Shown here: piece by piece, positions 1 to 64,000 of the stretch | Layout: each line of letters starts with the position of its first letter | Position numbering within the stretch: position 1 is the first letter of the stretch | Assembly (NCBI RefSeq): GCF_000455365.1 | Contig: NZ_HG315686.1 | Span: 181,126 to 245,125, forward strand | Direction of reading: 5' to 3' | Source of the DNA: Halopiger djelfimassiliensis | GTDB lineage: Archaea; Halobacteriota; Halobacteria; Halobacteriales; Natrialbaceae | Length of the DNA: 64,000 bases | Notes under the pieces: generated by a model | The model's input: the letters and a program-made list of their open reading frames with translations, nothing else | Databases searched by the model: none | What the model was told of the DNA's origin: nothing | Position numbers and translations under genes: made by a program

Positions 1-1
1 A

Positions 2-118
2 ACCGTCTCCGTCTCCGAGACGAGCGACGGCGACGACGGCCTTCCCGGCTTCGGGCCTGCGGTCGCACTCGTCGCACTCGCGCTCGTCGCCACGGCAGTT
101 GCGACGCGGCGGCGCTGA
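2..118 (+). CDS. 3' end of a PGF-CTERM surface protein (partial)
   Basis: Only the last 38 codons of this gene are inside the window. They read as an acidic linker (SDGDDG), then LPGFGP, a hydrophobic alanine/valine/leucine segment of about 16 residues and a closing RRR. That order (PGF motif, membrane segment, basic tail) is the PGF-CTERM sorting signal, which archaeosortase A processes so that the protein becomes lipid-anchored at the cell surface. The upstream domains lie outside the window, so nothing more can be said about function. The gene ends 104 bases before mat and on the same strand. Confidence 0.8.
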   Translation, partial: TVSVSETSDGDDGLPGFGPAVALVALALVATAVATRRR

Positions 119-191
119 ACCGCGCGCGGATCGCTCGATCCCGGTCCCGGATAACCCGGGAATATATTCTGGGTGGATTTGTTTCCGCAAG

Positions 192-197
192 TTATAG
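192..197 (+). promoter_or_regulatory. TATA-like box of mat
   Basis: TTATAG is centred about 28 bases before the mat ATG at 223. This is the spacing expected for a leaderless haloarchaeal transcript whose first base is close to the start codon. Confidence 0.55.
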
Positions 198-222
198 AAC
201 CTCGCTCCGTCTAACGCCGGCA

Positions 223-1428
223 ATGAGCGAGCGGAACATCCGGGTCGAGCCGATCGACCGTCAGGCAGTCGAAGATCAGGAAGTCGAAATCGTCGAGCGA
301 AAGGGGATCGGCCACCCAGACTCCATCTGTGACGGGGTCGCAGAGAGCGTCGCCAGCGCGCTCGCGAGCGAGTACCTCGAGCGCGTCGGCGAAGTCCTGC
401 ACTTCAACACCGACGAGACGCAACTCGTCGCGGGCGAGGCCGCGCCCGCGTTCGGCGGCGGCGAGGTCGTCGATCCGATCTACCTGCTGATCGTCGGCCG
501 GGCGACCAAACACTACGAGGGGCAGACGATCCCCACCGAAACGATCGCGCTGCGGGCCGCGCGCGACTATCTCGAGGAGACGATCCCGCAACTCGAGTAC
601 GGCGAGGATATCGTCGTCGACGTCAAACTCGGCGAGGGAAGCGGCGACCTGCAGGACGTCTTCGGGGAGGACGAAGTCAGCGTTCCAATGGCCAACGACA
701 CGAGTTTCGGCGTCGGCCACGCCCCGCTGACCGAGACCGAGCGGATCGTCCACGAGGCCGAACGGCGGCTCAACGGCGAGTACGCCGACGAGCATCCGGA
801 ACTGGGACCGGACGTGAAACTCATGGGGAAACGCGAGGGTGACACGATCGACGTCACCGTCGCGGCGGCGATGGTCGACGAGTACGTCGCCGATCTGGAC
901 GAGTACGTCGACGCCGTCGAGTCCGTCCGCGAGTTCGTCGAGAGCGTCGCGAGCGAACACACGGACCGCGAGGTGGCCGTCCACGTCAACACTGCCGACG
1001 ACTACGAGGAGGGTTCGATCTACCTGACCGTCACCGGTACCTCCGCGGAACAGGGCGACGACGGCTCGGTCGGCCGCGGAAACCGTGCCAACGGGCTCAT
1101 CACGCCGAACCGCTCGATGTCGATGGAGGCCACGAGCGGCAAGAACCCGGTCAACCACATCGGCAAGATCTACAACCTGCTGTCGACCGAAATCGCCGAG
1201 GCGGTCGTCAGCGAAGTCGACGGGATCCGCGACCTGCGCGTCCGACTGCTCTCCCAGATCGGTCGGCCGATCGACCAGCCACACGTCGCCGACGTCCACG
1301 TCGTCACCGCCGACGGCGTCTCGGTGGCGGACGTCGAGGGCGACGTCGAAGCGATCGTCGACCGCGAACTCGCGGACGTCACGGAGGTTACCCGCCGCGT
1401 GATCGACGGCGAACTCTCGACGTTCTAA
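223..1428 (+). CDS. mat: S-adenosylmethionine synthetase, archaeal type
   Basis: This cytoplasmic enzyme makes S-adenosylmethionine from methionine and ATP. At 401 residues it has the length of the archaeal AdoMet synthetase family, which differs in sequence from bacterial MetK. Visible family features are an N-terminal [14 protein letters not shown] segment (about residues 27-40) and a glycine-rich region from about residue 284 containing [19 protein letters not shown] followed by [13 protein letters not shown]. The ATG at 223 is preceded by a TATA-like box at a leaderless distance. It stands alone between a surface-protein gene and a transporter. Its product would supply methyl donor to, for example, the methyltransferase at 46246. 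Confidence 0.96.
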
Positions 1429-1678
1429 CTGGCGCTCTCTTTCCGTTTCAGTTCACTCTCCGATCCCCTCGAATTACGCTTCGATATTGCGGCGGGGAAC
1501 GGCACCGTTCGATATATCGTTAGCCCCCGTATTCAGACGGCGTAGCCTCGGTTTCCCATCGCGCGCAGCCCTTCTCGAGTCGGTCACAGTAGCCGGTTCC
1601 GACAGGCCCTTTAGTCGCCTTGCTGTGGAAGTCGGATAGCGAGTTACGAATCGAAATCAGCTCGAGGAGCGATCGCCA

Positions 1679-2935
1679 GTGTCGGGTCCGTCCATGCGTT
1701 CGAATCGGATCGTGCTCGCCGTCGTCGCCAGTACCTTCTTCGTCGGGTTCGGTGGCGGCGTCGTCTTTCCGATCCTGCCGAATCTCGGCGACGTGCTCGG
1801 TATTTCGGCGTTCATGGTTGGAATCATTCTGAGCGCGAACCGGTTTACCAGACTGGTGAGCAACGCTCCGGCCGGGGCGCTCGTCGATCGGGTCGGCACC
1901 CGGACACCGTTTATCGCGGGGCTGGCGATCGAAGGCGTGGCGACGTTCGGCTACGTCGTCGCGATCGTCTCGAGTCGGCCGTCGGTGTGGTTTCTCCCGG
2001 ACGCTCCGGCGGCGTGGTTTCTGCTCGCGAGAGTGTGCTGGGGCATCGGAAGCGCGCTGGTTTTTGCGACCGCCTACACGATCACCGCCGATGTCAGCGA
2101 GGCCGACTCGCGGGGGACGAGCATGGGGATCGTCCGCGCTGGCATCACGTTCGGGTTTCCGGCCGGCCTCGTCCTCGGTGGCGTCGTCAGCGACGTCTAC
2201 GGCGAGACGACTGCGTTCGTCCTCGCAGCCGGATTCGCCGGCCTCGCGAGCGTCGTCGCGTTCCTGATCGTCCCCGAAACCCACGTCGAGGGGGACCGCG
2301 AGACAGTCGCTCCGTGGGATGTCGAGACGACCCTCCCGGCGCTGACGATCGGCGCGGTCAACTTCGGCCTGTATTTCGCGTACATCGGGGTGTTGTTCTC
2401 GACGCTCGTTCTCCTGCTTGGCGACCGCGGCGTCTCGATTTTCGGACTCGACGCACAGGGGTCCTCGGGGATGCTGATGGCCGTGACCGTCCTCTCGGGG
2501 TCGGTGTTTACGCTCGGCGGCGGGGTCCTGAGCGATTCGGTCGGCGCTCGCGTTCCCGTCATGCTCGCCTTTCTCGTGACGACCTGCCTCGGATTCGTCG
2601 TGTTGGCCTTCGGGCGGCGGTTCGAGGTGCTGGTCTGTGCCTGTCTGTTGATCGGTGCCGGACAGGGCGGGGTCGGCGGTCCGTTGACGGCGTTGCTCGC
2701 GGATCTCACACCCGAGGATCGAATGGGACGGGCGATGGGGACGAACAACGTCCTCGGCGACGTCGGCGGCGGCCTCGGCCCGCTGGTGTCGCTCCCGCTC
2801 GTCGATGTCGTCGGATTCGAATTCATCTACGCCGTCAGCGCCGTCGTTCCGATGCTCGCCGGGATCGTCCTCGTCGCCGGCGTGTACGCCCATACCGGAC
2901 GCCTGAACCCGACCGTCGAAGAATCGGTCGCCTAG
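1679..2935 (+). CDS. MFS family transporter
   Basis: A 418-residue, strongly hydrophobic protein with about 12 predicted membrane segments, the normal length for a major facilitator. The loop after the second segment carries DRVGTRTPF, resembling the MFS motif A (G-x-x-x-D-R-x-G-R), and the matching loop in the second half reads SDSVGARVP. The likely role is drug or metabolite export across the cell membrane; the substrate cannot be read from the sequence. The GTG at 1679 has a GGAG nine bases upstream (1666-1669); an ATG at 1694 is the alternative start. No operon partner is evident. Confidence 0.88.
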   Translation: MSGPSMRSNRIVLAVVASTFFVGFGGGVVFPILPNLGDVLGISAFMVGIILSANRFTRLVSNAPAGALVDRVGTRTPFIAGLAIEGVATFGYVVAIVSSRPSVWFLPDAPAAWFLLARVCWGIGSALVFATAYTITADVSEADSRGTSMGIVRAGITFGFPAGLVLGGVVSDVYGETTAFVLAAGFAGLASVVAFLIVPETHVEGDRETVAPWDVETTLPALTIGAVNFGLYFAYIGVLFSTLVLLLGDRGVSIFGLDAQGSSGMLMAVTVLSGSVFTLGGGVLSDSVGARVPVMLAFLVTTCLGFVVLAFGRRFEVLVCACLLIGAGQGGVGGPLTALLADLTPEDRMGRAMGTNNVLGDVGGGLGPLVSLPLVDVVGFEFIYAVSAVVPMLAGIVLVAGVYAHTGRLNPTVEESVA

Positions 2936-3030
2936 CTCGAGTCCGTCGCGGCCGCCCGAGCGTCCACGGAGGCTCACGCCTGCGCGTCGCCTCGTAATGC
3001 CCTTATAACTACGATCGTCTACTGTCGTCC

Positions 3031-4209
3031 ATGCACCCGCCGGGAGCCGACACCGTCCTCGTCCGTCACGGGGACGTCAACACGAAGAGCAACACCGTCA
3101 AGCGGTACATGGAGGGGATTCTCGTCGAGAACATCGAGGCGCTCCTGGCCGACCGTTCGATCCCCGGCGAGGTCGAACGTCGCTGGAACCGCCCGCTGAT
3201 CCACACGACCGAGGCGGCCGTCGAAGACGCGACCGCGGCCGCGACCGACGCCTTCGGCGTCGTCTCCGCGAGCCCTTCGCTGACCGTCAGTACCGAAAAG
3301 GCAGCCATCCTCGAGGCGCTCGCGGAAACCGCCCGCGAGTGCTACGACGGCGGAACGTTCGCCGTCGACGCACGCCGGGCCGACAAGAGCCTTCCGTACG
3401 GCAGCGAGGAGCTGGCCCGCGAGGGCGGCACGGCCATCTGGGAGGCCGTCGAGGACGAGTTCGAACCCGCGGTCGACCTCGACGACCCCGATCTCACGTT
3501 CGGCGTCGAGGTACGCGAGGACAGCGCGTTCGTCTATCTCGAGAACGCACCCGGGCCGGGCGGGCTTCCGCTCGGCGCACAGGAGCCGGTGATCGCGTTG
3601 ATAAGCGGCGGAATCGACTCGCCGGTCGCCGCCTACGAGATCATGAAACGCGGGAGTCCGATCGTCCCCGTGTACGTCGATCTCGGGGCGTACGGCGGCA
3701 TCGACCACGAGGCACGTGCCATGGAGACGGTCCGGACGCTCGCACAGTACGCGCCGAACTTCGATACGCGAGTCTATCGGATTCCGGGCGGCGAGATCGT
3801 CGACCTGCTGGTCGGGGAGATGGAACAGGGACGGATGCTCTCGTTGCGGCGCTTTTTCTACCGGGCCGCCGAAACCCTCGCCGAACGGGTCGACGCCCAC
3901 GGGATCGTCACCGGCGAAGCAGTCGGCCAGAAATCCAGCCAGACCGTCCAGAACCTCGGCGTTACCAGCCGCGTCACCGACCTTCCGATCCACCGGCCCC
4001 TGCTCAGCCGGGACAAACACGACATCGTCGCGCAGGCCCGCGAGATCGGGACCTTCTCCCAGTCGACGATCGACGCCGGCTGTAACCGCGTGGCACCCGA
4101 TCGCGTCGAAACCAACGCCCGCCTCGAGCCGTTGCTCGAGCACGAACCCGACGATCTGCTCGAGCGTGCGGAGGAGACGGCGAAGAAAGCGGAACTGATC
4201 GAGCCGTAG
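3031..4209 (+). CDS. thiI: tRNA 4-thiouridine synthase ThiI (THUMP and PP-loop domains)
   Basis: ThiI adenylates U8 of tRNA and transfers sulfur to give 4-thiouridine. The 392 residues contain an N-terminal ferredoxin-like/THUMP region (about 1-175) and a PP-loop ATP pyrophosphatase domain with SGGIDSP at 192-198. TGEAVGQKSSQT and the DAGCNRVAP segment follow the bacterial ThiI pattern. The C-terminal rhodanese domain of E. coli ThiI is absent, and the CxxC pair described for methanogen ThiI is not seen: the equivalent stretch reads MLSLRRFF. Only two cysteines remain. The ATG at 3031 lies 26 bases after CTTATAAC (3002-3009), fitting leaderless transcription. Confidence 0.93.
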   Translation: MHPPGADTVLVRHGDVNTKSNTVKRYMEGILVENIEALLADRSIPGEVERRWNRPLIHTTEAAVEDATAAATDAFGVVSASPSLTVSTEKAAILEALAETARECYDGGTFAVDARRADKSLPYGSEELAREGGTAIWEAVEDEFEPAVDLDDPDLTFGVEVREDSAFVYLENAPGPGGLPLGAQEPVIALISGGIDSPVAAYEIMKRGSPIVPVYVDLGAYGGIDHEARAMETVRTLAQYAPNFDTRVYRIPGGEIVDLLVGEMEQGRMLSLRRFFYRAAETLAERVDAHGIVTGEAVGQKSSQTVQNLGVTSRVTDLPIHRPLLSRDKHDIVAQAREIGTFSQSTIDAGCNRVAPDRVETNARLEPLLEHEPDDLLERAEETAKKAELIEP

Positions 4210-4224
4210 CTGCCGCCGGACGCG

Positions 4225-4725
4225 CTAGGAGCTCCGCTGCCGTTTGTGGATTATCGACCGGAGTCCGCGGCAGCCGGCGATCGCGAGGAAAAAGTATCCG
4301 AGGAGAAGCCGACAGAGCTGAACGGCCCATATTGCGAGTGACTCCGATGTGAACAGCGGTGTCGTATTGCGCGTCGTCAGTTCGTAGTGTGTCCCCTGAT
4401 ACGCCACGATGTATCGCCCGGAGCCGAGTTCCCCCCGTTCCGTCGTGAACGTAAACTCGGGGGCACGCATCGACTCGTTGGTAACGACGTACGTTCCGTC
4501 GTCCGCGGCGAGGGCTCGTTCGATGCCCGCCCGTGCTTCCGGTGAAAGGGTAGCGAACGCGTACACGTCAGTTTCGGTATAGTTGGACCGGTTCTCTTCG
4601 ACTGGCTGGACGCTGTAGGTATACTGGGACCCGGGCTCATCTAGCGGCACGACCGACAGCACCCACGGCCCGGCAACGAGCAGCCCGATTCCGAGCAGCG
4701 CGTACAGGGCCACGCGCCAGTCCAT
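4225..4725 (-). CDS. Haloarchaeal membrane protein of unknown function
   Basis: A 166-residue protein with an N-terminal membrane segment (about residues 5-25), an extracytoplasmic region of about 110 residues rich in Thr/Asn and acidic residues, a second membrane segment (about 132-152) and a basic tail. The outer region includes FATLSPEARAGIERAL, a pattern seen in small haloarchaeal membrane proteins of unknown role. A TATA-like AACACTTATT lies about 27 bases before the start codon on this strand. It converges with thiI, 15 bases away. No enzymatic motif was recognised. Confidence 0.7.
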   Translation of the reverse strand: MDWRVALYALLGIGLLVAGPWVLSVVPLDEPGSQYTYSVQPVEENRSNYTETDVYAFATLSPEARAGIERALAADDGTYVVTNESMRAPEFTFTTERGELGSGRYIVAYQGTHYELTTRNTTPLFTSESLAIWAVQLCRLLLGYFFLAIAGCRGLRSIIHKRQRSS

Positions 4726-4856
4726 ACTGCACCGGATGACCGATCACTGAATAAGTGTTATTACTTCCCCAACAGATATGGGAGTTCGACCCGGGTACCG
4801 TGGTCGGCCGGCAGGACCCGAAACCGACATTACGGAACCACCCGCACCATCGAACA

Positions 4857-5417
4857 GTGACCCGCGTCTGTCTCATCGGGGCGGCTGATTGCACTCTCCA
4901 GTACGAACTCCTCTCCCGCGAGACGGCCCGCGAGGCCCTCGCCACGTACGACCTCGAGCGTCCGTTCGAGAACTCGATCGCCCTCCGGACGGTCAGCGTC
5001 GGGGCCGCCGTATCGCTGTTGAACGACCTGAACTGGTATCTCTCCCGGTTCGTCGACGAGGCGCTCGTTCAGGAACCGAGCGTCAGTGAGGACGAGTGGC
5101 TCTCCCGCCCCCTCGCCAGACAGCTCAGGAACGGCGATCTCGAGCCCGAATCGACGGCCGAGTTCTGCAAGATCTACGGGCTCGAACGGCCCGATCCCGG
5201 TCCTGATTTCGACGCCGATGTCGACGACTCGGCCGGGCGATCCGGATCGTCGGACGAGGACGCGGACGAACCCGACGGCTCGAGCGATGGCGGACCTCGA
5301 CGACTCGTCGAACCGCTGTACGTGCGCCGAACGGACGGCGAGTTGCCCGAGTACGACCTGCGGGACGTCGAGGATACGCTCGTCGTTCGACTGACCGAAT
5401 CGGAGTACGCGCCGTGA
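4857..5417 (+). CDS. DUF5804-like haloarchaeal protein
   Basis: The GTG start at 4857 gives 186 residues beginning VTRVCLIGAADC. Longer in-frame starts exist upstream, from 4755, but the added residues are basic and non-conserved in appearance, so the GTG is preferred. The core (TLQYELLSRETAREAL, then an N-D-L-N-W-Y segment) matches my recollection of the haloarchaea-specific DUF5804 family, followed by an acidic, disordered insert and a conserved end (VRRTDGELPEYDLR). It is probably cytoplasmic. No catalytic motif is visible and the function is unknown. The upstream gene is divergent. Confidence 0.75.
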   Translation: MTRVCLIGAADCTLQYELLSRETAREALATYDLERPFENSIALRTVSVGAAVSLLNDLNWYLSRFVDEALVQEPSVSEDEWLSRPLARQLRNGDLEPESTAEFCKIYGLERPDPGPDFDADVDDSAGRSGSSDEDADEPDGSSDGGPRRLVEPLYVRRTDGELPEYDLRDVEDTLVVRLTESEYAP

Positions 5418-5453
5418 CGTGGCGTTTCGCTCCGACTCGGTACCGTCCCCGGG

Positions 5454-6128
5454 CTACTCGTCCGCGTCGGACTCCGTCCCCGAATCCGACGCTGAATCCT
5501 CCGAATCGGTCGCGGACCCGGACGTAAAGCTCTCGCTCCGTTCGGTGCCGTCCTGATCGACGATCGTCGCGTTGAGATCCGTCACGGGTTCGTCGTCGAA
5601 GGTTGCGCGAACGAGTACGCCGACGGTCACGACCTGTTGTGCGCAGTACTCGCCCTCGCCGGCTTCGTCGCTGACCGCCGCTTCGAGTGAGAGCACCTCG
5701 TCCTCGAGGTCGGACGTCTCGAGCACCATCTCGTAACAGAGGTTCGGTGCCTCGGCCTCGAGCGCGACCAGAACCGATTCGTCGAAGGACGTCTCGTCGA
5801 CGAAGGTCTCCGCCTCTTCGGAGAGGTCGCGGTCGGCGAGCCAGTCGTCGACGTCGGACGACGTCGTGAGCCGAGCAACGTCGACCTCGGAACGCGTATC
5901 GCGCTGGTACTGATGTGTTTCGATCGTGAACTCCTCGCCGTCGCCCGTTTCGCCGTCGTTGCCCGTTTCGCTGTCGTCCGAATCGGTTTCGTCGTTGTCG
6001 CCGTCGGGACTCTCGTCGGGGTCGGAGCCGGACGCCTGATCGTCCGTGAACTGGTCGATACAACCGGCGGTAGCCCCAAGCAGGGCAGCAGTACTACCGA
6101 GCACCGTTCGTCTCGAGGGTGAGGTCAT
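5454..6128 (-). CDS. Tat-type lipoprotein of unknown function
   Basis: A 224-residue predicted lipoprotein. The N-terminus has SRRTVLG (twin-arginine type), a short hydrophobic stretch and the lipobox-like GCIDQ, so export by Tat and lipid attachment at Cys are expected. A linker of about 45 residues is nearly all D, E, S, G, T and N, then comes a folded region with two cysteines (NLCYEM, EYCAQQ) and a second acidic/serine tail. TTTATTCGG lies about 27 bases before the ATG. It converges with the DUF5804-like gene. The function is unknown. Confidence 0.72.
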   Translation of the reverse strand: MTSPSRRTVLGSTAALLGATAGCIDQFTDDQASGSDPDESPDGDNDETDSDDSETGNDGETGDGEEFTIETHQYQRDTRSEVDVARLTTSSDVDDWLADRDLSEEAETFVDETSFDESVLVALEAEAPNLCYEMVLETSDLEDEVLSLEAAVSDEAGEGEYCAQQVVTVGVLVRATFDDEPVTDLNATIVDQDGTERSESFTSGSATDSEDSASDSGTESDADE

Positions 6129-6252
6129 TTCTATTGTACCGTAGACGGCCCCGAATAAAGACCATTGCCCTAGGTGAAAGAACGCTTTTCGCTAGGGGAG
6201 TCAGGAATCCGAACGGAAACGCCGGAGCGACCCACGGCGGAGTCGGCTCCGG

Positions 6253-7233
6253 TCAGTCGAACAGGCCAGTCGAGAGGTACCGCTCGCCGCTATCCCAGAA
6301 GACCGTGACGACCAGCGGACAGTCCTCGTTCGTCCGGCCGCCGTCCGGCTCGGGTGAGACCGGCTGATGGCGATCGAAACTGTCCGGAACCTCCGGGCAC
6401 TCGAGGGTCGGATCGGCGATATCGTTCGCGACGCGCTGGGCGACGAGACTCGTCGCACCGCTTGACTGCCCGACGAGGATCCCCTCCTCGCGGGCGAGTC
6501 GACGGCATTCGTCCTCCGCGTGTTCGAGTTTCACCGTCTCGACGCGATCGATCAGGTCCCGGTCGAGGTTGTCGCTGACGAAGCCGGGACCCATCCCTTG
6601 GAAGCCGTCGTCGCCGGACTCGCCGGTCGAGAGGACGGCGTTCCGGGCCGGTTCGACGGCGATGATCTCCATCTCGGGAAACTCCTCGCGGAGCCGACGC
6701 CCGGTTCCCGAGAGCGTGCCGCCGGTTCCGACGCCGGCCACGAAGGCGTCGATCTCGCGATCCCCGATCTGCTCGAGGATCTCCTCGCCGGTCGTCCGGT
6801 AGTGTGCGGCGGGGTTTGCCGGGTTCTCGAACTGTCCGAGCTGGACGGCCCCCGCCTCCTCGAGTTCGGCGGCGCGAGCGCGAGCGGTTTCCATATCGCC
6901 GTCGACGAGTTCGAGTTCGGCTCCGTACGCCGCCATCACCTGTCGCCGCTCCGTGGATTTGTCGGACGGCATGACGATCGTCAGGTCGTAATCGCGGGCG
7001 GCACAGACCATCGCAAGTCCGATTCCCGTATTGCCGCTCGTCGGTTCGACGAGCCAGTCGCCGGGTTCGATCCGTCCCTCCCGTTCGGCCGCCCGGATCA
7101 TCTCGCGAGCCGGGCGATCCTTGGCCGAGCCGCCGGGATTGAACGTTTCGATTTTGGCGGCGACGGTCGCCCCCTCGGGCGAGTCGACCTGGACCAGCGG
7201 CGAGCCGATCGCGTCCAGGATACTTCCCTTCAT
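6253..7233 (-). CDS. cysK: Cysteine synthase family PLP enzyme
   Basis: Fold-type II PLP enzyme of the O-acetylserine sulfhydrylase family, which makes cysteine from activated serine and sulfide. In 326 residues it shows the PLP lysine in SAKDRPA (Lys38), the substrate loop PTSGNTGIGL (about 64-73) and the phosphate-binding GTGGTLSGTG (about 177-186), followed by the VEP segment. A C-terminal insert around PEVPDSFDRHQP is more variable. TATA-like ATTTACG lies about 27 bases before the ATG. It may feed sulfur to ThiI and thioredoxin-like proteins. Cystathionine beta-synthase-type activity cannot be excluded from sequence alone. Confidence 0.9.
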   Translation of the reverse strand: MKGSILDAIGSPLVQVDSPEGATVAAKIETFNPGGSAKDRPAREMIRAAEREGRIEPGDWLVEPTSGNTGIGLAMVCAARDYDLTIVMPSDKSTERRQVMAAYGAELELVDGDMETARARAAELEEAGAVQLGQFENPANPAAHYRTTGEEILEQIGDREIDAFVAGVGTGGTLSGTGRRLREEFPEMEIIAVEPARNAVLSTGESGDDGFQGMGPGFVSDNLDRDLIDRVETVKLEHAEDECRRLAREEGILVGQSSGATSLVAQRVANDIADPTLECPEVPDSFDRHQPVSPEPDGGRTNEDCPLVVTVFWDSGERYLSTGLFD

Positions 7234-7327
7234 TGGCCGGTCCTAGGGGACCAAAACGTAAATCGGTGCTGGACGGCGGCAGGACGTGCCGGTGTGTCTA
7301 TTTTCGGACCGCCGACCGATCGCGCGG

Positions 7328-8383
7328 TTACGTGGGTCGTGCCGGCGTCACGGTCTCGGCCGCGTCGATCCGTTCCCGGGCGTACGCGTCGGCCGCTTCG
7401 AGGACCGTCGTGTCCCGGTCGTCGGCACGCTCGATCATCTCGAGCAGTCGGTCGCCGATCGCGGCCGCTTCCTCGGAGGCTTCCTCGCGTGTTCCACCGA
7501 GATACTCCTTTGCGACCGTGATCAGGCCGCCGCCGTTGATGACGTAGTCCGGCGCGTACAGGACCCCCTGTTCCCGGAGGACGTCCGCGTGGCGTCGTTC
7601 CGCGAGGACGTTGTTCGCGCCGCCGGCGACGATGTCACAGTCGAGCCGTGGGATCGTATCGTCGTTGATCACGCCGCCGATCGCACACGGGGCGAAGACG
7701 TCACAGGATTGATCGTAGACCGCGTCCGGCGCGACGGTGTCGACACCGTGCTCCCGTGCGAACGCCTCGACGGCCGACTCGTCGACGTCGGAAACGGTCA
7801 CCGACGCCCCGTGCTCGAGCAGTTTCTCGGCGAGCGACTGACCGACCTTGCCGAGTCCCTGAATCACGACCTCGCGGTCCGTGACGGACGCCGTTCCGTA
7901 GACCGATTCGACGCAGGCCCGAATCCCGTGAAACACGCCGTGTGCCGTGATCGGCGAGGGGTTCCCCAGTCCGTCGCTGGTCCCGACAACGTGGTCGGTT
8001 TCCCGGGCGACGACGTCCATGTCCTCGACGCCGGAGTTGACGTCGACGGAGGTGATGTATCGGCCCGCCAGACAGTCGACGGCCCGTCCGTAGGCCTCGA
8101 ACAACGCGTCCCCCTTGAGGTCGTCCGGGTTACCCAGGATGACCGCTTTGCCGCCGCCTAACGGGAGGTCGGCCGCGGCAGCCTTGTACGTCATCGCCTT
8201 CGAGAGGCGCAACACGTCCTCGAGCGCGGCGTCTTCCGTTTCGTAATCGAGAATACGCGTTCCGCCGAGGCTCGGGCCGAGCGTCGTGTCGTGGATCGCC
8301 ACGATCGCCTGCAGCCCCGTCTCTGGGTCGGAAAAGTACGATACCTGTTCGTGTCCCCCATCGCTGATCGGACCGAATACCAT
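7328..8383 (-). CDS. Leucine dehydrogenase-like Glu/Leu/Phe/Val dehydrogenase
   Basis: Reversible NAD(P)-dependent oxidative deamination of a branched-chain or similar amino acid is expected. The 351-residue length fits leucine/phenylalanine dehydrogenases rather than the longer glutamate enzymes. The N-terminal domain has GGTRI (40-44), Lys67 in MTYKAAA and the catalytic PLGGGKAV with Lys79; the dinucleotide fold shows GLGKVGQSLAEKL. The gene is preceded by a TATA-like element (8408-8417) and an inverted repeat lying between it and the ATG. Exact substrate preference is inferred from length and motif spacing only. Confidence 0.87.
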   Translation of the reverse strand: MVFGPISDGGHEQVSYFSDPETGLQAIVAIHDTTLGPSLGGTRILDYETEDAALEDVLRLSKAMTYKAAAADLPLGGGKAVILGNPDDLKGDALFEAYGRAVDCLAGRYITSVDVNSGVEDMDVVARETDHVVGTSDGLGNPSPITAHGVFHGIRACVESVYGTASVTDREVVIQGLGKVGQSLAEKLLEHGASVTVSDVDESAVEAFAREHGVDTVAPDAVYDQSCDVFAPCAIGGVINDDTIPRLDCDIVAGGANNVLAERRHADVLREQGVLYAPDYVINGGGLITVAKEYLGGTREEASEEAAAIGDRLLEMIERADDRDTTVLEAADAYARERIDAAETVTPARPT

Positions 8384-8391
8384 GATATATA

Positions 8392-8417
8392 ACGCTTTTG
8401 CTTAGCGTAAAAATTCT
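8392..8417 (-). promoter_or_regulatory. Promoter and possible operator of the leucine-type dehydrogenase
   Basis: Read on the minus strand, GAATTTTTAC (8417-8408) is about 29 bases before the start codon at 8383. Between them is the inverted repeat ACGCT-7-AGCGT (8392-8408). Its position over the expected transcription start suits a repressor such as an Lrp-type regulator; the regulator is not identified. Confidence 0.4.
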
Positions 8418-8471
8418 ACCGACTTGACGCACGCGGGCGGACGTTTTGCCGCTGCGTCACGACCGGCCGAC

Positions 8472-9257
8472 ATGGACGACGGCATCGTCTTCTTTCGGAC
8501 GGAGCGCCACGACGACGTGATCGAGTTCTACCGCGACCTCGGGGCCGACGTCTGGCTCGAGCAACCCGATTGTACCGTTCTCGAGGCCGGCGGGTTCCGG
8601 TTCGGGTTCTGCGACCGCGACGGTGCGGAAACCGACGGGATCGTCACGTTCGTCTTCGACGACCGTGCGGGTGTCGACGAGGCGTACGAACGACTGCGCG
8701 ACCGAGCGGACGACGAACCGCGGTTCAACGAGCGGTACGACATCTATCAGTTCTTCGCCTCGGACCCCGAGGATCGGACGGTCGAATTCCAGACGTTCGA
8801 GTACGGGCTCGAGCGCTCGGCGTCACAAGCAGGGAGTGTCGGAAGCGCGACGATTAAACCGTCCGCCGGCCAATCGGCGGGTATGAGTCTCGAGACCATG
8901 CGGCCGAACCCGACGTGGGACGCCGCGTCCTACGAGTCGGCCGTCGACACGCTCGAAGCGCACAACGACGAACTGGTGTACAAGGTCTGGGGCGGCGACT
9001 GGTGCAAGGACTGTCGCGCCCTGCTGCCGGACTTCGGCGCGGCGCTCGAGGCCGCCGACGTCCCCGCGGATCGCATCGAGGAGTTCGCCCTCGACCGGGA
9101 CAAACAGGGGCCGGGCGTCGAGGAGTACGACATCGAGTACATCCCGACGATCGTCGTCGAAACCGACGAAGGCGAGGAGGTGACGCGGTTCGTCGAGGAC
9201 GCGGACCGTCCGCCCGCGATCTGGTTGGCCGATCGGCTCGAGGCGGCGCTATCCTAA
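8472..9257 (+). CDS. VOC-domain protein joined in frame to a thioredoxin-like protein
   Basis: An uninterrupted 261-codon frame. Residues 1-115 form a glyoxalase/VOC-type domain (IVFFRTERHDDVIEFYRDLG at the start, QFFASDPEDRTVEFQTFE at the end). Residues 138-261, beginning MSLETMRPNPTW at 8883, form a thioredoxin-like domain with GGDWCKDC and a cis-proline segment YIPTIVV. The linker (about 116-137) is rich in Ser, Ala, Gly and Gln and looks like translated spacer DNA. GATTAAACC at 8852-8860 sits 27 bases before the ATG at 8883, so the second half may also be made as a separate protein. Redox function is likely for the second half; the VOC substrate is unknown. Confidence 0.75.
   Translation: MDDGIVFFRTERHDDVIEFYRDLGADVWLEQPDCTVLEAGGFRFGFCDRDGAETDGIVTFVFDDRAGVDEAYERLRDRADDEPRFNERYDIYQFFASDPEDRTVEFQTFEYGLERSASQAGSVGSATIKPSAGQSAGMSLETMRPNPTWDAASYESAVDTLEAHNDELVYKVWGGDWCKDCRALLPDFGAALEAADVPADRIEEFALDRDKQGPGVEEYDIEYIPTIVVETDEGEEVTRFVEDADRPPAIWLADRLEAALS
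8852..8860 (+). promoter_or_regulatory. Possible internal TATA box before the thioredoxin part
   Basis: GATTAAACC is centred 27 bases upstream of an internal ATG at 8883. This is the spacing of leaderless promoters elsewhere in the window, though the element lies inside the open frame. Confidence 0.4.
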
Positions 9258-9333
9258 GCGGTCGAGACGGCCGATCCCGCGGACTGCGTTCGGTTCGTAC
9301 CGGCGTCTGCTGGGAGACGGAACGCCGAACGAG

Positions 9334-11529
9334 CTAGAACGGAGTCCTCTCGGCGTTCGATCCGCCGCTCGAATCGCCGACGTCGACCTCCCCGCGCAGC
9401 CACTCCAGCGCGTCGGAGACGTCGTGGGTCGGCGGCGAACAGGTTCGGTTCCGGCAGACGTACAGCGTTGGGTCGCCGTTGCGGGCCTCGCGGCCGGCCC
9501 AGATCGGCGGCGCGTCCTCGAGTCCGAGTTCGCCGAGCCACGCCGCGAGTCCGTCCGCGGTCGGTGGTCGAGGGGCGAACAGTCGGTCGGGGAAGTACTG
9601 CGAGGCGAACGCCTCGCGCCACTCCTCGGGGACGTTCTCGGCGGCCACCGTGACCTCGAGCGCGCCGGACTCGAGGCGATCCGCGGCGAGACACAGCGAC
9701 GCGTGTTCGAGGGCGTTGGCCTCGATGCGGTTGGCGTGGGTCTCGAGGACCGTTTCGGCGATGGTCGCGAACCCGTGACCGCCGGCTTCATCGGCAGTGA
9801 AGCCGTCGAGCGCGAGCAGCGTCTCGACCGCGACGCCCGTTGCCGAGGGCGTCGACTGGTCGTCGAGTTCCTGTGGCCGGGTCACGAGCGACTCGCCGCT
9901 TTCGGGAGTGAAATACAGCGTCCCCCGATCGGCGTCCGAGAACTCGGTCTCGATCGTCCGCGCGAGATCGAGCGCGAACGCGAGGTGGTCGATCTCGCCG
10001 GTGGCCTCGTAACACCCCAGCGCACCGCGGGCGAGGAAGGCGTAGTCCTCGAGATAGCCGTCGACGGCGACGTCGCCGTCTTTGTATCGCCGGGAGAGTC
10101 GCCGCTCGTCTTCGTTCCAGAGCCGATCGCGGACGAACGTGAGGGCGTCGACGGCCTGTCGTGCGTACGCGTCGTCGCCCAGCACGAGCGCGGCCTCTGC
10201 GCAGGTCGCGATCATCAGGCCGTTCCAGCCTGCGAGCACCTTCTCGTCGCGGTTGGGCCGCGGCCGCTCCTCGCGGGCCTCGAAAAGAGTCTCCCGGGCG
10301 GCCTCGAGCCGCTCCCGGATCTCGTCTTCCTCGAGGTCGTACTCGTCGGCGAGGTCGGGGATCGACGCGACGCGATTTGGCTGGTTCCGTCCCTCGAAGT
10401 TGCCCGACTCGGTGACGTCGTAGCGCTCGCAAAACAGCGCGGCGGTGGTTTCGTCCGCGAGTACCTCGTGAATCTCCTCGGGCGTCCAGACGTAGAAGGC
10501 CCCCTCCTCGCGCTCGCCGGTCTCGGGGGCCTCGCTCTGGGCGTCGAGGGTGCTAAAGAACCCTCCCTCCTCGTGAGTCAGTTCCCGGTCGACGAACGAA
10601 AGCGTCTCCGCGACGACCTCGGCGTAGCGCTCGTCGCCGGTCAACTGGTAGCCGGCCAAGAACGCGCGGGGAATCTCGGCGTTGTCGTACAGCATCTTCT
10701 CGAAGTGGGGCACCGTCCAGTCCCGGTCGACGCAGTACCGGTGGAACCCGCCGCCGACGTGGTCGTACAGCCCGCCCGCGGCCATCGCGTCGAGGGACTC
10801 CGCGAGTACCTCGCGGTACTCCTCTCGCCCAGTTCGGTCGTACGAACGCGCGAGGACGCGCAACCGCGAGGGCTGGGGGAACTTCGGGCCGCCGGAACCG
10901 AAACCGCCGTACTGGCGGTCGGCGCTCCGGAGCGCCGCGTCGGCCGCCGTCTCGAGGACCTCGCTCGAGGGCGGCTCCGCCCCGGCGACGGCGTCGGGCG
11001 TCTCCTCGAGTCGGTCCGTCGCGGCCGCGGTCCACTTCTCGGCGCGGTCTTCCATCTCCGAGCGGTCCTCTTCGCTCTCCCACGAGTCGCTGATCCGCTC
11101 GAGGAGGTCGAGAAAGCCCGGCTGGCCGCGCTGGCCCTCCTTCGGGAAGTAGGTCCCGATAAAGAAGGGTTTGCCCTCGGGCGTCAGCCACGCCGAGAGG
11201 GGCCAGCCGCCGCGGCCGGAGACGAGCTGGGCGACGGTCATGTAGATGCTGTCGATGTCCGGGCGCTCCTCGCGGTCGACCTTGATCGGGACGAAGTTCT
11301 CGTTGAGGACGTCGGCGACCGCTTCGTCGGCGAAGCTCTCCTCCTCCATGACGTGACACCAGTGACACGCCGAGTAGCCGATCGAGAGGAAGATCGGCAC
11401 GTCGTGCTCTCGGGCGGCCTCGAGCGCCCGTTCGTCCCACGGCTGCCAGTTGACGGGGTTGTCCGCGTGCTGGCGCAGATAGGGACTTTCCTCCTCCTCG
11501 AGCCGGTTTCGCTCGGTCGGTTGAGTCAT
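9334..11529 (-). CDS. DUF255 thioredoxin-domain protein (YyaL/SPATA20 family)
   Basis: A 731-residue cytoplasmic protein with an N-terminal thioredoxin-like DUF255 domain and a long alpha/alpha-barrel region resembling N-acylglucosamine epimerases. The start MTQPTERNRLEEEESPYLRQHADNPVNW is the family's typical beginning, and SACHWCHVME provides a C-x-x-C pair (Cys55, Cys58). DYAFLARGALGCYEATG and AGWNGLMI are typical barrel segments. An in-frame extension of 52 codons upstream is not family-like, so the ATG at 11529 was chosen. The molecular role is not established for the family. The neighbour downstream is the VOC-thioredoxin gene, convergent. Confidence 0.92.
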   Translation of the reverse strand: MTQPTERNRLEEEESPYLRQHADNPVNWQPWDERALEAAREHDVPIFLSIGYSACHWCHVMEEESFADEAVADVLNENFVPIKVDREERPDIDSIYMTVAQLVSGRGGWPLSAWLTPEGKPFFIGTYFPKEGQRGQPGFLDLLERISDSWESEEDRSEMEDRAEKWTAAATDRLEETPDAVAGAEPPSSEVLETAADAALRSADRQYGGFGSGGPKFPQPSRLRVLARSYDRTGREEYREVLAESLDAMAAGGLYDHVGGGFHRYCVDRDWTVPHFEKMLYDNAEIPRAFLAGYQLTGDERYAEVVAETLSFVDRELTHEEGGFFSTLDAQSEAPETGEREEGAFYVWTPEEIHEVLADETTAALFCERYDVTESGNFEGRNQPNRVASIPDLADEYDLEEDEIRERLEAARETLFEAREERPRPNRDEKVLAGWNGLMIATCAEAALVLGDDAYARQAVDALTFVRDRLWNEDERRLSRRYKDGDVAVDGYLEDYAFLARGALGCYEATGEIDHLAFALDLARTIETEFSDADRGTLYFTPESGESLVTRPQELDDQSTPSATGVAVETLLALDGFTADEAGGHGFATIAETVLETHANRIEANALEHASLCLAADRLESGALEVTVAAENVPEEWREAFASQYFPDRLFAPRPPTADGLAAWLGELGLEDAPPIWAGREARNGDPTLYVCRNRTCSPPTHDVSDALEWLRGEVDVGDSSGGSNAERTPF

Positions 11530-11632
11530 AGCATCGGATACGTGTGGCCGCTGTAAAAGCCCGGCGTACGGCCCGCTTTCTTTCGAGGGAGCGTGCCAGA
11601 ATAGTTCGGGCCCGGTCCCGGCGACGGGCGTA

Positions 11633-14116
11633 TCAGGCCCGGAGTTTCGACTTGACGCGCTCGAGACCGGTTCCCGATTCCGCAAACTGTGCCCAGAGGA
11701 ACAGCGCGGGTGGCAACGCGACGATCGAAGCGACGAACGAGTAGAACACGCTGAGGGCCATCAACAGCCCGAAGTCGCCGAGGATCGGGGTGATCGCGAA
11801 CGCGAGGGCACCCGTTCCAAGCGACGTCGTCAGCATACTCCCGGCGAGTGCGCCACCGGTCCCCGACAGCGTCGTCGTAAGCGCAGGGAGCGTGTCTTCG
11901 GTCCGGTCGAACTCGTCGATGAACCGTGCCGTCGTGTGCACGGAGTAAGCGATCCCCAGCCCGATCGAAATCGAGAGGATGGTCGCCGTCAGTGCGTTGA
12001 GTGACATCCCGAGGGCGCGCATCGTCCCGATGAGAAACGCGACGGCGATCGCGATCGGGAACACGTTGACGACGCCGAGTAGGGGCTTCCCTTCTAGGAT
12101 CGCGTACACGATCACCAGGAAGACCGCCGTGAGCCCGATCGCGAGGATAAGGCCCTGAATCGCCGATTCGAAGATGATGGTACTGACGGCATCGAAGATG
12201 ATCACTTCGCCGGTTGCGGTCGAGCGATACCGGAACTCGTCGGCAAACTCCCCGGCGTCAGCCGCGACTTTGCTCTGGGTGGCGTCGGAATCGACCGAAT
12301 ACTCGATCTTTGCACCCCGTCGGTCTTCGGTCAGGTACTGTTCGGCCTGTGACCCCGCGGGCGAGGCGAACAGCTCGTCGTAGATCCGGTCGAGGTTCCG
12401 GTCGGGGATACCGTTATCGTTCCGGTCGTTACGAGCGACGAGCGCGGCGAATTCGGGATCCTCGCTCGCGTACGACTGGATAACCGTATTGATGCTTCGC
12501 GCGTTTGCCCCGCCGTTTTCCCCAACGGCGAGACTCTCCGTCGGATTGTCGTTGGGTTCGGCGAGCGCTTCGAGCGCGTGATCGTCCTCGAGCGGCCCTT
12601 CGACGTAGATCATGACCGACTCGTCTTGGCTCGTCTCGAATCGATCCTCGAGCAGGTTGATCGTCCCGGTGATCGTGTACTCTCCCGGAGCGAACGGTTC
12701 CGGAACGTAGTCGACGTATCCCGGGTTCTCCTCCGGCGGCAGGAAGTCGTTGGTTTCGAACGTGGTGTCGACGCCCGCACCGTAGCCTGCCATTCCGACG
12801 CCGGCAACGAGAAGAACGACGACGAACACGGTCGGTGCGTGCTGGCTTGCGGTCGCGGGCAACGAGAGGACGCGCCCCAGCGATGACTCCTCCGAGGCGA
12901 TCGGCGTGCTATTGAACTCGGGGACGTCGTACCGCTCCCGGAGTCGGTCGACCTGCAGTTTCGCCGCCGGCAGGAACAGCCCGAAGATGAGGAACGTAAA
13001 CACGATGCCGACGCTGGATGCGATCCCCATGTTTCGAATCGGCGGGAGGTCGGAAACGATGTTCGCGCCGAAACCGAAGACGGTCGTCACGGTCACGATA
13101 ACGAACGCGATCATCAGCTGGTTGTTCGCCGTTCGCATCGCGGCCACCGGTTTGATACCCTCGACGGTTTCTTCGCGGTATCGGTTGACGATGTGGATCC
13201 CGAAGTCGACCCCGACAGCGAGCAACAACACGGGAACGGCGATCATCAACTGTCCGAACGGTATGCCCGAGTAGCCGAGGAATCCGAACGTCCAGATGAC
13301 CGTCATCACCAGCGCGATCAGTCCCAGTACGAGATCGATCGGGTCCTGGTAGGCCACCACGAGGAACGCCAACAGTAACAGAACGACGATGGGCATGACG
13401 ATGGCTATCGAATCGCCGATGACGTTGTCTAACTCCTCGTCGGTGAGGCCCTGGCCGAACGCCCGCAGATCCGTCGGCTCGTCGTCGGCGATCGACTGGA
13501 TGGCCAGCTGAGTTTCGGTCAGATCGTCGTCGGTAAACTCCTGTGGGACGTCGTGTTCGATCACGATGATCGAAGCCGATGCCGACGCTTCGTTCGGATT
13601 GAAGTCATCCGAGACGATCCGCGAAAATCCGGGTTCGTCGGCGGCTGCCCGTATCGCCCGACGAAGCTCCGAATCCGTAGCCCCTTCTATGGCTCGTCGC
13701 TGCTCGCCGATCGTCTCGGCATCCGGATCGATCGCCTGTGCGACGATCGTTGCCGGCCCCTTGGCCGATTCCATCCGGAGATCGTCCCGCTGTTCGACAC
13801 GCTCGAGAACGGAGAGGACGTGGAGCAACTCCTGTCGGCTCAACACGTCGTTCCCGGTGTGAACGAGCTGTGTCGTCTGCTCGTCGGTCGTAAACGGTCC
13901 CTCGAACTCCGCGTTGATCGTATCGAGCGCCTCCTGTTCGGGCAGATCGTCGGTGAACGCATCGGTCATGTCCTCCTCGGACTCGACGGCCGGTATGCCG
14001 CCAGCCCAGACGGCAGTGAGGACGAGGAAGACGACGATGACCGTCTTCGGTCGGGAGACGATCGCCTCGTTGAGTCGAACTGTCGCCCGCTCGATTCGCT
14101 CTCCTGCGTCAGTCAT
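11633..14116 (-). CDS. RND superfamily (MMPL-type) membrane exporter
   Basis: An 827-residue protein with the RND plan: one membrane segment near residue 30, a large outer loop (about 50-210), a block of five or six segments (about 215-375), another segment, a second large outer loop (about 440-640) and five further segments to the end. The membrane block after each loop repeats, as expected of the internal duplication. Substrate is probably lipid or another hydrophobic compound at the cell envelope. Its ATG directly follows the TAA of the NEW3-like gene with no spacer, so the two are co-translated. A TetR regulator lies divergently upstream of the pair. Confidence 0.9.
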   Translation of the reverse strand: MTDAGERIERATVRLNEAIVSRPKTVIVVFLVLTAVWAGGIPAVESEEDMTDAFTDDLPEQEALDTINAEFEGPFTTDEQTTQLVHTGNDVLSRQELLHVLSVLERVEQRDDLRMESAKGPATIVAQAIDPDAETIGEQRRAIEGATDSELRRAIRAAADEPGFSRIVSDDFNPNEASASASIIVIEHDVPQEFTDDDLTETQLAIQSIADDEPTDLRAFGQGLTDEELDNVIGDSIAIVMPIVVLLLLAFLVVAYQDPIDLVLGLIALVMTVIWTFGFLGYSGIPFGQLMIAVPVLLLAVGVDFGIHIVNRYREETVEGIKPVAAMRTANNQLMIAFVIVTVTTVFGFGANIVSDLPPIRNMGIASSVGIVFTFLIFGLFLPAAKLQVDRLRERYDVPEFNSTPIASEESSLGRVLSLPATASQHAPTVFVVVLLVAGVGMAGYGAGVDTTFETNDFLPPEENPGYVDYVPEPFAPGEYTITGTINLLEDRFETSQDESVMIYVEGPLEDDHALEALAEPNDNPTESLAVGENGGANARSINTVIQSYASEDPEFAALVARNDRNDNGIPDRNLDRIYDELFASPAGSQAEQYLTEDRRGAKIEYSVDSDATQSKVAADAGEFADEFRYRSTATGEVIIFDAVSTIIFESAIQGLILAIGLTAVFLVIVYAILEGKPLLGVVNVFPIAIAVAFLIGTMRALGMSLNALTATILSISIGLGIAYSVHTTARFIDEFDRTEDTLPALTTTLSGTGGALAGSMLTTSLGTGALAFAITPILGDFGLLMALSVFYSFVASIVALPPALFLWAQFAESGTGLERVKSKLRA

Positions 14117-15835
14117 TTATCTCCTCTGGAATACGTATGCGCCGGCTCCGAGGCCGGTCAACACGAGGACGCTGATCATCCCGATCGGGAGCCCTCCCTC
14201 GTCCGCTTCGACGTCGATCGCGACGCGGGTCGTATCGGAGAGCTGGCTGGTTCCCCGCTCGTCGTCGTACCGGAAGTCGAACGATACCGGGTACGTCTTC
14301 GCGGCTGCTGAATCGTCAGCGCTCAACTCGAACGTCATCGTCGTCGTCTCTCCGGGCTCGAGCGCCTCGACGAATCCCTCGTCGTCGTTGCTATCGAGCG
14401 GATCGTCGGCGAACAACCGCGCTTCGACATCGGTTACCGTCTGATCGAGGTTGTTCGTGACGGCCACGTCGATGTGGGTCCCGTCACCGGCGGTGATTTC
14501 TCGGTCGCGCACTTCCACGGTGAACTGGTCACGCTGTGGACGGATGTCCGCGACGGCCTCGATGTTCGTGTACTGGCGCTTCTCGAAATCGTCGTTTCGG
14601 TACTGGACGGCGAGATCCAGCGTTCGGTCTACCGCTTCGGCTTCCTCACTGATCTCGAGGGGAAGGCGGAACGATTCGGAGTCGCCGGCGGCCAGCGTTC
14701 CGACGGCAACGCTTCGTTCGATCGGAATGACGTTCGGTGACTTGTCCGCGTACCGGACAACGACGTTTTGCGCGTCGTTCGGTCCCTCGTTGGTGATGAC
14801 GCCGTGGAGGTCGCCCTCTTCCCCGACGTAGAGCTCGGAATCGATGTCGGTGAGGGTAAACTGCTGTTCCGTCTTCGGGGTGACGCCGGCCGAGGGACTC
14901 GTATCGACGCGCTGTAACCCGGTCTCGGTCTTGAACTGCACCGTGCCATCGAGCGTATACTGGCGGACGGACGTATCCGGTGCGACGCGAACGTCGTAGG
15001 TCACAGTTGCCGTGTCCCCGGGCTCCAGTTCGTCGATCCACGCCGAATCCTGCGCACTTTCGCCGAACACGAAGCTCGCGCTCGCGGATTCCAGTGCGAC
15101 GGAGATGTCGGTCGCTGTTTCGCTTCCAGTGTTCTCGATCACCGCTTCTACCGTCCCGGTGTCGCCGATCTGTGCGTCGGTTGTCGCCTCGACGATCGAA
15201 AACCGGGCCTTGTCGTCGACGGTCACGTCGACCGACGTCGACCACGTCCGCGTGTGGTCGTAGGTGACACCGCTTCCGAACTGCTGCGACGTGTACGCGT
15301 AGGTGACCTCGACGTCGATACTGTACGTTCCCGACTCGATGTCGTCCGGAACGCTTACGGCGATCGGTGCCTCCCTCGGCTTGTTCTCCGTGACTGTTCC
15401 GATCGCCGTCTCACCGCTTTCGACAGTAAGCGGCGTCCTGTCTGCCTCGGCTTCGATGCGGACGTCGCGGGCAGCCGTGACGACGTCACGGCCTTCCGCG
15501 GTTCCGACATCGAGCGACCCGTCGTTCGAGACTTGCAGCGTTACCTCGTTCGTCTTTCCGGGTTGTACTTTCGGCTCCGGAACGTGCAGCTCGAGGTCGG
15601 GTTTCCCCCGAAGATAGGGGCGCTCCCGCGACTGTAGCTGTGGTGTCTGTTGGGTTCGGACCGTTTTGTGAACGGTTTCGACGTCCGAATCGGTAGTGTC
15701 GTCGACCTCGAGTCCACCGTCGTCGTCCTGTTGGCTCGTGGCATCGGGGGACTGAGCCGCTGGCGTGACGGCGACGGTTCCGGCCGTCAGTAACAACACG
15801 GCAGCCACGACAGTGAACGCCGTTCGTCCCTTCAT
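14117..15835 (-). CDS. Exported NEW3/COG1361-like membrane-anchored protein
   Basis: The 572-residue product starts MKGRTAF with a hydrophobic signal segment, ends with a single membrane segment (PIGMISVLVLTGLGAGAYVF) and RR, and has repeated beta-sandwich domains between. Three repeats share a pattern of VxVTNxG/NTGSETATDI followed by LEPGDTATVTYDV or LEPGETTTMTFEL, typical of NEW3/CARDB-like domains of COG1361. It likely sits outside the membrane as the partner of the RND exporter encoded immediately downstream (TAA then ATG, no gap). An upstream start at 15853 adds six residues and is less likely. Confidence 0.82.
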   Translation of the reverse strand: MKGRTAFTVVAAVLLLTAGTVAVTPAAQSPDATSQQDDDGGLEVDDTTDSDVETVHKTVRTQQTPQLQSRERPYLRGKPDLELHVPEPKVQPGKTNEVTLQVSNDGSLDVGTAEGRDVVTAARDVRIEAEADRTPLTVESGETAIGTVTENKPREAPIAVSVPDDIESGTYSIDVEVTYAYTSQQFGSGVTYDHTRTWSTSVDVTVDDKARFSIVEATTDAQIGDTGTVEAVIENTGSETATDISVALESASASFVFGESAQDSAWIDELEPGDTATVTYDVRVAPDTSVRQYTLDGTVQFKTETGLQRVDTSPSAGVTPKTEQQFTLTDIDSELYVGEEGDLHGVITNEGPNDAQNVVVRYADKSPNVIPIERSVAVGTLAAGDSESFRLPLEISEEAEAVDRTLDLAVQYRNDDFEKRQYTNIEAVADIRPQRDQFTVEVRDREITAGDGTHIDVAVTNNLDQTVTDVEARLFADDPLDSNDDEGFVEALEPGETTTMTFELSADDSAAAKTYPVSFDFRYDDERGTSQLSDTTRVAIDVEADEGGLPIGMISVLVLTGLGAGAYVFQRR

Positions 15836-15970
15836 CGGGCCACCTCCGTCCACCGATCGGTTCGGATGCTATCCGGGATATCCGGCAGTACGACCCCTCT
15901 CCGAGGGTCGCTGGCAGTCGGTTGCGTAACGGCTGTGATTCGTCCCATACTGGATAGTAGAATAGAGAAA

Positions 15971-15994
15971 TCAAAAATGCTTTGATTCATGAAT
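15971..15994. promoter_or_regulatory. Paired inverted repeats upstream of the NEW3/RND operon
   Basis: TCAAA-5-TTTGA (15971-15985) runs into the perfect 10-base palindrome ATTCATGAAT (15985-15994). They lie in the divergent spacer between the RND operon and the TetR gene, about 140 bases before the NEW3-like start, and are the best operator candidates for that regulator. Confidence 0.4.
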
Positions 15995-16380
15995 TCCTAT
16001 ATTCGGGTAGCCGATCACGACCAGTAGCCAATGACCAGCCGCTTTCGAACCGGCAGTTGCCGGCGTAGTGCCGTGCTCGAACGTCTTCCAGCCGACAGTG
16101 AATCGTGGGGACCGTCCCCGCTTTCACCGGCACGTTTCCTCGAGCCAACCGATAGATCGATGCTTCTCGGGTGTCGTGGCGCGGCTCGACGCGAGGAGAC
16201 GGTCCCGGTTTCGCGCCCGTTCGAAACTGTAATCGGGCGTCCGGTATTCAATCGGGACGATGACCAGCGGACCACGAACGGGATGGGCCGCCCGTGTTAT
16301 CGCCGGGCTCCCTTCAGTGTCACCGTGACGGCGGAAGCGAAATACAAACACCATCGACCCACGACGATACCACCAACGAA
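15995..16380. other. Spacer between the RND operon and tetR
   Basis: I see no convincing gene here. The short open frames on both strands are rich in Arg/Ser/Pro rather than acidic residues. The region presumably carries the tetR promoter. Confidence 0.5.
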
Positions 16381-16992
16381 ATGAAAGGATTCAGTAACGA
16401 CGACCGCGAGCGTATCAGAGAAGAGTTGATCGAAGAGGGCCAAGAACTGTTCGCACGGTTTGGCCTGGAACGAACACGGATCAAAGACATCACCGAAGCA
16501 GTCGAGATCGGAACCAGCACGTTTTACCAATTCTTTGACTCGAAAGAGGAGTTGTACGCTGCAGTGTTGCTTCGAGAACGTGATCGATTGGATGAAAAAA
16601 TAATCGAAGCGATCGAACCCACCGACTCCCCTCGCGAACAGGCGCGAGTAACTCTCGAAACCACGTTCGAGGAGATCGAGTCGAATCCGCTTATCTATCG
16701 ACTCATCGTGGAAGGCGAACTTCACTCCGTGCAACAACATCTATCGGCGGAAGAACAGCAAGCACTCGTGAAAAACATCGAAACCACAAAGGGCAGCTAT
16801 GTCGAGGAGTGGACTGCCCATCCGGAGTTCAGGTACGACGATCCGGAAATCGTCCATGCACTGCTAAAAACGCTCGTGTTCGTCAGTCGGAGCAAAAACG
16901 TCCTCTGGACGAACGACGCACGACCACAGTACGAGGAGATCCGTGATTCTCTCATCGACATCGTCGTCGACGGACTCTTCGTCTCCGAGTGA
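16381..16992 (+). CDS. TetR/AcrR family transcriptional regulator
   Basis: A 203-residue regulator. Residues about 8-55 form the helix-turn-helix: ELIEEGQELFARFG, TRIKDITEAVEIGTSTFYQFF and then SKEELYAAV, the standard TetR arrangement. The remaining helices form a variable ligand/dimer domain. It is transcribed divergently from the NEW3-like/RND operon, which suggests it represses that exporter until a ligand binds. The ATG at 16381 gives the typical short N-terminus; the frame stays open further upstream without family-like residues. Codon use is slightly more AT-rich than in neighbours. Confidence 0.9.
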   Translation: MKGFSNDDRERIREELIEEGQELFARFGLERTRIKDITEAVEIGTSTFYQFFDSKEELYAAVLLRERDRLDEKIIEAIEPTDSPREQARVTLETTFEEIESNPLIYRLIVEGELHSVQQHLSAEEQQALVKNIETTKGSYVEEWTAHPEFRYDDPEIVHALLKTLVFVSRSKNVLWTNDARPQYEEIRDSLIDIVVDGLFVSE

Positions 16993-17095
16993 CTCCCGAT
17001 CGATCTCCCCGAATCGAGGAGAGTCCGGAACCAGTGAAGGCAGCGATTATACGCGGAGCAGGCGCAATACAACGGCTTTCTGGCCGTGGAGGATG

Positions 17096-19852
17096 TCACT
17101 CCGTGAGCAGTCGTCGCAACACGAGATGTAAGACGCCGCCGTGTTCGACGTACTCGACGGCTGCGGGGGTATCGACCTGCGCAGTCACTGGGAACTCGAC
17201 GGTCTCGCCGCCTTCCGTCTCGGCGGTAACGGTCAGTTCGGCGTTCGGTTCGAGGCCGTCCTCGAGCCCTTCGATGGTGAAGTACTCGGAGCCGTCGAGT
17301 CCCAGTTCCTCCCAGCCGTCGCCGTCGGCGAACTGCAGCGGGAGCACGCCCATCCCGATCAGGTTGTCGCGGTAGATCCGCTCGTAGCTCTCGGCGATGG
17401 TCGCGCGGATCCCGAGCAGGTCGGTCCCCTTGGCGGCCCAATCGCGGCTCGAGCCGGTGCCGAACTCCTCGCCGGCCATCACGACCAGCGGGGTGTCGTC
17501 CTCGCGGTAGCGCTCGCTGGCCTCGAAGACGGTCGTTTCCTCGTCGGTCGGATGATGGATGGTGTACCCACCTTCCTTGCCGTCCAGCATCCGGTTCTCG
17601 ATGCGGACGTTGGCGAAGGTGCCCCGCATCATGACCTCGTGGTTGCCCCGTCTCGAGCCGTAGGTGTTGAACTCGTGGGGTTCGACGCCGCGTTCTTTGA
17701 GCCACTGACCCGCGGGCAGGTCCGCGCCGAACTGGCCGGCGGGGCTGATGTGGTCGGTCGTCACCGTATCGCCCAGTGTCATGAGACAGCGGGCGTCCTC
17801 GACGTTCTCGACGCCGGGTTTCTCGAGCGGGAAGTCCGTGAAAAAGGGCGGCTCGCGGATGTACGTCGACTCGTCGTCCCACTCGTAGACCTCACCCGTC
17901 GGCGCGTCCAGCGCCGCCCAGCGCTCGTCGCCCTCGTAGACGCTCGCGTACTTCTCCTCGAACAGGTCCGGCGAAACGCTGTCGTGGATCGCCGCGTGGA
18001 TCTCGTCGGCGTCGGGCCAGAGGTCCTCGAGGAAGACCGCTTCGCCCTCGTCGTTCGTGCCGATCGGTTCGGTCTCGAGGTCGACGTCCATCCGCCCGGC
18101 GAGGCCGTAGGCGACGACCAGCGGCGGGCTGGAGAGGTAGTTGGCCGCGATCTTGGGGTGGATGCGGGCCTCGAAGTTGCGGTTGCCCGAGAGGACGCTG
18201 GTCGTCCAGAGGTCGTACTCGTCGATGGCGTCCTCGATCGGTCCCGGAAGCGGCCCGGAGTTGCCGATACAGGTCGTACAGCCGTAGCCGACGACGTGGT
18301 AACCGAGTTCTTCGAGATACGGCAGCAGGTCGGCCTCCTTCAGGTACTCCGTGACGACGCGGCTGCCGGGTGCGAGCGAGGTCTTGACGTATTCGGGCAC
18401 TTCGAGCCCTTCCTCGACCGCGTTTTTCGCGAGCAATCCGGCCGCGAGCATCACCGACGGGTTCGAGGTGTTCGTACAGGAGGTGATCGCGCTGACGAGG
18501 ACGTCGCCGTGACCGATCTCGATCTCCGTGCCGTCCTCGAGTTCGACGGGGACCGTCCCGTCGAGATCGAGCCCCCGATCGGCGACGACTGCGCCGTCGC
18601 CGGCATCGACCTCTCCCGTCGCGGACCCGTCGGCGTCGACGACGCCCTGTTCTTCGAGCAGCGTCGGGAAGTGGTCGTCCAGATCGCCCATCGGGATCCG
18701 GGAGTGGGGCTTCTTGTGGCCCGCGAGGCTGGGCTCGACGTCGCCGAGATCGAACTCCACGACCTCCGTATACTCCGGTTCCTGCTCGCCGAACAGCCCC
18801 TGCGCCTCGAGGTACTCGCGAACGAGGTCGACGTGGTCGGGATCGCGGCCCGTCAGCTCGAGGTAGTCGAGCGTCTTCTCGTCGACGGGGAACATGCTGA
18901 TGGTCGACCCCTGTTCGGGGGCCATGTTCGAGATGGTCGCCCGGTCGGCCACCGAAAGCTGGGAGACGCCGGGACCGAAGAACTCGACGAACTTGTCGAC
19001 GACGCCGACCTCGCGCAGCCGCTCGGTGATGTGGAGCACGAGATCCGTCGCGGTCGCCCCGTCCGGGAGTTCGCCCGTCAGGCGGACGCCGACGACCTCG
19101 GGGAGGCTCATGGTGATCGGTTGGCCGAGCAGGGCGGCCTCCGCTTCGATGCCGCCGACGCCCCAGCCGACGACGCCGATGCCGCCGATCATCGGGGTGT
19201 GGCTGTCGGTGCCGACGAGCGTGTCGGGGAGCAGCCACTGGTGGCCGTCGTCGCCGTCCGCTCGAGCGTGGACGACGCGTCCGAGGTGTTCCAGATTGAC
19301 TTGGTGGACGATCCCCGTTCCCGGCGGCACGACGTTGAACTCGTCGAACGCCTGCTGGGCCCACTTGATCGCGCGGTATCGCTCCTCGTTTCGTTCGTAC
19401 TCGATCTCGACGTTCTTCTCGTAGGCGTCCTCGCTGCCGAAGTGGTCGACCTGCACGCTGTGGTCGATCACGAGGTCACAGGGCACTTCGGGCTCGACGA
19501 CGGTCGGATCGACGCCCTTGCGGTCGGCCGCCGAGCGCAAGGCCGCGAGGTCGACGACCGCGGGGACGCCGGTCAGGTCCTGCAACACGACGCGCGAGGG
19601 CTGGAACGGCATCTCGGCGTCCGGAACGTCGGGCTGCCACGACGCCGCCGCTCGAACGTGATCCGCCGTGATGGCGTCCCCCTCCTGTGTCGCGTTTCGG
19701 AGCACCGATTCGAGCAGAATCCGGACGCTCACTGGGAGGCTCTCGAGCTCACAGAGTCCCTGCTCCTCGAGTACCGTGAGATCGGCTATCCTGTACGTCT
19801 CGCCGTCGTGTTCGAACTCCTGGATCGCCTCCGAGAACTCCGTCGATGACAT
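17096..19852 (-). CDS. acnA: Aconitate hydratase AcnA
   Basis: Iron-sulfur aconitase interconverting citrate and isocitrate in the TCA cycle. The 918 residues match the AcnA/IRP type. Cluster ligands are visible: Cys459 in TSCTNTSNPS and Cys525/Cys528 in GYGCTTCIGNSGPLPG. Other family segments are GTDSHTPMIGGIGVVGWGVGG near residue 210 and the swivel domain with YGSRRGNHEVMMRGTF and GEEFGTGSSRDWAAKG. The ATG at 19852 is preferred because an upstream extension is not family-like. CTATATAACC about 90 bases upstream may be the TATA box, giving a short leader. It is a single-gene unit. Confidence 0.96.
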   Translation of the reverse strand: MSSTEFSEAIQEFEHDGETYRIADLTVLEEQGLCELESLPVSVRILLESVLRNATQEGDAITADHVRAAASWQPDVPDAEMPFQPSRVVLQDLTGVPAVVDLAALRSAADRKGVDPTVVEPEVPCDLVIDHSVQVDHFGSEDAYEKNVEIEYERNEERYRAIKWAQQAFDEFNVVPPGTGIVHQVNLEHLGRVVHARADGDDGHQWLLPDTLVGTDSHTPMIGGIGVVGWGVGGIEAEAALLGQPITMSLPEVVGVRLTGELPDGATATDLVLHITERLREVGVVDKFVEFFGPGVSQLSVADRATISNMAPEQGSTISMFPVDEKTLDYLELTGRDPDHVDLVREYLEAQGLFGEQEPEYTEVVEFDLGDVEPSLAGHKKPHSRIPMGDLDDHFPTLLEEQGVVDADGSATGEVDAGDGAVVADRGLDLDGTVPVELEDGTEIEIGHGDVLVSAITSCTNTSNPSVMLAAGLLAKNAVEEGLEVPEYVKTSLAPGSRVVTEYLKEADLLPYLEELGYHVVGYGCTTCIGNSGPLPGPIEDAIDEYDLWTTSVLSGNRNFEARIHPKIAANYLSSPPLVVAYGLAGRMDVDLETEPIGTNDEGEAVFLEDLWPDADEIHAAIHDSVSPDLFEEKYASVYEGDERWAALDAPTGEVYEWDDESTYIREPPFFTDFPLEKPGVENVEDARCLMTLGDTVTTDHISPAGQFGADLPAGQWLKERGVEPHEFNTYGSRRGNHEVMMRGTFANVRIENRMLDGKEGGYTIHHPTDEETTVFEASERYREDDTPLVVMAGEEFGTGSSRDWAAKGTDLLGIRATIAESYERIYRDNLIGMGVLPLQFADGDGWEELGLDGSEYFTIEGLEDGLEPNAELTVTAETEGGETVEFPVTAQVDTPAAVEYVEHGGVLHLVLRRLLTE

Positions 19853-20026
19853 GGGGTGGCCTAGGCACCCGCCACATTTGAAACTGCCGAGAACGGCCCG
19901 TAGAGGTGCTGTAAACCCGTCATATGTCGGGTAGCGGTGCAGGTTATATAGGCGGTGTCGGTCGCCTGCCGTTCGACCCATACCGCACCGACCCCGTTTC
20001 GACCGCCCCGACCACGGCGGCGATCC

Positions 20027-20875
20027 TCAGTAACCGAGGCGATCGAGCGTCGCCTCGAGTTCCTCGACGTACCGTCCACCGAACAGGTAGACGTGGACGA
20101 GAAGCGGATAGAGCCGGTAGACGTACCGCCGCCGATCGAAGAACTCCGGATCGATTTCCCGATGGCTCCGATAGCGCTCGAAGAACGGGTCCCCGAAGGT
20201 GTCCGTCCAGTCGACGTACGCCAACTCGATTTCGGGATGGGCGTAGTACGTCGCCGGATCGAGAAACGCCGTCACCCTCCCCGCACGCGAGAGCACGTTC
20301 GTGGTCCAGACATCCCCGTGGATCAGCGCCGGGGCGTCGGGTTCGTCCAGCAGCGTCCCGAGGTCGGCCCGGAGTTCGGCGACGCGTTCCGCCAGCGTCT
20401 CCGGAAGCGACCCGGCCTCGACCGCCAGCTCCGTGACGTACTCGAGGCGGTGGTCGCGGTAGAACGCGATCCAGGAGTCGGTCCAGGGGTTCGGCTGACG
20501 AATCGGGCCGGTCAGCGTGTCGCGGTCGAATCCGAACGCGTCCGCAGTGGTTCCGTGCAGCGATGCGAGCCGATCCGCCGCGTCCCGAGCGACGGCGGGA
20601 TCGTGGTCGGTCGTCCCGTCGGCGGCCTCGAGAATCAGGAGGTCGGACTCGGCGTGATACACGTCCGGGACGGGCAACTCGCTTCTCGCGGCGAGCGTCC
20701 GAAGCATGAACGCCTCGACCTCGAGGGGTGTCTCGCCGACCTTCGCGACGACCGTCCGGCCGTCGGCACACTCGATGCGGTATACCGATCCGATCTGCCC
20801 GCCCTCGAGTTCGGTGACCGCCGTCGGTTCGACGCCGAGTGCGCGTTCGACCTCGGTTGCGATCGTCCCAGTCAT
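20027..20875 (-). CDS. Fructosamine/ketosamine-3-kinase-like protein
   Basis: A 282-residue protein of the aminoglycoside phosphotransferase fold, fructosamine kinase family, which phosphorylates ketosamine adducts on proteins. It has GGQIGSVYRIECADGRTVVAKVG (nucleotide loop and lysine), the catalytic LIHGDVWTTNVL and the metal-binding AFLDPATYYAHPEIELAY. It follows folA by only six bases, so it probably belongs to the thyA-folA operon, though no pathway link to thymidylate is known to me. A role in repair of glycated protein is inferred from the family. Confidence 0.87.
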   Translation of the reverse strand: MTGTIATEVERALGVEPTAVTELEGGQIGSVYRIECADGRTVVAKVGETPLEVEAFMLRTLAARSELPVPDVYHAESDLLILEAADGTTDHDPAVARDAADRLASLHGTTADAFGFDRDTLTGPIRQPNPWTDSWIAFYRDHRLEYVTELAVEAGSLPETLAERVAELRADLGTLLDEPDAPALIHGDVWTTNVLSRAGRVTAFLDPATYYAHPEIELAYVDWTDTFGDPFFERYRSHREIDPEFFDRRRYVYRLYPLLVHVYLFGGRYVEELEATLDRLGY

Positions 20876-20881
20876 CGATCG

Positions 20882-21412
20882 CTACTCCGGGCGGACGTAC
20901 TCGACGAACGCGAACCCGTCGCGGTCGTCGCGTTCGCGTTCCGCCCATTCCTCGCGATCCCACTCGAAGTACGTGTCCCCGTCGGGATCGTCGTGCACTT
21001 CGGTGACGAGCAGCCGATCGAGCGCGGGCAGGAACGCCTCGTAGACGGTCGCGCCGCCGGCGACGAAGATCCGGTCGGCGTCGTCGTGGCGTTCGCGCGC
21101 AGCCGTCGTTGCCGCCTCGAGCGCCTCCTCGAGACCCGCCGCCGTGACGGCGTTCTCGGGCGTCTCGAGATCCCGGCTCGTCAGCACGATCGTCGTCCGT
21201 CCGGGGAGCGGTTCCCCGAGCGATTCGAGAATCCCCTCGTAGGTGACCCGGCCCATGATAATCGGGTGGTCCATCGTCGCCTCCTTGAAGTGCTGGAGGT
21301 CCTCGGGGATGTGCCAGGGCATCTCGCCGTGTCTGCCGATGACCCCGTTCTCGGCGACGGCGACGATCCCGACGAGTTTCCGGTCGGGCTCCGAACGCGT
21401 CTCGGCAGTCAT
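20882..21412 (-). CDS. folA: Dihydrofolate reductase
   Basis: NADPH-dependent reduction of dihydrofolate to tetrahydrofolate, needed because ThyA oxidises the folate cofactor. The 176-residue protein shows IVAVAENGVIGRHGEMPWHIPEDLQHFKE (active site with MPWHIP), PIIMGRVTYEGI and the second glycine motif FVAGGATVYEAFLP. Its ATG overlaps the thyA TGA by four bases (ATGA), so the two are translationally coupled. The arrangement matches the thyA-linked reductase gene (hdrB) known from Haloferax volcanii. Confidence 0.95.
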   Translation of the reverse strand: MTAETRSEPDRKLVGIVAVAENGVIGRHGEMPWHIPEDLQHFKEATMDHPIIMGRVTYEGILESLGEPLPGRTTIVLTSRDLETPENAVTAAGLEEALEAATTAARERHDDADRIFVAGGATVYEAFLPALDRLLVTEVHDDPDGDTYFEWDREEWAERERDDRDGFAFVEYVRPE

Positions 21413-22425
21413 TCGGCCACCGCGAACTCGATCCCCTCGTGGGACTCGTAGCCCCGCAGTTCGACGTCCTCGTAACTGAGGTCGTCGATCGACGCGTCCG
21501 CGATCTCGAGCGTCGGTCGCTCGAGAGGCTCTCGCGCCAGTTGCTCGAGCAGGCCGGGCACGTGATCGAGCCGTTCGTCGCCCTCGGCTTCGGCGGGGGC
21601 CTCGGACTCGAGCCACTCGCGAACCGCGCGGTACTCCTCGCGATCGTCGACCGCGGCCACGCGGGACTGCAGTTCGGCGAGGTTGTCGGCGTACCACGCC
21701 CCGCGGTCGCCGCGGCCACAGTAGACGTGGGCGTCGACGACGGTGTGTGCGAACGTGCCGGGTTCGAAGCCGGTCTGGCGGGCAACGACTTTCGTCAGGA
21801 GCGCGTACGCGGCGATGTTGAAGGGGATACCGAGCGCGATGTCGCCCGAACGCTGGGTGAGATGGCAGTTCAGCCGATCGCCCTGCACGTTGAAGACGAA
21901 CGAGTAGTGACAGGGCGGCAGCGTCGAGACGGCCGCGTTGGCCGGGTGCCACGCGTTGACGACGAGCCGGCGCGAGTTGGGACGCTCCGAGAGCGTGTCG
22001 ATCACGTACTGGAGCTGGTCGAACGTCCGCCGGCCGTCGTCCTCGACGGTGACCCACCGGTGGGCGTCGTCGGGCCAGGACTCGCCCTCGAGTTGCGCCT
22101 CGTCCTCCGGAATCGGGTAGCGCCGCCAGAAGCGACCGTAGGCGGTGTCGAGGCGGCCCTCATCGTCGGCCCACGCGTCCCAGATCTTGGTCTCCTCGCG
22201 GAGGCTCCGGATGTGCTCCTCGCCCGAGAGATACCAGCAGACCTCGTGGAGCATCGAGTTCCACCGGTAGCCGTCCATCTTCTTGGTCGTGAGCAGCGGA
22301 TATCCCTCCCGAAGGTCGACCTCGTAGTGCTCGCTGAACGACGAAATCGTGTCGACGCCGGTCCGGTTGGGCTTGTACGTCCCCTCCGACAGCGCCGCGT
22401 CGACTAGCTCGAGGTACTGTTGCAT
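21409..22425 (-). CDS. thyA: Thymidylate synthase ThyA
   Basis: Methylates dUMP to dTMP using methylene-tetrahydrofolate. The catalytic cysteine is Cys172 in LPPCHYSF, followed by HLTQRSGDIALGIPFNIA and DAHVYCG. At 338 residues it is longer than the 264-residue E. coli enzyme; the extra length is a central segment around EGESWPDDAHRW and an acidic insert around residues 255-280. First gene of an operon with folA (four-base overlap) and the fructosamine-kinase-like gene. FolD and GlyA elsewhere in the window supply the same one-carbon pool. Confidence 0.96.
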   Translation of the reverse strand: MQQYLELVDAALSEGTYKPNRTGVDTISSFSEHYEVDLREGYPLLTTKKMDGYRWNSMLHEVCWYLSGEEHIRSLREETKIWDAWADDEGRLDTAYGRFWRRYPIPEDEAQLEGESWPDDAHRWVTVEDDGRRTFDQLQYVIDTLSERPNSRRLVVNAWHPANAAVSTLPPCHYSFVFNVQGDRLNCHLTQRSGDIALGIPFNIAAYALLTKVVARQTGFEPGTFAHTVVDAHVYCGRGDRGAWYADNLAELQSRVAAVDDREEYRAVREWLESEAPAEAEGDERLDHVPGLLEQLAREPLERPTLEIADASIDDLSYEDVELRGYESHEGIEFAVAE

Positions 22426-22509
22426 TGTCGCCCCGTTTCGCGTACTCTCCCTTTAGCGTTGAGTTCTGCGGCCAGCGGCGAGCGACGTATTCTCGACAAC
22501 CGATTCGTC

Positions 22510-22686
22510 TCAGTACGATTCGACGTCGAGTCCGTCGATACGTCGGAAGTGTTCGACGTTCCTCGTGAGCACCGGTTCCTCGTGAACGAGCGCCGTCGCA
22601 GCGATGATCGTCTCGCCCGTCCCGATCGCTCGTCCCGCCGAAGCGAGTCGCCCGTCGATCCGTCCGGCTTTTTTCATTACTTCCAC
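22510..22686 (-). pseudogene. C-terminal remnant of a VapC-like PIN toxin
   Basis: The last 51 residues of a frame on this strand (GRIDGRLASAGR, GTGETIIAATAL, PVLTRNVEHFRRIDGLDV) have the pattern of the C-terminal third of VapC-type PIN ribonucleases. The N-terminal part with the first catalytic aspartates is missing: upstream of about 22686 the frame runs antisense through the start of the exonuclease gene and shows no PIN character. The usual N/D-D before the IAA helix reads G-E. No VapB antitoxin gene is present. I read it as a truncated, inactive remnant. Confidence 0.6.
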
Positions 22687-22732
22687 CGTGCCGTCCAAAC
22701 CCTCTTTGTCCCCCCGCGTCTCACGACGAGCA

Positions 22733-24319
22733 ATGACCGCTCGAGACGGTCCGTCCCTCCTTGCCCTCCCGCCGTCCGCGATCCGCGACCGGCCAGTCGC
22801 GACGCTCGAGGACGTCGACGAAACGCTCGAGCCGGATGCGGTCTGGGTGCTCGGTCCCTCGCGCGAGCCCCGGGCCTTCGCGAGGGCGCGCAACGCGTTC
22901 GACGCGCCGGCGTTTCACCCGCCGGTCGAGACCGGCTCCAGCGACGGTCCGCTCCGGCGACGAGCGATCGGCGACTACGAGGTTGCGATCTCGAGCGCGC
23001 GGACAATCCGGGCAGCACCGGGTGTGGTCTCGAGCGCGCTCGGCGGTTCCGCCGCCGACGTCGTCGCGTTCGTCTGCGACGACGTCGCGACGACCACGCG
23101 GCCGACGGCCCTCGAGACGACTCTCGAGGGAGCCGACGCACTCGCCGCGGCGCTGCCGACCGGTCGCGTCACGACCGTCCTGACAGGCGGCGAGCCGGCC
23201 GGCTACGACGAACTGTGGCACCTCGAGACCGATACCGGCGCGGTTCGACGCGTCGATCACGAGCCGGCGATCTCCTGCGAGCCGGCCGGCGACGACTGCG
23301 TCTCGGTCCGCGTGCAGGGAACCGGTCCCGTCGAGGGCTACGGGAGCGAGCAGTCGATCGCACTCCTCGTGATCGACGACGACGGGATCGGCGCGGAGAC
23401 GTACGACGTGACCGACTTCGGTCTCGAAGCGGTTTCGGGTATCGGCCCGAAGACGACACGGCGACTCGCCGAACGCGGCGTGACGACCCGCGAGGAACTG
23501 CTCGAGACGCCGGTCGGGACGCTCGCCGACCTGCCGAACGTGGGCCGCGCTCGCGCCCGCGAGATGCACCGGCACGCGAGGGTGCTCGAGACCGGCGACC
23601 CGCGGCGACTCACCGACGAGTCGCTGCCCGGCGGGGACTGGTCGACGCCCCCGCTGTGTCTCGACGTCGAGACCGACGGACTCTCGCCGACGATCATCTG
23701 GCAGATCGGCGTCTACGATCCCGCGACCGACGAGTACCGCGCGTTCGTCGAGCGCGACGATCCCGACGACCCGGCGTCGGTGCTCGAAGCGTTCTGTGAC
23801 TGGTTGCTCGGCATCCACCCGGACAGGGCCTTGCTGACGTGGAACGGCTGGCGGTTCGACTACCGGCATCTGGGAGCGTTCATCGCCAAGCACGTCCCCT
23901 ACTACGTCGGCGAGTGGGAGTCGATCCCCAAGTTCGACCTCTACCTGTGGGCCGTCCGGGACGGGAACGCCGTTCTGCCCGGACGGACGAACGAACTCGA
24001 CTCGGTCGCCGAGGCGCTCGGCTACGAGGACGCAGCAACGGGGCTGGACGGGGCGCGGACCGCGGCGGCCTACCAGCGGTTCATGCGGACGGGCGAGCAA
24101 CTCGAGTGGGGCCGCCACGAGGCCTATTGCGAGGACGACTGCCGGGCGCTGTGGCACGTTTACGAGCGGTTGCGGGACGCACCGCGGGCCGAGGGCGGGG
24201 ACGAACCGACGGGCGACTCGAGTCACACAGCCGCGACCGCGTCGGGTTCGAACGGCCGGGACGCGAGCGATGCGAGCACGACCGACGGCGAACAGACCGG
24301 ACTGGGTGATTTCCGATGA
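22733..24319 (+). CDS. YprB/MrfB-like 3'-5' exonuclease with helix-hairpin-helix
   Basis: A 528-residue protein. The N-terminal half is poorly characterised; a helix-hairpin-helix region (about 233-290) has AVSGIGPKTTRRLAERG and LADLPNVGRARARE; the C-terminal RNase H-like domain has CLDVETDGL (Asp311, Glu313), LTWNGWRFDYRHL and YCEDDCRALWHVY, the three DEDD exonuclease motifs. It overlaps the helicase gene by four bases (ATGA), so the two are co-translated. In Bacillus, YprB (MrfB) and YprA (MrfA) repair mitomycin C damage; the same pairing here suggests a DNA repair nuclease. The long acidic/serine tail is typical of haloarchaea. Confidence 0.85.
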   Translation: MTARDGPSLLALPPSAIRDRPVATLEDVDETLEPDAVWVLGPSREPRAFARARNAFDAPAFHPPVETGSSDGPLRRRAIGDYEVAISSARTIRAAPGVVSSALGGSAADVVAFVCDDVATTTRPTALETTLEGADALAAALPTGRVTTVLTGGEPAGYDELWHLETDTGAVRRVDHEPAISCEPAGDDCVSVRVQGTGPVEGYGSEQSIALLVIDDDGIGAETYDVTDFGLEAVSGIGPKTTRRLAERGVTTREELLETPVGTLADLPNVGRARAREMHRHARVLETGDPRRLTDESLPGGDWSTPPLCLDVETDGLSPTIIWQIGVYDPATDEYRAFVERDDPDDPASVLEAFCDWLLGIHPDRALLTWNGWRFDYRHLGAFIAKHVPYYVGEWESIPKFDLYLWAVRDGNAVLPGRTNELDSVAEALGYEDAATGLDGARTAAAYQRFMRTGEQLEWGRHEAYCEDDCRALWHVYERLRDAPRAEGGDEPTGDSSHTAATASGSNGRDASDASTTDGEQTGLGDFR

Positions 24320-27045
24320 GCGAGGAAAACGCGGACGACAGCGCAGCGATTCCGATTACCGGCGACGAACTGACCGAGACGGTTCCCGGTTACCGCGCGG
24401 CCGACGACGTCTCCGTCCTCGAGTTGCCGGGCCGCGACGCCTCGACGGTTCCCAACGAGGAGGTTCTCCGGCCGAAACTCGCGAAACCGCTCGAGAACGA
24501 CCTGTACTCCCATCAAGCCGACGCCCTCGAGGCGCTCGCTCGAGACGAAAACGTCTGCGTCGCGACGAGCACGTCGTCGGGGAAGACGCGGATCTACGCG
24601 CTCCAGATCGCACGGAACTACCTCGAGGCACAGGCTCGCGGCGAGGACGCCACCGCGTACGTCCTCTACCCGACGAAAGCACTCTCGCGCGATCAGGAAC
24701 GGGAGCTGAACGATCTGTTCGACAGACTGGGCCTCGAGATCACGGTCCGGGTCTACGACGGCGATACCGAACGCGGAACGAACCGCAGACGGATCCGCGA
24801 GGAGGCCGACGTCATCATCTCGAACTTCGCGGGCGTGAACACCTACCTGCACGACCACGACCGCTGGGCGCGCTTTCTCTCGGCCTGTGAACTGGTCGTG
24901 ATCGACGAGTCCCACACCTACACTGGCGTTCACGGAATGCACGTCGCCTGGATCGTCCGGCGGCTGAAACGGGTCCTCGAGTACTACGACGCCGCTCCGG
25001 GGTTCGTCCTGACGAGCGCGACGATCGGCAACCCCGGCGAACACTCGCAGGCGCTGATCGAGGAACCCGTGACCGTCGTCGACGATGACGGGTCGCCGGC
25101 GGGACCGCGGGATCTGGTGCTGTGGAACCCGCCGCCGCGGGCTCGAGAGGAGACGGCGAACGAACGCGATGACGGGAGCGAGACGGCCAGCGAGAGTGAG
25201 CGCGACGGAGGGGACGCGAACGTCGCGGGCGACGACGCCGCGAACGAAACCGGCGACTCCATCGCCGAACGCGTCCCCGCCACCGTCGAGGCTCCACGGG
25301 TACTTTCGCACCTGACCTACCACGACGCCCAGACCCTGCTGTTTACGCCCTCGCGAAAGCTCGCCGAACTCTCTGTCAAGCGGGCGTCGAAACACCGCCA
25401 CGACAACCGGCGCTACTACACGAATCCGGATCGCGGCAGCGCGATCGAGCCCTACCACGCGGGTCACTCCCGCAAGCAGCGTCACGGCACCGAACACCGG
25501 CTCAAGACGGGAGGTTTGGACGGGGTCGCCTCGACTAACGCCCTCGAGTTGGGGATCAACGTCGGCGAGATGGACGCGACGGTCCAACTGGGCTATCCCG
25601 GTCAACGCCAGTCGTTCTGGCAACAGCTCGGCCGCGCGGGTCGAGGCACGAAACGCGCGCTCTCGGTTCTCGTCGCCGAACACCGGACGCTGGACCAGTA
25701 CGTCGTGAACAACCCCGGCTACCTCCTCGAGAACGACGTCGAGGACGCGGTCGTCGACGTGGACAACGACGCGGTCTTCGCCCAGCACCTGCGCTGTGCG
25801 GCCGACGAACTGGCGATCGACGGGACCGACGTGGGGACGCTCGCCGACCGCGAGCGCCTCGAGCGGGCCGTCGAGATGTGGCGTCGCGCGGGGCAGTTGC
25901 GAGGCTCGCTCGAGACGGGAGTCTCCTACGCGGGTCCACCGCGGCCCCAGCGGACGATTTCGCTGTACGCGACGACTGGCGAGGAGTACGAGATCGAACT
26001 CGCCCCCGGCGTCGACGAACGGTACGACCCCGAAATGGAACCGGTCGCGAAAGAGCGCGTCCTGCGGGACTTCCACGAGGGCGCGGTCCGGTTGCATCAG
26101 GGCCAGCAGTACAAGGTCGTCGGCGTCGATCACGGTTCACCGCGACCTTCGGTCACGCTTCGGCCGACCGACGTCGACTACTACACGCGGACCCGGACGG
26201 ACGTGACGGTGCTGGACGCCGTTTCCGAGGAGTCCCGCGGGATCGGCGACTTTACCTTGCACTTCGGTCGCGGCCGCGTGCTGGTCTACCACGGCACCTA
26301 CGACAAGGTCGCCGTCCACGGCGGCAAGAAGAAGGAGCAGGCCATCCCGACCGACAACCCGCCGCTGTCGATGGAGACGCAACTCTGCTGGCTCGAGGTG
26401 CCCCAGGACGTCGAGGACGCGCTCGTCGAGAAGTATCGGAACTTCACCGTGCCCGAGATGGACGGCGAACTGGCCCAGACGGCCCACCTCGGGTACGCCG
26501 GCGGCCTCCACGCCGCCGAGCACGCCACCATCGGCGTCGCGCCGCTCGAGTTGATGGTCGACAAGCGCGATCTGGGCGGGATCGCGACGCTTTCGATCGA
26601 CTCGCATCTCGATCAGTCGTCGGACACAGCCACACGGCGCGGTCCCGCAGCGAGCGACGAAACCGCGCCGCAGAACATCGCCGCCGCCGAGGCCGCCGTC
26701 AGGGAGATCGCGAACGGTCTCGAGCACGAGCCCGCGAGCGGCTGGTTCATCTACGACGGCATCGACGGCGGGCTGGGATTCGCGCGGGCGATCTACGAGA
26801 ACTTCGAGGCCGTCGCGCGACGGGCGCGGGAGTTGATCGCGGACTGCGACTGCGGGAACGTCGACGGCTGTCCCGCCTGCGTGATGGACGACCAGTGTGG
26901 CAACGACAACCAGCCGCTCCACCGGGACGCGGCCGTGGACGTGCTGAATCAACTGCTCGGGGACGCCGGGGACGGGGCGCTCGAGGCGTCCCACCCCGAC
27001 GAGGAGTACGGCGGGGATCGACGGCCGCCGCTGTTTTACGCCTGA
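24316..27045 (+). CDS. DEAD/DEAH helicase with DUF1998 domain (YprA/MrfA-like)
   Basis: A 909-residue superfamily 2 helicase. Motif I is TSTSSGKTR (Lys90), motif II is IDESH (196-200), motif III TSATIGN, and the second RecA domain has STNALELGINVGEMD and QQLGRAGRG. The C-terminal DUF1998 region holds four clustered cysteines in DCDCGNVDGCPACVMDDQCGND, a probable iron-sulfur or zinc site as in the Hrq1/YprA group. An acidic insert (about 275-325) separates the RecA domains. It is translationally coupled to the upstream exonuclease. Both probably act on damaged chromosomal DNA; archaeal function is inferred from the bacterial pair. Confidence 0.9.
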   Translation: MSEENADDSAAIPITGDELTETVPGYRAADDVSVLELPGRDASTVPNEEVLRPKLAKPLENDLYSHQADALEALARDENVCVATSTSSGKTRIYALQIARNYLEAQARGEDATAYVLYPTKALSRDQERELNDLFDRLGLEITVRVYDGDTERGTNRRRIREEADVIISNFAGVNTYLHDHDRWARFLSACELVVIDESHTYTGVHGMHVAWIVRRLKRVLEYYDAAPGFVLTSATIGNPGEHSQALIEEPVTVVDDDGSPAGPRDLVLWNPPPRAREETANERDDGSETASESERDGGDANVAGDDAANETGDSIAERVPATVEAPRVLSHLTYHDAQTLLFTPSRKLAELSVKRASKHRHDNRRYYTNPDRGSAIEPYHAGHSRKQRHGTEHRLKTGGLDGVASTNALELGINVGEMDATVQLGYPGQRQSFWQQLGRAGRGTKRALSVLVAEHRTLDQYVVNNPGYLLENDVEDAVVDVDNDAVFAQHLRCAADELAIDGTDVGTLADRERLERAVEMWRRAGQLRGSLETGVSYAGPPRPQRTISLYATTGEEYEIELAPGVDERYDPEMEPVAKERVLRDFHEGAVRLHQGQQYKVVGVDHGSPRPSVTLRPTDVDYYTRTRTDVTVLDAVSEESRGIGDFTLHFGRGRVLVYHGTYDKVAVHGGKKKEQAIPTDNPPLSMETQLCWLEVPQDVEDALVEKYRNFTVPEMDGELAQTAHLGYAGGLHAAEHATIGVAPLELMVDKRDLGGIATLSIDSHLDQSSDTATRRGPAASDETAPQNIAAAEAAVREIANGLEHEPASGWFIYDGIDGGLGFARAIYENFEAVARRARELIADCDCGNVDGCPACVMDDQCGNDNQPLHRDAAVDVLNQLLGDAGDGALEASHPDEEYGGDRRPPLFYA

Positions 27046-27114
27046 TCGAGTCACCTTCCGGTTTCCCGACGGGATCGCCGGCCGATCTCGGCCTAGCGTC
27101 GTGACGGTCCGTAA

Positions 27115-29148
27115 CTACGGTTCGACGTACTCGAGGTCGAGCTGGTCGAAGAGGAACGACCAGACGTCGAGTTGCTCCTCGACGATCATCCACGTGGGTT
27201 TACCCGTGCCGTGGCCGGTGTCGCGGTTCGTCTTGCAGTAGAACGGACCGCCCTCGGCGACCGACTGCATGCGAGCGGCCATCTTCCAGGCGTGGACCGG
27301 ATGGACGCGGGTATCGCCCTCGGCGGTTTTGAAGAGGACGGGCGGATACTCGCGGTCTTCTACGTTGTGATACGGCGAGTATTCCTTGAGCCACTCGTAG
27401 GCCTCCGGATCGTCGGGGTCGCCGTACTCGGTCGTCCAGGATTCCCCGAGCAGGAAGGTGTGGAACTGGAGCATATCGAGCAGCGGGACGTGACAACAGA
27501 CCGCCCCAAGCAGGTCCGGACGCTGGGTCAGTACCGCACCGACGGTCAACCCGCCGTTCGATCCACCCTGAATCGCCAGCCGGTCGCTCGAGGTGTACCC
27601 CTCGTCGATCAGGTACTCCGCGGCGGCGATCATGTCGTCGAACGTACGCTGTTTGTTCCCGTGGCGGGCCGCCTCGTGCCATTCCTTGCCGAACTCGCCG
27701 CCGCCACGGAGGTTCGCCTGAGCGTAGACGCCGCCGGAACGGAGGAACTCGCCGCCAAACTTCTGGAAGATCGGCGTCAGACTGTTCTCGAAACCGCCGT
27801 AGCCGTGCAGCAGCGTCGGGTTGTCGCCGTCGAGATCGATATCGGCCCGACGGACGACGAACATAGGAACCTCGGTCCCGTCGGCCGACTCGTACCGGAC
27901 CTGTTCGACGCTTATGTCGAACTCCAGCTCGACGGCCGGTCGATCCAGGGGCTCGGTCTCGTCCGTTTCGAGGTCATAGCGGACCACCGCGGGCGGATGG
28001 TCGAACGACTGATAGCTGAAAAACGCCTCGGCAGCGTCGCGGTTGCCGCGCAGTCCGGTGACGGTGCCCATGCCCGGCAGGTCGACCGACTGGCAGTGGT
28101 CGCCATCGAGATCGAAGACCTCGAGTTCGGAGACGGCTTCGCGCTCGTACTGGACCAGCAGTCGGTCGTCGGCGATCGTTGCCCCCGTGACGATCCCGTC
28201 GCGTTCGGGGACCACCTCGGGCAGTTCGTCGGGGTCGATCTCGCCGACGTCACCGGACAGGTCGAGCTCGAGGAACCGGTAGTAGGGGGCGTCCCTGTTC
28301 GTCCGAATGAACGCCGTATCGCCGTGAATCAGTGGACTGTACAGGTGTTCGGCGTCGGTGATGACCGGCGTCAGATCCGTCTCGCCGACCGCGGCGTACA
28401 GGAGGTCGCTTCGCTCCCAGCCGACCACGAGCGAGACGAGCAGGTGGGTTCCGTCCCGGTCCGTCGAGAGCACCGGCCACATCGACGGCTCCTCGATCTC
28501 GTAGACCAGTTCGTCCGCCGACGGACCGTCGCCGTGTTCGTGGTAGTGGATCGTTTTCTCGAGTTGCGCCGTGCCGTCCTCGCCGGTTCGGCCGTAGTAG
28601 AACCCGTCCGGCGTCCACGCGAACATGCCCGGCGTGATCCGGCCGAGATCGGTCAGCTCTTCGAGTTCCTCACCGGAGGGGACCTCCATGACCGTCACGT
28701 CGTACAGTTCGGTCCCGCCGTCGTCGACGCCGTAGGCGAGGCGGTCGCCGTCCGGCGAGACGGTCCACCATCCCATCGACGCCGTCGCGTCCTCGCTGAA
28801 CTCGTTGGGATCGACAAGCGCGTCGCGGTCGTCCTCGAGCGTCTCCCGGAAGTAGAGGACGGGCTGGTCGTCGTCGGCGGTTTCGACCTCCTGAAAGTAA
28901 CCCGTCGGTGCGGCCGTGATCGTGCCGTAATCCGTCGTCCGTGCGAGCGACTCGAACCGGGGGCGCAACTGTTCGCGGACGCCGACCGACTCGAGGTAGT
29001 CGTCCGCGTACGCGTTCTGGCGGTCGACCCACTCGTCGACCGCTTCGCCGCCGTTTTCGAGCCAGCGGTACGAATCGTCGATCAGGTCGCCGTGTCGTTC
29101 GTAGCTCGTGTTCTCGCGTTTCGTCGCCGGAGGGCCGTTCGTCCCCAT
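27115..29148 (-). CDS. Prolyl oligopeptidase family serine peptidase (S9A)
   Basis: A 677-residue peptidase with an N-terminal beta-propeller (about 75-410) and a C-terminal alpha/beta hydrolase domain. The nucleophile is Ser530 in QGGSNGGL; aspartate is in EGDTRVHP and histidine in RDTGHGTGKP. HGYGGFENSLTP and QANLRGGGEFGKEWHEAA are typical S9A segments. No signal peptide is seen, so it is probably cytoplasmic and trims proline-containing peptides. The ATG at 29148 was chosen because the upstream 21-residue extension is not family-like. It is divergent from purD. Confidence 0.93.
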   Translation of the reverse strand: MGTNGPPATKRENTSYERHGDLIDDSYRWLENGGEAVDEWVDRQNAYADDYLESVGVREQLRPRFESLARTTDYGTITAAPTGYFQEVETADDDQPVLYFRETLEDDRDALVDPNEFSEDATASMGWWTVSPDGDRLAYGVDDGGTELYDVTVMEVPSGEELEELTDLGRITPGMFAWTPDGFYYGRTGEDGTAQLEKTIHYHEHGDGPSADELVYEIEEPSMWPVLSTDRDGTHLLVSLVVGWERSDLLYAAVGETDLTPVITDAEHLYSPLIHGDTAFIRTNRDAPYYRFLELDLSGDVGEIDPDELPEVVPERDGIVTGATIADDRLLVQYEREAVSELEVFDLDGDHCQSVDLPGMGTVTGLRGNRDAAEAFFSYQSFDHPPAVVRYDLETDETEPLDRPAVELEFDISVEQVRYESADGTEVPMFVVRRADIDLDGDNPTLLHGYGGFENSLTPIFQKFGGEFLRSGGVYAQANLRGGGEFGKEWHEAARHGNKQRTFDDMIAAAEYLIDEGYTSSDRLAIQGGSNGGLTVGAVLTQRPDLLGAVCCHVPLLDMLQFHTFLLGESWTTEYGDPDDPEAYEWLKEYSPYHNVEDREYPPVLFKTAEGDTRVHPVHAWKMAARMQSVAEGGPFYCKTNRDTGHGTGKPTWMIVEEQLDVWSFLFDQLDLEYVEP

Positions 29149-29277
29149 ATGGCATTCGTTCGAATATGATGGCCTTGAAACGATCGGTCGCGGAACCGAT
29201 CGAATATCCACGACCGTGGGTATGAACCGGGGACGAAAAGAGCAACGCTTACAGGTTCGTGCGTTCCGCTAGCGACC

Positions 29278-30615
29278 ATGACGGAGAACGTGCTCCTGAT
29301 CGGCGGCGGCGGCCGCGAACACGCCATCGCCCGTGCGCTCGAGGACGGCGAAGCGCGACACGCCTCGAGCAGTGGGACGGGGTCCGACGACAGCGGCGTC
29401 GACCTCTACGCCTGCGCGGGCAACCGCAACCCTGGAATCGCCCGAATCGCGACCGAATTCGAGACGCTCGAGACGACGAACCCGGAAGCGGTCGTCGACT
29501 ACGCCGAGTCGGTCGACGCGACGATCGCCGTCATCGGTCCCGAGGCACCGCTCGAGGCCGGTCTCGCGGACGAACTCGAGGATGCGGGGATCTACGCCTT
29601 CGGCCCGAAAGCATCCGACGCCCGTATCGAGACGGACAAGGCGTTCCAGCGGCGGTTCATGCGGGAGAACGACATCCCCGGCTGCCCGGAGTTCGAGACC
29701 TTCGACGACATGGACGCGGCCTGTGAGTTCATCGACGAGTACGACGGTGATCTGGCGATCAAGCCCGCCGGCCTCACCGGCGGCAAGGGCGTGAAGGTCA
29801 TCGGGGATCAGGTCACCGTCGAGGAGGGCAAAGCATACGTTCGGGAGTCCGAGTACGACCGGCTCGTCCTCGAGGAACGACTCGTCGGCGAGGAGTTTAC
29901 GATCCAGGCGTTCGTCGCCAACGGCGAGTTTCGGACCGCACCCGCGGTCCAAGACCACAAACGCGCCTACGAGGGCGACGAAGGACCGAACACCGGCGGT
30001 ATGGGCAGTTACTCCGACGCAACGGCCCATCTGCCGTTTATGACCGAGGATGACTACGCGGAGGCCGTTTCGATCATCGAGGCGACCGTCGACGCCCTCG
30101 AGGACTATCGCGGGGTCCTCTACGGACAGTTCATGCTCACCGCCGAAGGACCCAAGGTCGTCGAGTTCAACGCCCGCTTTGGCGATCCCGAGGCGATGAA
30201 CACGCTGCCGGTCCTCGAGACGGACTTCCTCGACGTCCTGACGGCCGCTCGGGACGGCGACCCGATACCGGAACTCGACTTCGCCGAACAGGCGACCGTC
30301 TGCAAGTACGCCGTCCCGGAGGGCTACCCGACCGATCCAGAGGCCGGGGCGAAGGTCCAGGTCGACGAGGAAAGCGCCGGTGACGCCCGGCTCTATTACG
30401 CCAGCGTCGACGAACGCGACGACGGGATCTATACGACGACCTCGCGTTCGTTCGCGGTCGTCGGGATCGCCGATTCCATCGCCGAAGCCGAGAGCATCGC
30501 CGAGGACGCCCTCGAAGTCGCGGGCGAGGAGGGGCTGCACGTGCGCCACGACATCGGTACATCCGATCTCGTCCAACAGCGGATCGATCACGTTCGCGAC
30601 CTTCGCAGCGACTGA
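29278..30615 (+). CDS. purD: Phosphoribosylamine-glycine ligase PurD
   Basis: ATP-grasp ligase forming glycinamide ribonucleotide, second step of purine synthesis. The 445 residues begin VLLIGGGGREHAIARAL and include ATVAVIGPEAPLEAG-like sequence, IKPAGLTGGKGVKV (ATP binding), TGGMGSYS, and VEFNARFGDPEAMNTLPVL. A serine/aspartate-rich insert near residue 35 is the only unusual feature. The start is supported by CGCTTACAGG about 27 bases upstream. It is a monocistronic gene here, with no other pur gene in the window. Confidence 0.95.
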   Translation: MTENVLLIGGGGREHAIARALEDGEARHASSSGTGSDDSGVDLYACAGNRNPGIARIATEFETLETTNPEAVVDYAESVDATIAVIGPEAPLEAGLADELEDAGIYAFGPKASDARIETDKAFQRRFMRENDIPGCPEFETFDDMDAACEFIDEYDGDLAIKPAGLTGGKGVKVIGDQVTVEEGKAYVRESEYDRLVLEERLVGEEFTIQAFVANGEFRTAPAVQDHKRAYEGDEGPNTGGMGSYSDATAHLPFMTEDDYAEAVSIIEATVDALEDYRGVLYGQFMLTAEGPKVVEFNARFGDPEAMNTLPVLETDFLDVLTAARDGDPIPELDFAEQATVCKYAVPEGYPTDPEAGAKVQVDEESAGDARLYYASVDERDDGIYTTTSRSFAVVGIADSIAEAESIAEDALEVAGEEGLHVRHDIGTSDLVQQRIDHVRDLRSD

Positions 30616-30675
30616 GCGGTCGCCGCCGGCTTGAGACTGCAGCAACGCGGCGGTACCGACGTCTCGAAACCGACT

Positions 30676-31968
30676 TCAGATGACGATCAGCACGGACGCC
30701 GCCGCACCGCCGAGCAGCAACACCGCACTATAGGCGGCGACCTGATTGCGGAACTCGTGATCCGTCGCTGTCGCCGCCAGCATCGCCTTGACCACGATAC
30801 TCGAGACGGTCGCGAGCAGAATGGCGATCGTCGCCTCGGCCGGCCCGAGCTGGCCGCCGCGATAGAGGACGACCGCGGAGGTCGTCGCACCGGCGCTCGA
30901 GACGAAGCCGCTGGCGACGGCGGTCGCGTAAAAGCCGAGCGTTCCGAACCACGTCTCGGCGAGGGACCCGAACACGAGGACGACCAGAAAGACCGCGCCG
31001 AACGCGAGCGCGTTCTTCAGCGAGAACGGGCTCTCGAGTTCCATCGGTCCCGATTCGCGCCAGTCTGCGGTGAAGCCGGCGACGACGAACGCGATCAGGA
31101 TGACCGCGCCGAGCGGAACGATGGCCTCGACGAGGATCGCCGTTCCGCCGCCGATCGTGAAGCCGAGCGCGATCGCGAGGTTGCGCGCTGCCATCGCCGC
31201 GTTCGCGAGCAAGATCGCCGCGACCGCGTAGGAAGCCGCCTCCGGGCGCTGGCGGACGTGATCGAGCATCGTCCCGACGACGGCCGTCGACGATGCGAGT
31301 CCCCCGAAAAACCCCGTGACGGCGATCCCACGCCCGCCGTACGTCGATACGATCGCGTAGTTGACGATCCCGATCCCCGCGACGGCGACGACCATCAGCC
31401 AGATCACCTGTGGCTCGAGCGGAATGGTGATGCCGGCGATCTCTGGTTCGTATTTCGACGGCAACAGCGGGTAGATGACGAACGCGAGGATGGCAAACTC
31501 CGTCGTCGAGCGCATCTCTTCGCGGGAAAGTCCCCACGCGAACTCGTGGAGCTCTCGTTTCAACACGAGAAGCAGCGACGACAGCACGGCGACGGTCACG
31601 CCTTCGATGATGAAACCGGCCGCCACGAGCGCGCCGACGCCGTAGGTGACGAGCATCGACACCGATGTCGTCAGGGAAAGACCGGCGTCCTCGTCGCTGA
31701 GTAACCCCTGAACGGCGAGGAGAACCCCCTGAACGATCACGAGCAGTCCGCCGAGTAACAACAGGCTCTCGCCCACGTCGGATTCGATGACGAGAATCGT
31801 AAATACGGCAGCGAGCAGACTGATCAGCGAAAAGGTCCGAATGCCGGCCGACTTCTGGGACCACTCCCGTTCGAGCCCCAGAAACATCCCGAGCGCACCC
31901 GCAAGAGCGATCCGCACGACTGTGTCATCGAGCGGCGCGTCGGCGAACTGCAGCGGAACCTCGTTCAC
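30676..31968 (-). CDS. MgtC/DUF4010-family membrane protein
   Basis: A polytopic membrane protein of 430 residues with about 12 hydrophobic segments. The N-terminal third (RIALAGALGMFLGLEREWSQKSAGIRTFSLISLLAA) is the MgtC/SapB pattern and the C-terminal two thirds fit DUF4010, including FGGLASSTAVVGTMLDHVRQ and FVSSAGATTSAVV. The GTG at 31968 is preceded by GTTTATGTG 27 bases upstream, supporting a leaderless GTG start; earlier in-frame starts at 31995 and 32037 would lie in or before that promoter. The role may relate to magnesium or other ion homeostasis, but the family is not well characterised. Confidence 0.85.
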   Translation of the reverse strand: MNEVPLQFADAPLDDTVVRIALAGALGMFLGLEREWSQKSAGIRTFSLISLLAAVFTILVIESDVGESLLLLGGLLVIVQGVLLAVQGLLSDEDAGLSLTTSVSMLVTYGVGALVAAGFIIEGVTVAVLSSLLLVLKRELHEFAWGLSREEMRSTTEFAILAFVIYPLLPSKYEPEIAGITIPLEPQVIWLMVVAVAGIGIVNYAIVSTYGGRGIAVTGFFGGLASSTAVVGTMLDHVRQRPEAASYAVAAILLANAAMAARNLAIALGFTIGGGTAILVEAIVPLGAVILIAFVVAGFTADWRESGPMELESPFSLKNALAFGAVFLVVLVFGSLAETWFGTLGFYATAVASGFVSSAGATTSAVVLYRGGQLGPAEATIAILLATVSSIVVKAMLAATATDHEFRNQVAAYSAVLLLGGAAASVLIVI

Positions 31969-32129
31969 TCTGTGTGCTTCTCCGTGGCGACACATAAACA
32001 ACGTGCTGGCCGTACTGTACGGGCAACGATACGGCAAGCCGTTCCCAGAACGGTAAAGCGGGGTTCGGACCCGATTCCATCTCGTTGCCGGCTCGGGCGG
32101 CTCACGAGAGGTCGATCCCGAAGTAGGGA

Positions 32130-32405
32130 CTATAGATCGACGTACTGCGATTCCCAGTCCCGGCGGGCCTCGAGTTCCCGACGGCCGCGCCGGGTAAGGG
32201 TATAGAAGTTCGTCCGTCGGTCGCGGCGCCCTTTCTCGATGAGTCCTTTGTCGACGAGGGTATCGAGGTTCGGATAGAGGCGGCCGTGATGGATCTCCTT
32301 TTCGTAGTACGCTTCCAGTTCCTCCTTGATCGCCAGTCCGTGGGGCTCCTCCTCACCAGCGATAACATACAGCAGGTCACGCTGGAATCCTGTCAGGTCG
32401 TACAT
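32130..32405 (-). CDS. PadR family transcriptional regulator
   Basis: A 91-residue winged-helix protein. It begins with LTGFQRDLLYVIAG, then GLAIKEELEAYYEKEIHHGRLYPNLDTLVDKGLIEK and NFYTLTRRGRRELEAR, the PadR domain from end to end. No C-terminal dimerisation extension is present, as in short haloarchaeal PadR proteins. A perfect inverted repeat sits just upstream of the start codon (32411-32427), between it and CTTATTAAAA at about 32440, so autoregulation is plausible. The regulated target is unknown; the DUF4010 gene downstream on the same strand is a candidate. Confidence 0.9.
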   Translation of the reverse strand: MYDLTGFQRDLLYVIAGEEEPHGLAIKEELEAYYEKEIHHGRLYPNLDTLVDKGLIEKGRRDRRTNFYTLTRRGRRELEARRDWESQYVDL

Positions 32406-32410
32406 TGGGA

Positions 32411-32427
32411 AAGTACCACTCGTACTT
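32411..32427. promoter_or_regulatory. Candidate PadR operator
   Basis: AAGTAC-CACTC-GTACTT is a perfect six-base inverted repeat with a five-base spacer. It lies between the AT-rich promoter element (about 32432-32448) and the PadR start at 32405, a position where a bound dimer would block transcription. Confidence 0.5.
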
Positions 32428-32683
32428 ACTGTCGAATTTTAATAAGGCTATCGGGTCGTTTCGATCTAAACTGGGTTATTACCGGCGAACGGGAGTTGTT
32501 TAGACCTGTTTCGAATGATAACTCCGATGACTGATTCGAGAGTGGAATACACATAATGGCCGACTCATGTTTACAGTCAGTTAAATTACTGTAGGGACGA
32601 TTATACCAGTGGCGAGCGTCGCCGCTGACGATCTGGCATCGAACTCGAAGCTATCGCTCAGAAGTGTTGAAACAGGAAAGCAA
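32428..32683. other. AT-rich spacer
   Basis: Contains the promoter side of the PadR gene and AT-rich sequence to about 32600. No open frame of haloarchaeal character is seen. Confidence 0.5.
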
Positions 32684-32770
32684 ATCGCGTGACGAGAAAA
32701 ACGTCACGCGATCGCTTGCCGCCCTGAATTGGTCCCCGCTGACGCTTCGGCCCTCCAAGCGAAGCGTCAC
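32684..32770 (-). ncRNA. Candidate structured small RNA with two perfect hairpins
   Basis: Two long perfect inverted repeats stand in a spacer that has no gene. TGACGCTTCG/CGAAGCGTCA (32740-32749 with 32760-32769) is a 10-base-pair stem with a 10-base loop. ATCGCGTGACG/CGTCACGCGAT (32684-32694 with 32702-32712) is an 11-base-pair stem with a seven-base A-rich (T-rich on the minus strand) loop, extended by AAGC/GCTT outside. On the minus strand CCTTTAAG (32800-32793) lies about 27 bases before 32770, exactly where the first stem starts. That suggests an independent transcript of about 90 bases, but a 3' structure of the upstream 48-residue gene is possible, and the strand is inferred. Confidence 0.45.
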
Positions 32771-32862
32771 CTGAAAGATTCCGCTGGGTGCACTTAAAGG
32801 TAACGACACAGGCCGGATTCGTGATACGTTCGCTGCAGGGAGTCGGTCCTCGTCGAAGCCGG

Positions 32863-33009
32863 TCAGATGTGCTCCTCTTCGAGTACCCAGCCGATCGCCC
32901 GCTTGTAGTAGGTGAACATCTCTTCGACGCCGTCGTGGCGCATTTCGTCGCTCTCGAGTTGCTCTTTGAGGAACTCGTACTGCTCGCGGATTTCTTCTTC
33001 CTCGCGCAT
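32863..33009 (-). CDS. Small acidic haloarchaeal protein of 48 residues
   Basis: A short gene starting MREEEEIREQYEFLKEQLE and ending GVEEMFTYYKRAIGWVLEEEHI. The mixture of charged helix residues and a conserved-looking aromatic/hydrophobic end (FTYYKRAIGWVL) suggests a helical hairpin rather than chance sequence. The longer in-frame extension (to 33264) is Arg/Ser-rich and unlike a haloarchaeal protein, so the ATG at 33009 is used. Function unknown. The candidate RNA begins 93 bases downstream on the same strand. Confidence 0.65.
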   Translation of the reverse strand: MREEEEIREQYEFLKEQLESDEMRHDGVEEMFTYYKRAIGWVLEEEHI

Positions 33010-33293
33010 AGGCGTGACTACCGAGACGAGGGACAAAAAAGATCGTCGAGTTGCTAACGGGACGTTGGGACGGATACTCGAGGCTTCCGCCGGTCGGCTC
33101 ATGCCGTTTCGATCGTAAGTCGATCTTTTCGGGCCAGTAATACCGTTCTCGAGCCACAGTCCGCCGTCCCGGACGCTCAGCGATCGCGAGACCTCATCCG
33201 ACCCGATACGAGCGTGTGGGCGAAACGCGGCTGTCGCGCCCGGTACCGGCGACCGTTCCCCCAAAGGGAGTCGAGGGGCAAGCTGTCGAGCGA
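33010..33293. other. Spacer without a recognised gene
   Basis: The sequence between the 48-residue gene and the lipoprotein gene is of ordinary GC content. No convincing frame, tRNA or strong hairpin was seen. Confidence 0.5.
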
Positions 33294-33938
33294 TTAGTTG
33301 TCGGTCTCGTTGTCGGTCTCGTTGTCAGTCTCGTTGTCAGTCTCGTTGTCGGTCTCGTTGCCTTCCCCATCGCCCATTCCGTTTCCGCCGAGCGTCAGGG
33401 TGACTTCCTCGTCGGAGCCGGCGATCTCGACGTTATCTTCGGCCTCTTGGCCTTCGTGTTCGGCGGTCACGGTGTACTCGCCGTCCTCGAGATCCTCGAA
33501 CTCGACCTCGCCGTTTTCGTCGGTTTCGTCCTCCTGTGTCGTCCCGCCGTCTTCGGCCATCCCCTCGTCTTCGGTCTCGTTGTCTTCGGTCTCGTTGTCT
33601 TCCGTCTCGTTGTCTTCCGTCTCGTTGCCCATCCCCTCGTCTTCCATGCCGGTCCCGTCCGCTTCCTCGAGCGTGACCGTCGCTCCCTCGACGGGTTCAC
33701 CCGCATCGTCTTCGACGGTGACGGTCAGTGTGTACGTCTCGCCGTCGGCACCGGCCTCTTCGTCGGTCTCGTTGTCTTCGGTTTCGTTGTCTTCGGTTTC
33801 GTTGTCTTCGGTTGTGGGTTCTTCTTCTTCCTCCTCACCGTCGCCGGGACCACCGTCGGCACAGCCGGCCAGAACGAGTGCACTCGCTGTTCCCGCCGCA
33901 GCAACGAACGTTCGTCGGTTGAGTCGTGGGTGGGACAT
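33294..33938 (-). CDS. Tat lipoprotein with N-E-T sequon repeats and a Cna B-like domain
   Basis: A 214-residue predicted surface lipoprotein. NRRTFVAAAGTASALVLAGCADG combines a twin-arginine signal with a lipobox. Two copies of a carboxypeptidase-regulatory/Cna B-like fold follow: TLTVTVEDDAGEPVEGATVTLEE, then GEVEFEDLEDGEYTVTAEHEG. They are separated and flanked by low-complexity tracts that encode N-E-T 12 times (three, four and five), each an N-x-T glycosylation sequon. The DNA is a 12- or 15-base tandem repeat there, so copy number could change by slippage. Very acidic, likely heavily glycosylated and exposed. Function unknown. Confidence 0.78.
   Translation of the reverse strand: MSHPRLNRRTFVAAAGTASALVLAGCADGGPGDGEEEEEEPTTEDNETEDNETEDNETDEEAGADGETYTLTVTVEDDAGEPVEGATVTLEEADGTGMEDEGMGNETEDNETEDNETEDNETEDEGMAEDGGTTQEDETDENGEVEFEDLEDGEYTVTAEHEGQEAEDNVEIAGSDEEVTLTLGGNGMGDGEGNETDNETDNETDNETDNETDN
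33297..33811 (-). repeat. Three tandem-repeat tracts encoding N-E-T
   Basis: Tract 1 (33297-33359) is five 12-base units coding D-N-E-T-type repeats; tract 2 (33567-33626) is four 15-base units; tract 3 (33762-33811) is about three 15-base units. Units differ by one or two synonymous bases. All lie inside the lipoprotein gene and are in frame. Confidence 0.85.
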
Positions 33939-34170
33939 ATCTCCAGAAAGGACGTTTCGGCTGGTTGCAGTGTGGCCTGCAACTGCCGTACGTTAATGAC
34001 CCATTGAACGTCGCTCAGCGCCTCGAGACGGTCATCTCCGATGAACTATCGGAGTCCGGCTCCGAACGCGACCGTCGATTCCGGTAGCCGGCCCAGCGAA
34101 CAGTCGGTATTCCGGCCCGGTTCGGGGCGTCTCCGTGCAAACTTTTTGTCTCCCGCGCGTACGACCGCGC

Positions 34171-34887
34171 ATGAAGATCCGGGGCGAGCGCGAATGCACG
34201 GCGTGTGGGACCCGTTGGTCGTACTACGAAACCGGGAGCGTCGGCTGTCCGGCCTGCGGGAGTCTCCGCAGCGTCGGCATCGACGACCGAACGGAACACA
34301 CCGATCTACAGGTCGCGTTCGATCTGACATCGGTGCGGAACGACATCGACGATGTCTCGACTGCCGACCTCGCCGACCGGGCACGGGACCGCTGCCGGGA
34401 GTACGTCCGCCGACGGGGGTTCGTCAACGCCGGCGAACTCCGCGACCTCGACGATACCTATCTCGCCGCCAGCGAACTCCTCCACGTCGCCGACATCGTT
34501 TCCCGCGACATCGCCCTCGAGGAGCGCGAAGAGCTGTACTTCCTCTCGCTGCTCGGCGACGCCGACACGGGTGAGCGCCCGCCGGTCGACGACGTTCCCG
34601 AAACGCTGCGGGCCGCCCGCGGACTCGCGTACGCAAACGCCGTGCGCGAGTACCGCCGCGACGTCCGGACCTGGACCGACGACCGCGACCTGACCGCGAA
34701 CGAACGAAGCGCGATCGAGACGCTCGGCGAGCACGTCACACGGATCCGGATGCTCGATGGCGATGTCGACCCGCGGATCGCCGAGCGACTCGTCGAGACA
34801 ACCCGGGATCTGGCGAACGGCTTGCGCGGCGACGAGCGTGCCTTCTCGAAGGCTCGGGAGCGACTGGGGCGAGACTGGGACGCGTAG
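34171..34887 (+). CDS. Haloarchaeal zinc-ribbon protein (DUF7117-like)
   Basis: A 238-residue protein that begins MKIRGERECTACGTRWSYYETG and VGCPACGS, a C-x-x-C/C-x-x-C zinc ribbon within the first 32 residues. The rest is predicted helical and acidic, with no catalytic motif recognised. I recall similar proteins as a haloarchaea-specific family of unknown function (DUF7117). Nucleic-acid or protein binding through the ribbon is an inference. The ATG at 34171 immediately precedes the zinc ribbon, so the 12-residue upstream extension was not used. Confidence 0.75.
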   Translation: MKIRGERECTACGTRWSYYETGSVGCPACGSLRSVGIDDRTEHTDLQVAFDLTSVRNDIDDVSTADLADRARDRCREYVRRRGFVNAGELRDLDDTYLAASELLHVADIVSRDIALEEREELYFLSLLGDADTGERPPVDDVPETLRAARGLAYANAVREYRRDVRTWTDDRDLTANERSAIETLGEHVTRIRMLDGDVDPRIAERLVETTRDLANGLRGDERAFSKARERLGRDWDA

Positions 34888-35169
34888 TTTCGGAGTCGAC
34901 CGGACCAGTGGGTTGTTTCCCCATAACATGATTTCCCGAAAGATACTTTTTCCCGCCACTTCCGTGTTAAATGATATCATATAGTGAACGCTCGTTCCAA
35001 ACATTATCATCTTTATAGTATCGGGGGGCTATCGTCGGAGCAGACACGGCGGACTCCCTCGGGCGGACTCGACGTCGAACGGACCGACGAGACCGATGCC
35101 GACGATGCCCGGGACTGTGCGGACCGGTCGACGGAAGCGAACTCCGAAGGGCGTCCGCTGTACTCGACT
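34888..35169 (+). promoter_or_regulatory. AT-rich leader/promoter region of the OPT gene
   Basis: CTTTATAGT near 35010 and the AT-rich stretch 34920-34985 are the likely promoter region. A GTG at 34984 opens the OPT frame 62 codons early, but that extension is polar and unlike the family, so most of this stretch is probably a 5' leader. Confidence 0.4.
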
Positions 35170-37142
<1,973 letters not shown>

Positions 37143-37146
<4 letters not shown>

Positions 37147-37493
37147 CCGCTCACGCGCCGTCGTCGATCCCGAGACGGACCGCCGACGACTGGGAGGAGA
37201 CGACCGTCGACGGCGAGTCCCGCGTCACCGTCCACTGGACGAAAACGCCCCGAAACCGGATCGACCGGTTCCTGTTCGATCTCTTCGGGACGAGCCGGGA
37301 GCGCGAACTCACGCTCGACCCCGTCGGGACCACGGTCTGGCGTCACTGCGACGGCGACCATACCGTCTCGGAGATCGCGTCGGCCGTCGCCGACGCCCAC
37401 GACGCCGAGCGCGTCGAACCCGTCGACGAGACGCTGGCGCACTTCCTCATGCAACTCGAGGAACGGAACCTGATCCGGTTCGACGACGGGTGA
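37143..37493 (+). CDS. PqqD-like protein
   Basis: A 116-residue protein containing the PqqD/RRE-type fold: LTLDPVGTTVWRHCDGDHTVSEIASAVADAH and then LAHFLMQLEERNLI. Such proteins hold a peptide substrate for a modifying enzyme, usually a radical SAM protein. None is encoded nearby; instead the gene overlaps the OPT transporter by four bases. It may therefore have a separate role linked to transport or peptide handling. It has an N-terminal extension of about 55 residues ahead of the PqqD core. Confidence 0.75.
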
Positions 37494-37508
37494 GAAACCC
37501 CGACGGCG

Positions 37509-38402
37509 TCAGGGTAACTCGACGTCGATCCCTTCCTGCAGGCTCGCGGCCTTGACCGTATTATACAATAGCATCGCGCGCGTCATCGGCCCGACGCCGC
37601 CGGGGACGGGCGTGATCGCGCTTGCTTTCTCCTTTGCGCTCTCGAACTCGACGTCGCCGACGAGTTCGTACCCCTTCTCGGTGTCCGCATCGACCCGATT
37701 GACGCCGACGTCGATCACGACCGTTCCCGCCTCGAGCATCGAGCCATCGACGAGTTCGGGGACGCCGGCGGCGGCAACCACGACGTCGGCCCCGCGGGTC
37801 TTCGCGGCGAGGTCGTCCGTTCGCGAGTGACAGACCGTCACCGTCGCGTTCCCGTCGTCGGCCTTCTGGAGCAGGAGGTTCGCGAGGGGCTTGCCGACGA
37901 TGTCCGAGCGGCCGACGATGGTCACGTCCGCGCCTTCGGTGTCGACGCCGGCCGACTCGAGCAGTTTCTGGACGCCGTGGGGGGTACAGGGGCGAAAGCG
38001 GGCGTCGCCGGCGACGAGTCGACCGACGTTCTCGGGGTGAAAGCCGTCGACGTCTTTGATCGGGTCGACCCGGCGGATGACCTCGCGGTAGTCGACGTGG
38101 TCCGGGACCGGGGCCTGGACGATGTAGCCGTGCACGTCGGGGTCGTCGTTGAGGTCGGCGATGGCGTCGTACAGTTCTTCCGGCGGCGCGTCGCCGTCGA
38201 CGTCGACGTGGTGGCTCTCGATGCCGACCTCCTCGCAATCGCGCTGTTTCATGTTCACGTACGTCTGGCTCGCGGGGTCGTCGCCCATGAGAACGGTCGC
38301 CAGTCCCGGCCGCGAACCGGCGTCGGCAAGCGTCTCGATCGCGTCGGTCAGTTCGTCCCGGATCTCGCTCGCGACGGCGTTGCCGTCGATGATCTCGGTC
38401 AT
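37509..38402 (-). CDS. folD: FolD methylene-tetrahydrofolate dehydrogenase/cyclohydrolase
   Basis: Bifunctional enzyme linking methylene-, methenyl- and formyl-tetrahydrofolate. At 297 residues it has the normal FolD length. SQTYVNMKQRDCEEVGI contains the catalytic Y-x-x-x-K; VQAPVPDH, DVDGFHPENVGRL, and GRSDIVGKPLANLLL (dinucleotide fold), and TPVPGGVGPMTRAML close the family pattern. It converges with the PqqD-like gene (15 bases apart). With GlyA, ThyA and FolA it completes a one-carbon set in this window. Confidence 0.95.
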   Translation of the reverse strand: MTEIIDGNAVASEIRDELTDAIETLADAGSRPGLATVLMGDDPASQTYVNMKQRDCEEVGIESHHVDVDGDAPPEELYDAIADLNDDPDVHGYIVQAPVPDHVDYREVIRRVDPIKDVDGFHPENVGRLVAGDARFRPCTPHGVQKLLESAGVDTEGADVTIVGRSDIVGKPLANLLLQKADDGNATVTVCHSRTDDLAAKTRGADVVVAAAGVPELVDGSMLEAGTVVIDVGVNRVDADTEKGYELVGDVEFESAKEKASAITPVPGGVGPMTRAMLLYNTVKAASLQEGIDVELP

Positions 38403-38548
38403 TACTCGAGTAAGCGGCCGCGAGGCTAATCAACCCTCGGATTCGTGCGCAAAATCCTCCTGAAGTGGGGCATAAATAACCACATACGTGCACATTCGGG
38501 ATCCGCGTTTCGTCGCCGTGTCCGCCCACACGGAGCCGTCGCCGGCAC

Positions 38549-39508
38549 TCACGTCCCGTCCCGATCGACCGTTCCCGGTTCTGAGACGTTCCACTCGGCG
38601 GTATCGCGTTCGTCGCTTACCGCCACGTCGTAGTCGTACTCGGATCTGACGGTTCGATACTCGTCCGCGTCCGCCTCGTCGATCAACTGCGCGGCCTGTC
38701 GCTCGTGGACCTCGCGAGCCGCCTCGAGCGCGTCGGCGTTGACGTCGATACCCGCGGCCTCGAGCTCCGGCGCGAGTTGCTCCGGCCAGGCGTCCGCCGG
38801 GAGGAGCACGACCGCGCGGTCGTCGACGGACAACGGCGGTCGGCCGGCGGCGTGTGCGTCTTCGCCGACGAGCTCGTGGCGCTCGATCGCCTCGAGGATA
38901 CCGATCACGTCGGAGGCGGGGACGTCGTTCCCGACGTCGGCCATCACGTCGTCGAAGACGACGGGATCGATCGGCGCGTCCATCGTCTCCGGACGCGGCG
39001 TCGGATCGCCGCGGGCCTCCCGTTCGATCGTCCCTTCGGCGACGGGATCGCTTTCGTCCGCGACGCCCGGGAGCGGTTCGGGGCGGTACGGCTGGCCGTC
39101 GTCGTACCGGACCGGGACGAGGCCGATCGTCTCCGCGGTCGTGATGGCGTCGAACAGCAACGGTCGATCGTCGTCGTACGTCTCGAGATCGAGCCCGAGT
39201 CCCTCGGGAGGGGCAGCGCGAACCAGTAGGTCGGGGACGGGTGCAACGATCGCCCCCTCCTCGTCCCGGAGCTGTCGCGGATACGGTGCGTCGGCGGTGG
39301 CCGTCTCTGCGATCCCGCTGATCACGAGCATCGTCTGATCTTCGTACCGGTCGAGGCCCCAGTCGATGTGGTCGCCGCTCGATGCCCCCATGTGCTCCGC
39401 CACCGGCGTCACGTCGATTGCGAGTTCCGAGGCTGCCGTCTCGTCGGTTTCCCGGAGCTCGAGCAACCGTTCGTCGTCTAGTAGCGTTCCGGTCGGGCGT
39501 TTCGACAT
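38549..39508 (-). CDS. Haloarchaeal protein of unknown function
   Basis: A 319-residue, strongly acidic cytoplasmic protein. No family motif was recognised. Residues about 1-150 hold mixed alpha/beta sequence (HIDWGLDRYEDQTMLVISGIAET); residues 200-290 look helical (FDDVMADVGNDVPASDVIGILEAIERHELVG) and may form a small helical bundle. No membrane segment or signal peptide. The ATG at 39508 follows a non-acidic in-frame extension that is not used. It stands alone between folD and glyA. The composition supports a real gene; the function is not known. Confidence 0.75.
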   Translation of the reverse strand: MSKRPTGTLLDDERLLELRETDETAASELAIDVTPVAEHMGASSGDHIDWGLDRYEDQTMLVISGIAETATADAPYPRQLRDEEGAIVAPVPDLLVRAAPPEGLGLDLETYDDDRPLLFDAITTAETIGLVPVRYDDGQPYRPEPLPGVADESDPVAEGTIEREARGDPTPRPETMDAPIDPVVFDDVMADVGNDVPASDVIGILEAIERHELVGEDAHAAGRPPLSVDDRAVVLLPADAWPEQLAPELEAAGIDVNADALEAAREVHERQAAQLIDEADADEYRTVRSEYDYDVAVSDERDTAEWNVSEPGTVDRDGT

Positions 39509-39622
39509 CGACGACGGTACGGCAAGCCGGAAGATAAGCCGCGTGCCGGCGAGTGACAGGCGACGGCCTCCAGCGAGCGTCACGGGGTGTGGCGATCGAA
39601 CCGGCGGTTCGGTACTCGACCG

Positions 39623-39748
39623 TCAGCGGTCGTCGCCCTCGTCGTCGTCCGATTCCTCTTCGACGTCGATCGGTTCGACGCCGGGGCCCGGCTCGTCGTC
39701 CCTGCGATCCTGTTTCGCGTCGGGTTCCGGTCGCGATTCGTCGGCCAT
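39623..39748 (-). CDS. Possible small acidic protein of 41 residues
   Basis: The frame from the ATG at 39748 codes MADESRPEPDAKQDRRDD and continues as a nearly all-acidic tail (DVEEESDDDEGDD). The acidic composition is what real haloarchaeal proteins have and shadow frames usually lack. The longer in-frame extension upstream is basic and excluded. No structure or function can be proposed, and a chance frame is possible. Confidence 0.4.
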   Translation of the reverse strand: MADESRPEPDAKQDRRDDEPGPGVEPIDVEEESDDDEGDDR

Positions 39749-39875
39749 AGTTCGTGGTGGTCGCGTGACCGGCTTGGCCGTTCTACATGGCTGTTCCGGC
39801 GTCGGAACGTAGCCGCGAGAATCGCGACTCGAGACCGCAATCGGCCGAAAACACGTCCGAAAAACCGTTTCGTTT

Positions 39876-41123
39876 CTACTCGTACAGCGAGTTCTCGTCA
39901 CACAGCCGCCGGACTTCGTCCCGGACCTCGGCGATGACCGATTCGTCTTCGGGGGCGTCGACGACGCGGGCGATCAGATCGCCGACCGTCCGGCAGTCGT
40001 CCTCGTCGAAGCCGCGGGTGGTCAGTGCCGGCGTGCCGGCGCGGATCCCGCTCGGATCGAACGGGGAGCGGGTCTCCCCGGGCACCGTGTTCGCGTTGAG
40101 GACGATGCCGGCTTCCTCGAGCGCGTCTTCGGCGTCGCCGCCCGACGTATCGGGGTGGCTCTCGCGGAGGTCGGCGAGCACGAGGTGGTTGTCGGTCCCG
40201 CCCGACACCAGCGAGAAGCCGTGATCGGAAAGCGATTCGCCGAGCGCTTCGGCGTTTGCGACGGTCTGTGCGGCGTACTCCTCGAACTCCGGCTCGAGAG
40301 CTTCCTTGAAGCCGACGGCCTTGCCGGCGACGTTGTGCATGAGCGGGCCGCCCTGTCCGCCGGGGAAGACCGCCGAATCGATGTCGTCGGCGAACTCCTC
40401 GCTCGTCATCACGATCCCGCCCCGGCCCGAGCGGATGGTCTTGTGGGTCGAGCCGGTGACGAAGTCGGCGACGCCGACCGGCGAGGGGTGAACGCCGGCC
40501 GCCACGAGCCCGGTAATGTGTGCGATGTCCGCGAGATGAAGCGCGTCGACGTCGTCGGCGACGGTCTGGATGCGCTCCCACTCGATCTCGCGCGGGTACG
40601 CGGAGTACCCCGAGACGATGATGTCCGGCTCGAACTCAGCGGCGTGTTCGGCGAGGCCGTCGTAGTCGATGTACCCCGTTTCCGGATCGACCTCGTACTG
40701 CTCGACCTCGTAAAGCTGGCCCGTGAAGTTCGCCGGGTGGCCGTGGCTGAGGTGGCCGCCGTGATTGAGGTCCAGCGAGAGGATCTTGTCGCCGGGCTCT
40801 AACATCGCGAAGTAGACGGCCTGGTTGGCCTGGGTGCCCGCGTGGGGCTGGACGTTGACGTGCTCGGCACCGAACAGTTCTTTCGCGCGGTCGATCGCGA
40901 GTTCTTCGACCTCGTCGGCGTACTCACAGCCGCCGTAGTAGCGCGATCCGGGGTAGCCCTCGGCGTACTTGTTCGTCAGGGCGCTCCCCTGTGCGTCGAT
41001 AACCGCGCGGCTGGCGTGGTTCTCGCTCGCGATCATCTGCAGCGTCGACCGCTGGCGATCGACCTCGCTCTCGAGCGCATCGGCGACTTTCGGATCGACC
41101 TCCCGAACGTGGTCGTGGTCCAT
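39876..41123 (-). CDS. glyA: Serine hydroxymethyltransferase
   Basis: PLP enzyme converting serine and tetrahydrofolate to glycine and methylene-tetrahydrofolate. 415 residues. Landmarks are LQMIASENHASRAV, NKYAEGYPGSRYYGGC, VNVQPHAGTQAN, and the PLP lysine in GSTHKTIRSGRGG. The ATG at 41123 follows ACACTTATAC (41156-41147) by about 28 bases, so transcription is probably leaderless; the longer in-frame extension is rejected. It feeds the same folate pool as folD and thyA. Confidence 0.96.
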   Translation of the reverse strand: MDHDHVREVDPKVADALESEVDRQRSTLQMIASENHASRAVIDAQGSALTNKYAEGYPGSRYYGGCEYADEVEELAIDRAKELFGAEHVNVQPHAGTQANQAVYFAMLEPGDKILSLDLNHGGHLSHGHPANFTGQLYEVEQYEVDPETGYIDYDGLAEHAAEFEPDIIVSGYSAYPREIEWERIQTVADDVDALHLADIAHITGLVAAGVHPSPVGVADFVTGSTHKTIRSGRGGIVMTSEEFADDIDSAVFPGGQGGPLMHNVAGKAVGFKEALEPEFEEYAAQTVANAEALGESLSDHGFSLVSGGTDNHLVLADLRESHPDTSGGDAEDALEEAGIVLNANTVPGETRSPFDPSGIRAGTPALTTRGFDEDDCRTVGDLIARVVDAPEDESVIAEVRDEVRRLCDENSLYE

Positions 41124-41386
41124 GTCCGATGTGGTGTCCGACTGCTGTATAAGTGTACCCCTCCTCGGCAAGTCGAGCCTCGATCGGCCGTCGTGACGAT
41201 CGGCGAAACGGCTCCGCTCGGCTCCCGTCGCCGACTCGAGTACCCGAGTCGTCCGCACATTCCGCGGGATCGAACCGGCGGACGCGGCCGATCGTGAGAC
41301 GCGGCTGACTTGGAACGTTAGCGTTTGACACGGTTGAGTTACCACCCGATACAACTAACTTTTCTGAGTGACATTCAGTAGACCGA

Positions 41387-43561
41387 ATGATTGAGTGGGC
41401 GGTGAGAGAGAATACCCTCCGCGTGACGGACGCAGATAACGCCGAGTTGGCAGTCCGTGGGGACGATCTCGTCGTCGACGGAACCGACGCCGACATCTCG
41501 CGTCCGGTCGACGAAACGCTCGTCGTGACTGCGGACGAACTCCGATTCCCGCACGCGGTCGTTTACGCCTTCCCGCTCGAGTCGACGGAGCCGTACGAAC
41601 TCGATCCAAGCGGTGAGCCACTCTCGCTCCCGCCCGACGAGTACGTCGTCGACGTCGACACCGAAATCAAGACGTACCTCCGGTTTTCCGGGCGTGCAAC
41701 GATCGAGAAAACCGACGATTTCGAATCGATCGTCGTCTCGTTCCCCGAACGAACGCGCGTCGTCGTCGGCTTCCGGAGTCACCACGAGCTTCCCGCGGGA
41801 ACGATTACGGTGCCCGACTCACCCGACGCCGTTGCCACCGCACTGACACACCTCTCCTCGTCGCACAAGACGACGAGTCCGGACCGAACCTACCCGACGC
41901 TTCGCGGCCATCCTCCGTTGCTCGAGCCCGGGGACGCTCTCGAAATCCCCGACAGCATCCGAAACGACAGTCCGGACTCCGGCATCGAACTACAGGTCCC
42001 ATCCGACTACGAGACGCTGTACGTCGTCGCCCCGCTGGCCTACTATCTGCAAGCGACTGTCCGGACCGTCCCGGCGGGACAGTTCGGTCCCAGCCGACCG
42101 CGTCTGCGGCTTACCGGTATGGCGATCGAGGAACGACTCGCCGCGATGCCCGATCTCGAACGCGACGTCGAACGGCTCCTCCGGAAAGCGTTCTTCCTGG
42201 ACTGTCTCGTTCGTAACGCCGGCCCGTACGGCACCGACCTCGCGGAACTGAGCCTGCTCGAGGCGCTCGGTCTCGACAGCGACGCCCTCTACGAGGCGTC
42301 CCCGCAGGAACGACTCGCCGCGTATCTCGAGGTCCCCTACGCGGCTATCGAACACCGACTCCCCGACTGGCATCTCTCGACGTACGTCGCCCCGGAGTAC
42401 GATCGCCTCGAAACGCTGCCGTTCCTGCTCGATCGGATGAGTCTGATCTACCGGCCCCGAACGTCGGAACTCGAGGGCCGAGAACTGGTCGAGCGCTCGC
42501 TCGAGGACTTCTATCGCGGCGGGCGCGACCGCGCTACCGGGTCTCACCTGTCGGCTCGCGGCGACGGCGACTGTCCCTCCGAGAACCTCGACAGGGCAAG
42601 CGCCGGACAGGTCGCGTCGGTCGATATCGTCAAACCGGAGCTCCGACACGGTCGCGTCCACGGCTGGCTTGCCGACGGCGTTCCGATCGACGTCTTCAAC
42701 TCCGCGACCGAGGCGTACTACAACCGCCTCGAGTACCTCGAGCGGACCAGTGATTCGACGTCGATCTGTGTCGTGTTGAACGACCCGGAGATGGCGGGCG
42801 AACACGACGACGTCGCTGAAATCTACCGCCGACGATCGGAGGAGCTACCGATCGAGGTAACCGTCGAGGAGTCACTCGGCACGGCCGAACTCGCGCGGGT
42901 CTTCGAGGACGAACACGACTTCGTCCACTACATCGGACACTGTGAAACCGACGGCTTCCGGTGTCCGGACGGTTATCTGTCGGCCTCGAGTCTCGATCGG
43001 TGCAACGTACAGACGTTTTTCCTGAACGCCTGTGGTTCGTTTTACGAGGGAACGACGCTCGTCGAGAAAGGCAGCGTCGCTGGCGCAGTAACGTTCACCA
43101 AGGTATTGAACGATCACGCCATCAAGGTCGGATCGACGTTTGCAAAGCTTCTCGTCCACGGGTTCAGCATCGAACGCGCGATGAGGCTCGCGCGCAGTCG
43201 AATCATGATGGGGAAAGATTACACGGTCGTCGGCGACGGGACCCACTCGCTGACACAGGGTGAGCATCGACAGCCAACGACGATCACGATCGAGCACCTC
43301 GACAACGGGGCCGAACACCGGAGACAGTCAGCCACCGAGAAATACCTCGTGACCTTCGATTGCTATTCGACTCGCGTCACTGGCTCCTATTATTTCCCGC
43401 ACACGGAGACCAACGAGTACGCTTACCTCTGTGGATCCGAATCCAGCTTTACGCTCTCTAAACCGGAAGTCGCGACGCTACTCAAAGAAACTGAGGCATC
43501 GGTGATCTACAACGGAGACATCTACTGGTCGGGAGAACTCTGGCCGCAGTTCGACCGCTGA
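41387..43561 (+). CDS. CHAT-domain (caspase-like) protein
   Basis: A 724-residue acidic protein with no membrane segment or signal. The first 390 residues have no recognised domain. Residues about 400-620 fit a CHAT peptidase: a beta-strand and His518 in FVHYIGHCETDG, then LSASSLDRCNVQTFFLNACGS with Cys549, then AGAVTFTKVLNDHAIKVGSTFAKLLVHGFSIERAMRLA, the helix region after the catalytic cysteine. About 100 further residues rich in tyrosine and threonine follow. CHAT proteases act in cell death, signalling and Craspase-type systems. No TPR, gasdermin, CRISPR or partner gene is adjacent. Function is inferred only from the fold and dyad. Confidence 0.72.
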   Translation: MIEWAVRENTLRVTDADNAELAVRGDDLVVDGTDADISRPVDETLVVTADELRFPHAVVYAFPLESTEPYELDPSGEPLSLPPDEYVVDVDTEIKTYLRFSGRATIEKTDDFESIVVSFPERTRVVVGFRSHHELPAGTITVPDSPDAVATALTHLSSSHKTTSPDRTYPTLRGHPPLLEPGDALEIPDSIRNDSPDSGIELQVPSDYETLYVVAPLAYYLQATVRTVPAGQFGPSRPRLRLTGMAIEERLAAMPDLERDVERLLRKAFFLDCLVRNAGPYGTDLAELSLLEALGLDSDALYEASPQERLAAYLEVPYAAIEHRLPDWHLSTYVAPEYDRLETLPFLLDRMSLIYRPRTSELEGRELVERSLEDFYRGGRDRATGSHLSARGDGDCPSENLDRASAGQVASVDIVKPELRHGRVHGWLADGVPIDVFNSATEAYYNRLEYLERTSDSTSICVVLNDPEMAGEHDDVAEIYRRRSEELPIEVTVEESLGTAELARVFEDEHDFVHYIGHCETDGFRCPDGYLSASSLDRCNVQTFFLNACGSFYEGTTLVEKGSVAGAVTFTKVLNDHAIKVGSTFAKLLVHGFSIERAMRLARSRIMMGKDYTVVGDGTHSLTQGEHRQPTTITIEHLDNGAEHRRQSATEKYLVTFDCYSTRVTGSYYFPHTETNEYAYLCGSESSFTLSKPEVATLLKETEASVIYNGDIYWSGELWPQFDR

Positions 43562-43969
43562 GGTTACGGCCCGCCGTACGTACTGATTCGTTTCGCGCGC
43601 ATCACCCGTCCGCCCACCGGTTCACGCCGATCCGTCCGCAGTCCGTACTGTTCGAGGAGGGCATGCACGGTCCACCACAGTCGATCGCGTGTCGAATCCA
43701 TACGATACTGTAATAACATGTCACTGGTATATATTTATTGTCATTATTTCTACCATTGTCGTGGAGAGACGAAGGGGAAGCTGAATTACCACCCGGCCGA
43801 GGGGCCGTGACCATCGAATCGAGAAGCCGTTCGGTCGAAGCCGCACATATGTCGACGGGATGATCCGAACTGGAACAAAAATTACCGGTTCGTCAGTCAG
43901 ACGAGAAGTTCTGCTGTGCAAACGGCCACCAAAATTAAGTAATTCGGTTTCGTTTACTTCTGTATAGGC
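43562..43969. other. AT-rich spacer before tbsP
   Basis: About 400 bases with TATA-rich tracts near 43715-43755 and AAAATTAAGTAA (43931-43942), the latter about 30 bases before tbsP and its probable promoter. The short frames on both strands are not protein-like. Confidence 0.5.
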
Positions 43970-44788
43970 ATGACCTCGAATTTACTTAATCACCAAATTG
44001 ACGATATCCTCGGGTCGGTGCTCGAGGATGCAAGCGGAGACGTCTACATGGTCAACCCCTCGTGGGATGCCATCGAAGAGTTCGTTTCGGTCGCCACCGA
44101 GTTCGACGGATCGCTTCCGACGGTCCACATGCTTGCCGACGAACGGACGCTGAAAGACGTCATGGACGACTTCATCGTCGCCTCCAACGCGGCCGACCTC
44201 ATCGCCGAGGACGCGCTCGCGCTGCGAACGCTCGAGGAGGCACCCGAAAACTCGCTGTTGATCACGAGCGACCGCGTCGTCGCCGTCGTCCACGCCGGGG
44301 ACCGCGTCGGCGGGCTCGTCACCGACGACGAGAGCTTCGTCGAGGACACCTACGACACGTACGCGGCCCGCTGGGAGGACGCCACGCAGTACAACCTCCG
44401 GACGCCGCCGATCACGGCCGTTCGCGAGACCCTCTCCGAGGAGATCAGCCCCGACGCCGAGGACGACTTCACGTCGATTCTCAACTCGCTCGAGACCGCC
44501 CGCGGCGACGGCGACGGCCTCGACGAGGTGACCATCTCGCTGCTGGTCGCGGCGAAAAACGAAGCGCTGCTGTACGACATCAGCAAGTGGGGCGAGGACG
44601 TCGGCATCGCCTCCAAGGCGACTTTCTCGCGTACCAAGACCAAGCTCGAGGACATGGGGCTTATCGACACCGAGAAGGTTCCGATCGACGTCGGACGGCC
44701 GCGGCTGCGCCTGAAGATCGGCGACGATCGCCTGCGTGAAGCCGACAACGGCCAGCTCGCGACGGTCGCACAGTCGATTCTCAACTGA
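43970..44788 (+). CDS. tbsP: Transcriptional regulator TbsP
   Basis: A 272-residue haloarchaeal regulator that I recognise as TbsP (DUF5821), described in Haloferax volcanii as acting with TrmB on genes of central carbon metabolism. It starts MTSNLLNHQIDDILGSVL, has a mixed alpha/beta central domain (about 20-135), and a C-terminal winged helix-turn-helix: GIASKATFSRTKTKLEDMGLIDTEKVPIDVGRPRLRL (about 215-252). The ATG at 43970 is preceded by AT-rich promoter sequence. A very large stem-loop begins two bases after the stop codon. Confidence 0.85.
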   Translation: MTSNLLNHQIDDILGSVLEDASGDVYMVNPSWDAIEEFVSVATEFDGSLPTVHMLADERTLKDVMDDFIVASNAADLIAEDALALRTLEEAPENSLLITSDRVVAVVHAGDRVGGLVTDDESFVEDTYDTYAARWEDATQYNLRTPPITAVRETLSEEISPDAEDDFTSILNSLETARGDGDGLDEVTISLLVAAKNEALLYDISKWGEDVGIASKATFSRTKTKLEDMGLIDTEKVPIDVGRPRLRLKIGDDRLREADNGQLATVAQSILN

Positions 44789-44790
44789 AC

Positions 44791-44868
44791 CGAAATTTTA
44801 CTCTGCGGTCTTTCGCGCCGGCGGCAGCGTAGCTGCCCCACGGCGCGTTGTCCCTCGGTAAAATTTCG
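44791..44868 (+). terminator. Large composite stem-loop directly after tbsP
   Basis: CGAAATTTTAC (44791-44801) pairs perfectly with GTAAAATTTCG (44858-44868). Inside, CGCGCCG (44814-44820) pairs with CGGCGCG (44841-44847), and GGCAGC (44823-44828) pairs with GCTGCC (44832-44837) around a three-base loop. The three nested stems share one axis. It could be a terminator, a 3' stabiliser or a small mobile repeat; the type given is provisional. Confidence 0.55.
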
Positions 44869-45063
44869 ATCAAAAGCCTCCTCCTTCCGTTCCGTGACCC
44901 AAAGCGTCACTCCACATCAGTCGTCGGCCCGCTCACGGCGTTGCCGTTCGCGGTCGTTATTGGGTAATCGCCTGCCCTTCCCCGGATCGCGTGCCCTCAC
45001 GTTCGTTCGGACACGCTCTCGGCCATCTGTATTAATACGACTGGCGAGTGATGGTTGAGAACC
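44869..45063. promoter_or_regulatory. Spacer with promoter of the broken cdd gene
   Basis: TATTAATA at 45030-45037 lies about 30 bases before the ATG at 45064 and looks like an intact TATA box. Nothing else is recognised. Confidence 0.45.
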
Positions 45064-45490
45064 ATGAACACATCGCCGCTGACCTCCGAAGACGAAGCGC
45101 TCCTCGAGCGAGTCATCGAGACGAACGGTCGACGAGCGCTTTTTCGACGGTGCACACATCGTCGCTGCGGGAATCCGGACGGACGACGGCAGCGTCTACG
45201 AGGGTGTGAGTCTCCCGGCGAGTATCGGCCGCGCTTCGTTCTGTGCGGAACCGGTCGCGGTCGGGTCCGCCATCGCTGACGGCACCCGTCATGACGCCAT
45301 CCGGACGTGCGTCGCCGTCGCGTACCCGATGGCGGATCACGAAGCGACCGAGATTCGGGTAGTCCCGCCGTGTGGTTCCTGCCGGGAGTTGCTGGCGGAT
45401 TACAACGAAGACATGCGCGTCATCGTCCCCGTCGACGGGGAGAACCGAGTCGTTGCCGCTATCGATCTCCGTCCGGCTCGGACGTGGTGA
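45064..45490 (+). pseudogene. cdd: Cytidine deaminase, frameshifted
   Basis: Cytidine deaminase hydrolyses cytidine to uridine for pyrimidine salvage. The N-terminal 20 codons (MNTSPLTSEDEALLERVIET) are in one frame; from about 45128 the family sequence continues in the next frame (DERFFDGAHIVAAGIRT, then GVSLPASIGRASFCAEPVAVG). The zinc motifs CAE and PCGSC are intact in the second part. The break near 45120-45130 needs a one-base loss or two-base gain to restore the frame. A GTG at 45206 could start a truncated protein lacking the first 48 or so residues. The promoter looks intact, so the lesion is recent or a sequencing error. Confidence 0.75.
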
Positions 45491-45557
45491 GTTCGCGACG
45501 ACGGCGTGTTCGCTACAGGACGCAAACCCCAAGTCACCGCCGCGAGAGTCCTCGAGT

Positions 45558-46262
45558 ATGTACGAGGCCGTCCACGCCCACCCCGACGGACAGAGCACGG
45601 TCGCCAGAGTCGCAAAGACGGCGGCCGAGTACGGGTTCGAGGGCGTGGTCGTGCGCAATCGATCGGGCGCTCGAGCCGACTACGACCCCGACCGGATCGC
45701 CGAGGCGTACGGTATCGACGTCGTCGACGGCATCGAAGTACAGGCCGACGATCCACAGCAAGCAAGCGGTGCCGTCGGCAACTACCGGACCTCCCACACC
45801 ATCGTTGCGATCGACGGCGGGACGAACGTGCTGAACCGGTTCGCCGTCGAGAACGACAAAGTCGACGTGCTCGCCCATCCCATGAGCGACTCCGGTGACG
45901 TAAACCACGTCCTCGCGAAAGCCGCCGTCGAGAACGGCGTCCGCCTCGAATTCGATCTCTCCGGCGTGCTCCGGGAAAGCGGCGGCCGGCGGGTACGAAC
46001 CATCCAGTCGCTTCGTAAACTCCGGGAGATCGTCGACTACTACGACGCACCCTACGTCGTGAGCGCGGCCCCCCGCTCACACCTCGAACTGCGAGCACCC
46101 CGCGAGCTGAAAGCGCTCGGGGAACAGGTGGGGTTCTCGAGCGACTTTATCGAGGCAGGGCTGGCAGAATGGGGCCGGCTCGCGGAGCGCAATCGCCACG
46201 TCAAGTCCGAGTCGTTCATTGAGCCGGGGGTCGAACGGGGCAGGTATGAAAAAGAGCCTTGA
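45558..46262 (+). CDS. rnp3: RNase P protein component 3 (Rpp30)
   Basis: Protein subunit of RNase P, which cuts the 5' leader from pre-tRNA. The 234 residues fold as a TIM-like barrel of the Rpp30 family: MYEAVHAHPDGQSTVARVA, VGNYRTSHTIVAIDGG, DVLAHPMSDSGDVNHVLAKAAVENGVRLEFDLS, and RKLREIVDYYDAPYVVSAAPRSHLELRAPREL. It is the first gene of a cluster rnp3, methyltransferase, rnp2, psmA. Its last 17 bases overlap the methyltransferase start. The ATG at 45558 gives the family's short N-terminus; the frame runs open further upstream without similarity. Confidence 0.92.
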   Translation: MYEAVHAHPDGQSTVARVAKTAAEYGFEGVVVRNRSGARADYDPDRIAEAYGIDVVDGIEVQADDPQQASGAVGNYRTSHTIVAIDGGTNVLNRFAVENDKVDVLAHPMSDSGDVNHVLAKAAVENGVRLEFDLSGVLRESGGRRVRTIQSLRKLREIVDYYDAPYVVSAAPRSHLELRAPRELKALGEQVGFSSDFIEAGLAEWGRLAERNRHVKSESFIEPGVERGRYEKEP

Positions 46263-46890
46263 GGACCACGCCGCCCGGTTCGACGAAATCGCCAGCGAGT
46301 ACGACGAGTCGAGCTCCGACGAGTACCGTGCCTGCGCCAACCTCGTGATCGAACACGCCGCGCCGAACCCGGACGACGTCGTGCTCGATCTCGGGACCGG
46401 GACCGGTGCGATCGCGCTCGCGCTCGCCCCCGACGCCGAACGCGTCGTCGGCCGCGACATCAGCGAGGGGATGATGGAGGAAGCCCAGCGGAAAGCCGAC
46501 GCGGAGGGACTCGAGAACCTCGAGTTCGGATACGGGACCTTCCGTGATCCCAGCTACGACGGCGACGTCGACGTCGTCACCTCCAACTTCGCGATGCATC
46601 ACCTTTCGGACGCGGAGAAACGCGAGGCGATCGCGGTGATCGCCGACCTCGAGCCACGGGCGTTCGTCCTCGGCGACGTGATGTTCTTCGGCGAACCCGA
46701 TCCCGAGGAACCCTTTTACTCGCCCGAGGTCGACGATCCGGCGACCGTCGGCGTGCTGGCCGACGCCTTTACCGACGCCGGCTTCTCGCTGACGGCCGTC
46801 GAGCGCGTGCACGATCAGGTCGGCGTGCTGGTCGCCGAGCGCGGACCGGCCGGCTCGGCCAGCCTGACGGCGGCCGACCGCGACGAATGA
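46246..46890 (+). CDS. Class I SAM-dependent methyltransferase
   Basis: A 214-residue Rossmann methyltransferase: VVLDLGTGTGAIALALA (motif I, about 45-61), GRDISEGMMEEAQRKA, and VVTSNFAMHHL (motif IV region), followed by the usual strand order. It overlaps rnp3 by 17 bases and rnp2 by four (ATGA), so it is embedded between two RNase P subunit genes and translated with them. A link to tRNA or RNA processing is therefore plausible but unproven; a small-molecule substrate is equally possible from the sequence. Confidence 0.88.
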   Translation: MKKSLEDHAARFDEIASEYDESSSDEYRACANLVIEHAAPNPDDVVLDLGTGTGAIALALAPDAERVVGRDISEGMMEEAQRKADAEGLENLEFGYGTFRDPSYDGDVDVVTSNFAMHHLSDAEKREAIAVIADLEPRAFVLGDVMFFGEPDPEEPFYSPEVDDPATVGVLADAFTDAGFSLTAVERVHDQVGVLVAERGPAGSASLTAADRDE

Positions 46891-47372
46891 AACACCTCCC
46901 GAAACACCTCCGGCCGCGGTGGCGGTATCTCGCGGTCGGAATCGAAGCGTGGCCGGACGCCGAGATCGACAGGCGCACGTTCCAGCGCGAGGTGTGGTAC
47001 GCGGGCCAGAACCTCCTCGGCGATCCGGGGAGTGCGGACGCCGATCTCTCGGTCGTCAGGTTCGAGTTCGCCGCCGGGACCGGCGATGCACTGGTGAAAG
47101 TCCGCCGCGGACACACCGAGTCGGCTCGCGCAGCCCTCGCCTGCATCGACGAGATAGACGGCTCTCCCGTCGGAATCGCCGTCCGCGGTATCAGTGGTAC
47201 GATCCGTGCCGCTGAAGAAAAGTATTTAGGACGCGGCGGGCAAGATTCCGAGGAGAGAAACGTCGTGTTCGGGAACGAGGAGCGAGTCGCCGTCGTGCGC
47301 GATGGATCTGCAGACGTGCGACTCGATGAGGCGTTCACGGGGACGACAGACCTCGATTACGATTTAGCGTGA
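46887..47372 (+). CDS. rnp2: RNase P protein component 2 (Pop5/Rpp14)
   Basis: A 161-residue RNase P subunit that pairs with the Rpp30 homologue. It begins MKHLPKHLRPRWRYLAVGIE, and has the RRM-like core with LLGDPGSADADLSVVRFE, GDALVKVRRGHTESARAAL and VRGISGTIRAAEEKYLG. The C-terminal 30 residues are an acidic extension. The start overlaps the methyltransferase stop by four bases and psmA begins four bases after its stop, so transcription with the proteasome gene is likely. Confidence 0.92.
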   Translation: MKHLPKHLRPRWRYLAVGIEAWPDAEIDRRTFQREVWYAGQNLLGDPGSADADLSVVRFEFAAGTGDALVKVRRGHTESARAALACIDEIDGSPVGIAVRGISGTIRAAEEKYLGRGGQDSEERNVVFGNEERVAVVRDGSADVRLDEAFTGTTDLDYDLA

Positions 47373-47376
47373 TACT

Positions 47377-48132
47377 ATGCAGGGACAAGCCCAACAGCAG
47401 GCGTACGACCGCGGCATCACGATCTTCTCGCCGGACGGCCGACTTTACCAGGTCGAGTACGCCCGCGAGGCGGTCAAACGCGGCACGGCAAGTATCGGTG
47501 TTCGAACGAGCGATGGCGTCGTGCTGGCCGTCGACAAACGAGTTCCCTCCCCGCTGCTCGAGGACTCGAGCGTCGAGAAGATCCACAAGGCAGACGACCA
47601 CATCGGGATCGCAAGCGCGGGCCACGTCGCCGACGCCCGCCAGTTGATCGACTTCGCGCGCCGCCAGTCGCAGGTCAACCAGCTGCGCTACGGCGAGCCG
47701 ATCGGCGTCGAGACGCTGACCAAGGAAGTCACCGACCACATCCAGCAGTACACGCAGGTCGGCGGCGCGCGCCCGTTCGGGGTCGCGCTGATCGTCGGCG
47801 GTATCGACAACGGCGAACCGCGGCTGTTCGAAACCGACCCGTCGGGGACGCCCTACGAGTGGAAGGCGCTGGCCGTCGGTGCCGACCGCGGCGAACTCCA
47901 GAACTACCTCGAGGAGAACTACGACGAGGACGCCGACCTCGATGGCGGCATCTCGCTTGCCCTCGACGCACTCGCATCGGTCAACGATGGCTCCTTGCTC
48001 GCAAACGAGGTCGGTCTCGCGACGGTCGACGTCGAAACCGAATCCTTCGAGCAGTTCGAACAGGATCGTATCGCCGGCTACCTCGAGGAGAACGGTCTCC
48101 TCGACGAAGGCGACGAGCCCGACGACGAGTAA
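47377..48132 (+). CDS. psmA: Proteasome alpha subunit
   Basis: Outer-ring subunit of the 20S proteasome, which gates entry of protein substrates. 251 residues with the alpha signature YDRGITIFSPDGRLYQVEYAREAVKRGT and the following SIGVRTSDGVVLAVDKR. The acidic C-terminal tail (DEGDEPDDE) is typical of haloarchaea. It does not have the beta-subunit catalytic threonine, as expected. The beta subunit is not in this window. It starts four bases after rnp2. Confidence 0.96.
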   Translation: MQGQAQQQAYDRGITIFSPDGRLYQVEYAREAVKRGTASIGVRTSDGVVLAVDKRVPSPLLEDSSVEKIHKADDHIGIASAGHVADARQLIDFARRQSQVNQLRYGEPIGVETLTKEVTDHIQQYTQVGGARPFGVALIVGGIDNGEPRLFETDPSGTPYEWKALAVGADRGELQNYLEENYDEDADLDGGISLALDALASVNDGSLLANEVGLATVDVETESFEQFEQDRIAGYLEENGLLDEGDEPDDE

Positions 48133-48364
48133 GCGGATCGAAACCGACTTTTTCGACCGTTCGTGGATCGGTAGCCGTCAGCAACCGGTTTTCGTCACCG
48201 ATCGATCCTGGTCGACGGCTCGCCGGGACCGATTGAGTCCCCACCGTTCGAACCATCGAGTTATCACCGATCGTCGATCTCGGTTGGGTTCGATGGGTGC
48301 CGGATCGGGCGACCGCGTTCCGGATCGGGAAACACTCTTTTAATTGGCGAGGAAAGATCCAGTC
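48133..48364. promoter_or_regulatory. Spacer with sbds promoter
   Basis: CTCTTTTAATT around 48335-48344 lies about 25 bases before the ATG at 48365 and is the probable TATA region of the SBDS gene. Otherwise no gene is seen. Confidence 0.45.
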
Positions 48365-49090
48365 ATGATTTCGCTCGACGAGGCGGTCACGGCGCGACTC
48401 GAGTCCCACGGGGCGCGCTTCGAGGTACTCGTAGATCCGGACGCGGCGCTTGCGATCAAACGCGACGAGTTCGAGGGCGATCTCGAGGACGTCATCGCGG
48501 CCGAAGACGTCTTCGAGGACGCCTCCCGCGGGGACCGACCCGCCGAGAACGACCTCGAGACGGTATTCGACACGACCGAACCGCTCGAGATCATCCCCGA
48601 AGTCATCAAACGGGGGGAGATACAGATCACGGCCGAACAGCGCCGGGAGATGCAAGAACAAAAGCGCAAGCAGTTGATCGACACCATCGCACGGAACGCG
48701 GTCAACCCCCAGATGGACAACGCGCCGCATCCCCCCGAACGGATCGAGAACGCGCTCGAGGAAGCGGGATTCACGGTCGATCCGATGGAACCGGTCGAGG
48801 GGCAGGTCGACGACGCCCTCGACGCGTTGCGCCCGGTGATCCCGATCCGGTTCGAAGAGGTCACCGTCGCGGTACAGGTGCCGGCCGAGTACGCCGGCAG
48901 CGCACAGGCCCAGATCCGCCAGTTCGGCGAGCTAGAACGCGAGGAGTGGCAACCCGACGGATCGTGGATCGGCGTCCTCACGTTCCCGGCGGGGATGCAA
49001 AACGACTTCTACGACGTGGTCAACGAGTACACGAGCGGCGAGGCCGAAACGGAGATCGTCAAGGACAAGGACGATATCAAGACCCGGTAA
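48365..49090 (+). CDS. sbds: Ribosome maturation protein SBDS
   Basis: SBDS/Sdo1 helps release eIF6 from the large ribosomal subunit during maturation. The 241 residues show the N-terminal FYSH domain ([29 protein letters not shown]), the central helical domain ([45 protein letters not shown]), and a C-terminal ferredoxin-like domain ending [16 protein letters not shown]. An in-frame TTG at 48344 would lie just after the TATA element, so the ATG is chosen as a leaderless start. It follows the proteasome cluster, as often in archaea. Confidence 0.94.
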
Positions 49091-49614
49091 GCCGATTCGT
49101 CGGCCGCATTCTCGTGGTTCGGCTGACTTCCGTGCCCGGGTGGCTCGACTCCAGTCGTCACGATCCGGGAGACCGCCTCGAGTGCCAACCGGACGGCATC
49201 CGCCGTCGGTTCTTTGCAAGCGCTCGGAACAGACCGTCGTCGAACCGCTAAACCTTGGTGCAGTTGTGCCGACGGGAGCCGCTCCAAACCGGCGACTGAT
49301 GCGGGATACCGGACCGGCCGACGGCGGCGTGCACTGGATTCAAGACGGTTCGACGCGTACGGTCGGCTATGATCGTCGTCCGTTCAACGGAGGTGTTCGA
49401 CCGGCATCGACCGCAATAGCGTGTTCGGGCGCACGTCACTCCGTTCGTTCCCACCCGTTTCGCCGCACGTATGCCCGGGGCATCGCCAAATCGGCTGCCG
49501 GAGCGGCGACGGACGGGGCCACGCGTTCGAGACACGATCCGTCCCGGACGACCCTCGTGAGACCGGCACAGACGAGCAACTGCGCCCGACGGCCACACAC
49601 GCCCAGCCACTCGC
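49091..49614. other. Long spacer between sbds and hflX
   Basis: About 520 bases of normal GC content. Frames on both strands are Arg/Ser/Pro-rich and lack the acidic character of real genes here. No tRNA, strong repeat or family motif was found; an undetected small RNA is possible. Confidence 0.5.
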
Positions 49615-50916
49615 ATGAGAGCAATCATCGCCAAGCGCGTCGATTCCGGAACGCCGGAGACGAGTGAAATCCGCGATCTCGCCGCGGCGGCGGGATACAC
49701 CGTCATCGGCGAGGTCACCCAGTCCAGACGAGCCGATCCGGCCCTCCAGATCGGCGAGGGAAAAGCCCAGGAACTCGCCGATCTGGTCGCCGAAACCGAT
49801 GCGACGACGGTTATCTTCGACAACCGACTCGGCCCGTACCAGACGTACAACCTCGGGCAACTCCTGCCCGACGGCGTCGAGGTCATCGATCGGTTCACGC
49901 TGATCCTCGAAATCTTCGGCCAGCGCGCCCAGACACGAAAAGCACAGCTCCAGGTCGAACTGGCCGAACTCCGGTACGAACTGCCCCGAGCCGAAGCGAA
50001 AACGAGCCTCGCCAAACGCGACGAACATCCCGGTTTCATGGGGCTGGGCGAGTACGACGAGAGCCGCGAGCAGGACATCAAAGCCCAGATCAGCCGGATC
50101 AAGGACGAACTCGAGCGGATCGAGCGGACCGAAGAGCATCGCCGGGAGCGCCGGCGCGACTCCGGCTTCGATCTGGTCGCACTCGCCGGGTACACGAACG
50201 CCGGCAAGTCCACGCTTCTCAGACAGCTTTCGTCGGATCTCGAGGTCGACGAAAACGAGGACTTGCATCCGGACCTCGACTCGACGGCCGAGTCCAAGGA
50301 CAAACTGTTTACGACGCTTGGGACGACGACCCGCCGGGCCGCTATCGAACCGCGGGACGTGCTGGTCACCGACACCGTCGGGTTCATCAGCGATCTCCCC
50401 CACTGGCTCGTCGAATCGTTCAAATCGACGCTTGATTCGGTCTACCGGGCCGATCTCGTCTTGCTCGTCGTCGACGTCAGCGAACCAGTCGACGAGATCC
50501 ACGAGAAACTCGTTACCTGTCACGACACCCTCTACGAGCGCAACGAGGCTCCGATCGTGACGGTACTGAACAAGATCGATCAGGTCAGCGACGAGGAACT
50601 GGCCGAAAAGCGCGACGCGCTCTCGGCGCTCGCGCCGAACCCGGTTACCGTCAGCGCGAAGGACGGAACGAACGTCGACGCCTTGCTCGAGCGGATCGAT
50701 GCCGAACTCCCTGACTGGGAACGGGAGCGTCTCGTCTTGCCGATGACCGACGAGACGATGAGCCTCGTCTCGTGGATTCACGACAACGCAAACGTCGAGG
50801 ACGTAACCTACGGTGACGAAGACGTGCTGGTCTCCTTCGAGGCCCGTCCCGCAGTGATTTCACAGGCGCGCTCGCGTGCGAGCGAACTCCGGACTGCGAC
50901 GGCGGAATCCACGTGA
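49615..50916 (+). CDS. hflX: GTPase HflX
   Basis: Ribosome-associated GTPase of the Obg-HflX group. The 433-residue protein has the N-terminal HflX domain (IGEGKAQELADLV, DNRLGPYQTYNLGQLL), a coiled linker (FGQRAQTRKAQLQVELAELRYELPR), and a G domain: G1 GYTNAGKST (Lys198), G3 DTVGFISDLPHWLVESF, and G4 NKID. An acidic insert of about 30 residues sits between G1 and G3. The C-terminal 60 residues form the small beta domain. A role in ribosome splitting under stress is inferred from the family. Confidence 0.94.
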   Translation: MRAIIAKRVDSGTPETSEIRDLAAAAGYTVIGEVTQSRRADPALQIGEGKAQELADLVAETDATTVIFDNRLGPYQTYNLGQLLPDGVEVIDRFTLILEIFGQRAQTRKAQLQVELAELRYELPRAEAKTSLAKRDEHPGFMGLGEYDESREQDIKAQISRIKDELERIERTEEHRRERRRDSGFDLVALAGYTNAGKSTLLRQLSSDLEVDENEDLHPDLDSTAESKDKLFTTLGTTTRRAAIEPRDVLVTDTVGFISDLPHWLVESFKSTLDSVYRADLVLLVVDVSEPVDEIHEKLVTCHDTLYERNEAPIVTVLNKIDQVSDEELAEKRDALSALAPNPVTVSAKDGTNVDALLERIDAELPDWERERLVLPMTDETMSLVSWIHDNANVEDVTYGDEDVLVSFEARPAVISQARSRASELRTATAEST

Positions 50917-50961
50917 CCGCCACGGCTTCGCGCGTGTGACCGCCGTCCCGCGTATCCCTCA

Positions 50962-50969
50962 CTTATAAA
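50962..50969 (+). promoter_or_regulatory. TATA box of the thiolase-like gene
   Basis: CTTATAAA is centred 28 bases before the ATG at 50994, a clear leaderless promoter arrangement. Confidence 0.65.
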
Positions 50970-50993
50970 TTACTGCTTCAAGTTCGGTACGGT

Positions 50994-52148
50994 ATGGAAC
51001 GTGTTGCAATCATCGGCGCGTCCATGACCCAGTTCGGACAACGCGAGGGCTGGATCATGGATCTCCTCGCCGAGGCCGGGATCGAGTGTCTCGAGGATGC
51101 AGGCGTCGATTCCGACGCCGTCGAGCACCTGTACGTCTCGAACATGGCCAGCGGCGAGTTCGAAGGACAGACCGGGGTGATGAACGCGCTTGCGCACGAT
51201 CTGGGCGTGATGCCGGCGTACGCCCAGCGGATCGATCAGACGAGTTCCAGCGGCGGTGCAGGGATCTACGCCGCCTGGCAATCGGTCGCAAGCGGGGCCA
51301 GCGAGATGACGCTGCTGGTCGGCGGCGAGAAGATGACTCACTGTACCACCGGCGAGGCAACCGACATTATCGCCTCGATCGCCCATCCGGCCGAGTACAA
51401 ACAGGGCGTCACGCTGCCGTCGTTTGCCGGACTCACGGCACGACACTACCTCGAGCGGTTCGACGCGCCCCGGGAGAGCCTCGCGAAGGTCGCGGTCAAG
51501 AACCACGAGAACGGGGTCGACAACCCGAACGCCCAGTTCCAAAAGGAGATCGACGTCGAGACGGCCCTCGAGTCGCCGATCGTCGCGGATCCGCTTCGGC
51601 TGTACGACTTCTGTCCGATCACGGACGGCTCGGCCGCGCTCATGTTCTGTCCAGAGTCGGTCGCCGCGGAGTATACCGACGAGTACGTCGTGGTTTCGGG
51701 TATCGACGGCGCGACCGACACCCACGTCGTCCACGAACGCGAGGATCCGACCGTGATGGGCGGCGTCGTCGAAAGCGGGCGCGGTGCCTACGAGATGAGC
51801 GGCCGCGAACCCGAGGACATCGACGTCGCCGAACTCCACGACATGTTCACCATCCTCGAGTTCCTCCAGATGGAGGGACTCGGGTTTGCCGAACACGGTT
51901 CGGCCTGGCAACTCGTCGAGGAGGGATACACGACACGAGACGGCGAGTTACCGATCAACACCTCCGGCGGACTCAAGTCCAAGGGTCACCCGCTCGGCGC
52001 AAGCGGCGTCGCTCAGGGCGTCGAGATCTACGAACAGCTCATCGGCGAAGCAGGGCCGCGACAGGTCGACGCGGACGTGGGACTGTGCTGCAACGTCGGC
52101 GGCTTCGGCAACTGCGTGATTACCACCATCATGGAGGCTGCACAATGA
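50994..52148 (+). CDS. Thiolase-like acyltransferase with Ser in place of the nucleophilic Cys
   Basis: A 384-residue thiolase-fold protein. The active-site histidine in SKGHPLGASG and the late cysteine/glycine loop (LCCNVGGFGN) are present. At the usual nucleophile position (A-C-A-S-G-G in archaeal acetyl-CoA acetyltransferases) it reads T-S-S-S-G-G (83-88), so Ser84 replaces the cysteine. It overlaps a DUF35 gene by four bases, as archaeal thiolases that channel acetoacetyl-CoA to mevalonate do. With the cysteine missing, it may be a non-condensing or structural paralogue, or use another mechanism. The protein is otherwise intact. Confidence 0.82.
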   Translation: MERVAIIGASMTQFGQREGWIMDLLAEAGIECLEDAGVDSDAVEHLYVSNMASGEFEGQTGVMNALAHDLGVMPAYAQRIDQTSSSGGAGIYAAWQSVASGASEMTLLVGGEKMTHCTTGEATDIIASIAHPAEYKQGVTLPSFAGLTARHYLERFDAPRESLAKVAVKNHENGVDNPNAQFQKEIDVETALESPIVADPLRLYDFCPITDGSAALMFCPESVAAEYTDEYVVVSGIDGATDTHVVHEREDPTVMGGVVESGRGAYEMSGREPEDIDVAELHDMFTILEFLQMEGLGFAEHGSAWQLVEEGYTTRDGELPINTSGGLKSKGHPLGASGVAQGVEIYEQLIGEAGPRQVDADVGLCCNVGGFGNCVITTIMEAAQ

Positions 52149-52504
52149 CCATGGAGGCCACCCGTTACGAGGACGGTTCGATCAGCTACCCCGGTCACCC
52201 GCGCGGCCCCGGCGGCGCGGAGCCGGTGGAAACGATCGACCTCAGCGAGCACACCGCGGAGGTCATCACCTGGACGACCAGTACCGCGACACCGCCGGGC
52301 GTTCGCGAACCGAACCACCTCGCGATCGTCGAGTTTACCGTCGACGGCGAGTCGGTTCGGGCCCTCGGTCAGGTGACGACCGACGACATCGAGACCGGGG
52401 ACGAAGTCCGGCCGGTCTACGTCGAGGAACTTCGCGAGCCCGGCGCTGGAATTCGGGAACCCGAAAGCCAAGACTGGGACGGTTACCGGTTCGAGCCGGT
52501 CTGA
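52145..52504 (+). CDS. DUF35 OB-fold protein
   Basis: A 119-residue partner of archaeal thiolase-type enzymes. The OB-fold core is seen in AEVITWTTSTATPPGVREPNHLAIVEFTVDGESVRALGQVT and GDEVRPVYVEELRE. The N-terminal zinc-ribbon cysteines of full-length DUF35 proteins are absent: the start (RYEDGSISYPGHPRGPGG) contains none. In the characterised archaeal complex the DUF35 subunit bridges thiolase and HMG-CoA synthase. Here it is translationally coupled to the thiolase-like gene. Its 3' end overlaps the convergent gene by 22 bases. Confidence 0.85.
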   Translation: MTMEATRYEDGSISYPGHPRGPGGAEPVETIDLSEHTAEVITWTTSTATPPGVREPNHLAIVEFTVDGESVRALGQVTTDDIETGDEVRPVYVEELREPGAGIREPESQDWDGYRFEPV

Positions 52505-53280
52505 GTTCCGTTGTCGCCGTCGGAATCCTCCCCCTCGTCGGATTCGTCGCTTCGGTCGGTTTCGTTATCCGTCTCCGAGCCGCTGTCCGCTTCGGGCCGG
52601 TCGGAACGGTTCGAATCCGCTTTTGTCGGGTCATCGTCGTCCGGCGCGTACTGATCTCTCAGCGTCTCGAGTTCGGCGTCGACGTCGACGCCGGGATCGG
52701 GCCCGTCGGCACCGTCGGTTCGACCGTCGTCGGTTCCGTCAGTTTGGGGCCGATGATCGTCGATGTCGATTTCGACCGCGGTCGACGAGTCCGTCCGCTC
52801 TGACTCGGCGCTCGAAGTCGCGTTTCGAAGTCGCTCGTCGACCTCGTCACGGAGTTCGCGCGCTTCCGTCAGAAGGTCGCGTGCGTCCTCGTCGGCCGAG
52901 AGCGTCCCCGACGAAACCGCCCGCTGGAGTTCGGCTAAAACGCTATCGAGTTGGGAGAGGGTCGTCCGCCGGAGGTCACCGGCACGGTCGCTCGTGGTAG
53001 CCGTCATCTCCGACGCGCGATCCCTGACCTCCCGTTCGGTTCGAACGATCTCGAGGCCCCGCTGGAAGGCCTCGAGTGTCCGAACGCTCGACTCGAGAAC
53101 GGCGAGGGTCGCCGGAATCGCGACGTCGTCGGTAAACGCGAGTAACTCCCGCGGTGTCGGTGGACGAAGCGGCGGTCGACGGCGCGGCGAAGTCGTATCG
53201 AGTTCCTCTCGGAGTTCGTCGATCGTTCGTGTGAGTTCACGAACGGCGTCGACGAGTTCGTCGTCGTCGCGGTCGGCCAT
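52483..53280 (-). CDS. Haloarchaeal protein with helical core and acidic tail
   Basis: A 265-residue protein. Residues 1-25 look like a coiled coil (VDAVRELTRTIDELREEL); 35-160 form long helices (ELLAFTDDVAIPATLAVLESSVRTLEAFQRGLEIV; LLTEARELRDEVDERL); the last 100 residues are low-complexity, mostly D, E, S, T, G and R. I recall similar proteins as a haloarchaea-only family (DUF7547), unknown in function. No membrane segment. Its end overlaps the DUF35 gene on the opposite strand by 22 bases. Confidence 0.75.
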   Translation of the reverse strand: MADRDDDELVDAVRELTRTIDELREELDTTSPRRRPPLRPPTPRELLAFTDDVAIPATLAVLESSVRTLEAFQRGLEIVRTEREVRDRASEMTATTSDRAGDLRRTTLSQLDSVLAELQRAVSSGTLSADEDARDLLTEARELRDEVDERLRNATSSAESERTDSSTAVEIDIDDHRPQTDGTDDGRTDGADGPDPGVDVDAELETLRDQYAPDDDDPTKADSNRSDRPEADSGSETDNETDRSDESDEGEDSDGDNGTQTGSNR

Positions 53281-53413
53281 ATGCCCCGTACGGGTCCGGG
53301 TATCAAAAGATCAGGTGGTCGATCAGGGGGCTAATTCCCACCGGAAATCGGCCGCTTTTTAGCGTTTGTGCAGCCCCAATATTTATTGTATACCGGTTTG
53401 TTTGTTACGCAAG

Positions 53414-54085
53414 ATGGTACGCGAGCATGGGAGTGTGGGGGCAGAAAGCGCTGCGTTTGCGCAGACGCTCGGAACGCTCAAGCGGCAGGGGAGTAATATT
53501 TTGCTCGTTGGGACGAGCACCAGCGGCGCTCACGAGGCCGTCTGTCACCGACTTCGGGGTGAAGTCGAATCGGGGGCCGAACCCGGGACCGACACCCGGT
53601 ATCGGCTGTTCGTAACCGATACGGTCGATGGATGCTCGATACGCGAGAACGAGACCGAAACGTCTCGGACGATCGAATACGCCGATATGGATCTGGCACC
53701 GGAATCGAACGCACCGAGGGCCGACAACCGAACGCCGCTTAGCACGCTCGGCATCGAGATCATCGAAACCATCGATGCGTTCGACGAGGACGCGGACGGA
53801 CTCGAAGCCGCCGAACTTCGCGTCTGTATCGATTCGCTCGTCCGACTCCTCCACGAATACGACACGGAACGGGTGTTTCGACTCCTCCATATGACGACCT
53901 CGCGGGTCGAACACGCCCGTGGGATGGGACACTATCACCTGCCACTCGAGCGCGATCACGACGCCGTCAACCTCCTCGAACCGATGTTCGACGCGATCGT
54001 CGAACTACGCGCACGTGGCGAGGAGTACGAACAGCAGTGGTACCTCTGTGATCGGGATACGACGACCGAGTGGATCCCGATCTGA
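53414..54085 (+). CDS. Haloarchaeal DUF7504/HTR-like protein
   Basis: A 223-residue protein whose beginning (AFAQTLGTLKRQGSNILLVGTSTSGAHEAVCHRLRG) resembles a degenerate RecA/KaiC-type nucleotide fold. The segment has no full Walker A motif (GTSTSGAHE rather than G-x-x-x-x-G-K-S/T), so ATP hydrolysis is doubtful. Later parts include LLHEYDTERVFRLLHMTTSRV. Such proteins are common near signal transducers in haloarchaea, but none is adjacent here. AATATTTATTGT about 30 bases upstream is the likely promoter. The family name is from memory and moderately sure. Confidence 0.68.
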   Translation: MVREHGSVGAESAAFAQTLGTLKRQGSNILLVGTSTSGAHEAVCHRLRGEVESGAEPGTDTRYRLFVTDTVDGCSIRENETETSRTIEYADMDLAPESNAPRADNRTPLSTLGIEIIETIDAFDEDADGLEAAELRVCIDSLVRLLHEYDTERVFRLLHMTTSRVEHARGMGHYHLPLERDHDAVNLLEPMFDAIVELRARGEEYEQQWYLCDRDTTTEWIPI

Positions 54086-54154
54086 CCGCTCTCCGGGAGT
54101 CGTCGGTGCCGACCGATCCAAGCGTTTTTATCCACGCCGTTCCCCCGAACGGGT

Positions 54155-54907
54155 GTGCGAATCGAGAACAGTTTCATTCCCGTCCGCGGGGTCGGTGAGG
54201 TCACCGAACGTCGTCTCTGGGAGAACGGAATTACCCACTGGGACGAGTTCGACGGGAGCGTCGTCGGCGACACCCTCGCCGATCGGATCGACGCGTTCAT
54301 CGACGAGGGACGGACCCATCTGGAACGCGGTGACGTCTCCGTCTTCGTGGAGGCGCTGCCTGCCGCCAGCCGGTGGCGGCTCTACGAGAACGTCCGGTCC
54401 GAGACCTGCTTTCTCGACATCGAAACCACCGGTCTCGACGCGACCTGTAACGATGTCACGACCGTCAGTCTTCACCGGAACGGCGAGACGAAAACCTTCG
54501 TCAAAGGCCGGGATCTCACGAGCGAGCGCCTCGAATCGGAACTCGAATCGTCGTCGCTTCTCGTGACGTTCAACGGCCAGCGGTTCGACGTCCCGTTTCT
54601 CGAGACCTGTTACGACGTGGACGTCTCGGTTCCCCACGTCGATCTCATGTACCCCTGCAAGCAACTCGGACTCGACGGCGGGTTGAAAGCGATCGAACGC
54701 GAACTCGATATCGATCGCGAGATGCCGGATATCAGCGGTCGCGACGCCGTGCGGCTCTGGCACGAGTACGAGGGCGGCGACGATCGCGCGCTCGAGACGC
54801 TCGTCGAGTACAACCGTGCGGATACGGAGAACATGAAGCCGCTGATGGAGATCGTCACGGATCGGCTTCACGAGCGCGTTTTCGAGACAGTACGCCGATC
54901 GGAGTAA
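54155..54907 (+). CDS. YprB-type ribonuclease H-like exonuclease
   Basis: A 250-residue nuclease-fold protein. The GTG start at 54155 gives MRIENSFIPVRGVGEVTERRLWENGITHWDEF, a helix-hairpin-helix-like start. The RNase H-like domain shows CFLDIETTGLD (motif I with D and E), VTFNGQRFDVPFL (motif II) and EYNRADTENMKPL (motif III). The same motif order is found in the longer nuclease at 22733, making the two paralogues within 32 kb. No helicase partner is adjacent here. A DNA or RNA 3'-5' exonuclease activity is inferred. Confidence 0.85.
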   Translation: MRIENSFIPVRGVGEVTERRLWENGITHWDEFDGSVVGDTLADRIDAFIDEGRTHLERGDVSVFVEALPAASRWRLYENVRSETCFLDIETTGLDATCNDVTTVSLHRNGETKTFVKGRDLTSERLESELESSSLLVTFNGQRFDVPFLETCYDVDVSVPHVDLMYPCKQLGLDGGLKAIERELDIDREMPDISGRDAVRLWHEYEGGDDRALETLVEYNRADTENMKPLMEIVTDRLHERVFETVRRSE

Positions 54908-55003
54908 CCCGTTTCGACTGCGGGGGATCGGTTTCGGTGTTCGGTCCGACCGCCTTCCGAGACGGAACGGCACGCATACGGTGATCGGCTCCGTCGTTCA
55001 GGT

Positions 55004-55405
55004 ATGGGCGGCAGCTACGATTACGAGGTCGACATCGACGTTCGGCTTCGGGACATCGATTTTATGGGACACGTCAACAATGCAACGTATGCCACGTACC
55101 TCGAGCAAGCCCGCGAGGCGTACTTCAGGAACGTTCTCGGCGTTTCACTCGCCGACGTGGATACCGTCCTCGCGAGCCTCGAGATCGATTACCTCAGGCC
55201 GATCGAGGCCGACTCGGCGGTCATCGTCGGACTGACGGTTCGTGAACTCGGAGACTCGAGTCTCCCGATCGCCTACGAAATCCTGGCCGACGGAGAACGA
55301 GCGGCGACGGCTCGCACAGTACAGGTCGTCGTCGACCGTGAAACGGGATCGTCCCGATCGATCCCCGACGAGTGGCGGGCCCGGATCGGCGAAACCGAAA
55401 GCTAA
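55004..55405 (+). CDS. Acyl-CoA thioesterase of the 4HBT family
   Basis: A 133-residue single hot-dog domain protein. VDIDVRLRDIDFMGHVNNATYATYLEQAREAYF contains the Asp and the H-V-N-N segment of 4-hydroxybenzoyl-CoA thioesterase relatives; IEIDYLRPIEADS follows as LEIDYLRPIEAD. It probably hydrolyses acyl-CoA thioesters as a homotetramer; the substrate is not predictable. It is monocistronic, with the start at the ATG after a 95-base spacer. Confidence 0.88.
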   Translation: MGGSYDYEVDIDVRLRDIDFMGHVNNATYATYLEQAREAYFRNVLGVSLADVDTVLASLEIDYLRPIEADSAVIVGLTVRELGDSSLPIAYEILADGERAATARTVQVVVDRETGSSRSIPDEWRARIGETES

Positions 55406-55431
55406 GGCCGGCACGTTCGGTGTCCGGCAGC

Positions 55432-55725
55432 TTATGTCTCGCGTTGACGCTCCTCGGATACTTCGACGTCACCGTCCTCCGTAACGACGACGTGATAGCC
55501 ACAGAAGGGAAACTCGACGCGTCCCGCCGTTCGGGGAGTATCGTCTTCCCGGGGAGCAAACAGCGAATCCAGAGCTTCGGGATTGATGACTTCGTAGAGC
55601 GCTTCGTACTCGGGAGGTTCGATATCCGTCGGATCGACGCCCTCTCGTTCGGCGACTGCTTCGACGACTTCGAAACTGACCGACTCCATATCGTTTGCTT
55701 CCGAACGATCGACTGAGAGTAGCAT
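55432..55725 (-). CDS. HalOD1 domain protein
   Basis: A 97-residue protein carrying the haloarchaeal output domain HalOD1: ESVSFEVVEAVAEREGVDPTDIEPPEYEALYEVINPEALDSLF and then VEFPFCGYHVVVTEDGDVEV. These stand-alone domains are believed to act in signalling output, but the molecular role is unknown. The ATG at 55725 is 27 bases after TTTTATATAT (55757-55748); earlier in-frame starts lie within that box, so they are rejected. The gene converges with the thioesterase. Confidence 0.87.
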   Translation of the reverse strand: MLLSVDRSEANDMESVSFEVVEAVAEREGVDPTDIEPPEYEALYEVINPEALDSLFAPREDDTPRTAGRVEFPFCGYHVVVTEDGDVEVSEERQRET

Positions 55726-55747
55726 TGGCCGGACTCTTTCTCTGGCC

Positions 55748-55757
55748 ATATATAAAA
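55748..55757 (-). promoter_or_regulatory. TATA box of the HalOD1 gene
   Basis: TTTTATATAT on the minus strand lies 27 bases from the chosen start codon and is the clearest TATA element in the window. Confidence 0.7.
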
Positions 55758-55770
55758 CCTCTGGCCTCAA

Positions 55771-56254
55771 TCCTTGCTTGTAGGATTATTATATCCACTG
55801 ATGTGTGTTTGTGTCCATTGGTGTATTACTTTCGAATCTATAGTAGAATAATATTATTACTGTAACTATTCTCAAAACACTTCAAGCGGAAATATTCGCC
55901 TGACAAGGGACGATTGTACCTCTGTGGCCGTTCCCGTTCCGGGATCATCCCGGAGCGGGAGCCGTATCGATTCACTTCGAGACGGGACGTTCATTCCGTG
56001 AACTGTCCTCGAGCAGGAGACTGTCCGGGTCGATTGGAAACGGGGGTTACCGATGGATGTGAGTTGTCTCCAATCGTACCTGGATAGGGAGTTATCCCGG
56101 ACGATTGGTGGTTTCTGCCCATCCGTTATGAACGTTCACCTTGACTCAGCACTCGAACCGTCTCGGGGCCCCCGTTGCTGATTTCGGGTACGTCGAACGG
56201 ACGGCGGACCGCCCGTTCGGCAACTGATCGGTTTCCGTCGATCGCAACGGCCCC
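55771..56254. other. Gene-poor stretch at the left edge of the AT-rich region
   Basis: From 55780 to 55880 the sequence is very AT-rich. The rest contains a strong hairpin (55931-55960) and repeated CGATTGG-like words (near 56033, 56069 and 56100). No convincing protein frame was found. Confidence 0.5.
55931..55960. repeat. Strong GC hairpin
   Basis: TTCCCGTTCCGGGA (55931-55944) and TCCCGGAGCGGGA (55948-55960) pair over about 13 bases, with one G-T-type mismatch and a three-base loop. It stands alone within a gene-free stretch. Terminator, RNA element or transposon remnant cannot be told apart. Confidence 0.5.
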
Positions 56255-57316
56255 TTAGAGAACGGGGTAGGAAGTCAAGTTCATCGAGAGGCTGTCGTAC
56301 ATGCACCGTCCGGAGTAGTAGTCGAACACTCCCCACTCGAGTGACCACTTGACTTGCGTAATCGGAGTCGGATCGTTGACTTTGACCAGGCTGGCGTTAC
56401 TCGCTCGCATCCGGTCGGGCGTGTTAACGAGGTTTCGGCCGGGCATCTCGATGCGTGCCCGCGCGGTTTCCTCTTCGAACGGGCTGTCGTCGGTTACCGT
56501 TACGTCTCCGTCGTGGTCGTACGTGTACGAATACTCGATGCCGGACCGTGAGAGGGTGACCGTCGAACTTCCCTGTTGGTTGTCCTCGTTGTTCGGGTTC
56601 GGCGTCCAGTCGTCGAGTTCCGTCGAATCCTCGTTGTGGTCGTGAGTCAGCGTCTGGTCTCCCGTCCCGATGTGTGTAGTACAGGCACCCTGGACGTCCT
56701 CGACGCGCTGATCGGCCCGACTCCGGACTACCTTTACGTCACTGTTCCCCTCATACTCGTCGACGTAGGTTCTGAGTTGCGCGTATCCTTCCGCATTGGA
56801 GACCCCCTCCAGATCACCATCCTCTCGGTAATCCGATACGTTCTCGAAGTCGCTCGAGTGGACCGACGCGCGCTGCCGTCTGTCCGAGAGGTGTTCGTCG
56901 GCGGTCTCGTGGAGTCGCTCGACACTGGAGGAGGAAGTATCGGACTCGGTAGTCCCGTCATCGACACCGGTGAGCGCTCGTCCGGTGTACACCGAGAGGG
57001 TCCCGTCACTCGCGATCAGGTTGAACGCGACGACGTCGTCTTTGTTCCGGAGTTGAGCGTCGACGTACTCACCCATCGTTAGCGTTCGGACCTTCGAGTC
57101 GCTCAGTTCGGACCGTAGCGCGTCTTTCTCCTGTCGGAGAGCGTCTTTCACCTCGTCCGGGGAAATCGGATCCTGCGGGCTGCTCCGGAGGCTCACCGCC
57201 GGATTCGACCGCCGAGAACTCGCGGTTGCACTTCCGAGCAGCGTCGTTCCGGCAACCAGCGCACCTGCTCCGGTTTTCAGTACGTCTCGCCGGCCAAATG
57301 GGATATTATTCCCCAT
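56255..57316 (-). CDS. Tat-exported protein of unknown function
   Basis: A 353-residue protein starting MGNNIPFGRRDVLKTGAGALVAGTTLLGSATAS, a twin-arginine signal with an Ala-x-Ala-type cleavage region, so it is secreted folded; there is no lipobox cysteine. The mature part is polar, with a helical stretch (SPDEVKDALRQEKDALRSELSDS), a histidine/aspartate-rich segment (TTHIGTGDQTLTHDHNEDS), and a beta-rich C-terminus (GIEYSYTYDHDGDVTVTDDSPF). No family was recognised. It is the first full gene of the AT-rich region and its upstream spacer is very AT-rich. Confidence 0.75.
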   Translation of the reverse strand: MGNNIPFGRRDVLKTGAGALVAGTTLLGSATASSRRSNPAVSLRSSPQDPISPDEVKDALRQEKDALRSELSDSKVRTLTMGEYVDAQLRNKDDVVAFNLIASDGTLSVYTGRALTGVDDGTTESDTSSSSVERLHETADEHLSDRRQRASVHSSDFENVSDYREDGDLEGVSNAEGYAQLRTYVDEYEGNSDVKVVRSRADQRVEDVQGACTTHIGTGDQTLTHDHNEDSTELDDWTPNPNNEDNQQGSSTVTLSRSGIEYSYTYDHDGDVTVTDDSPFEEETARARIEMPGRNLVNTPDRMRASNASLVKVNDPTPITQVKWSLEWGVFDYYSGRCMYDSLSMNLTSYPVL

Positions 57317-57841
57317 GATCGTCGATATACTGACCTAATATATATGAATTTTGTAAGAATAAGTATACAATTAATATTCGGGTGTGTGTACCGATCGTCG
57401 ACCCGTGTAATATCGTCGAGGCAAGACGCAATCATCACGTTTGTGACCGACGAGTTCTCGGTGACAGTCCAAGCGGCCGGCGAACCCACCGCGCTTCGTT
57501 CGATCAGCGACTCGAATATCCGTATTCTTGTCGATATATGTGTTAATGTCGCTTCTAAAGTCGGCGGACTCACAAGCAGCCCGTTCCCCGACGATGGCGC
57601 GGGTATCATTGCTGTTGCACGGATTCGACCAACGGCACAGGGTTCACCCTGCTTTCGCCCCAGGTTACTCGTTGCTGGCTCTCTGTTGATTACTCCGCAG
57701 TGGTCTGTGGCAGCGTTCACCAGCAAGCACTCGAGAAAACGAGCTAATAACCGGTGAAAGGCATCATTGTGGGAGATAAAGGACCCGATCGGGGTCTGCT
57801 GTGCCGGATGAACGCCGTGTGTCGGTGTTAGAGTTCGTCAG
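57317..57841. other. Gene-poor AT-rich stretch
   Basis: The first 60 bases (ATATATATG and AATTAATATT words) probably hold the promoter of the Tat-exported gene. Overlapping frames on both strands (57344-57757 forward and to 57726 reverse) are neither acidic nor similar to known families, so I treat the stretch as decayed or non-coding. Confidence 0.45.
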
Positions 57842-58027
57842 TTACCACATTCCCGTCGTTGTCGACTTGAACGCCGTATTGCCCGTGTTCTTGTAGCCGG
57901 ACTCGAGCACGTTGTCGACCCACTGGTTGACCGTCCGGGTCGCCGCCTTGTCGAGTTCCTCGGTCGCGATCGTCTCGAAGTCGATCCCCCCGTAGGTCTC
58001 GACCTCGATATCGAAGGAGTCTGCCAT
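57842..58027 (-). pseudogene. Truncated viral-type protein (tail/connector-like)
   Basis: Codes for 61 residues. MADSFDIEVETYGGIDFETIATEEL, then DKAATRTVNQWVDNVLESGYKNTG resembles the N-terminal half of small haloviral head-tail or tail-completion proteins (HK97 gp10-like), which continue for another 60 or more residues. After GYKNTGNT the sequence departs and stops (STTTGMW), so it looks truncated. No other structural virus gene, terminase or integrase is nearby. The family assignment is by general resemblance and moderate at best. Confidence 0.45.
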
Positions 58028-58318
58028 TGCTCGAGTGAGGGTGGTCTATCGACTTCCGTTTGTCTCGCGGTCACTGGCAACAACAGGTCAAAACGAGTCG
58101 TTTGTCAGCTGACGGTGCGGCTACGAGTTCTCAATAGTAGGATTCCTTCCACATATAGTATACCACCAGAAATTGTCGCAATCATCTTCTTCGCGAGTTC
58201 TCGCGGCCGATCCTCGATAGCTAAAAGATCAAAACGCCGGCAACCACTGCGCTGATTGCGGCGCTCTCGATTATAATTCAAAGCGTTTGTATAATTGGCA
58301 AAATTGATTTCTATCCAC
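58028..58318. promoter_or_regulatory. AT-rich spacer with promoter of the polytopic gene
   Basis: TGTATAATTG (58289-58298) is about 26 bases before the ATG at 58319. On the minus strand, hydrophobic stretches in two frames around 58130-58270 hint at a decayed membrane-protein gene, but nothing can be named. Confidence 0.4.
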
Positions 58319-60199
58319 ATGTATGTATGGCCATCTCAGCTGATCAATATGATTTGGAACCGAAGCAATGTCGTTCTCGGATTTGGAGCACTCACTACGG
58401 CATTAGGCCTACTTGTTATTATTTTGAGTTTCAGTCTCAATCTCGGCCAATCGTACATCGGCGCGGCTTTTGTTGCAGCCGGTTTGATCTCTGTCGGAGT
58501 CGACCGGACCGGACGCGCCCACACAAACCAAATGGATATTTATCGGTTTGCGCAGGCGACCATTGCGATTAGCGTCCTGCTCACGGTCATAGGAGATACT
58601 ATATCTGGCTATGAGAGGCCAGTCTGGTACTTCCTGTCTCTGACGATGGCGTATCTGAGTGTCTCTGCTGCTGGGTTAGTTGCGCCACTGACACCCCGTC
58701 GAAGAGCGATTTTGGTGGTCGAAACGATTGGGCTCACTATCCTTTATCGCGCCCATCGATTCTTCCAATTAGACACGATACCCGGAAATGACCTAAATTT
58801 CCATCTTTATTTGACTGATTTGAACGGAGAGGATCAGTTTACAGCGCTGGCTGGCAAATACTCAGCTGCGAGTGGATTCCATTGGACAATCAGGACGGTA
58901 ATTGAGGTTACGGGACTCTCGCCCAGAGTTGCAGTGTTCGTTACGATTGTTGTGCCGTTCGCGATCACGACCATCGTCGGTCTCTACGCGATCACGGCAC
59001 GCTTAGTCGATCCTCGAGCAGGAATCCTTGCCGGAGTGCTCGCTGGGGTCGGGGACATGTTTGTCGTCCGGAGCGTAACTAGTATCACACCGTCTGTAAT
59101 CGCTATAATCTGTGCTTTGGGAATTATCTATATATTGACGACAAGAGACAATTCGTGGATCTCGAGAATAGGGATAATCGTCTTATTGGTTGTCAGCCTC
59201 TTAGCGCATCACTTAGCGAGCGTTATCACAGTCTGTTTGCTCATCTCCATCTTTGCAGTCGATAAGGGAGTCGAACTTTGGGGACAGCGAAAGACAAGAG
59301 TCCCGATCGATGCACTGCAAGCGACCTTGGCCGGAGGCGTGATGCTCCTCAATTGGATGCTCACCCCGTCTGGCGAGTATTCGCTGTTAGGAGGAGCGAT
59401 GGTCCGCATCCTCCGGACCCTCTCGAGCGTCGGAAATACCTCAACCGGATATGCGGAGTCTCTCGATTACTCGATTCTCTCGAACTGGCTCTATCAGCCT
59501 GGGTATGTGGTAGTCCTCGCGCTCGGAGTTGCCGGTGCGATCCTGTGGCTCGACCCGTCTCGGATGGACCCGCGCAGGCTGGTAATCGTCAGCGGCACAG
59601 CTGTAATGGGAATTTTAGTTTACCCGCTCACTCTCGCAGGACTTGATAAGTTCTTGCTCCCCCATCGAATCCTCATCTTTTTGGTGATTTTCCTCTCTGT
59701 GCTCGCCGCTCTTGTCCTCAAGGAAATCTCTCTCCGACCGAGCGGCCAGGCTGTTGCTTTAGGGATGCTTGCACTGCTGATATTTGCATCGCTCACAACT
59801 CCGTATACGATCCGCAATGACCCCATCTATAACGAGGAGCGCGTCCATCGGACGGAACTCACCCAGTCTGAGGTAGATGCAATCCTCGAGGCCCATCGCG
59901 TTAGTGACGGACCGGTCTATGTCGATCCCCAAGTCGTTACCCGATCTGCGAGTTATCGGGTCTATCAAGCTGGGTTTGACTGGGGACGGCTCAAAACGTA
60001 TCCACCCGCGAATAGCGAAATCCCAGAGGGGGCGATTATCGTCGAGCGAACCCAGATATCGAGTGTCGGCGATGTTGGGACGTTTGGCTCGAGTAGTCGC
60101 CCGAAACTAACGCCCTCCGCATGTGATTCGATCGTGAGGGTGTCGACGACAAAGGATACGATCCTCTGGCAGACCCAGGATACCTGCCGTTCCGAGTGA
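58319..60199 (+). CDS. Polytopic GT-C-like membrane protein
   Basis: A 626-residue protein with about 13 membrane segments through residue 500 and a soluble C-terminal part of about 120 residues. After the fifth segment comes an outer loop with PGNDLNFHLYLTDLNGED and then SGFHWTIRTVIEVTGLSP, the pattern (acidic residue plus His, then F/G-F-H) of large haloarchaeal membrane proteins related to GT-C glycosyltransferases and used for surface glycans. Specific function is unknown. Base composition is clearly more AT-rich than in core genes, suggesting acquisition. The ATG at 58319 fits the TATA box at 58289-58298; the ATG at 58349 is an alternative. Confidence 0.65.
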   Translation: MYVWPSQLINMIWNRSNVVLGFGALTTALGLLVIILSFSLNLGQSYIGAAFVAAGLISVGVDRTGRAHTNQMDIYRFAQATIAISVLLTVIGDTISGYERPVWYFLSLTMAYLSVSAAGLVAPLTPRRRAILVVETIGLTILYRAHRFFQLDTIPGNDLNFHLYLTDLNGEDQFTALAGKYSAASGFHWTIRTVIEVTGLSPRVAVFVTIVVPFAITTIVGLYAITARLVDPRAGILAGVLAGVGDMFVVRSVTSITPSVIAIICALGIIYILTTRDNSWISRIGIIVLLVVSLLAHHLASVITVCLLISIFAVDKGVELWGQRKTRVPIDALQATLAGGVMLLNWMLTPSGEYSLLGGAMVRILRTLSSVGNTSTGYAESLDYSILSNWLYQPGYVVVLALGVAGAILWLDPSRMDPRRLVIVSGTAVMGILVYPLTLAGLDKFLLPHRILIFLVIFLSVLAALVLKEISLRPSGQAVALGMLALLIFASLTTPYTIRNDPIYNEERVHRTELTQSEVDAILEAHRVSDGPVYVDPQVVTRSASYRVYQAGFDWGRLKTYPPANSEIPEGAIIVERTQISSVGDVGTFGSSSRPKLTPSACDSIVRVSTTKDTILWQTQDTCRSE

Positions 60200-60208
60200 A
60201 CAGGCGAT

Positions 60209-60651
60209 CTACAGCAACGGTAACGAGACGGTCAACAACCCGCGAACTGCTGATTGATAATAAACACGAGTGCAGGATTGTCGCACGATATTCCCGCCGA
60301 TCTTTGTGTCATCCTCCCGGTTGTCAAATGCAGTATCCACATTTTTAACGACGTTATTTTGGATGGTTTGGTAGTTACAATTTGAAATCACCCGGACAGC
60401 AAAGGCAGAATTATTCCCGTCTGATGTCTCTCCGTCAATATTATCCCGATGATCCGACAGTTCTCGACGTTTGCGAGGTCAACTCCGCGGCTGCCTTCAA
60501 ACTCGTTCTCGGAGACCAACGTGCCGCCGTTCGTTTCGATCGTGATCGCCGTTGCGGTCACTTCAACCTGATAGTTGACGATCGACCCATCCACTCCATC
60601 GTGGTGCACAAACCCTGTGCATTCACCATCTCGCAATTGCGGATGTGGCAA
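60209..60651 (-). pseudogene. Broken right-handed beta-helix protein gene
   Basis: Two consecutive frames on this strand have beta-helix character. The upstream frame (60651-60388) has TAITIETNGGTLVSENEFEGSRGVDLANVENCRIIG; the downstream frame (60391-60209) has NCNYQTIQNNVVKNVDTAFDN. The repeated N-x-V/I-x-N/G turns are typical of pectate lyase-like folds found in surface polysaccharide enzymes. A frameshift near 60390 separates the two, and both ends are incomplete, the 5' side being lost toward the IS region. It lies 10 bases from the polytopic gene, convergent. Confidence 0.5.
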
Positions 60652-60728
60652 TCGGCGATATCTGACCGCACAAATGCCAAACGATCAGAGGGTCGGTAGA
60701 TGCGGATGTTATCCAAAACCGTCCCATC

Positions 60729-61246
60729 GGCACTGTCTAGTTAAGCACCTCTGCTGGCGTCTATCCGTTGAGTGATTGGTGCGGTTGCTGTGTATTATAA
60801 TAGTGTACGAATTGTTCAAGCCATTCGCGGACGCTCGCCCGACTGCCCACCCACGAATTATGGAAGCGGTCAACTCGCACTTTGAAGGTGTGAAACCACT
60901 TTTCAATCTGGTTTCGATCAGCGTAGTCGAGCTGCCCGCTCAACCCTACGCCCGAGAGAGGGCACTCAGATAGCCGTAGCCATCGACGAGAAACACCGTT
61001 TCGGAGAGATCGTGTTTCTCGGTCAATCGATGCAGGAACGCAGCGGCTGGATCGGTACCTCGTCGTCCAAACACTGCGACATCGAGAACGAGCCTAGAGT
61101 CTACGTCTATTACAGCGTACACCCAAGACCAGTCGCCGTTAATCTTGAAAGCGGTTTCATCGATGGCGACCCGCCGACGGCTGTGCCGTCCTCAGAACGC
61201 TTCGTGTTCTGCTGTCGAGGCGAATCTTCGATTCGCCGACCATTGG
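60729..61246 (-). mobile_element. Decayed IS6-type insertion sequence (interrupted)
   Basis: An end-like GGCACTGTCTAGTTAAG is at 60729-60745. Upstream, on the minus strand, is a DDE transposase remnant: VAIDETAFKINGDWSWVYAVID, then AFLHRLTEKHDLSETVFLVDG, a stop or frame break near 60970, and YADRNQIEKWFHTFKVRVDRF to PHQSLNG. This is the DDE region and C-terminus of haloarchaeal IS6-like transposases. The N-terminal third and the other terminal repeat are missing where the next element abuts at 61247, so the second element probably inserted into this one. Confidence 0.7.
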
Positions 61247-61947
61247 GGCGCTGTTCAGATAAGATCTGAAAAGCGAGGCGGTCAGAATTCTAGGTATCCA
61301 TGCCAGAATCCAGCCGCTTCACCGGCTCTAGTACCGGGATTCAATTAGATTTTGTGGAGCGTGAGGCGACACCGCGCGAGCTAATGCGACTGAGTATCCA
61401 GCTCCATCTGTCTGGATTATCACTTTCGGATACTGTTTCTGTCTTAGAGAGATTCGGTGTCGAACGAGCACGATCGACGATCCATAATTGGGTGCAGAAA
61501 GCCGATCTACAGCCGACAGCTGATAAACAGCCGGATCACGTTGCGCTCGACGAAACCGTGATCCAACTCGATGCTCAGCGCTACTGGCTGTACGCGGCTA
61601 TCGATCCCGAAACGAACGAATTCCTCCACGTCAAGCTCTATTCAACGCGTACAACCGCACTTACTGAGATGTTTCTCCGCGAACTGAGAGAGAGAGAAAC
61701 ACGACATCGAAGATGCCGTGTTTCTCGTCGATTCAGCAACATGGCTCAAAGCGGCACTCCACAATCTCAGCCTCCGATTTCGCTACGAAAAACACGGAAA
61801 TCGGAACGCTGTCGAACGTCTCTTTCAAGAGATAAAACGACGCACCTCCCAGTTTGGAAACTGCTTCAGAAACGCCGATCCGGCAACTGCAGAAACATGG
61901 TTGCAGAGCTACGCATACTGCTGGAATCAGCTAATCTGAACAATGCC
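61247..61947 (+). mobile_element. IS6-type insertion sequence with both ends
   Basis: The left end GGCGCTGTTCAGATAAG (61247-61263) and the right end, which reads GGCATTGTTCAGATTAG on the minus strand (61947-61931), are imperfect terminal inverted repeats bounding a 701-base element. One transposase gene lies between, on the plus strand, broken by a frameshift. No eight-base target duplication is seen (ACCATTGG left, TCGGTCGG right), so one flank was probably rearranged. The left end resembles the older element's end at 60729. Confidence 0.75.
61300..61939 (+). pseudogene. IS6-family transposase, frameshifted
   Basis: A DDE transposase of about 210 residues in two frames. The first part has MPESSRFTGSSTGIQLDF, a helix-turn-helix (LSDTVSVLERFGVERARSTIHNWVQ), and HVALDETVIQLDAQRYWLYAAIDPETNEFLHV. 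After LRE the family continues in another frame as HDIEDAVFLVDSATWLKAAL and GNRNAVERLFQEIKRRTSQF to SYAYCWNQLI. The break falls in a run of GA dinucleotides (about 61684-61696) and equals one GA unit, so slippage explains it. Probably inactive, unless frameshifting restores the product. Confidence 0.8.
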
Positions 61948-62374
61948 TCGGTCGGAACGGAGCGGATTCCGAACCGTCCTTCGGAGGCGGCCTGTCCGCC
62001 CACGAAACGAGGTAATATCCGAAAGGGCAGTCGGTGAACGCACATTCTAGAAGAGTGTGTCCGTGCTGACTGCTCAAAGCGAGCACCACGATACCCCCGA
62101 CTCTGCTGACGCCTGCTGGCGTCCCACTGGCAAAAACAACAGTGGGACGCCATACACGGTCGAAGAGAGGGGAAACGGCGGTTTGGCACCGCCAGCAGTC
62201 CCTCACACCGATACTGTGGGACTACCCGTGCCCGAAAGGTGTGGTAGTCCGGTGGTTGGACTGCAAACCTGAAACTCCCACCGCTGAGCGGAATCGAAGA
62301 TTCCACGATGCTCGGAAATCCCCGATTTCCGTCCGCTCGGGATTCCGCCGCGTTCACGCGGAGGAGGATGTCAA
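61948..62374 (+). mobile_element. Right-end remnant of an IS200/IS605 (IS1341-type) element with omega-RNA-like hairpins
   Basis: The block ends in CCGCGTTCACGCGGAGGAGG and ATGTCAA (to 62374), the right-end sequence I recognise from haloarchaeal IS1341-type elements. Before it are stacked hairpins: 12 base pairs (62117-62128 with 62141-62152), 6 (62177-62182/62188-62193), 8 (62219-62226/62243-62250), 6 (62290-62295/62299-62304), 8 (62313-62320/62324-62331) and 5 (62348-62352/62357-62361). A frame of about 70 codons from 62057 may be the tail of tnpB. The rest of tnpB and the left end are missing. In intact elements this region makes the TnpB guide RNA. Confidence 0.6.
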
Positions 62375-62463
62375 ATCGTGTTGTTGGTGCCGTTAGGATG
62401 GTCGGTCCTCGAGGACATTCGCAACTGGCGGGAACGGGCCGGTAGCGATGAGAAGTAAGTCAA

Positions 62464-62497
62464 GTCACACCAGTATGGGCCTTGAACCCGAGAAGTC
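62464..62497 (-). repeat. Degenerate copy of a tRNA 3' end
   Basis: GTCACACCAGTATGGGCCTTGAACCCGAGAAGTC-like sequence resembles the 3' part of the adjacent tRNA gene (GTCAAGCCAGGGGTGGGATTTGAACCC on the plus strand), with the same beginning, the CCAG, TTGAACCC and GAAGTC words, and one gap. It looks like a remnant left by integration at the tRNA. Confidence 0.4.
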
Positions 62498-62499
62498 AA

Positions 62500-62572
62500 G
62501 CCAGGGGTGGGATTTGAACCCACGAAGTCTCGATTACAAGTCGAGTGCATGAACCGCCCATGCTCCCCTGGC
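62500..62572 (-). tRNA. tRNA-Thr (anticodon TGT)
   Basis: A 73-base cloverleaf on the minus strand. The acceptor stem GCCAGGG pairs fully with CCCTGGC; D stem GCAT/ATGC; anticodon stem CTCGA/TCGAG around CTTGTAA, giving anticodon TGT; T stem GTGGG/CCCAC around TTCAAAT. CCA is not encoded. Unusual for a tRNA, position 8 is G rather than T, the D loop starts with G instead of A14, and its last base is C instead of A21. All stems are perfect, so it is probably a real gene, but these core bases are nearly universal. Confidence 0.82.
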
Positions 62573-62584
62573 GCAGTCCGTTAG

Positions 62585-63091
62585 TTATCCGTCCTCCTTT
62601 GAGTGTGTATCGTTTTCCGTCCGGTCCTCGAGCGACCGTTCCATCGTCACGCGGACGGAATCGTAGCCCTGCCGGCGGTAAAACCGTCTGGCCGCGTCGT
62701 TGTCGGCCATCACCTCGAGCCGGACGACGTCGACGCCGCTGGCTTCGAGGGACGTCTCGACGGCCTCGAGCAGTGCCGTTCCAACGCCCCGATCGCGGGC
62801 GGCGGGTTCGACGTAGAGGTTCGAGAGCGTGCCACGGGTGGTGTCGAGTTCGAGGGCTCCGCGTTCGACCGAGAACGAGGCGAACCCGACGAGCGTCCCG
62901 TCGACGCGGGCGACGAGGAGGGTGTCGTTGACCTGGTGGGCGGCGAGGATCTGTCGGATCGACTCGCGGTTTTCGTCGGCGCGGACGGCCGAACCGTGTT
63001 CGCGCTGGCCCCGGGCGAGTCGGACCCAGAGGTCGGTAACCGCATCGAGCTCGTCGCTCGTCGCCGGCTCAATCGTTAGCTCGGGGGCCAT
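62585..63091 (-). CDS. GNAT family N-acetyltransferase
   Basis: A 168-residue acetyltransferase. Acetyl-CoA binding motif A is seen in GTLSNLYVEPAARDRGVGTALLEAVE (R-D-R-G-V-G-T-A), and the C-terminal part has MADNDAARRFYRRQGYDSVRVTMER. Substrate (protein N-terminus, small molecule or antibiotic) is not predictable. The start overlaps the pgk stop by 23 bases, so the gene probably forms an operon with pgk. The tRNA-Thr gene lies 12 bases after its stop on the same strand. Confidence 0.9.
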   Translation of the reverse strand: MAPELTIEPATSDELDAVTDLWVRLARGQREHGSAVRADENRESIRQILAAHQVNDTLLVARVDGTLVGFASFSVERGALELDTTRGTLSNLYVEPAARDRGVGTALLEAVETSLEASGVDVVRLEVMADNDAARRFYRRQGYDSVRVTMERSLEDRTENDTHSKEDG

Positions 63092-64000
63092 TCTCGAGTG
63101 CGGTCACTGCGGGAAGCCGTTCGGCGGTGAGCATCCGCAGCGCCGCGCCACCGCCGGTACTGACGTGAGAAAACCCGTCGACGCCAAGTCGTCGCAGGGC
63201 CGAGGCGGTGTCGCCGCCGCCGACGATACTCGTTGGAGCGGTCGTAGCGGTGTCGTACAGCTGTCGCGTTCCCTTCTGGAAGGCGTCTTCCTCGAAGACG
63301 CCGGCCGGACCGTTGAGAACGACCGTTTCGGCGTCGTTGAGGATCCGCCGGTAGTAGGAAAGCGTCGACTCGCCGATATCCATCGCGGCCTCGCCGTCGC
63401 GTGGCGGCAAGGCGTTGACGCCGACCTCGTGGCGGGAGCCATCCCTGGACACGGCGACGTCGCGGGGGAGTGCGATCTGATCGCCGTAGGCGTCGAGCAG
63501 GTCGGCAGCCCGGTCGATCTCGTCCCAGTAGCCCTGATCGTAGATGAAATCGGAACTGGCGTCGCCGAGGTCCACCCCGTCGGCGATGAGAAAGACGTTA
63601 CCGACGACGCCCGCGGTGAGGACGTGATCCGCGAGTCCCTTCTCGAGGACGCTCCAGGCCACGTCGATCGAGTCGGGGACTTTCGCACCGCCGAGAACGT
63701 AGACGCGGGGCTCGGCCGTTTCCTCGATCGAGCCGAGGACGTCGAGTTCCGTTTCCATCACGCGACCGGCGTAGCCGGGTAACACGGTGGGAAAGCCAAC
63801 GAGCGACGGCTGTGAACGGTGGGCCGCGGCGAAGGCGTCGTTGACGTACGCGTCGAGCACGGGGGCCAGCCCTTCGACGAGGTGGGTTCGGGCGGCTCGG
63901 TCGGGATCGAACTCCATGTACTCCTCGCTGTAAAAGCGGGTGTTCTCGAGGACGAGGCAGTCACCGTTTCCGAGTGCTCTGACGGCGTCGCGGGCGGTCT
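63069..64000 (-). CDS. pgk: Phosphoglycerate kinase (5' end outside the window)
   Basis: Glycolytic/gluconeogenic kinase forming ATP from 1,3-bisphosphoglycerate. About 310 C-terminal residues are present; the frame is open to the window edge, with CLVLENTRFYSEEY as the first recognisable segment. The hinge and C-terminal domain show VYVLGGAKVPDSIDVAW, AETVVLNGPAGVFEE, IVGGGDTASALRRLG and SHVSTGGGAALRML. The first 80-90 residues, with the substrate-binding arginines, are missing only because of the window end. It overlaps the GNAT gene by 23 bases. TbsP, encoded 19 kb away, belongs to regulation of the same pathway in other haloarchaea. Confidence 0.95.
   Translation of the reverse strand, partial: TARDAVRALGNGDCLVLENTRFYSEEYMEFDPDRAARTHLVEGLAPVLDAYVNDAFAAAHRSQPSLVGFPTVLPGYAGRVMETELDVLGSIEETAEPRVYVLGGAKVPDSIDVAWSVLEKGLADHVLTAGVVGNVFLIADGVDLGDASSDFIYDQGYWDEIDRAADLLDAYGDQIALPRDVAVSRDGSRHEVGVNALPPRDGEAAMDIGESTLSYYRRILNDAETVVLNGPAGVFEEDAFQKGTRQLYDTATTAPTSIVGGGDTASALRRLGVDGFSHVSTGGGAALRMLTAERLPAVTALENGPRAND

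Follow-up and report, generated by a model that had tools for sequence, protein, structure and literature searches.

A predicted small structured RNA with its own promoter, conserved across haloarchaea

Described haloarchaeal RNAs and the locus studied here

Small RNAs of haloarchaea have been described as very fast-evolving, and according to the homology data of PMC3956466, 22 of the 27 H. volcanii sRNA genes of one set have no homologue elsewhere. H225.2R and hts10, two H. volcanii sRNAs, are listed in Table 5 of that work as occurring in 19 and 18 further haloarchaeal genomes, respectively, and its account of H225.2R states that deletion of this gene has phenotypes (PMC3956466). Like the RNA that we describe here, both are intergenic haloarchaeal sRNAs found in many genomes, as far as that table shows, and the present RNA could be one of them, a comparison that goes by description only. 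Anonymous sRNAs of Haloferax volcanii such as these two may already include it. In its layout the present RNA recalls sRNA132 of Haloferax, for which the description in PMC6560208 gives two stems, a single-stranded linker and its own promoter; however, sRNA132 is described there as limited to the genus Haloferax and has a pyrimidine-rich linker, whereas our RNA is class-wide and its linker is purine-rich. With rancRNA_s194 of H. volcanii, a ribosome-associated RNA (PMC6104027), it shares a similar size (s194 is about 97 nt long) and an intergenic position, but s194 has no homologues outside H. volcanii and shows runs of four to six C in its reads, while the frozen part of the present RNA has no such run. 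SRP RNA and RNase P RNA are also near-universal, mostly occur in one or two copies and are in part frozen and in part varying under pair constraint, but the present RNA, unlike them, has no Rfam match and is found in haloarchaea only. The 2010 H. volcanii genome paper names RNase P RNA and 7S RNA as the only single-copy ncRNAs, in addition to rRNA, tRNA and a single C/D RNA located within the intron of a tRNA.

A search of Rfam 15 returned no family at gathering score on our locus, with weak, chance-level matches below it, and the sole Rfam 15 match in the whole window (that is, the entire 64-kb stretch of DNA that was analysed) was a tRNA at 62499-62572. Since Rfam 15 lacks the RNA, annotation pipelines built on this database would overlook it. 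Six core strings gave no match in a full-text literature search, and in the running text so covered we recognised no published description of a class-wide conserved haloarchaeal ncRNA like this one. Identity with HVO_2908s, a vesicle sRNA (PMC10927574), is not favoured, since the gene that PMC2584109 names HVO_2906 has its homologue 43-44 kb from the padR-side copy of our RNA in three Haloferax genomes; no anchor for placing the copy was obtained from hisB. In H. volcanii, CdrS, which regulates cell division, binds upstream of the RNA HVO_1885s and of unannotated transcripts (PMC8406309, Table 1), and none of the RNAs of that table could be tied to the present one.

The locus lies in a gene-free spacer in which the initial annotation had placed two perfect stems of 11 and 10 bp, 27 bases apart. 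Both stems and their coordinates were borne out in the window sequence, and the feature is slightly larger than first stated, with the RNA at about 32668-32770 and promoter elements up to 32805. Its parts and neighbours are as follows.

32130-32405, minus strand: PadR-family regulator, the downstream neighbour (PF03551, 65 bits)
32406-32862: spacer between the PadR gene and the 48-aa ORF
32668-32770, minus strand: predicted ncRNA of about 100 nt, with approximate ends
32668-32675, minus strand: pyrimidine-rich tail UCCUGUUU, seen in alignments
32673-32726, minus strand: hairpin 2 with outer helices and a U-rich loop; its perfect 11-bp core, 32684-32712, is stem A (arms 32684-32694 and 32702-32712, 7-nt loop)
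32714-32730, minus strand: conserved but not frozen stretch AAUUCAGGGCGGCAAGC, whose 3' part pairs with downstream GCUU and CCUG
32731-32739, minus strand: invariant single-stranded linker GCGGGGACC, each of its nine positions being identical in 59/59 BLAST-found loci
32740-32769, minus strand: hairpin 1, or stem B (arms 32740-32749 and 32760-32769), with stem UGACGCUUCG/CGAAGCGUCA of 10 bp and the 10-nt loop CUUGGAGGGC
32793-32798, minus strand: TATA box TTTAAG, whose start lies 29 bases upstream of that of stem B
32800-32805, minus strand: BRE-like element CGTTAC, adjoining the TATA box, at -36 to -31 from the first base of hairpin 1
32863-33009, minus strand: conserved 48-aa protein, the upstream neighbour

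Read along the minus strand, the RNA thus consists of hairpin 1, the linker, the conserved but not frozen stretch, hairpin 2 and the pyrimidine-rich tail; the covariance model described below matches it at 32665-32769 with 126.6 bits. The 64-kb window holds only four perfect stems that have 10 bp or more and a loop of 3-12 nt, and two of the four are stems A and B. When the spacer was shuffled 3000 times with dinucleotides preserved, 14 shuffles held at least one such stem and none held two; as the initial annotation had supposed, the two-stem feature is therefore not a product of chance.

Promoter, strand and structural conservation

The TATA-like element that the initial annotation had noticed on the minus strand is present, the letters at 32800-32793 being CCTTTAAG, and its spacing to stem B is kept in all 166 loci compared. 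In 159 of them a motif of the form NTTA[AT]N begins at -29, and in every one it does so between -30 and -27. By the usual archaeal distance between TATA box and start, transcription would begin roughly where hairpin 1 does, and the predicted 5' end of the RNA would accordingly be near 32770, while its 3' end would fall within the U-rich tail, UCCUGUUU being a possible terminator. On the BRE side, C at -36 is found in 94%, G at -35 in 88% and A at -32 in 95% of the 166 loci; this element, CG(G/T)(T/C)A beside the TATA box, is unusually well kept class-wide. The locus therefore has a BRE/TATA promoter of its own, as is expected of an independent archaeal sRNA gene.

Read on the minus strand, the alignments hold 18 G-U pairs, and A-C or C-A cells, the form that G-U pairs on the plus strand would take, number 4. 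As the promoter is also on the minus strand, we conclude that the RNA is encoded there. An RNA on the plus strand was rejected on account of the minus-strand TATA box and of the same 18 versus 4 cells, despite the better fold z-score of the plus strand in the window (-5.1, in comparison to -3.7 for the minus strand). We also rejected a small protein, since loops differ in length by 1-2 nt and a conserved start is missing from two of the three minus-strand frames. In fact, the loop of stem B is 10 nt long in 130, 11 nt in 36 and 12 nt in 1 of 167 sequences, which would shift any frame and makes it unlikely that ORFs crossing the stems are coding.

The two hairpins are conserved in quite different ways. 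For hairpin 1, it has to be kept in mind that 119 records were collected by an exact 26-mer, so that identity within this 26-mer is there by construction; this also applies in part to the loop core UGGAGGGC, which is present in 167/167 sequences. We thus recounted on the 59 loci found by BLAST, which avoids the 26-mer bias (all 59 were required to hold a 14-nt string, and 59/59 did). Among the first 37 normalised columns, 35 are identical in 59/59 of these loci, and the other two in 54/59 and 58/59. Eight of the ten pairs of hairpin 1 are invariant among 61 distinct sequences, and no pair has a two-sided change. Its stem could drift by compensation, as that of hairpin 2 does, yet it did not, and we therefore think that something reads the letters of hairpin 1 themselves.

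Compensating base changes were looked for in relatives and are present in hairpin 2. A MAFFT alignment of 36 distinct sequences, made independently of the structure, shows two-sided changes in 10 of 15 inner pairs, with 66 two-sided cells, in comparison to a shuffle mean of 19.0 (a count reached in 0 of 500 shuffles) and to at most 6 in slid-partner controls. In the model-fitted alignment, whose 61 distinct sequences span many families, each of the 15 core pairs of hairpin 2 has two-sided changes, and the whole structure has 239 two-sided cells versus 55.1 after shuffling, figures to be read with the leaning of such an alignment to the structure in mind. Folding without any alignment gave z < -2 for 57 of 59 mutually divergent 3' regions (median -5.0); of the two regions that fell short, one folds worse than its own shuffles. 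The possibility that the structure is missing in relatives, also raised in the initial annotation, was checked, and the relatives carry it instead. As to the material, alignment A1 comprises 37 of the 59 BLAST-found loci, picked for an easily aligned 3' part, and alignment A3 comprises 61 loci and the window; L003, without a core match, and L002, a partial copy, were kept out of the alignments. RNAalifold favoured an alternative outer closure in which the linker pairs with the tail; this would be a modelled helix, for which we make no claim. Taken as comparative evidence, conservation, compensatory changes and a TATA box at a fixed distance strongly support the proposed two-hairpin ncRNA with its own promoter.

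Two hairpins in an archaeal RNA of about 100 nt bring a guide RNA to mind, and a likeness to H/ACA RNAs had been suggested for this locus. The likeness is not supported, however. The 10 bp of hairpin 1 form a perfect stem, closed by a loop of 10-12 nt, with no internal pseudouridylation pocket; in the window sequence neither hairpin is followed by an ANA motif, and ACA occurs anywhere in only 55 of 167 sequences. Published Haloferax H/ACA hairpins, moreover, are described in PMC2584109 as separated by a long spacer. As for C/D RNAs, the C box RUGAUGA is found in 0/167 sequences and the D box CTGA in 20/167. No Rfam guide family reached gathering score, and ungapped complementarity to the genome's own 16S and 23S rRNA is not strong, with runs of up to 11 nt (G-U allowed) being at chance level. 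We thus regard an H/ACA or C/D guide RNA as extremely improbable.

Distribution, copies and neighbouring genes

When spacer DNA was used as a query, 56 of 61 genomes had a match (the window's own 3.78-Mb genome included), as did 48 of the 50 of high quality; G037, G044, G046, G053 and G059 had none. The alignment of these spacers revealed an RNA-sized block kept across families, while the rest of the spacer is not. A covariance model built from 37 loci then matched 387 of the 391 class genomes; among the 377 with high quality, 375 had a match. The four class genomes with no match are G044, G046, G059 and G399, three of them from one family, and a model search in ten genomes (these four and six others) found no diverged copies at E up to 5; the RNA is thus dispensable in some lineages. 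In a sample of the phylum, 80 of 392 genomes matched, all 80 listed in the window's family or order. G046 was the one genome of that order in the sample without a match, and there was none in the 311 genomes outside it, under strict filters that could miss weak relatives.

Among the matches listed for the class, the RNA occurs once per genome in the window's family, whereas genomes of family f5 mostly have two copies and some have three or four. All five Haloferax genomes examined carry a second copy, with one copy in the usual place and one elsewhere. A mobile element is not supported, as viral_contigs and phages gave 0 exact core matches each and only partial matches were found, on two haloarchaeal plasmids. 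The window's genome also holds a partial copy of the core without the 5' arm (L220, G000:C3:496150-496271), which is located downstream of a gene and carries three tandem 28-bp repeats of GGAGGGTCGCAGCGTCAGCGGG; a similar 45-bp array is present in one relative (G020; L221 and L222).

The usual order, on one strand, is the 48-aa protein, the RNA and PadR. Among 167 loci, some of which are too short to show neighbours, PadR was found in 114, lying on the same strand in 111 of them, and tblastn found a relative of the 48-aa protein in 102, of which 101 have it on the same strand; 35 loci had none of five neighbour proteins. The 48-aa protein has no Pfam or NCBIfam match; it is possibly a partner of the RNA, or else merely an old neighbour. 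The PadR protein matches RosR of Halobacterium salinarum (hsRosR, 6qfd) with an E value of 1.9e-24 over 82 residues; by this sequence measure it resembles RosR, of which it need not be an orthologue.

Because padR lies downstream on the same strand in 111 of the 167 loci, and because hairpin 2 with the U-rich tail could terminate transcription, one might think of a cis-acting leader or attenuator of padR. However, the distance from the RNA to the padR match ranges from about 260 to 850 bases, the part that is frozen class-wide sits at the far 5' end, and further copies are found away from padR in Haloferax and others, so there is no fixed link to one downstream gene. The loci lacking padR and the second Haloferax copies elsewhere argue that the RNA is independent of padR in cis, and we judge a padR leader improbable. 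The frozen 10-bp inverted repeat adjoining a PadR-family gene also suggests another explanation, as a frozen stem could be read at the DNA level: the stem of hairpin 1 would then be a palindromic operator for the RosR-like PadR protein at the transcription start, and the names of PDB entries 6qfd and 6qua indicate that hsRosR relatives bind DNA. But the palindrome is no more frozen than the loop and the linker, which is asymmetric, compensation in hairpin 2 needs an RNA, and the copies far from padR keep everything. A DNA operator thus seems to us a distinctly poor prospect. Finally, 27 loci with ample flank have neither of the usual close neighbours, the 48-aa protein and PadR, and these, together with the second copy in 5/5 Haloferax genomes, point to action in trans.

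Possible roles of the frozen 5' module

We consider it probable that the minus strand of the locus holds an independent gene for a structured, trans-acting ncRNA of about 100 nt, and that a partner which does not itself vary reads the frozen 5' module of this RNA. The sequence comparisons make a strong case for the ncRNA family as such, but a weak one for any mechanism. In the reading that we favour, the 5' hairpin with its loop UGGAGGGC, together with the linker GCGGGGACC, would be the working module, in which the letters themselves matter, while the 3' hairpin, including the U-rich loop, would form with the tail a structural module, probably stabilising and terminating the RNA, for which shape alone matters. 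The frozen module would most likely be recognised by an unchanging partner, most simply a conserved protein with which it would form an RNP, and the G-rich loop and linker might then be exposed to C-rich RNA targets. An invariant protein would be the simplest reader of hairpin 1, with base pairing to an invariant RNA as its main rival, and the two are compatible.

That rival can be put in a stronger form, in which the RNA is a base-pairing regulatory sRNA whose seeds UGGAGGGC and GCGGGGACC would pair with C-rich mRNA sites or with the CCUCC of the 16S rRNA 3' end, and which would need no dedicated protein. Both frozen single-stranded stretches are G-rich seeds, and the 16S rRNA of the window's genome ends with ACCTCC, with which the GGAGG of the loop can pair over 5 bp; this is suggestive, no more, as the fit to the 16S tail is limited to these 5 bp. 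Seeds alone, however, leave both frozen arms of the 10-bp stem unexplained, and H. volcanii is reported to make no use of the Shine-Dalgarno mechanism. Searches in rRNA and mRNA gave no target. The longest ungapped complementary runs, with G-U allowed, were 11 nt in the genome's own 16S rRNA and 10 nt in 23S rRNA, which is the chance level. Besides the RNA gene, an 11-mer complementary to the linker occurs once in the window's genome (G000), once in G002 and twice in G003, in unrelated contexts, and no conserved mRNA site emerged from this small and weak test of six genomes. A base-pairing sRNA of this kind is conceivable, though we would not bet on it. We would be somewhat more hesitant still to see in the predicted RNA a class-defining haloarchaeal housekeeping RNA, whose frozen 5' module in an RNP would offer its Shine-Dalgarno-like GGAGGG loop to the translation machinery or to another invariant RNA; this we hold to be rather unlikely.

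That a structured RNA is kept in 387 of the 391 class genomes, with 37 columns of it practically frozen, contrasts with the fast evolution described for haloarchaeal sRNAs and points to a central function. The RNA is short, mostly has a single copy per genome in the window's family and also occurs in genera that are amenable to genetics, so its role is directly testable.

Some other features of the window deserve mention in their own right. At 62117-62152 a 13-bp perfect stem stands amid further inverted repeats, about 350 bases from the tRNA gene, and this region could be the end of a mobile element. A 12-bp perfect stem at 23056-23087 is located in apparent coding sequence. At 33294-33938 there is a predicted lipoprotein-like protein with a run of ETDN repeats at its C-terminus.

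Follow-up and report, generated by a model that had tools for sequence, protein, structure and literature searches.

Most of what is known about prokaryotic CHAT proteases comes from defence and cell death and from patchily distributed loci. The locus analyzed here raises the question of what such a caspase-like protease would do next to the housekeeping genes glyA and tbsP, and whether it acts alone. An earlier note, made from the window (the whole 64,000-nt stretch of DNA that was analyzed), had described an orphan CHAT protein with no substrate gene beside it. Coordinates of the features discussed below are collected in Table 1.

Fold and catalytic dyad of the CHAT protein

The 724-aa open reading frame and its two motifs are placed as the earlier note described. 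In the translation, His518 lies in DFVHYIGHCETDGFR and Cys549 in VQTFFLNACGSFYEGT, and in an alignment of 36 family sequences (alignment A1) the invariant residues sit in GHxxxxG and FFLNACGS. Conservation of the two residues among close homologues had been proposed as a check on the assignment. Both are kept in all sequences of clade A, the clade that contains the window protein, and loss in close homologues was not seen. Where catalytic residues are lost elsewhere in the family (n = 126), the loss is joint, His and Cys going together.

Sequence searches say little about the protein by itself. As a single query it gave 0 matches in Pfam, NCBIfam, PADLOC, and the PDB sequences, and a profile search of the PDB sequences with the CHAT family gave one chance-level match only (0.51). 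The Pfam CHAT model (PF12770) has 0 matches to the window protein and recognizes 9 of the 36 aligned relatives at E ≤ 0.1 (best 1.1e-4); one of the 36 is matched by Peptidase_C25 (Pfam). The AlphaFold2 model (pLDDT 85.9, pTM 0.83) is more informative. Core strands 510−516 and 541−547 end two residues before His518 and Cys549, respectively, a strand-end placement that, in the model, is the clan-CD pattern. When the model was compared with the PDB by Foldseek, the best matches were SAVED-CHAT (8tl0, 2.4e-7), separases, gingipain R, and caspase-4. Because the dyad is invariant, some relatives match Pfam CHAT, and the modeled strand pattern and the Foldseek list agree, we regard the CHAT assignment as sound, with the C-terminal part modeled as a clan-CD (caspase/separase) fold; the caspase-like fold suggested earlier is thereby supported. 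Proteolytic activity of the window CHAT is predicted from the sequence and the model.

The best structural match, SAVED-CHAT, shares the clan-CD catalytic fold and the His-Cys dyad with the window protein. The window CHAT differs in that it has no SAVED domain, no CRISPR neighbor was seen, and the Pfam CHAT model misses it; it also has an N-terminal half that is unmatched in the PDB and a core haloarchaeal distribution.

The statements that the N-terminal half has no recognized domain and that the protein lacks TPRs both hold: the half has no Pfam family and, when searched alone, no PDB fold match at E ≤ 1e-3, and no TPR family in Pfam matches the window CHAT protein. Residues 1−385 modeled alone give a confident fold (AlphaFold2, 97 sequences, pLDDT 93.9). 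As far as the tools show, the modeled N-terminal fold would be new, while the protease itself appears to belong to a known kind. Long Foldseek alignments had hinted at a pseudo-caspase lobe of the gingipain/separase type in residues 139−378; the N-terminal-only search gave this no support, and we rejected it. One clade of the CHAT family (L179−L184) retains the N-terminal half and has lost the catalytic dyad, so this half must have an independent function.

Table 1. Features of the CHAT locus in the window, and the repeat protein of genus g57
Feature	Coordinates	Strand	Description and basis
glyA (serine hydroxymethyltransferase)	39876..41354	−	usual divergent upstream neighbor; mechanical ORF; Pfam SHMT 1.2e-151, synteny
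CHAT protease gene, clade A	41387..43561	+	724 aa; ORF, class-wide homologues, AlphaFold2 and clan-CD Foldseek matches
N-terminal half	41387..42520	+	residues 1−378, modeled as 1−130 beta-rich, then 139−378 alpha/beta; AlphaFold2, PDB-unmatched
CHAT (caspase-like) catalytic domain	42617..43252	+	∼residues 411−622, predicted; model strand/helix alternation, fold matches, relatives' Pfam CHAT matches
Catalytic His518 codon	42938..42940	+	invariant in 36-sequence alignment A1; 116/126 family members keep His
Catalytic Cys549 codon	43031..43033	+	invariant in alignment A1; 116/126 family members keep Cys
Overlooked microprotein gene	43564..43701	−	45 aa, MDSTRDRLWWTVHALLEQYGLRTDRREPVGGRVMRAKRISTYGGP; tail-to-tail with CHAT, head-to-head with tbsP
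AT-rich, TATA-like box	43728..43739	−	AATAAATATATA; 27−38 nt before microprotein ATG
tbsP, transcriptional regulator	43970..44788	+	recurring downstream neighbor; Pfam TbsP_N + HTH_TbsP_C
Tandem-repeat (ADGN...ISGP) protein	L141:8938-9501	−	also L222, L227, L228, L231, L233

Distribution of the family

The protein is not the orphan it had been taken for. The CHAT family was found in 365 of the 391 sampled genomes of the class, with paralogues and, as described below, two recurring neighbors. To the extent that the tools can show, its core-gene status across the whole class is new. The 26 genomes without CHAT, of which 20 are listed by name and six were identified by elimination from the lists, are scattered across several families and genera. 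In the family tree, clade A stands apart from clade B and from the dead set L179−L184. Distant homologues occur in four genomes from one other family of the phylum (L250−L253). The dyad region is kept in three of these and changed in L250, and no GP microprotein of the kind described below was found beside them.

The source genome holds three family members. The second paralogue (L124) has His and Cys intact; the third (L125:6289-10085, + strand, contig C3 of source genome G000), ∼645 kb downstream of the window gene, is catalytically dead, with Asp and Pro replacing His and Cys. The gene for this pseudo-CHAT overlaps the GAF/PAS histidine kinase gene lying upstream of it, and the two form a possible kinase−pseudoprotease pair.

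This distribution bears on the proposal that the protein stands alone as a protease of defence or cell death and uses its N-terminal half to sense infection. Bacterial CHAT relatives do act in defence and cell death, the best fold match is a CRISPR-linked SAVED-CHAT, and the N-terminal half is a conserved, PDB-unmatched fold that could serve as a sensor. However, the window gene is a core gene in fixed housekeeping synteny, it has no PADLOC match, no relatives were found in viral contigs, and its recurring neighbors mean that it is not free-standing. No defence gene was recognized beside the CHAT loci examined, and a type III-E CRISPR neighborhood is absent at the window CHAT, which has glyA and tbsP as neighbors across the class. 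We therefore consider a defence role, which the earlier note had raised, to be highly improbable.

A microprotein gene between CHAT and tbsP

The usual gene order is glyA (on the opposite strand), CHAT, tbsP, and the true start of glyA is probably near 41123. The tbsP gene is more than a bystander: it lies directly downstream of CHAT on the same strand in 70 of the 76 clade-A loci. Of the six exceptions, three (L060, L062, L064) sit at the end of a contig, and the remaining three are L052, L054, and L075. In genus g64, CHAT−tbsP pairs are placed away from glyA at L074, L076, and L077, so that the relocated copies retain tbsP. Genomes of this genus (G124, G173, G345) carry 16−23 TbsP-like genes each, some of them CHAT-paired; elsewhere there is usually one. 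In H. volcanii, TbsP is reported to regulate gapII together with TrmB, and also to influence motility and biofilm formation (cited in PMC13286277).

The gap between CHAT and tbsP contains a second recurring partner, so the search for one across gene neighborhoods, which the earlier note had suggested, yields both tbsP and a small gene that had been overlooked. Its stop codon directly adjoins that of CHAT, on the opposite strand, and the encoded microprotein ends in AKRISTYGGP; an alternative upstream ATG at 43719 would give a 51-aa product. A GP-ended ORF is present at this gap in 51 of the 76 clade-A loci. The 25 loci without one, several of which have gaps too short to hold it, keep an intact CHAT dyad and are the main exception to the pairing. 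The AT-rich box ahead of the gene is similar in most relatives, and it occurs at identical spacing before 55 clade-B microgenes.

Selection on the tail can be read from the codons. Across 30 distinct clade-A 3′ ends, positions 1 and 2 of the Tyr, Gly, and Pro codons are fixed (entropy 0), while position 3 varies (0.35, 1.89, and 1.45 bits for Tyr, Gly, and Pro, respectively), as do the stop codons. This pattern indicates that the microprotein tail is under protein-level selection. The DNA coding TYGGP-stop occurs once in the source genome.

One reading of these loci is that TbsP is the real partner, with CHAT controlling TbsP by cleavage and the microgene merely sharing its promoter region. 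The 70 of 76 loci with tbsP downstream and the relocated g64 copies speak for it. Against it, glyA and tbsP are often immediate neighbors in genomes that lack clade A, which argues that tbsP is independent of CHAT; clade B has no tbsP neighbor; and at L054 and L075 the microgene adjoins CHAT even though the adjacent tbsP is missing. We consider this reading very unlikely.

The DUF7503 family and the role of the pair

The clade-B counterparts of the microgene are members of Pfam DUF7503 (PF24335; E 1e-17 to 1e-22). In these proteins, a short N-terminus is followed by HP[RK], then by a hydrophobic run, and finally by a short tail of 7−12 residues that differs between genera; they resemble a signal peptide ahead of the tail, and 55 of 58 end in GP. 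CHAT and a GP-ended ORF stand tail-to-tail at 64 of the 69 clade-B loci, the repeat form described below being counted. The window microprotein shares with the DUF7503 genes this place beside CHAT, in tail-to-tail arrangement, and the GP end. It differs in that it has no strongly hydrophobic segment and no Pfam match, the DUF7503 model included, and an intermediate form (L126) matches that model only at 0.0064. We link the window microprotein to DUF7503 because of its location, its GP end, and the intermediate forms.

The DUF7503 family is closely tied to CHAT. It is present in 334 of the 365 genomes with CHAT versus 0 of the 26 without (391 genomes), a co-occurrence with a chance of ∼5e-25 were genomes independent, which related genomes are not. 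In 51 genomes in which DUF7503 and CHAT positions were compared by eye, all 36 above-cutoff DUF7503 matches adjoin a CHAT gene. Of these, 35 lie within ∼0.4 kb past the CHAT 3′ end on the other strand; the G049 copy is 1.4 kb away. Genome G182 has one CHAT and no DUF7503. The microgene or its repeat form accompanies 63 of 67 intact-dyad clade-B members versus 1 of 10 dead members (Fisher P 4e-8, with kinship ignored). We found no publications on DUF7503 in the literature searched, and the near-exclusive pairing of CHAT with this unstudied microprotein family appears, from sequence comparison and as far as the tools show, to be new. The view that no substrate gene lies beside CHAT is not supported, given a microgene at the CHAT stop codon and relatives of it that are tied to the CHAT family. 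Two other candidates were set aside: HVO_2248, a Haloferax hypermotility gene considered as a relative, has different published neighbors and no CHAT, and DdfA was ruled out as a microprotein by its HalOD1 domain.

Genus g57 indicates which part of the microprotein matters. In six of eight genomes, the DUF7503 place is taken by a protein of 4−13 ADGN...ISGP copies with no hydrophobic segment; two sister species have an ordinary DUF7503 ending in GNSGAISGP or SNGAATSGP. At L141, all 13 units have the same peptide sequence, yet each is encoded by a different DNA sequence, so it is the peptide and not the DNA that is held constant. Across the microprotein forms, the GP end and the adjoining CHAT are constant, and there is no other constant cleavage motif. 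These comparisons point to the GP-ended tail as the functional unit of the microprotein. The multi-copy tail proteins also appear to be new, as far as the tools show; their repeats fit substrate, inhibitor, and peptide-signal models alike.

Taken together, the clan-CD fold, the invariant dyad, the exclusivity of DUF7503 for CHAT, the selection on the tail, and the rarity of the microgene beside dead-dyad members lead us to propose that CHAT and the microprotein very probably form a functional partnership. We propose that the clade-A CHAT acts together with a dedicated microprotein, encoded convergently, in which the Gly-Pro tail at the C-terminus would be the functional element. CHAT would bind and cleave the microprotein, most likely its private substrate, as in Csx29−Csx30 and CHAT−gasdermin pairs. 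The cut would free or eliminate the short tail and thereby toggle a regulatory state of housekeeping type. In clade A, TbsP, encoded next door, would probably control the module or read its output. We infer physical binding, cleavage, and the direction of control from the sequence patterns.

That the two are protease and substrate is, taken by itself, a claim to which we give nearly an even chance. The g57 repeats and the retention of the microgene at L054 and L075 without tbsP count for it. Counting against it are the 25 clade-A loci that lack a GP microgene despite an intact dyad, the missing Pfam match of the window microprotein, the lack of a constant cleavage motif beyond GP, and the hydrophobic segment of DUF7503, which would leave the tail on the extracellular side, out of reach of a cytoplasmic protease.

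CHAT−gasdermin pairs are a precedent for a CHAT protease with a dedicated substrate. A second precedent is the related protease Csx29, which cleaves the neighbor-encoded Csx30, a protein that binds RpoE (PMC9729208). The Craspase pair Csx29−Csx30 resembles the window locus in combining a CHAT protease with a partner encoded nearby, Csx30 being tied to the transcription factor RpoE (PMC9729208). The window CHAT differs in that it has neither TPRs nor Cas7-11, its partner is a 40−90 aa microprotein, and cleavage is a proposal drawn from the locus.

The microprotein may instead be an inhibitor, an antitoxin- or securin-like pseudosubstrate whose GP tail would block the CHAT active site until the microprotein is removed. 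Obligate pairing, with no lone DUF7503 genes, agrees with this. So does the tail, which is the part that is conserved and which g57 carries in multiple copies; such repeats would give a stronger, multivalent inhibitor. Separase, a related protease, is held by its small partner securin (PMC9729208), and separases are among the fold matches (5fby, 5fc2), so that a small dedicated partner is a possible parallel. The microprotein, however, has no sequence relation to securin, the locus has no cohesin context, and inhibition is here a proposal. An intact CHAT with no microgene (25 of 76 clade-A loci; G182) would be unexpected for a toxic protease left unrestrained. We judge an inhibitor to be somewhat unlikely.

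A further possibility is that the microprotein is a peptide-signal precursor, from which CHAT, or a signal peptidase together with CHAT, would release short peptides with a GP end. These would act inside cells or from one cell to another, and in clade A TbsP would sense them. DUF7503 resembles a signal peptide followed by a 7−12 residue tail that varies by genus, and the multi-copy tail proteins of g57 resemble pheromone precursors. In Rgg−SHP systems, a tiny peptide gene with a functional C-terminal tail lies head-to-head with a regulator gene. The clade-A microgene has the same layout with respect to tbsP, and a C-terminal tail that appears functional. TbsP is not an Rgg protein, though, the constant partner is a caspase-like protease, and signaling is again a proposal. 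With the hydrophobic segment missing from the window and repeat forms, the microproteins share no export route; in clade B, no regulator is a constant neighbor; and the only Haloferax density signal described is proteinase K-resistant (PMC12240190). We regard a peptide signal as unlikely. To the same degree we doubt its widest form, a class-wide haloarchaeal system in which a caspase-like protease would mature GP-ended peptides from microproteins, mostly single-copy and multi-copy in one genus, with a TbsP readout in one clade. We also weighed whether the Haloferax disk-forming signal might be a GP peptide and rejected this, as the signal is reported to be a proteinase K-resistant small molecule (PMC12240190); no link to it is claimed.

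A protease with a dedicated partner that it would cleave is, in our analysis, the most economical model. Our best reading is that CHAT and the microprotein form a housekeeping protease−microprotein module in which the GP-tail protein would serve as substrate or ligand and tbsP would contribute transcriptional control. The locus matters because it places a caspase-like protease, with a microprotein family, in the core genome and housekeeping synteny of a whole archaeal class. If the proteolytic switch is true, caspase-type regulation would be part of everyday archaeal physiology; if peptide maturation is true, the pair would offer a route into archaeal peptide signaling. Haloferax volcanii, a genetic model, carries a DUF7503 gene, and the partner, substrate, and phenotype are therefore directly testable.

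Besides DUF7503, clade B has no constant partner gene; the candidates DUF7504, HalX response regulators, and histidine kinases are shared only within sub-lineages. Some clade-B lineages have a DUF7504 gene or a Pfam-unmatched protein of 133−141 aa located 250−400 nt downstream of CHAT on the same strand (L163, L164, L167, L168; L146, L147, L149, L150). A DUF7504 gene also lies inside the window, at ∼53489−54007 on the + strand.
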